Shown here one piece after another: positions 1 through 22,197 of a stretch of DNA of 22,197 nucleotides (within the stretch, counting starts at the first letter, position 1; the number at the start of each line of letters is the position of its first letter). Under the pieces are notes generated by a model. That model did no database searches and was not told the DNA's origin. It was given only the letters and a program-made list of their open reading frames with translations. Location of the stretch: contig JAGHCW010000235.1 in assembly GCA_021160245.1 (NCBI GenBank), positions 1 through 22,197 on the forward strand, written 5' to 3'. Position numbers and translations under genes: made by a program. The stretch comes from a bacterium (lineage in GTDB: Bacteria; B130-G9).

Positions 1-266
1 ACCATTCCACTTCCTGGTCGGCCAAATGTAAGCCATACAACCAACAACCAAACCCTCACCCAGCAAGATATACGAAAACTCCTGCATCTTGCGAGCCTAC
101 GTAAATCATCAAGAACAATATGACAACGGGCCTCCCCTGTCTTCCCGTTTTTTCAATTATCGTCCCACTATCGCCCTTCGATTCTCCCGTTTTCGTTTCA
201 TGGGATATTCTCATGGTCAACCTTTGAAATCACATAACATTATGGTTATGTTACCACAGATCGCAA
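1..266. other. Upstream non-coding region of the radical SAM gene
   Basis: No credible gene is seen in this stretch. It holds an inverted repeat GCAAGAT (63-69) / ATCTTGC (86-92), whose right arm is part of a decamer found in two other intergenic regions. It also contains the probable promoter and dyad described separately (224-252). A TTG-initiated frame at 89-289 has no Shine-Dalgarno sequence and no protein-like composition, so it is not called. If a gene lies upstream of the window, its end is not visible here. Confidence 0.5.
224..252 (+). promoter_or_regulatory. Predicted sigma70 promoter with a dyad in the spacer
   Basis: TTGAAA (224-229, 5/6 to the -35 consensus) is followed after exactly 17 bases by TATGTT (247-252, 4/6 to the -10). 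The start of transcription would fall near 259, leaving a leader of only about 8 nt before the ATG at 267, which has no Shine-Dalgarno sequence. The perfect inverted repeat ACATAAC-6-GTTATGT (232-251) fills the spacer and overlaps the -10, a position typical of operators. Prediction by eye only. Confidence 0.45.
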
Positions 267-1352
267 ATGCGACAGGCAGGAAAGTATGAGATTGGAGCGG
301 AGTTGAGGACCCAGATCAGTCGGTTGGCGAAGTTTCTGTGGGCATACAAGCTTGGCAAAACGAGGCTCTCGTACGGGCCGGTATTCATCTGGCTCGAACC
401 GACGAACAGGTGCAACCTAAGATGCCTGCTTTGCCCAACGGGAGAGGGATTGCAGCGGAAGTGGAATGACATGTCGCTTGAACTTTTCCGAGAGATACTA
501 GAGAAGCTCAAGAAGGCGAATCCCCTACTCCTAACGCTGCACCTCGCTGGTGAGCCGCTCCTTGCGCCGAATATCTTTGAGATGATACGCCTCGCAAGAG
601 CGGCCGGCTTTCAGACGACTCTCTCGACAAACGCGACCTTACTCACCGAAGAAATGAGCCGGCGCCTCATTGAGGCGGGACTGCAGTCCATACGGCTCGA
701 TTTCTGCTCCAGCAAGGAGAAGTTTGAGGAGGTTCGACGAGGCGCCTCGTGGGATAAGGTCTATGCGAATATCATTACACTTCTTAAGACGAAGTTAGAG
801 CTCAAGTCAGACATACCTGTCGTCAGGCTGAAGGATGTCTCCGCTTGGGGACTTGCGCCGGGCGAGAGGAATGAGAGGATGGGGGAGCTGAGGGAGCTGT
901 TTGAGGGATACTCAATAAAGGGCTTCAGCGCACTTCGCATTCACAGCTGGGCCGGGAGCTTTGCGTCCAAGCATTCCCAATCAGCCGATGACTCCGCTCA
1001 GCGCCGACCGCGGTTCAACCCCTGCTCGCACCTTTGGACCAGCATGGCCATCACCAGCGAAGGGCTTGTTGTGCCATGTTGCAGAGACCTTCAATACGAG
1101 TGCGTGCTCGGAGACCTCAAGACGCAGGAATTGGATGAGATATGGAATGGCGAGGCGCTGATTAAGATGCGTCGGGCTATGGCCAACCGCGATATTTCGG
1201 GCATTCCGCTCTGCTTAAAATGCTCAAAGGTCAACGAGCGACTTCGCATCGCCTACTATGCGTTCGGCTACATCTATATGCGTCTGGACTTGCTGATCAC
1301 AGGCATCAGGCAAATCCTGCGCCCTCGCAAGCCCCAAAGGCTCGACGATTAA
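267..1352 (+). CDS. Radical SAM/SPASM domain protein
   Basis: This 361-residue protein is a predicted cytoplasmic radical S-adenosylmethionine enzyme. The CxxxCxxC cluster motif (C49, C53, C56, in RCNLRCLLC) binds the SAM-coordinated [4Fe-4S] cluster, and LAGEPLL near residues 93-99 is the SAM-contact motif of the family. A C-terminal SPASM region follows, with C253, the pair C271-C272, C279 and CxxC at C316/C319, expected to ligate auxiliary clusters. SPASM enzymes modify peptides, sugars or other substrates; nothing in the neighbourhood identifies the substrate, and no precursor peptide gene was found. The C-terminal 40 residues are basic and hydrophobic and could associate with membrane. 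ATG 267 is the first ATG after the in-frame stop at 225; there is no Shine-Dalgarno sequence. The gene appears monocistronic and converges on the 802-residue gene with an 89-bp gap. Family assignment is firm; function is unknown. Confidence 0.9.
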   Translation: MRQAGKYEIGAELRTQISRLAKFLWAYKLGKTRLSYGPVFIWLEPTNRCNLRCLLCPTGEGLQRKWNDMSLELFREILEKLKKANPLLLTLHLAGEPLLAPNIFEMIRLARAAGFQTTLSTNATLLTEEMSRRLIEAGLQSIRLDFCSSKEKFEEVRRGASWDKVYANIITLLKTKLELKSDIPVVRLKDVSAWGLAPGERNERMGELRELFEGYSIKGFSALRIHSWAGSFASKHSQSADDSAQRRPRFNPCSHLWTSMAITSEGLVVPCCRDLQYECVLGDLKTQELDEIWNGEALIKMRRAMANRDISGIPLCLKCSKVNERLRIAYYAFGYIYMRLDLLITGIRQILRPRKPQRLDD

Positions 1353-1441
1353 TCGAGGCGGAATGGGGAAGAGCCGAATGGACAATTCGAGCAATCGTTT
1401 CTGGCGTCGTTCCTCTATTGATTATCCCGAAGCTTTCCCGG

Positions 1442-3850
1442 TCAATTCCTCGGCCTGATGAGAGAGCGTTTGAAGTCGCCTCTGTTGTGGAAGAGTTGGT
1501 TGACGTCGAGGTTCTCGTCGTCAGTCAGGACGAGGTCGCCATTGGGAGCAATCCAGCGGCATCTATAGTCACTCGTGTCGCGCTCGACCTCGCCGGTGTA
1601 GGGATTGATATAGTCCTCTTGACTCGTCAGGGCGAGGTAGTTCTCATGTTGAATATCCGCGTTGGTCTTCTGACGGTTAGCGACTATCTCCGCGTCAATC
1701 CTCTGGATATGCTGCATCGTCTCTATAATCTTCTTTGCCCGTTGGTCTTGGCCCTTTAGCGCCCGAGCAAGCCACTGGGGATTAATCTTGATCGACTCAT
1801 GGGTGATGGCGAGTATCCTTCGCCAGCTATCAAACTCATCTTTTGGGGCGCGAAAGGCGTACGTTCGCGAGTTATTCCACTGCAGAGCGGAGCCGGTCAT
1901 GTCAACGATCGCCGTTGCTATCTCCTCGCGATATGACACGCCGTCTTCAGTGTAATCGACTATCATTTTGCCGGCGTCAAAACCCATTGGCTTGAGCCCA
2001 ATTTGCATCATGTTGTTGTTGACCGGCGCAAGGGCCTGCTGATAGGCTCGAATAGTCGATGGCAGCTGGCGCTTGTCTGCAATTTGGACGTTCGTCGCAT
2101 TCGGATGCTGCTTTGTGAATGTCTGCTCCAGAAACGAGATGGCGCTCATCAGCGGCACGACCGTCATGCCCTGGTATGTCGAGCCGGGTCGGAACAGGCC
2201 GTACATGTCGCCGCTGGAATAATTGATCTCAGGCAAGTAGTGGAGATACACACTTCCAGCAGCGTCTTTTTTTATCACAAAGTCGCATTTGGAGGCGATG
2301 GAATTGCCGGGCCCCCCGGCTTCGGAAGGGTTGATGTGATAGATTCCCCCCGCCGTCTGCCAGCCACGAGGGATTCGTATGGTGAATGCCCCTTCATTAG
2401 GCTCCCTCACTTGGGTCAACACGATGTAGTTAGGCCCTCCTGTCCGACCCAGGCGGGGGTTCGAATGAGAACCCGTGTGGGTCACGTTATCTCGCCATTG
2501 TTGCCCCCCATATTGTTGACTGTACGTCGGATCGTAGCCCTGATCCTGAGAGCTATATCCCTGAGTCCGGAATCTGGATGAATCCGAACCATACGCGCCT
2601 CGTGCCCCCCCGGGTTTTGCGCCGACAGCGGAGAGTACTGCATCAGAGGGCTTGCTGACCATGAGCGCTGTGCCCTCGGCGGTGATTGTGAACGGAACTG
2701 TGCGCCCCCAGTCATCCTGCATCGTGCCCCGCCCGGAGAGATTGCCCTCGAACTTGAGCATAAAGGGAACGCCAATCGCGAGGGGGAGGTCAATCGAGAC
2801 CTTCGCATCAAAATCAAGCGGCGCAATATCGAAATCGATCTTCGTGCGGATATTTCCCCGAATATAAGCGGTCATAAGGCCACTCGATGGCTCCGGCTCG
2901 ATTCGTTCCACCCGTAGATTGATCCGACCACCCAACGCGCTGAGCATTGAGAGCCGGTGAACCATATCGCCCTCGCTGTAGGACCAGCTCTGACCCACAC
3001 GGAGCTCCCCTTCCGGCCATAGGTCTGGGGTGATAGTCCATGAAAAGGCCTCGACAATATCAGTGTCCCAGACACGCTGGCCAGAATTCGCGTCGTAGAG
3101 GGATGACCCAGACGGGGAGTGGGTCACCCGAAAGCGCTGCCCGGGTAGTATCAGGTCTTGTCGTGTCATTTGCCCCGTTTGCTGATCCAGGCTATTGAGC
3201 TCTGCTTTCTCTACGTTACGGCTGACCTCGCTCGCTCTTGCCCCACTCGCTCTTAAAACCTCCTCGACGAACTTGATCTGCTGGAAAAACTTGAGCGGAG
3301 CCGCCTCGGGTGCCCCTTGAGGCCGCAGTTCGCCCTTGATGCCTGCCGAGTAGGTGACGTCAAACTTCCAGCCCGGCTGAAGCCCTGCCTGATTGGATGG
3401 AATAGCTTTATTGCCGGCGCGAGTCCCTTGAGGTGACTTAGACCCAGTCGCCGCCCCTGACCCAGTCGTGAACTTGATGACCGTAACGGGTAGGGGTATC
3501 TGCTCCTCCGCGGACAAGAAACCCTTGCGCTTCGCGCTATTGAGCTGGACTGCATAGGTCGTATTTGGCTTGAGCTCCTTGGTCTTCAACTGGAATGTTA
3601 CAGGATCCAGCCACGGCTCATCTCCACCCTCTATCGGTGGAAACGGGTATCCATCTGCGACAACCACTGACCAAGAGTTCATCTTCATGTTGATGTTGAA
3701 CACAACGACAACCTTGCCAATATCCGTCGAAACACCGCTTGCGCCATCTGCCGGTGTTGACCTGATTACGCGAGTCGCATCGGCCAAACTTACACTGCCA
3801 AGAAGCGGAATCGAAAAGAACAGAAGGGCAATTGTCAGAATTCGCCTCAT
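1442..3850 (-). CDS. Exported protein with SbsA-type Ig-like N-terminal domain
   Basis: An 802-residue exported protein. Residues 1-23 form a clear signal peptide (MRRILTIALLFFSIPLLG...SLA). Residues about 27-130 look like an SbsA/Big_5 Ig-like domain: VIRSTPADGASGVSTDI, followed by LKPNTTYAVQL and a closing IKFTTG. Residues about 155-400 are beta-rich with no family I can name. Residues about 410-465 are a low-complexity Gly/Gln/Tyr/Ser linker. The rest is a globular region ending (about 740-802) in ALTSQEDYINPYTGEVE, YRCRWIAPNGD and DFKRSLIRPR, a C-terminal pattern I recall from other uncharacterised bacterial proteins. The start is well supported: AAGGAG lies 8 bases upstream of ATG on the minus strand. 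It is probably monocistronic, transcribed from the promoter at 3882-3910. A role in cell-surface or periplasmic structure is inference. Confidence 0.85.
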   Translation of the reverse strand: MRRILTIALLFFSIPLLGSVSLADATRVIRSTPADGASGVSTDIGKVVVVFNINMKMNSWSVVVADGYPFPPIEGGDEPWLDPVTFQLKTKELKPNTTYAVQLNSAKRKGFLSAEEQIPLPVTVIKFTTGSGAATGSKSPQGTRAGNKAIPSNQAGLQPGWKFDVTYSAGIKGELRPQGAPEAAPLKFFQQIKFVEEVLRASGARASEVSRNVEKAELNSLDQQTGQMTRQDLILPGQRFRVTHSPSGSSLYDANSGQRVWDTDIVEAFSWTITPDLWPEGELRVGQSWSYSEGDMVHRLSMLSALGGRINLRVERIEPEPSSGLMTAYIRGNIRTKIDFDIAPLDFDAKVSIDLPLAIGVPFMLKFEGNLSGRGTMQDDWGRTVPFTITAEGTALMVSKPSDAVLSAVGAKPGGARGAYGSDSSRFRTQGYSSQDQGYDPTYSQQYGGQQWRDNVTHTGSHSNPRLGRTGGPNYIVLTQVREPNEGAFTIRIPRGWQTAGGIYHINPSEAGGPGNSIASKCDFVIKKDAAGSVYLHYLPEINYSSGDMYGLFRPGSTYQGMTVVPLMSAISFLEQTFTKQHPNATNVQIADKRQLPSTIRAYQQALAPVNNNMMQIGLKPMGFDAGKMIVDYTEDGVSYREEIATAIVDMTGSALQWNNSRTYAFRAPKDEFDSWRRILAITHESIKINPQWLARALKGQDQRAKKIIETMQHIQRIDAEIVANRQKTNADIQHENYLALTSQEDYINPYTGEVERDTSDYRCRWIAPNGDLVLTDDENLDVNQLFHNRGDFKRSLIRPRN

Positions 3851-3881
3851 CTCGCATTCTCCTTACCTGTTTTGATGAGTC

Positions 3882-3910
3882 ATTATGTAGCTGCGAAAAA
3901 GCCCTGTAAG
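3882..3910 (-). promoter_or_regulatory. Predicted promoter of the 802-residue exported protein gene
   Basis: On the minus strand CTTACA (3910-3905, 4/6 to the -35) is followed after 17 bases by CATAAT (3887-3882, 5/6 to the -10), 31 bases upstream of the ATG. The inverted repeat TGTAA-2-TTACA (3905-3916) overlaps the -35 element and could be an operator. Prediction by eye only. Confidence 0.45.
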
Positions 3911-4077
3911 GTTACATCAATGAGGCAGCGAATCCAAAACGAAACTGACCACGCGCAGAATCTCTTCTGCAGAATCGACTCCGGGCATCCGGTGGACTTC
4001 AGGCATCCGGCGGGTTGCTGAAACAAAGACATGCCATGCACTCGGAGTTGCGGGTAGATACGGAAGTAGTCTGCGGC

Positions 4078-4809
4078 TTAGGCTGAGGCTGCCTGATGCC
4101 TTTTGAGCCGCTCGTTTATGTAGCGCCTCGCCACGTCCGTCTTCTCCTCCAGAAAGGCCTTGACCGCCTCTTCGTCGTAATGGGGATGCTTTCCTAAGAA
4201 CGTCGAGCCAAAATATATAAAGTTGCCGGTTACGCAAATCGGTTGTGTGCCTGGGTTACGGTCACGCACCGCAATGCCCGTGCTCTTGACGCCCTTCTCA
4301 GCGAGGAGATCGAACTTCTTTTCCCGCGAGCCCATATCGTAAACTGGCGTCTCAAAATCGATCCCAAACTCCCGGTAAAACGAGCGAAGCCTATCGACGC
4401 TCAGCGACATCTGCTCAACGTAATAGTCCGTCTCCCCCGACGAACCATCGGCAGCGGTATCCATGCCGTGCTCGAGGCAGTAGATGATGTTGCTAGCGTG
4501 CATTGAGAGCTTGCAGGCGAGGCACCATATAAACTTCGACTGATACTTCTTGTAATCCCGCACAATGCTTCTCATCAGGATGTGCTGGAAAAGCTCCTTG
4601 CAGGATGCGATAGTATGCACAAAACGCTGCCGGCCATAGACGTCAACTAGGCCATTCACGCCCTTTCTCGACCAGTTCTGGAATATCTGTCCGTAGCCGT
4701 AATTATAGGTCAATAGGTGAAGCCGCTCAAACCGCTCCAGCATCAAAATCGCGACTGCAGATGAGTCCAATCCACCAGAAAATAGCACCAGCGCCTCGTT
4801 ATCCGCCAC
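4078..4809 (-). CDS. PP-loop ATP pyrophosphatase, QueC/ExsB-like
   Basis: A 243-residue cytoplasmic protein of the adenine nucleotide alpha-hydrolase (N-type ATP-PPi synthase) superfamily. The PP-loop SGGLDSS is at residues 11-17, right after the first beta strand (ALVLF), followed by a HLLTYNYG strand as in QueC/ExsB. These enzymes adenylate a carboxylate, carbonyl or thiocarboxyl group before nitrogen or sulfur transfer. Canonical QueC has a C-terminal zinc-binding cysteine set; here that set is absent and the conspicuous cysteines are C70 and a CxxC at C96/C99 (WCLACKLSMH), followed by ADGSSGETDYY. It may therefore act on another substrate, and no queuosine genes flank it, so no symbol is given. 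The start is GTG with AGGAGG 8 bases upstream. It is divergent from the first beta-helix gene. Confidence 0.8.
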   Translation of the reverse strand: MADNEALVLFSGGLDSSAVAILMLERFERLHLLTYNYGYGQIFQNWSRKGVNGLVDVYGRQRFVHTIASCKELFQHILMRSIVRDYKKYQSKFIWCLACKLSMHASNIIYCLEHGMDTAADGSSGETDYYVEQMSLSVDRLRSFYREFGIDFETPVYDMGSREKKFDLLAEKGVKSTGIAVRDRNPGTQPICVTGNFIYFGSTFLGKHPHYDEEAVKAFLEEKTDVARRYINERLKRHQAASA

Positions 4810-4822
4810 GGAGGCATCCTCC
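4810..4822 (-). promoter_or_regulatory. Shine-Dalgarno sequence inside a short hairpin
   Basis: On the minus strand GGAGG-ATG-CCTCC lies directly before the GTG start of the PP-loop gene. The GGAGG is the ribosome-binding site, and its perfect 5-base complement follows after a 3-nt loop, so the site could be partly masked in the mRNA. The ATG in the loop is out of frame with the gene. Whether the hairpin matters in vivo cannot be judged from sequence. Confidence 0.4.
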
Positions 4823-4864
4823 TCTTGCTCCAGAAAAGAACCAAATCAGCATCACACAATTGAG

Positions 4865-4893
4865 AATGTAGGCGGCGGCGATAGCCTTGTCAA
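4865..4893 (-). promoter_or_regulatory. Predicted strong promoter of the PP-loop gene, flanked by an inverted repeat
   Basis: On the minus strand a perfect TTGACA (4893-4888) is followed after 17 bases by TACATT (4870-4865, 4/6). The octamers ACAATTGA (4856-4863) and TCAATTGT (4890-4897) are exact reverse complements. One overlaps the -35 element and the other sits just downstream of the -10, an arrangement suggesting a dimeric regulator site bracketing the core promoter. The leader to the GTG would be about 50 nt. Confidence 0.55.
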
Positions 4894-4984
4894 TTGTCGC
4901 GGGCAGACATTTTGAGCAGGCCTATATTCCTCCATCATTATTGCAGCGGGGCAGATCTCACGGTGGTTCAAAATAATGAGTGAA

Positions 4985-5002
4985 CAAGATGTTTGCATCT
5001 TG
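4985..5002. repeat. Perfect palindromic hairpin upstream of the first beta-helix gene
   Basis: CAAGATG-TTTG-CATCTTG is a perfect 7-bp stem with a 4-nt loop, between the divergent PP-loop and beta-helix promoters. Its right half belongs to the decamer TGCATCTTGC (4994-5003) that also occurs at 83-92 and 11448-11457. No T-tract follows on either strand, so it does not look like an intrinsic terminator; an operator is more likely. Confidence 0.45.
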
Positions 5003-5046
5003 CCACATTAAAGGTAATCTACATTAGATTTATCTTGCGTTCTATG

Positions 5047-5075
5047 TTCCGAAATCCATGTTATGGGGGTATAAT
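5047..5075 (+). promoter_or_regulatory. Predicted promoter of the first beta-helix gene
   Basis: A perfect TATAAT (5070-5075) lies 17 bases after a weak -35, TTCCGA (5047-5052, 3/6). Transcription would start near 5082, giving a leader of about 16 nt that contains the Shine-Dalgarno AAGGAG (5084-5089). The position of the -10 inside the longer TTG-started frame supports translation starting at 5098 rather than 4993. Confidence 0.45.
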
Positions 5076-5097
5076 TGCAATCCGAAGGAGCGCAACG

Positions 5098-7068
5098 ATG
5101 CGACACTTCTACGTGATCCTAACCTGTTCTTTGCTGGCGTTGCTGGTTAATGCGAGTTTATTCGCGGCTGTCCATTCCGTCATCCAGGATGGCACTGGTG
5201 ATTTCGCGGACATTCAGGAGGCGATCGATGCAACGCAGGATGGCGATACCATAATTGTCTATACCGGGACTTATTACGAGAACATCCGCTTCAGCGGCAA
5301 GAATATCCTGCTCTGGTCGGTTGATCCCGAGGACCGAGAGTGCGTCGAGAGCACGATCATCGATGGCAATCAGAATGGCACGGTCGTGACGTTCGCCGGC
5401 ACCGAGGACGAGACGTGCGAGCTTTCGGGCTTCACGATTACGAATGGTCTAGCGGAATATGGGGGAGGGATATCGGGGGGGAAGTGGCCAGGGTACGGTC
5501 CCTATGCGTCGCCGACGATCACTAACTGCATAATCACGGCCAATCAAGTTACGACAATGGGTGCGGGCATCAGCTGCTGTGGAGGCAGGATATACAACTG
5601 TGATATCACAGAAAACCGAGGGCTGAGCGATGACCCAGAGCACCTGTCCTGGGGCGGCGGCATTTGCGTTGGATCCTGGACCGGAGCACCGTGCTCGCCC
5701 ATAATCGAGAACTGCCTGATCGCTAGTAATTCCGTCAGCTATGGGAGCGGGATATATCTGGATCTTGCTTTCTCTTCAAGGATCGTGGATTGCGTCGTAG
5801 CTGCAAACGAAGGAGGAGGAATCCTCGTCGGCAGCTCGGGAGTACTCATCTCCGGGTGCATGATCAGCGGCAATTACGAGCATGGCGGCATTGTGGTGGC
5901 GGGGTATTCATCGGGCCTCATCCGAGATTGCACAATCAGCGGGAACACGTCAGCATACGATGGAGGAGGGATTCTCTGCTCTCATTCTTCCCCGACTATC
6001 GAGAGTTGCCTGATAAGAGACAACAATGCCAGATACGGCGGCGGCATCTCCTGTACGTATGCCCCGGCGCTGATTAGAGATTGCACAATCACCGGGAATT
6101 TGGGGCAGTTTGGCGGTGGCGGGATGGAGTTTGGCAACGCCGAATCCCCACCGACGATCGAGAACTGCTGCATCACGGGAAATTCTACGCCAGGCTCGGG
6201 CGGTGGCGCCAGCTTCTGGGGCGGCCCTGCGTGTCTGCGTAACTGCCTCTTCGTTGGCAACACGGCCGTTCGAGGCGGCGCGGTTTACTGTTGGTCGGCC
6301 GCGCCGGAGTTTTACAATTGCACTATCGCAGGGAACGTGGCCGAGTCGGCCGGCGTAATGTACTGCGGCTCGAATGCCGGTCCGAAGATCAGCGACTCGA
6401 TTATATGGGAGAACGTCCCCGATAACTTCGGCTTCTACCCGAGCGGAGGAACAGTAGCAGTTTCGTACTCCTGCGTCGAGGGAGGTTATGAGGGGGAGGG
6501 CAACATCGCAGCTGATCCGTTGTTCGTAGCGATTGGCGATGACCCGGCGGAGGGATATCACCTCGCCACGGACAGTCCTTGCATAGACGCCGGAAGCGGC
6601 CCGGTGGGCGATCTGCATCATGGCCTTCTCAGCCACAAGACAACGCAGACCTGCCCGGTTCGAGACACCGGAGTCATAGACATGGGGTTTCACTACCCCG
6701 TTGATGATGTTACCATTTCCTGCTGGACCTCCTTACAATATCTTCGCGACAGCTACGACTGGGAGTTCATCGCACGGGTCTCCGCTGAGAACAGGTCGGC
6801 CGACGTTCGGGTCGAGGCGTATATCGGCATAATCTGCCCGGACGGGCTGATCTTGTCCATCACGGAGATTGGCCGTCCGGAGGTCGGGGTAATTCCGTTC
6901 TTCATTGGGACCTTTCCAGGGGGGCACCATATTGCGCCAATCGAGGTCCTCTGGTTCATACTTCCCAACGACCGTCCGCCCGGTCGCTACTTGCTCGTGG
7001 CGGTACTGGTGGAACCGGCAACGGGCGCACTCTACGCCTATTGCACTGCGGCAACACTATTAGGATAG
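5098..7068 (+). CDS. Exported right-handed parallel beta-helix repeat protein (paralog 1)
   Basis: A 656-residue exported protein. ATG 5098 is preceded by AAGGAG at 8 bases and opens a signal peptide (MRHFYVILTCSLLALLVNAS...FA). It continues into the pectin-lyase-like N-terminal cap found in this family: GDFADIQEAIDA, DGDTIIVYTGTYYENI, VESTIIDG and CELSGFTITNG. About twelve helical rungs follow, each with an I-x-N/D/S-C core (ITNC, IYNC, IENC, IVDC, IRDC, IESC and so on) and glycine-rich GGGI turns, so Cys and Asn would stack along the helix. After SYSCVEGGYEGEGNIAADPLF and SPCIDAGS, the last 115 or so residues form a separate beta-rich domain (CPDGLILSITE, PPGRYLLVAVLVEPATG) shared with the paralog at 9299-11326. 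Likely extracellular or surface-located. Substrate binding, adhesion or polysaccharide-lyase activity are all possible; no lyase catalytic motif was recognised. Confidence 0.88.
   Translation: MRHFYVILTCSLLALLVNASLFAAVHSVIQDGTGDFADIQEAIDATQDGDTIIVYTGTYYENIRFSGKNILLWSVDPEDRECVESTIIDGNQNGTVVTFAGTEDETCELSGFTITNGLAEYGGGISGGKWPGYGPYASPTITNCIITANQVTTMGAGISCCGGRIYNCDITENRGLSDDPEHLSWGGGICVGSWTGAPCSPIIENCLIASNSVSYGSGIYLDLAFSSRIVDCVVAANEGGGILVGSSGVLISGCMISGNYEHGGIVVAGYSSGLIRDCTISGNTSAYDGGGILCSHSSPTIESCLIRDNNARYGGGISCTYAPALIRDCTITGNLGQFGGGGMEFGNAESPPTIENCCITGNSTPGSGGGASFWGGPACLRNCLFVGNTAVRGGAVYCWSAAPEFYNCTIAGNVAESAGVMYCGSNAGPKISDSIIWENVPDNFGFYPSGGTVAVSYSCVEGGYEGEGNIAADPLFVAIGDDPAEGYHLATDSPCIDAGSGPVGDLHHGLLSHKTTQTCPVRDTGVIDMGFHYPVDDVTISCWTSLQYLRDSYDWEFIARVSAENRSADVRVEAYIGIICPDGLILSITEIGRPEVGVIPFFIGTFPGGHHIAPIEVLWFILPNDRPPGRYLLVAVLVEPATGALYAYCTAATLLG
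5179..5481 (+). repeat. Paralogous segment, copy 1
   Basis: This 303-bp stretch encodes the N-terminal cap and first rung of the beta-helix protein. It aligns without gaps, codon for codon, with 9497-9799. Differences are largely synonymous or conservative, so the duplication is old rather than recent. The longest near-identical block encodes TFAGTEDETCELSGFTITNG. Confidence 0.8.
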
Positions 7069-7185
7069 ACATATCCCGGTGACGCGATTGCGGGACTGTG
7101 TAACCCTGACATCCGGCGCCGGGACTCAGCAGCAGCCGCCAGCCGGCAGAACCGAACTCAAGACAGGGATACGTTCTCAACATCT
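7069..7185. other. Intergenic region between convergent genes
   Basis: This gap separates the end of the first beta-helix gene from the last stop of the Rhs frame on the opposite strand. It contains TCCCG (7075-7079) / CGGGA (7091-7095) and a perfect 10-bp palindrome CCGGCGCCGG (7113-7122). Neither is followed by a T-tract, so neither fits a classical intrinsic terminator, though a role in ending the convergent transcripts is possible. Confidence 0.35.
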
Positions 7186-7500
7186 TCATGGCATCATGCC
7201 GCCTCCTTGTGGCGAGTCATAGAAAAGGTCTGTGTCCCAGCAAGATGTCTTGTCGGTGGCCCAGTCTGTGCCACCGTACGAGAGACTCCCGCAGCTCCCG
7301 TCTCTATTATCGATCCCATCAAGTACCCCCCACGCCCAGGCAAAGCCCTCCTTCCAAGTGAACGGTACTGATCCGATGGTATCTTGGACGCCTCCCGAAT
7401 ACAGCCAGGCCCCCTCCCAACCAGACCAAATGCAGTCCTGCTGCCCTGCCGCGTCATCGTATGTTTTTTCCATCCAGATGCTATCGCTCCCGCTCCAATA
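7186..7500 (-). pseudogene. In-frame continuation of the Rhs gene beyond a TGA codon
   Basis: Immediately after the TGA that ends the 534-residue Rhs frame (7503-7501), the same frame stays open for 104 codons to a second TGA (7188-7186). The encoded sequence looks like genuine protein: it starts YWSGSDSIWMEKTYDD, is rich in Trp, Gly, Asp and aromatics like the upstream region, and has three cysteines. Other frames over the same DNA read as low-quality Arg/Gly/Ser-rich sequence. The simplest reading is that the gene once, or in other strains still, encoded about 639 residues and now carries a nonsense codon. Readthrough, recoding or a sequencing error cannot be excluded. No convincing bacterial SECIS hairpin was seen just 3' of the TGA. 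Confidence 0.6.
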
Positions 7501-9105
7501 TCAATACCCCATGAGAGCACACGAGAATCTCTCGTCGCAGCATTTCGTGCAGCCCCCAGGCTCGGCGGGACTGGTGTAATGCTTATAGAATGCAGGCTCT
7601 TCCAGTGCCGCCTGGCAGGCTATATTCATCGTGGATGCGACCGCCGAAAGACACTCCAGAGCGCAAAGCCCAAGCGTATATGTCTTGGTGGGGGGGATTA
7701 GGGGATCAGGGTCCCATGATCCAGTAAATGCCATGCAGACCTCAGTGCCCACACCAAGGAGCGACTCGCCCCAGTCCCATGCGTAGTCAAAGAACCCGTT
7801 CTGCGTCCAGCCATATCTGCACGTAACCATGAGGTACACAGCCAACGGGATCTCCGGCTGCGGCGGGAAATACCGCTCTTTCCATTGTGTCTCATGCAAA
7901 GTGCCTGTACTATCCTTGTGCTTCATGTTGAAGTGAATATGTGGGCCTAGATTGTTGTCGTTCTTCAATCTAATAGTCGTCCCCATAGGCGTATATGTCG
8001 CGTCCACCGTTGGCGTTGGCATCAGAGACTTGACGGGGGCCGTGTGATGCCGGTAGGACACTTCATTCACCCCGAGCGTCGTCATTCCTGGACTTGCATT
8101 CAGCGTCTGGCGCCAGCTGGCCGCCACTAAGGGGGGCGCGAACGGGAGGTAGTCTTGATCCAGCTCATAGTGCGGTTCAATTTTTTCTCTCTCTTTCACA
8201 GGTTCGTGTTTGCACCAGGGCGTCTTCGTTGTGGCCACCGCCCGAGCCTCGGTCCCGACGTCGCTTACCCAGTCCACTCCATCTGCGTGATGACCGAGCC
8301 AGATCTCAGAAAAACCTATATCCCCTGCGTCCAGCATCACGGGGTACTTCTCCGGAAGAGGCGTAGCAAACGGGGGGCCAGTGCCCGGTGGGAGAGGCGT
8401 GGGCTTGTCAGGGCCACCAGGGGGCCCACCGAGCAGCTCTGTTACGCAGTGGCCGCAGTTCATGAACTGAGTGTACCAAGTATCAGACCCCGGGTCATAA
8501 CCGACCGGAAAATGCGCCTCGAGATCGGGGTCCCAAATCCAACTCCCCGCACCAAAGTCAATATCGCTCTCGTACGCGCCCTCAACCTCGGGAATCCCGC
8601 AGCCGATCTGCCCGATCGTCGCGGCCGTGCCCTGGTCTGCGCCCAGGATCATGCTGAGGCTGCCACCGCCGTCCTTCACGTAATAGAACGTCTCCTCGCC
8701 GTCGTAAAACTGCGTGTTGACGATCGGGTCGGTTGCGCCGAGGCCGTAGCCGAACGACTCACGAATATCCCACTCGGTATCGTAGGTCGCGATCGCCTTG
8801 CTGCCATCGTAAAGGTAGTAGATTGAGCCATCGGTATTTCTCTTGCAGTAGCGACTCCCATCGGGGTAATACGTCGATTGCCAGACCGTGCTGTCATCCA
8901 CCGTGCAGCTCAACAGCCGATTCTCATCGTTGAGCGAATACTCCGTAACCACACTCCCATCGTCGCTTTTGGTCAATTTGCCGTTCAGATCGTATTCATA
9001 CTCGAGAGGATCGAGCTCCTGAGGTCCGCAATCAGTCAGCTGATCCATTTCGTCATACTCGAACTCGGGTATGCAAGAAAATGCTTGTTTCCCGTTTCGG
9101 TTCAT
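7501..9105 (-). CDS. Rhs/YD-repeat protein fragment with M23-like peptidase region
   Basis: A 534-residue product. Residues 15-110 contain degenerate YD repeats (EYEYDLNGKLTKSDDG, YSLNDENRLLSC, YYPDGSRYCKRNTDGSIYYLYD). An Rhs-core-like closure follows (SFGYGLGATDPIV, FYYVKDGGGSLSMIL). A Pro/Gly linker (about 227-250) leads to a region with three LytM/M23-like signatures in order: HHADGVDW...GTEARAV (272-290), SYRHH (350-354) and GPHIHF (387-392). The His-to-Asp spacing in the first is one residue longer than the family HxxxD. Typical Rhs proteins are far longer, so the N-terminus is missing: there is no signal peptide, and the frame begins inside a YD repeat three codons after a stop. No Shine-Dalgarno sequence is present; the promoter at 9111-9139 would make the mRNA leaderless. 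It ends at an in-frame TGA with protein-like sequence beyond. It could be an orphan Rhs tip or a decaying gene. Confidence 0.72.
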   Translation of the reverse strand: MNRNGKQAFSCIPEFEYDEMDQLTDCGPQELDPLEYEYDLNGKLTKSDDGSVVTEYSLNDENRLLSCTVDDSTVWQSTYYPDGSRYCKRNTDGSIYYLYDGSKAIATYDTEWDIRESFGYGLGATDPIVNTQFYDGEETFYYVKDGGGSLSMILGADQGTAATIGQIGCGIPEVEGAYESDIDFGAGSWIWDPDLEAHFPVGYDPGSDTWYTQFMNCGHCVTELLGGPPGGPDKPTPLPPGTGPPFATPLPEKYPVMLDAGDIGFSEIWLGHHADGVDWVSDVGTEARAVATTKTPWCKHEPVKEREKIEPHYELDQDYLPFAPPLVAASWRQTLNASPGMTTLGVNEVSYRHHTAPVKSLMPTPTVDATYTPMGTTIRLKNDNNLGPHIHFNMKHKDSTGTLHETQWKERYFPPQPEIPLAVYLMVTCRYGWTQNGFFDYAWDWGESLLGVGTEVCMAFTGSWDPDPLIPPTKTYTLGLCALECLSAVASTMNIACQAALEEPAFYKHYTSPAEPGGCTKCCDERFSCALMGY

Positions 9106-9110
9106 AATAC

Positions 9111-9139
9111 ATTATATGCATGGGCATTCAGAATTACAA
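9111..9139 (-). promoter_or_regulatory. Near-consensus promoter positioned for a leaderless Rhs transcript
   Basis: On the minus strand TTGTAA (9139-9134, 4/6) is followed after exactly 17 bases by a perfect TATAAT (9116-9111). The A of the Rhs ATG (9105) is 6 bases beyond the -10, at the usual transcription start distance. The first mRNA base would be at or next to the start codon, which agrees with the lack of a Shine-Dalgarno sequence. Confidence 0.5.
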
Positions 9140-9159
9140 CATGTAGGGCCTCCAATTGG

Positions 9160-9188
9160 TTGAGTCGCTATATCTTGATTGTTACGAT
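9160..9188 (+). promoter_or_regulatory. Predicted promoter of the second beta-helix gene
   Basis: TTGAGT (9160-9165, 4/6) and TACGAT (9183-9188, 4/6) are separated by 17 bases. The leader to ATG 9299 would be about 100 nt and includes the hairpin at 9231-9246. The promoter is back to back with the Rhs promoter, about 20 bp away. Moderate match only. Confidence 0.33.
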
Positions 9189-9230
9189 GATTTATCCGCA
9201 GTAAAGTTTTTTAGCGGAACACACGATAAG

Positions 9231-9246
9231 CTCTGTTGCGACAGAG
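9231..9246 (+). other. Leader hairpin upstream of the second beta-helix gene
   Basis: CTCTGT-TGCG-ACAGAG is a perfect 6-bp stem closed by a 4-nt loop. A weaker stem TCCGC/GCGGA (9195-9199 and 9213-9217) lies just upstream. They would form in the predicted 5' leader. No T-tract follows and no known riboswitch class is recognised. Confidence 0.35.
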
Positions 9247-9298
9247 GTCGTTGCGATGTGGGGCTAACTGATGCGGGTATTGGAGAATAGATGCTCGC

Positions 9299-11326
9299 AT
9301 GAGCCCTAAATCGTGTTCTGTGCAGATTCTGTGTTCGATACAGCACGGGGCTGTGCAGACTATGCGTCCGCCCTTAATGAGCGCAGTCGCCCATCAAAAG
9401 CCCAGAGCCGCCGTCAAACGCGGTCTTTTCTTTTTGTTGATGTTGTTTTTTCTTATGGGATTCTCCCCTAGCGTCGTTTCTGCGGTCGAATATACCGTAA
9501 TCCAGGACGGTTCTGGTGATTTTGTGGACATTCAGCACGCGATCGATGCGGCGCTGGATGGCGATACTATAATCGTCCATACCGGGACTTATTACGAGAA
9601 CATCCACTTCCTCGGCAAGAATATCCTGCTGACCTCGACCGACATCTGGGACCGCGACGTCGTTGAGAGCACGATCATTGATGGCCAGGCAAGCGCCTGC
9701 GTAGTGACGTTTGCAGGCACCGAAGACGAGACCTGCGAGCTATCGGGTTTCACAATCACGAATGGCCAGGCTGAGCGCGGTGGTGGCGTAACTGGCGGAG
9801 TTTACGAAGACGTCGATTCATACGGCCCGTGGACGAAGGGTGCGATCAATAACTGCATAATCACAGGGAATCTGGCGCTGGCTAAGGGTGGCGGGATTTT
9901 CAGCTTGGGGGGCACGATCAGTAACTGCGTGATTGAATACAACATGGCTCATAGGGATGATCCGGATCGGCAATCATTCGGGGCCGGCATCTATTGTTTT
10001 GATTGCTCGCCGTCAATCGAGAGGTGCTTGATCAGGGGTAATTCGGCAGATGGCGGCGGCGGGGGAATTGATTTGGAATATTCCGATGCAAGAATAACCG
10101 ATTCAGCTATCACGGAGAACGAGGGAGACGGGATTAATTTTTCGTATTCGCCGCCATTCATCTCCAACTGCACGATCAGCGGGAATTCGGATGATGGCAT
10201 TTGCGCAACCTCTGACGGCACGATTGAGAAATGCACTATCACTGGGAACGGCGATTGTGGAATCTACTGTAGCAATTCATCAACGACGATAGCAAACTGC
10301 ACGATTAGCAGGAACGCATCGGGTGGCGTATGGTGCAGTTCTGCTTCGTCGCTGATCACGAACTGTCTGATCAAGGACAGTAGGAGTCCAGGTATTCTTA
10401 GCTTTGGCGATGATCCGGGGCCACTTATCGAGAATTGCCAGATAACAGGGAATCGTAATACCATGTACGAGGGTGGTGGGCTTTACCTGATGTCCGGGAA
10501 CGTATCTAATTGCCTAATCACCCGTAACTCCGCTAGCCAGGGAGGCGGAGGGGTATATTGTCGTAATTTCTACGGGACGCTATCCAACTGCACAATCTAT
10601 GGCAACGCAGGGCATTCTGGACAAGCTATCTATTGTGATTGGGGGAGCTCGCCGGTGGTGGTTAACTGCATACTGCGGTGGAACTCCTCGAACATCGATT
10701 TCGATCCCAATAGCTCGATCAGTATCACTTACTCTTGCGTTCAGGGCGGGTTTGAGGGTGAGGGCAACATCAGCTCCAACCCATTGCTCATGACCGGGCA
10801 ATACGGGGACTACTACCTTTCACATATTGATGCGGGGCAGGCCGCGGATAGCCCGTGCATCGATGCTGGCAGCGACAGCGCGCTTGCGCTTGGCCTTGAG
10901 GGACACACGACGAGAACGGACGGTGTGCCGGATATGGGAATGGTTGATATGGGCTATCACTATTCCGCTTACCTAGCGATATCTTGCTCGGTCAACGATG
11001 AGCAATTCGGAGCGGGGGATGCAATCGTAGGCTCCCTTGCGGTCACGAATAACGGGCTCGGGGTGCTTGTCGATGTCTATCTCGGCTTCGTGCTGCCAGA
11101 CGGGTCGATCTTCACATTTGGAGATACAGGGCTTGTGGACGGCCTGCGGCCTTGGCTGACTGGGACTCCCGTTCCGCCCGATTTCAGTTTCGGTCCGGAA
11201 GTCATTTTCGAGCTCCAGGTGCCTGACGGCATGATGGTCGGCAACTATCTCTTTGCTGCGATGCTAACCTCGCCCGACGCCTTTAGCCCGATGTCATTCT
11301 CGGCCACAGAGTTTGAGATCAAGTAG
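9299..11326 (+). CDS. Exported right-handed parallel beta-helix repeat protein (paralog 2)
   Basis: Up to 675 residues. The export signal is RGLFFLLMLFFLMGFSPSVV..SA, with a long basic N-region if ATG 9299 is used. GGAG lies 13 bases before 9299; the internal ATGs at 9362 and 9377 lack a Shine-Dalgarno sequence but would give a more ordinary signal peptide, so the start is uncertain. The mature part begins VEYTVIQDGSGDF and has the same cap as paralog 1. About twelve rungs follow, with ISNC, IERC, IEKC, IANC, ITNC, IENC, VSNC and LSNC cores, then SYSCVQGGFEGEGNI and SPCIDAGSDS. The C-terminal beta-rich domain (about 550-675) carries VDVYLGFVLPDGSIF and VPDGMMVGNYLFAAML. No anchor or sorting signal is obvious after the final EFEIK. 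Probably secreted or surface-exposed; enzymatic function unknown. Confidence 0.87.
   Translation: MSPKSCSVQILCSIQHGAVQTMRPPLMSAVAHQKPRAAVKRGLFFLLMLFFLMGFSPSVVSAVEYTVIQDGSGDFVDIQHAIDAALDGDTIIVHTGTYYENIHFLGKNILLTSTDIWDRDVVESTIIDGQASACVVTFAGTEDETCELSGFTITNGQAERGGGVTGGVYEDVDSYGPWTKGAINNCIITGNLALAKGGGIFSLGGTISNCVIEYNMAHRDDPDRQSFGAGIYCFDCSPSIERCLIRGNSADGGGGGIDLEYSDARITDSAITENEGDGINFSYSPPFISNCTISGNSDDGICATSDGTIEKCTITGNGDCGIYCSNSSTTIANCTISRNASGGVWCSSASSLITNCLIKDSRSPGILSFGDDPGPLIENCQITGNRNTMYEGGGLYLMSGNVSNCLITRNSASQGGGGVYCRNFYGTLSNCTIYGNAGHSGQAIYCDWGSSPVVVNCILRWNSSNIDFDPNSSISITYSCVQGGFEGEGNISSNPLLMTGQYGDYYLSHIDAGQAADSPCIDAGSDSALALGLEGHTTRTDGVPDMGMVDMGYHYSAYLAISCSVNDEQFGAGDAIVGSLAVTNNGLGVLVDVYLGFVLPDGSIFTFGDTGLVDGLRPWLTGTPVPPDFSFGPEVIFELQVPDGMMVGNYLFAAMLTSPDAFSPMSFSATEFEIK
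9497..9799 (+). repeat. Paralogous segment, copy 2
   Basis: Gap-free 303-bp counterpart of 5179-5481, encoding the N-terminal cap of the second beta-helix protein. Shared blocks include the codons for TGTYYENI, GKNILL, VESTIIDG and TFAGTEDETCELSGFTITNG, with many third-position differences. Confidence 0.8.
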
Positions 11327-11631
11327 GGACATAGTCGCATGGCGAGTTTGCGTAGCTCTGCATGAATAGCCATTCGCCTGCATCGGCGACGCCACGAGGC
11401 GCGGATTGGCAATCGTCTGCGAATGCACACTTATCTCGGCGCCTTCTTGCATCTTGCCTCTCCTTGTATATTGACTTGATTCTGCGTGATATGTTTTGGG
11501 TGTTGACTCATTGATGCTAGGTACCTATTATTCCCGCTAATAGATGGATAGTGCCGAGAGGGCTATGAGCAAGCACGATGGCAAGGTCTTAGATAAGGAA
11601 GATTGCGTAAAACGCGCGAAGGAGGCATAGC
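11327..11631. other. Intergenic region before pilT
   Basis: This 305-base gene-free stretch has three recognisable elements. Nested inverted repeats occupy 11371-11425: outer CATTCGC/GCGAATG, with CGCC-4-GGCG and GATT-3-AATC inside. The decamer TGCATCTTGC lies at 11448-11457. A strong promoter match lies at 11503-11531. No open frame of protein-like composition is seen and no T-rich terminator hairpin follows the beta-helix gene. Confidence 0.5.
11503..11531 (+). promoter_or_regulatory. Predicted promoter of the pilT-recX-alaS cluster
   Basis: TTGACT (11503-11508, 5/6) and TATTAT (11526-11531, 5/6) are separated by exactly 17 bases. The leader to GTG 11632 would be about 93 nt. This is among the best promoter matches in the window and is suitably placed to transcribe pilT and probably the genes downstream. 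Confidence 0.58.
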
Positions 11632-12801
11632 GTGGTTCAGATAAACGAGCTGCTGGAATTGGCGGTTGCACGGGGCGGATCGGACCTACATCTGAAAATA
11701 GGGTCCCAACCTGTGATCAGAGTTGACGGTCGCCTTACCCCGATGATCGACCAGAAGCGATTGACGCCCGATGACACGATACACCTTGCCTTCAGCATGA
11801 TGAGTCCGGGCCAAAGAGAGAAGTTCAGAAAGCATAAACAAATTGACCTCGCCCATGCGATTCCGGGACTTGGGAGGTTCCGTGTCAGCGCATTTCAACA
11901 AAGAGGGACGGTGAGCATCGTAATGAGGGTTGTGCCCACGAAATTGCTCGCATTTAAGGACCTCTATCTGCCACCGGTTCTGGAGAAGCTCTCCATGGAA
12001 AACAGGGGCATGATCATTCTGACAGGCACAACGGGTAGCGGTAAATCGACGACGCTTGCTTCAATGATCGATTATATGAATGTTCATCGCGTTGAGCATA
12101 TCATAACAATTGAGGACCCGATTGAGTTTTTGCACAGGGACAAACGCTGCATCATCAACCAGCGCGAGGTCGGCACAGATACGGAGACGTTCGCCGGCGC
12201 TCTGAAGGTGACTTTGAGGCAGGATCCTGACGTGATACTTGTCGGTGAGATGCGTGACTTTGAGACGGTCAGCCTTGCCCTTGCAGCGGCGGAGACGGGG
12301 CATCTTGTCTTGACCACGCTGCATACACTGGATTCCGTTGAGACTATCAACCGTATCGTTGCCTTCTTCCCTCCGCATCAGCAGCAGCAGATAAGGATCG
12401 AGCTTGCGGCCATCATCAAGGGGATTATCTCCCAGCGATTGATGCCTCGTGCAGATGGCAAGGGGCGTGTGCCGGCAGTTGAGGTCCTCGTTGCGACAGC
12501 GCTTGTTAAGGATAGAATCATCGATAAAGAGAGAACGATGGAGATCCGTGAGGCAATTGCCGACGGTGTTGCTCAATATGGTATGCAGACCTTTGACCAG
12601 TGCCTTATAAAGCTCTTTACTCGCAAGGTCATAACGTTGGATACGGCAATGCGGTACTGCACGAATCCAGATGACTTCATGCTGAAAATCAAGGGAATTA
12701 GCTCGACGAGCGACATGGCCAAGATGGAGGAAGAGCAGGAGATCGGCTCGGAGGAAGAAGGGCCTGAGTTTGAGTTCGGCAGTACTTTCTCGGATGACTG
12801 A
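11632..12801 (+). CDS. pilT: Type IV pilus twitching motility ATPase (PilT/PilU family)
   Basis: A 389-residue cytoplasmic hexameric secretion-type ATPase that powers pilus retraction. The sequence shows an N-terminal PAS-like domain (GGSDLHLKIGSQPVIRVDG), Walker A GTTGSGKST (132-140), the Asp box IITIEDPIEF (157-166), Walker B around DPDVILVGEMRD (198-209) and the His box TGHLVLTTLHT (222-232). The C-terminal part has GMQTFDQCLIKLF and PDDFMLKIKG, and lacks the AIRNLIRE-type motif typical of PilT, so it leans towards PilU. An acidic tail of about 30 residues (EEEQEIGSEEE) extends past the core. The start is GTG with a strong GGAGG 6 bases upstream. No other pilus gene is in view; recX follows after about 150 bp, probably in the same transcript. 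Confidence 0.93.
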   Translation: MVQINELLELAVARGGSDLHLKIGSQPVIRVDGRLTPMIDQKRLTPDDTIHLAFSMMSPGQREKFRKHKQIDLAHAIPGLGRFRVSAFQQRGTVSIVMRVVPTKLLAFKDLYLPPVLEKLSMENRGMIILTGTTGSGKSTTLASMIDYMNVHRVEHIITIEDPIEFLHRDKRCIINQREVGTDTETFAGALKVTLRQDPDVILVGEMRDFETVSLALAAAETGHLVLTTLHTLDSVETINRIVAFFPPHQQQQIRIELAAIIKGIISQRLMPRADGKGRVPAVEVLVATALVKDRIIDKERTMEIREAIADGVAQYGMQTFDQCLIKLFTRKVITLDTAMRYCTNPDDFMLKIKGISSTSDMAKMEEEQEIGSEEEGPEFEFGSTFSDD

Positions 12802-12820
12802 TTCTGCCGCTTAACCTGGG

Positions 12821-12870
12821 CTGCAAGATTGGTATTTTCAGACGGGGGCCGGGGCAAGGGATTCTTGCAG
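12821..12870. repeat. Inverted repeat between pilT and recX
   Basis: CTGCAAGA (12821-12828) and TCTTGCAG (12863-12870) are perfect reverse complements separated by 34 bases. The right arm is not followed by a T-tract, so it is not a standard terminator. It could form an intercistronic RNA stem that affects processing or attenuation before recX. Confidence 0.35.
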
Positions 12871-12956
12871 GCACTATCTGGCGAGATAAATGACGCCTCG
12901 TTGCTACGGCCTCGGCAAGCAGATGCCCCATTAGTCTCAGGTTCACCATTTCAGTG

Positions 12957-13469
12957 ATGAAACCGTCAACAAAACGTTTGGACACTCAAGGCGCAAAGGA
13001 CATAGCGTACCGCTTGCTGTCTGCGCGTTCGCACTCTATCTGCGAGATTCGGCGCAAGCTTAAGAGGCGAGGCGCGGAAGATGCAACAATCGCAGATGTT
13101 ATTTCGCAGCTTCAGGTTTCGGGCTATTTGGATGACCGGGCGTTCTCGGAGCTCTATGTTCAAGGCCGCATCGCGCACAAGGCTTACGGCCGGCGCTGGT
13201 TTTTTCACAGTCTTTTGAGAAGAGGCATAGATAAAGAGATCATTGAGGAGACCCTAGACAGGATTTTCAATGAGATTAGCGAGAGAGATTTGGCCTCTCA
13301 AGCTGCGGCCTCCAAGCTGCAGAAGCTGGGCGACGAGGACCCTCGAATGCGAGCCGCAAAAGTCGCAAGGTTCCTCCGGAGCAGGGGATTCAATGAGGGC
13401 GTGATTATGGAAATCGTAAACGATCAATTGACGGGCGGAGTAGAAGTTGAGCATGAAGACGGCGAGTGA
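12957..13469 (+). CDS. recX: Regulatory protein RecX
   Basis: A 170-residue all-helical protein of the RecX family, which binds RecA filaments and modulates recombinase activity. Diagnostic features are three-helix repeats: AYRLLSARSHSICEIRRKLKRRG near the N-terminus, then ISQLQVSGYLDDRAFSELYVQGR and YGRRWFFHSLLRRGIDKEII, and a final KVARFLRSRGFNEGVIMEIV. The length is normal for the family. ATG 12957 is chosen; a GTG directly before it (12954) would add one residue, and neither has a clear Shine-Dalgarno sequence. The stop overlaps the start region of alaS by 17 bp, implying translational coupling. recX commonly accompanies recA and alaS, but recA is absent here. Confidence 0.92.
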   Translation: MKPSTKRLDTQGAKDIAYRLLSARSHSICEIRRKLKRRGAEDATIADVISQLQVSGYLDDRAFSELYVQGRIAHKAYGRRWFFHSLLRRGIDKEIIEETLDRIFNEISERDLASQAAASKLQKLGDEDPRMRAAKVARFLRSRGFNEGVIMEIVNDQLTGGVEVEHEDGE

Positions 13470-16119
13470 ACTCAGGGATTTGTTCCTAGATTATTTCACC
13501 GATAAAAAGCACAAACTCGTCCGCTCAGCGCCTCTTATCCCGGCCAAGGATCCGACGCTCCTTTTCACAAACGCCGGGATGGTTCAGTTCAAGGACGTAT
13601 TCATCGGCAAGGACAAGAGGCCATATTCGCGTGCGACATCGTGCCAGAAGTGCTTGCGAGTTTCCGGCAAGCACAATGACCTTGAGCAGGTTGGCTACGA
13701 CGTGACGCATAACACGTTTTTTGAGATGCTCGGCAACTTCTCGTTCGGGGATTATTTCAAAGAGGCGGCAATTGAGTTCGCGTGGGAGTTCATCGTTCAG
13801 ACCGTCAATATCCCAGCCGAGAGGCTATGGATAACCGTTCTTGATGGCGACGACGAGGCGCGGCGACTCTGGGAAGCGATTGGCGTAAGCGCGGATCGCG
13901 TTGTCAGCCTCGGCGAGAAGGATAATTTCTGGGCGATGGCGGATGTCGGGCCTTGTGGGCCGTGCAGCGAGATCAATTTTGACCTCGGTGTGGACGTTGG
14001 ATGCGGAAAATCCACCTGTGGGCCGGACTGCGATTGCGGTCGCTTCTTTGAGATTTGGAATCTGGTCTTCATGCAGTTCGACCGCGGCCCTGATGGCGTC
14101 TTGACGCCGCTGCCAGCCCCGTCGGTCGATACCGGCATGGGTTTTGAGCGCCTCGCCTGCGTCTGTCAGGGGAAGACCTCTATCTTCGACACGGATATAT
14201 TCATGCCGATACAGATGGCCTTAAGCGAACTCAGTGGTGTGGCGATTACGAGCGAGGGGCAAGATGGGACGGCCTTTCGGGCAATATCTGACCACATCAG
14301 GTCGCACTGCTTTCTGCTTGCGGACGGCATCATGCCTGCCAACGATGGGCGCGGCTATGTTCTCCGTCGGTTAATCCGCCGGGCAGCTCGATTCGGGCAG
14401 TCTCTTGGTCTCCATGAGCCGTTTCTCTATAATCTAGCGCCCGAGGTCATTTCGCAAATGGGTCGCGCCTATCCCGAGCTGCGGACCCAACAGGAGATGA
14501 TAACGAGAGTCATCAAAAGCGAGGAGGAGCGCTTCCAGGATACACTGAACCGCGCCATGCCGCTCGTTATGGAACACGTTGACGAGGTCAAGCAGGCCGG
14601 CGGCTCAGTGCTTGACGGCGATAAGGTCTTCTCGTTTTACGACACGTTCGGTTTCCCGCTCGACCTTGTCCGCGACATCGCGAAAGAGAATGGGCTTGAG
14701 GTCGATGAGAAGGGCTTTGAGCGAGCGATGCTCGGACAGAAGGAGAAAGCGAGAGCTGCCACGGCGGGGCATCTTGAAAAGGGGACGGAGGATAGTTCCC
14801 ACTGCGACCTGTGCAAGTCGTGTTTCAATGGATATGAGAGTCTCAAGCCCAGCGAAAGCCACGTGGAGCGGCTTATTAGAGTTGCGGGGAACGTCCGTGA
14901 GATTTCCGAGAGCGCATCGGAAGGAGACAATGTCGAGCTAGTGCTTGATAGGACACCTTTCTATGCTGAATCTGGGGGGCAAGTCTCGGACACCGGGAAG
15001 ATCGTATCGGAAAACGCTCACGTTGAGATTGAATCCGTTCAGAAGACTGCAAGCGGCGCCATAATTCACGGCGGGGTCGTTAAAACCGGCATTCTGAAGA
15101 CTGGCGAGGCTGTCATCTCGGAAGTTGACTGTGACCGGCGCTGCGCCATCGAACGTGGCCACACCGCGACACACCTGTTGCATTTTGCGCTGCGGTCGAT
15201 ACTGGGAGAGCACGTTAAGCAGGCCGGGTCCCTCGTTGAACCTGACAGGCTTCGCTTTGACTTCTCGCACTTTGGGCCCGTTTCCGAACGCGAGCTCTTA
15301 ATAATCGAATCGCTCGTGAATGCGAAGATCAGGGAAGACCTTGAGGTTACGGCGGACGAGATGTCGTTTGACGAGGCGCTCGATCAAGGCGCTCTTGCAT
15401 TTTTCGGCGATAAGTATGGCGATCGAGTTCGTATGGTCAGTGCGGGCGGCTTCAGCAAGGAGCTCTGTGGCGGAACGCACGTTGCTCGGACGGGCCAGAT
15501 CGGGATTCTTAGGATATTGAGTTCCGGCAGCATCTCGGCTGGCGTGAGGCGCATCGAGGCGCTCACGGGTGAGAGGGCGCTTGAGGACGACCGCCAGAAG
15601 ATTCTCGAGCTCAAGAGTGTTTCTGATCTACTCAAAACTCCTTTGGGCAAAATAGTGGGCAAAGTGCAGGCGATGTTGGATGAGATCAAGGCCCTTCGTC
15701 GTGACTTGGCCGAGGCTGAGGAGCGCGTTATCGGAACTGTGGTTGTTGATTTCCTCAAGAGGGCGGATTTGGTTCACGGCGCGAAAGCCATCTATGAGAA
15801 CGTGGGCCATGAGCGAATGGACTACCTTCGGAGAATTTCCGACGAATTGAAGACATGCGCGAAGACCGTGGCTGTATTAGGCGCATCCGACGGAAAGAGG
15901 GGATTGCTTATCTGCGCTGTGACAGACGACTTGACAAATAGGCTGGATGCGAGTCATATCATAAAGACAATAGCGGCGAAAGTTGGCGGAAGCGGCGGCG
16001 GCCGAAAGAACTTCGCGCAGGCTGGGTGTTCTGACCCCAAGCGGCTTAATGAGGCGCTTTCTTATGCGAAAGAGGTAGTTTCGGACGCTCTAGCGGCGTC
16101 GAAGAGGACAACCAGTTGA
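13453..16119 (+). CDS. alaS: Alanine--tRNA ligase
   Basis: Full-length cytoplasmic AlaRS of about 888 residues that charges tRNA-Ala. The aminoacylation core shows TNAGMVQFKDVFIG, FFEMLGNFSFGDYFKEAA, GPCGPCSEI, a Cys cluster (CGKSTCGPDCDC), EIWNLVFMQFDR, DTGMGFERLA and DGRGYVLRRLIRRAARFG. The editing domain has HTATHLLH (about residue 570) and CGGTH (about 672), the zinc-type HxxxH/CxxxH set. The C-terminal C-Ala domain ends with GGSGGGRKNFAQAG. ATG 13453 gives the usual start MKTASELRDLF; a TTG at 13447 with GGAG 6 bases upstream is a possible alternative. An unusual CDLCKSC sits where other AlaRS have a short linker before the editing region. The stop overlaps the next gene (TTGA). Confidence 0.97.
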   Translation: MKTASELRDLFLDYFTDKKHKLVRSAPLIPAKDPTLLFTNAGMVQFKDVFIGKDKRPYSRATSCQKCLRVSGKHNDLEQVGYDVTHNTFFEMLGNFSFGDYFKEAAIEFAWEFIVQTVNIPAERLWITVLDGDDEARRLWEAIGVSADRVVSLGEKDNFWAMADVGPCGPCSEINFDLGVDVGCGKSTCGPDCDCGRFFEIWNLVFMQFDRGPDGVLTPLPAPSVDTGMGFERLACVCQGKTSIFDTDIFMPIQMALSELSGVAITSEGQDGTAFRAISDHIRSHCFLLADGIMPANDGRGYVLRRLIRRAARFGQSLGLHEPFLYNLAPEVISQMGRAYPELRTQQEMITRVIKSEEERFQDTLNRAMPLVMEHVDEVKQAGGSVLDGDKVFSFYDTFGFPLDLVRDIAKENGLEVDEKGFERAMLGQKEKARAATAGHLEKGTEDSSHCDLCKSCFNGYESLKPSESHVERLIRVAGNVREISESASEGDNVELVLDRTPFYAESGGQVSDTGKIVSENAHVEIESVQKTASGAIIHGGVVKTGILKTGEAVISEVDCDRRCAIERGHTATHLLHFALRSILGEHVKQAGSLVEPDRLRFDFSHFGPVSERELLIIESLVNAKIREDLEVTADEMSFDEALDQGALAFFGDKYGDRVRMVSAGGFSKELCGGTHVARTGQIGILRILSSGSISAGVRRIEALTGERALEDDRQKILELKSVSDLLKTPLGKIVGKVQAMLDEIKALRRDLAEAEERVIGTVVVDFLKRADLVHGAKAIYENVGHERMDYLRRISDELKTCAKTVAVLGASDGKRGLLICAVTDDLTNRLDASHIIKTIAAKVGGSGGGRKNFAQAGCSDPKRLNEALSYAKEVVSDALAASKRTTS

Positions 16120-16823
16120 TTCTGATTAGAGATTTGAAAGGCTCAGGCATAGTGGCTTTTGCCACGCTTCTTTTCGTGTTGCTCATCAGTGCAGACGCTA
16201 GTGGCGATTTTGTCTGCAAGTTGCGGTCGGATGGCGTTATTCAGGTCGTCCATAGGAGTAACTCTGATGCACTGGTGGCCCCGACCAGACCAGCTGGGCG
16301 GGCGGACGCAACTAGCGCTCGCGGCACGCCTTCATATTCAGAGATTTTGTCGCTTGCGACGAGTATTGCTGGTCAGCATGGTCTTGACCCGGCGCTCATC
16401 AAAGCGGTCATCAAGATTGAGTCGGACTTTGATCCTTATGCCATATCATCCAAAGGAGCGAGGGGGTTGATGCAGCTATTGCCCTCGACCGCGCGGCTCT
16501 ATGACTTGAAGAATTACTACGACCCGGCGGGCAACATTGACGCCGGAGTGAGGCACTTGAAGAAACTTCTCACCAAGTATGACTTCAAACTCGACCTCGC
16601 CCTGGCCGCGTACAATGCCGGCTCGCGCGCAGTGGATTCCTATTCAGGCGTTCCTCCCTACAAAGAAACGGTCAGGTTTGTAGCAAAAGTCAAGAGGGCC
16701 TATCGGCGTTTTGGGGGCCGGTTACGCGGCACAGGCGCTACGTTTTCAGGGAGATCGGGTCTCAGTCGAAATATCCGGGCAGACGGTATAATCGTCATTC
16801 GATCGTTCGGCTCCAGAAATTAA
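16116..16823 (+). CDS. Soluble lytic murein transglycosylase (SLT domain)
   Basis: A 235-residue exported enzyme that cleaves peptidoglycan glycan strands to 1,6-anhydro-muramyl products. An N-terminal signal sequence (IVAFATLLFVLLISADASG) precedes a short DUF4124-like segment (DFVCKLRSDGVIQVVH), and the SLT domain follows from about residue 75. The catalytic Glu is E102 in KIESDFDPYAIS, followed by SKGARGLMQLLPSTA and AAYNAGS (164-170), all standard family motifs. The basic Gly/Arg-rich C-terminal tail after YRRFGGRLRG is non-conserved. The TTG start overlaps the alaS stop in TTGA with a GAGG 8 or so bases upstream; a GTG at 16152 would still leave a signal peptide. Translational coupling with alaS is likely. 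Confidence 0.9.
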   Translation: MILIRDLKGSGIVAFATLLFVLLISADASGDFVCKLRSDGVIQVVHRSNSDALVAPTRPAGRADATSARGTPSYSEILSLATSIAGQHGLDPALIKAVIKIESDFDPYAISSKGARGLMQLLPSTARLYDLKNYYDPAGNIDAGVRHLKKLLTKYDFKLDLALAAYNAGSRAVDSYSGVPPYKETVRFVAKVKRAYRRFGGRLRGTGATFSGRSGLSRNIRADGIIVIRSFGSRN

Positions 16824-16873
16824 GTAATGAACAGCACAGGGTCAGGCGAACGCTTTCCCCAGGAACTCGATTG

Positions 16874-17296
16874 ATGTTCATACGGACGCGCAACCTGCTG
16901 GGCTTGGTAGGTTTTTTTCTGGCTTCAATCGCAGTCTTCAGTCTTGGAGCGGCCTCGCTTGATCAAGTCGAGTCTCAGGCGGCTTCAGAGAACCGTGCCG
17001 AGGCGCCTCGATTGCTGATCAGATTTTATCAGCGAGTGATTTCACCAGTTAATGGCAGCTCATGCCAGATGTGGCCATCCTGTTCAGCCTACTCAAGCCA
17101 AGCGTTTCGGGAGCATGGTTTTGTCAAAGGTTTTTTGTTGACGTCAGATAGGCTCATTCGCTGCAATCCTTGGGCCGGGCCGCATTACCCCTATATTGTT
17201 AGGGATGGCCGTGTTCTGCTTTCGGACCCGCTTCATCGGAATACTTGGTGGTGGCAAAAGAGGGGGAGGGCGAGGATTGTCAGAACAGCACACTAA
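16874..17296 (+). CDS. yidD: Membrane protein insertion efficiency factor YidD, with N-terminal signal/TM segment
   Basis: A 140-residue protein whose C-terminal 85 residues match YidD: LIRFYQRVISPVNGSSCQMWPSCSAYSSQAF, then GFLLTSDRLIRCNPW and HYPYIVRDG with a terminal basic stretch. YidD assists YidC-dependent membrane protein insertion. Classical YidD is about 70-90 residues with an amphipathic N-terminus. Here an extra hydrophobic segment (LLGLVGFFLASIAVFSLGAASL) precedes a short linker, so this copy is probably exported or membrane-anchored, which is unusual for a protein thought to work on the cytoplasmic face. ATG 16874 has AGGA 9 bases upstream; a TTG precedes it directly. The cysteines of the YidD core are present. 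The 3' end overlaps the kinase gene by 20 bp. Confidence 0.9.
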   Translation: MFIRTRNLLGLVGFFLASIAVFSLGAASLDQVESQAASENRAEAPRLLIRFYQRVISPVNGSSCQMWPSCSAYSSQAFREHGFVKGFLLTSDRLIRCNPWAGPHYPYIVRDGRVLLSDPLHRNTWWWQKRGRARIVRTAH

Positions 17297-18962
17297 GCCG
17301 ACGCTCCCATTTTGCTGGGAGGTGAAGGAGTGTGATCGGGATGAGTGCCCGCTCTACAAGAATCCCGGCATTGCGTGTTGGCTGGTTGACAACACGCTTT
17401 GTGATGGTCAGACGACATCGTTCGAGGACAGATTCCTCATGGTCTGCTCTCGTTGTCCTGTCTTTCTCGAGGTGCGCAAGAGAGCAAAAGGGCGGCGCCT
17501 CTCTGACAAGGCCATGCTCGCCACGTTTGACCGGATGGTCAACAATCTTTACTCGTATCACATCTCGCTCCGGGACACCAACAAGATGCTTGAGCAGAAG
17601 GTTGGTACTTTGCGGTCTGTGCAGGAGCTCAGCCAGGCATTGCTCGGCTCTTACAAGCCTGAGGAGGTGTTATATATGGTTCTCACCGCCCTCACGGCGG
17701 GCGAGGGCTTTGCCTTTAATCGTGCATTCCTATTTCTAGTTGATAGTAAGGGGGAGTATCTTGAGGGAAAACTCGCGGTTGGGCCTGATGATTACGAGGC
17801 GGCGAGCCGAATCTGGAGCGATCTGTCTGCCGAGAAGATGCCGCTCAAGGAGTTGATGAGCAATTGGGACGAAAAGAAACTGGAGACCGGCATCAACAAG
17901 ATGATTCGATCATTCCGTTTTGCGCTTATCGATCAGGAGAATGTTCTGAACCAGTCTCTATTGGAGAATAGGATCATCAACGTGCCCGATGCCTCGTCCG
18001 ATAAGAGGGCCTGGAAAGCGGCGGAGGTTCTTAAGTCAAATGCCTTCGCTGTATTTCCGCTAATGAAGGGCCAGCGCAGAATTGGAGTTATAGCGGTTGA
18101 CAATTTCGTGACACGGAACCCCATCCTTGATGAGGAGATCGAGCCGCTCGTTCCGTTCACGTCCTTTGCCGCAATCGCGGTCGATAATGCCGCATTGCAC
18201 GAGGAGTTAAATCGCCAGATAGCCGATCTTCGAAAAGCTCATAAGAGGTTACGTTCTCAGCGTAAGGCGATTAAGCGATCGCAGCAGCTTGCTGAGATGG
18301 GCCGTCTTTCGGCAGACTTGGCCCATGAGATAAGGAACCCGATGACGCTCATTGGTGGGTTTGCCCGGAATATCGCTAAGGCGTTGCCAGAAGATTCTGA
18401 ACTTCGAGGTAAGGCGCAGATAATTGCGGATGAGGTGTTACGTCTTGAGACACTTCTATCACAAGCTTTGACTATGACCAAAGAAGAGAAGCCGAATCTC
18501 GAGCTTGAGGATGTCAATTTCCTCGTTATGGAGACGTTGAAACTTATTGAGTCGGAATGCGAGCAAAAGTCGATAGAGCTGCTTCTAGACCTTTCGCAGC
18601 CTCTCCCTCAGGTGTGGATGGACCGGGACAGGATGAAGGAGGTATTGATCAATCTTATACAGAATGCGATGGAAGCCATGCCCGAAGGTGGTATCCTGAC
18701 GCTCTCAACGAGGCAGCAGGACGAGAGAATTCTATTGTCCGTGGCGGATACGGGCGTCGGCATACCCAAGAGCGACGAGGAGATGATCTTCAATCCGTTC
18801 TACACGACTAGAGCGTCTGGAACGGGGCTTGGGCTACCGCTCGCAAACCGTATAATTGACGCGATGAGCGGAAGCATCACGGTCGAAAGCGAGATGGGCC
18901 GCGGCTCGACCTTTACCGTGAGCCTACCGCTGAAACGACGTGACAATCACGAGTCATCGTAG
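17277..18962 (+). CDS. Two-CW/GAF domain sensor histidine kinase
   Basis: A 561-residue soluble sensor kinase with no transmembrane segment. The N-terminus has the two-CW cysteine motif: FCWEVKECDRDECPLYKN...CW (C13, C19, C24, C34), then LCDGQ and CSRCPVF, suggesting metal or redox sensing. A GAF domain covers roughly residues 95-310 (GEGFAFNRAFLFLVD to VPFTSFAAIAVDNAALHEEL), followed by a charged coiled coil (LRKAHKRLRSQRKAIKRS). HisKA has H350 in LAHEIRNPMTLIGGF. HATPase_c shows NLIQNAMEAM, VADTGVGIP, NPFYTTRASGTGLGL and SEMGRGSTFTVSLPL. I chose TTG 17277 because GGAGGG ends 6 bases before it and the two-CW motif starts directly after; longer frames run into Gly/Arg-rich shadow sequence of yidD. 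The receiver gene 64 bp downstream is the likely partner. Confidence 0.92.
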   Translation: MSEQHTKPTLPFCWEVKECDRDECPLYKNPGIACWLVDNTLCDGQTTSFEDRFLMVCSRCPVFLEVRKRAKGRRLSDKAMLATFDRMVNNLYSYHISLRDTNKMLEQKVGTLRSVQELSQALLGSYKPEEVLYMVLTALTAGEGFAFNRAFLFLVDSKGEYLEGKLAVGPDDYEAASRIWSDLSAEKMPLKELMSNWDEKKLETGINKMIRSFRFALIDQENVLNQSLLENRIINVPDASSDKRAWKAAEVLKSNAFAVFPLMKGQRRIGVIAVDNFVTRNPILDEEIEPLVPFTSFAAIAVDNAALHEELNRQIADLRKAHKRLRSQRKAIKRSQQLAEMGRLSADLAHEIRNPMTLIGGFARNIAKALPEDSELRGKAQIIADEVLRLETLLSQALTMTKEEKPNLELEDVNFLVMETLKLIESECEQKSIELLLDLSQPLPQVWMDRDRMKEVLINLIQNAMEAMPEGGILTLSTRQQDERILLSVADTGVGIPKSDEEMIFNPFYTTRASGTGLGLPLANRIIDAMSGSITVESEMGRGSTFTVSLPLKRRDNHESS

Positions 18963-19026
18963 TTTGATGGGTTGTATATTTAGTACCGGATAAATAGATC
19001 TATTGGTCGCTCAAGGAAAGCGAGAG

Positions 19027-19413
19027 GTGAACGCAGATATGGATAGGGTGTTGGTTATTGATGATGATGCGTCGCTGAGAATGCTCTACAAGGATGAGCT
19101 TTCGAGCGAGGGCTGGGAAGTGGAGCTGGCGTCGTCAGGCGAGGAGGCGTTGGAAATAATGTCCCAGAGGAGGCCGGACATTGTTGTTCTGGACATAAGA
19201 ATGGATGGGATTGACGGCCTGGAGACCCTGCAGTGTATGATGACAGGCGACAAGTCCATCCCAGTGGTTCTGAATACGGCCTATAGCAGCTACCAGGACG
19301 ATTTTAGAACATGGGCGGCCGATGCTTATGTTGTGAAGTCCTCGGACCTAACCGAGCTGAAAACGACGATTCGCAAGATACTCCAGAGCGTCCAGGCGAA
19401 GGATGCCAATTAG
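19027..19413 (+). CDS. Stand-alone response regulator receiver domain
   Basis: A 128-residue CheY-type receiver without an output domain. The acidic pocket is D12-D14 (LVIDDDASLRML), the phosphoacceptor is D56 in VVLDIRMDGIDG, the switch Thr is T84 (VVLNTAYSS) and the conserved Lys is K104 (YVVKSSDL). The C-terminus ends soon after alpha-5. It lies just downstream of the two-CW kinase and probably relays its phosphoryl group to another kinase, phosphotransferase or effector elsewhere. The start could be GTG 19027 (AAGGA 9 bases upstream) or ATG 19039, which would give MDRVLVIDDD. It is upstream of nadB on the same strand, separated by 57 bp. Confidence 0.9.
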   Translation: MNADMDRVLVIDDDASLRMLYKDELSSEGWEVELASSGEEALEIMSQRRPDIVVLDIRMDGIDGLETLQCMMTGDKSIPVVLNTAYSSYQDDFRTWAADAYVVKSSDLTELKTTIRKILQSVQAKDAN

Positions 19414-19470
19414 ACCATCAACCGAGGTTTTTAAGACTCTGGCTTGCATTGATAGGATGATGAACGATAG

Positions 19471-21075
19471 ATGAGTTGGGAAACTAGGGAAATCGATTTC
19501 CTCGTCATCGGTAGTGGCGTTGCCGGATTGCGAGCGGCCATTGAGCTGCAACAAGCAGGGCGAGTTCTGATTCTCGCCAAGTCCGCCGTTTCAGAGGGCA
19601 GCACGGAATATGCCCAGGGCGGCGTCGCGGTGGCGCTGAGCGATGATGATCGGATTAGCTTCCATGAACAGGACACCCTGAAGGTCGGCGCCGGACTATG
19701 TGATAAGGAGGCCGTGCAGATACTCGTTACTGAGGGGCCGGACCGCATAGAGGAACTGATCAAATGGGGCGCCTCGTTTGACACGGCGGACGGGAAGCTC
19801 TGGTTCAGTCGGGAAGCGGCGCACAGTCGCGACAGAATAATCCACTCGGGCGGCGATTCAACTGGGGCGGAGATTGAGCGAGCTCTTATTGCAAAAGCGC
19901 GAACATTGGATAACATAGAATTTGTTGATTACGGATTCACGGTGGATCTCATCGTTGACGACGGCATCTGCAAGGGCGCCTTCGTTCTTGTGGGTCTAGA
20001 CGTCCCTCGCCTTGTCTGTGTCAAGGCTCGCGCGACGGTGCTGGCTACGGGAGGCGCGGGTCAGGTTTTTAGCTTCACAACCAATCCTGAAGTGGCAACC
20101 GGCGACGGCGTAGCCATCGCGTTTAGAGCCGGCGCGGACCTCGTTGACATGGAGTTTGTGCAATTTCATCCGACGACACTGTGCGCAGAGGGCGTGCCGG
20201 CCTTTCTTCTCTCCGAGGCAATGAGGGGCGAGGGAGGCGTTCTGCGGAACTCGGATGGCAAACGCTTCATGGAGAATTATCATGAAGATGCTGAGCTTGC
20301 GCCTCGTGACATTGTGTCCCAGGCGATGGCAAGTGAGATAAAAGCGACGGGCGGTCGGAGGCTTTATCTTGACCTTCGGCATCTTCCCGCCGGCTTCGTG
20401 AAGGGGAGATTTCCACGGATATACGAGACCTGCCTCGGCCACGGTCTTCGCGCAGACCTCGACCTATTGCCCGTTCACCCAGCTGCTCATTATATGATTG
20501 GCGGCGTAAAATCTGACAAGAATGGCAGAACGACGCTCATGGGACTCTTCGCTTGCGGAGAAGTGGCCTGCGCAGGGGTCCACGGCGCGAACCGGCTGGC
20601 CTCAAACTCACTTCTTGAGGGCGTTGTGTTCGGGAAGCGGGCGGGCCAAGCGGCGCAGGCATCGGGTCTTGCACCTTCGAGCGCGCCGGATTCACTTTTG
20701 GGTGATTTTCATAGGGCTATGGGCTCCGGTTCCCACGAGCTGCCGACGGACGAGGTTATTGCTGCAAGGGAAACTGTCAGAAAAACAATGTGGAAGCAGG
20801 TGGGGATTGTGCGAGATGCAGAAGGACTTGGGAGTGCAGATGAATGTCTCAGAGCTCTTGAACACATCTCCGGGCTCAAGACGCCTCATCCCCAATTGAT
20901 GGAGGCTAGAAACATCTTCTATGTCGGAGCAGCCATTTGCCACGCTGCTCAAATGCGCACCGAGAGCAGAGGCACTCATTCCAGATCGGACTACCCTAAG
21001 CAGAGCGACCCGAAATGGCTAAGACATCTGGTTCTCTCGGCGAGTGATGGGCTTGAGGGTCTATTTTCAAGATGA
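19471..21075 (+). CDS. nadB: L-aspartate oxidase
   Basis: A 534-residue FAD-dependent enzyme that oxidises L-aspartate to iminoaspartate, the first step of de novo NAD synthesis. Normal length. The dinucleotide-binding GSGVAGLRAAIEL is at the N-terminus. Family motifs follow in order: GSTEYAQGGVAVAL, REAAHSRDRIIHSGGDSTG, GGAGQVFSFTTNPEVATGDG, MEFVQFHPTTLC, the active-site-side HYMIGGVKSD and GLFACGEVACAGVHGANRLASNSLLEGVVFG, and the C-terminal ESRGTHSRSDYP typical of NadB over succinate dehydrogenase. ATG 19471 is followed by MSWETREIDFLVIGSG. nadA and nadC are not in the window, so nadB is separated from its usual partners and may be the last gene of the pilT-to-nadB cluster. Confidence 0.96.
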   Translation: MSWETREIDFLVIGSGVAGLRAAIELQQAGRVLILAKSAVSEGSTEYAQGGVAVALSDDDRISFHEQDTLKVGAGLCDKEAVQILVTEGPDRIEELIKWGASFDTADGKLWFSREAAHSRDRIIHSGGDSTGAEIERALIAKARTLDNIEFVDYGFTVDLIVDDGICKGAFVLVGLDVPRLVCVKARATVLATGGAGQVFSFTTNPEVATGDGVAIAFRAGADLVDMEFVQFHPTTLCAEGVPAFLLSEAMRGEGGVLRNSDGKRFMENYHEDAELAPRDIVSQAMASEIKATGGRRLYLDLRHLPAGFVKGRFPRIYETCLGHGLRADLDLLPVHPAAHYMIGGVKSDKNGRTTLMGLFACGEVACAGVHGANRLASNSLLEGVVFGKRAGQAAQASGLAPSSAPDSLLGDFHRAMGSGSHELPTDEVIAARETVRKTMWKQVGIVRDAEGLGSADECLRALEHISGLKTPHPQLMEARNIFYVGAAICHAAQMRTESRGTHSRSDYPKQSDPKWLRHLVLSASDGLEGLFSR

Positions 21076-21325
21076 TCTGCGCCAGATTCGATCTATTGGA
21101 CAACCTTTTCCGGTCTGTCTATTCGTGTAACACGCGGGGAATTATCTGGCCGCTTGGAAGGCCGGACGTACAGAGCGAATCTGGTTATTGGGGTATTGCG
21201 AATTGGGCTTGCTTCAATAAGGATGCTTGTGGTATTCTGTCAACTTGGAATTATTGGACGAAGGTCGCTTTGGAACGAGGAGTCTTTTTCCTCTGCTCAA
21301 GGCCTTAGAATTGAAAGGAGATAAT
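21076..21325. other. Intergenic region between nadB and the vWA gene
   Basis: No protein-like frame is seen here. A GC-rich hairpin with stem TCTGGCC/GGCCGGA (21145-21166, one G-U pair, 8-nt loop) follows nadB by about 70 bp and could end the upstream transcript, but it lacks a T-tract. The probable promoter of the next gene is at 21209-21238. A frame at 21072-21308 overlapping the nadB stop as ATGA was considered and not called. Confidence 0.4.
21209..21238 (+). promoter_or_regulatory. Predicted extended -10 promoter of the vWA gene
   Basis: TTGCTT (21209-21214) is followed after 18 bases by TATTCT (21233-21238), which is preceded by TG at 21230-21231 in TGGTATTCT, an extended -10. The leader to ATG 21326 would be about 80 nt. 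Prediction by eye only. Confidence 0.4.
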
Positions 21326-22197
21326 ATGAGTCTGACGAGGCGCGGTTCCTGCATTCTGAGTGCGATAATCTTCGCTTTGCTCTGTCTATTTATTCTCTCG
21401 CCCACAGGGCATTGCGAGACCAAGTTCCCCCCAGGGTACAAACCAGCCATCCTTAAGATCGTGAACCTCGATATATCCCAATATCCGAAGGTCTCCTGTG
21501 AGATCCTGTTCAATGATTATTCAGGCAGGACTATTCCTCTGGATGAGAGCATTTCGCTTCGGCTTTTCGAGGACGAAATACCCATGACGGATGTCGTTCG
21601 GGAGTCTCGGCAAACGGTAGCAACGCAACTTCTCATCGATACTAGCGGGAGCATGTCTGGGAAGATGGAGCACGTGGCTAAGGGGGTTGAGGCCTATCTC
21701 AATCGGATCGGGCCCGACGATAGAGTCATGGTGATGGAGTTCAATAGCTGGCGAGGAGAGACGCCCGTTGTCCAGAAGTTCACAAATGACGCCGATTCGA
21801 TACTTGGTAGGATTCGGAAATTGAAACCCAGAGGCCAGACAGCCCTTTATGACGCCATTGCGGACGGAGGGGATTGGTTCTATCCTAAATTTGCCAAGGC
21901 AACGAAGATCATGATTGTCTTGAGCGATGGCGGGGACAACAACAGCGTCCGTGAATGGTTCAATGCGATGGATTTTGCCAAAGAGCACGACATAAAGGTC
22001 TTCTTTATAGCGCTTGGACCCGACGCAGACGTTCGGATGTTCCGTCGTATAGCCAGGGAGACCGGAGGCGAGGTCTTCACTTCGCTGAAGGAGGAGATGC
22101 TTCCCACGGCTTATGAGAGCATTTCCATGCTGGTGCGCTCGACAAGGACGGTGCTCACCTACGAGACCAATCCGGATATAACAGCAGATGGAAGGCC
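21326..22197 (+). CDS. Exported von Willebrand factor A-domain protein (3' end outside window)
   Basis: The gene is open to the end of the window (290 codons seen, no stop). ATG 21326 has AAGGAG 5 bases upstream. A signal peptide of about 30 residues (RRGSCILSAIIFALLCLFIL...HC) is followed by a short beta-rich stretch (FNDYSGRTIPLDE) and then a vWA domain from about residue 98. The MIDAS metal site is visible as DTSGSMS (DxSxS), with the Thr in PRGQTALYDAI and the Asp in LSDGGDNN. The domain closes with VFFIALGPDAD and an ETGGEVF strand. The layout resembles secreted VWFA-related proteins that bind proteins or ligands through a divalent metal. A Cys near the signal cleavage region (GHCE) could make it a lipoprotein, but a good lipobox is not evident. 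What follows the vWA domain is unknown. Confidence 0.85.
   Translation, partial: MSLTRRGSCILSAIIFALLCLFILSPTGHCETKFPPGYKPAILKIVNLDISQYPKVSCEILFNDYSGRTIPLDESISLRLFEDEIPMTDVVRESRQTVATQLLIDTSGSMSGKMEHVAKGVEAYLNRIGPDDRVMVMEFNSWRGETPVVQKFTNDADSILGRIRKLKPRGQTALYDAIADGGDWFYPKFAKATKIMIVLSDGGDNNSVREWFNAMDFAKEHDIKVFFIALGPDADVRMFRRIARETGGEVFTSLKEEMLPTAYESISMLVRSTRTVLTYETNPDITADGR

What the first reader, a model, noticed from the sequence alone, without database searches (positions are those of the whole stretch)
7186..9105. Rhs-type gene interrupted by one in-frame TGA with 104 protein-like codons beyond
The 534-codon frame stops at TGA 7503-7501, but the same frame continues without any stop to 7186. 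The extra 104 residues have the Trp/Gly/Asp-rich composition of the upstream part. Elsewhere in the window TGA ends alaS, recX, pilT and nadB normally, so a genome-wide reassignment is unlikely. The options are a fresh nonsense mutation, an assembly error, programmed readthrough or selenocysteine. The gene is otherwise intact around this point, with no frameshift nearby.
Basis: partly seen in the sequence, partly recalled or inferred. Interest (0 to 1): 0.6.

Follow-up and report, generated by a model that had tools for sequence, protein, structure and literature searches.

The report
Broken leftover Rhs gene fragment
A partial Rhs gene (a bacterial repeat protein often used in competition between bacteria) carries a stop codon in mid-frame; the bacterium can make selenocysteine, but nothing here marks this stop for it, so the gene is most likely an ordinary decaying leftover.

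Summary
In detail: the minus-strand frame 9105-7501 ends in TGA (7503-7501) and stays open for 104 more codons, to TGA 7188-7186. The extension has the codon and residue make-up of a real gene, although synonymous codon choice alone is not decisive. The only homologue found of the last domain (relative G001, 46% identical) runs on for about 100 residues past the equivalent point. So the frame probably once continued here, although the extension itself does not resemble that homologue's tail.

This genome does use selenocysteine: selA, selB, tRNA-Sec and selD are present, and selD has an in-frame TGA with a strong hairpin. The Rhs TGA lacks those marks: its hairpin is weak (36% of random TGAs do as well), the homologue has no Cys there, and no redox motif is present.

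The gene is also truncated at its 5' end, has no evident ribosome-binding site and lacks the Rhs-associated core motif that its paralogues keep. It looks like a displaced, decaying Rhs tip with the TGA as a nonsense mutation. An assembly error cannot be excluded without reads. Low interest.

The parts
7501..9105 (-). Rhs-derived frame of 534 codons, 5'-truncated
8587..9075 (-). end of the Rhs core (YD-repeat-like), residues about 11-173
   Evidence: RHS_core E 8e-6; homologous to Rhs genes of G000, G001 and G002
7906..8358 (-). stretch with M23-peptidase-like motifs (HHADGVDW, GPHIHF); a lead only
7504..7827 (-). Cys-rich C-terminal module (residues 427-534), shared with G001:C138
   Evidence: 46% identical; 2 of 386 genomes
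7501..7503 (-). in-frame TGA
7186..7500 (-). 104-codon open continuation with its own stop

Best explanation
The region is a 5'-truncated, probably silent Rhs fragment of the displaced-tip kind: the end of the Rhs core with a once-attached C-terminal tip. It has picked up a nonsense mutation (TGA 7503-7501) about 104 codons before its former end. The TGA works as an ordinary stop, and any product would be a shortened tip. Shown here: the truncated 5' end, the missing Rhs-associated core motif, the coding-like extension, and a homologue that continues. Inferred: that the copy is silent and that the TGA is a mutation.
For: The extension is coding-like in this frame only. The homologue in G001 keeps the CCDERFS motif and continues about 104 residues past the equivalent of the TGA; searched against the genome it aligned across the TGA. 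The gene starts inside the Rhs core, with no Shine-Dalgarno-like site at its ATG and no Rhs-like sequence upstream by eye in three frames. Paralogues have TIGR03696, this copy does not. Rhs loci are known to leave dissociated tips in silent positions (PMC2935791).
Against: Only one homologue exists in the genomes searched, and its tail does not resemble the extension beyond shuffles. Synonymous codon choice alone is not decisive. Apart from the TGA the 534 codons and the 104 codons hold no further stop, so decay would be recent. There is no intact Rhs gene beside the fragment, as in the published displaced tips.
Confidence: 0.62

Rival explanations
1. The TGA is the true end of the tip in this lineage, and the open stretch beyond is a relic or a chance frame.
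For: Tails do not align beyond shuffles; runs of 82-100 open codons follow other genes of the window; synonymous test not decisive.
Against: The homologue continues; the extension scores above all 55 spurious frames.
Confidence: 0.17
2. Assembly or sequencing error in the metagenome-derived contig.
For: The genome is a draft of 244 contigs; a single wrong base would suffice.
Against: No frameshift or other defect nearby in the frame. No reads are available here.
Confidence: 0.12
3. The TGA is read as selenocysteine.
For: Full Sec machinery, and a selD gene with an in-frame TGA and a strong hairpin. A small hairpin with a G at the start of its loop does follow the Rhs TGA.
Against: That hairpin is weak (-5.9 kcal/mol; 36% of 3,886 TGAs match it); no Cys in the homologue; no UxxC or CxxU motif; the gene looks defective.
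Confidence: 0.04
4. Programmed or leaky readthrough by a near-cognate tRNA adds the 104-residue tail to a minority of product.
For: Low-level UGA leakiness is general in bacteria (own knowledge); the frame downstream is open and coding-like.
Against: No second example with a TGA at this place, so no conserved signal can be shown. Of the tRNA genes read, only tRNA-Sec has an anticodon for TGA.
Confidence: 0.05

Closest known systems
Displaced ('dissociated') Rhs C-terminal tips (Jackson et al. 2009, PMC2935791)
   Same: A fragment of Rhs core joined to a variable tip, without the N-terminal part of the gene; Rhs loci of the family visibly reshuffled.
   Different: No intact Rhs gene next to it; the Rhs-associated core motif is lost; a nonsense codon inside the tip.
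Bacterial selenoprotein genes (SelD of this genome as control)
   Same: An in-frame TGA in a genome with the full Sec machinery.
   Different: Weak hairpin, no Cys in the homologue, no redox motif, defective gene.

Membership tests
Rhs / YD-repeat protein | YD repeats / RHS core homology | tested here: met
   RHS_core 8.2e-6 over residues 14-80 (far below its full-length cut-off), YD repeat 0.058; homology to Rhs genes of the family
Rhs / YD-repeat protein | Rhs-associated core domain TIGR03696 before the tip | tested here: not met
   absent here, present in paralogues
Displaced Rhs tip | core fragment plus tip without the N-terminal part | tested here: met
Displaced Rhs tip | lies downstream of an intact Rhs gene with an identical core | tested here: not met
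   no other Rhs gene in the window; the other Rhs hits of the genome lie on contigs C30 and C47
Bacterial selenoprotein | selA, selB, selC, selD in the genome | tested here: met
Bacterial selenoprotein | SECIS hairpin directly after the TGA | tested here: not met
   -5.9 kcal/mol, no better than 36% of random TGAs; control selD -19.8
Bacterial selenoprotein | Cys or Sec at this position in homologues | tested here: not met
   one homologue, no Cys at or next to the position
Peptidase M23 | profile match with HxxxD and HxH metal ligands | tested here: inconclusive
   motifs seen; Pfam none; pairwise score reached by 19 of 2000 shuffles; hhalign none

The most novel reading that the evidence does not exclude
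An Rhs tip whose last part is added by selenocysteine insertion or regulated readthrough at an in-frame TGA, in a genome that does decode some TGA codons as selenocysteine.
Probability: 0.05. Interest if true: 0.7.

Novelty: new member of a known kind. Interest (0 to 1): 0.15.

Why it matters
If recoded, it would be the first recoded Rhs effector that I know of. As it stands it is a useful warning: a genome with the full selenocysteine machinery also has ordinary nonsense codons in decaying genes, and a control from the same genome (selD) helps to tell the two apart.

Tried and rejected
Homologues of the 104-residue extension: none significant (Pfam, NCBIfam, 40 relatives). Homologues of the whole frame or its C-terminal module in GTDB contigs, viral contigs and plasmids: none. 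Profile search over 386 genomes: only G000 and G001. Extension against the homologue's tail: not better than shuffles. Synteny around pilT: the contigs of G001 and G003 end too close to it, and G002 has unrelated genes upstream. Structure predictions of two pieces gave pLDDT 33 and 36, so no fold search was made. Rfam and tRNA scans of the window: empty. PADLOC: none. Genome-wide reassignment of TGA rejected: TGA ends five other genes of the window.

Full report
Observation. On the minus strand a 534-codon frame (9105-7501) ends in TGA, and the same frame runs on without a stop for 104 codons to TGA 7188-7186. The chance of 104 stop-free codons at this composition is about 0.7% per gene by mononucleotide shuffling, so length alone is weak: other genes of this window are followed by 100 and 82 open codons. 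Composition says more. With a codon model trained on the window's other genes, the extension scores like the median real window and above all 55 spurious frames, and both shifted frames and all three reverse frames score lower. Most of that signal is residue composition: synonymous choice alone places the extension between the two groups.

What the gene is. Only residues about 11-173 are Rhs-like. Rhs paralogues in this genome and in a relative keep the TIGR03696 Rhs-associated core domain after the repeats, and the window copy does not. The frame begins in the YD repeats, with nothing Rhs-like upstream by eye in three frames, no Shine-Dalgarno-like site at its ATG, and the divergent beta-helix gene starting about 190 bases away. 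A middle stretch has motifs like those of M23 peptidases, but the tests are inconclusive. The last 108 residues are a Cys-rich module with one homologue, in G001:C138 (46%). There the module sits, out of frame, behind an Rhs N-terminal piece (DUF6531) and is followed by an 858-residue gene and then more YD repeats. So Rhs loci of this family are visibly reshuffled.

What the homologue says about the TGA. It shares the CCDERFS motif just before the TGA and then goes on for about 104 residues past the equivalent point. The genome search with it aligned across the TGA as far as position 7462. Beyond that, the two tails do not resemble each other more than shuffles do. The frame therefore probably went on here, but this rests on one homologue.

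Selenocysteine. All are present: tRNA-Sec (75 bits, anticodon TCA), selA, selB, and selD with an in-frame TGA. selD serves as positive control: its TGA is followed by a hairpin of -19.8 kcal/mol with a G in the second position of the apical loop. The Rhs TGA is followed by a hairpin of -5.9 kcal/mol (z -1.3), and 36% of 3,886 TGA triplets from this genome have an equally good one. In the same comparison 13% match the selD hairpin and 7.5% the selD folding energy, so the test can argue against recoding here but could not prove it. The homologue has no Cys at the site, and no UxxC or CxxU motif is present. A published survey demanded Cys homologues, and treated single in-frame TGAs as possible sequencing errors (PMC1088965). 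A selenocysteine here is therefore unlikely, although the organism could make one.

Best reading. Rhs loci are known to shed their C-terminal tips, together with a fragment of core, into silent positions (PMC2935791). The window copy resembles such a displaced tip, with decay begun: truncated start, lost core motif, nonsense codon. It differs in having no intact Rhs gene next to it. An assembly error at the TGA, or a genuine end with a relic behind it, remains possible. The rarity of the module (2 of 386 genomes) prevents a better comparison.

Noticed in passing
L063 (G000:C106:19782-19874), L070, L071, L078: The genome has a complete bacterial selenocysteine system, with a selD gene that itself has an in-frame TGA followed by a strong hairpin.
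   Followed up: partly
L091 1-4897 (G001:C138): An Rhs N-terminal piece (DUF6531) is followed out of frame by the Cys-rich module, then an 858-residue gene, then more YD repeats: an interrupted or reshuffled Rhs locus.
   Followed up: partly
L092 1-4605 (G000:C30): Tandem Rhs pieces: an Rhs end with a tip, a protein of 361 residues that looks like a CPBP-type membrane protease by eye, and a second Rhs piece with a different tip.
   Followed up: no
4993-7068 and 9299-11326: Two paralogous right-handed beta-helix proteins flank the Rhs fragment; a 194-nt stretch near their starts is 81% identical.
   Followed up: no
7906-8358: M23-peptidase-like motifs (HHADGVDW and GPHIHF) within the Rhs tip, not detected by Pfam.
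   Followed up: partly
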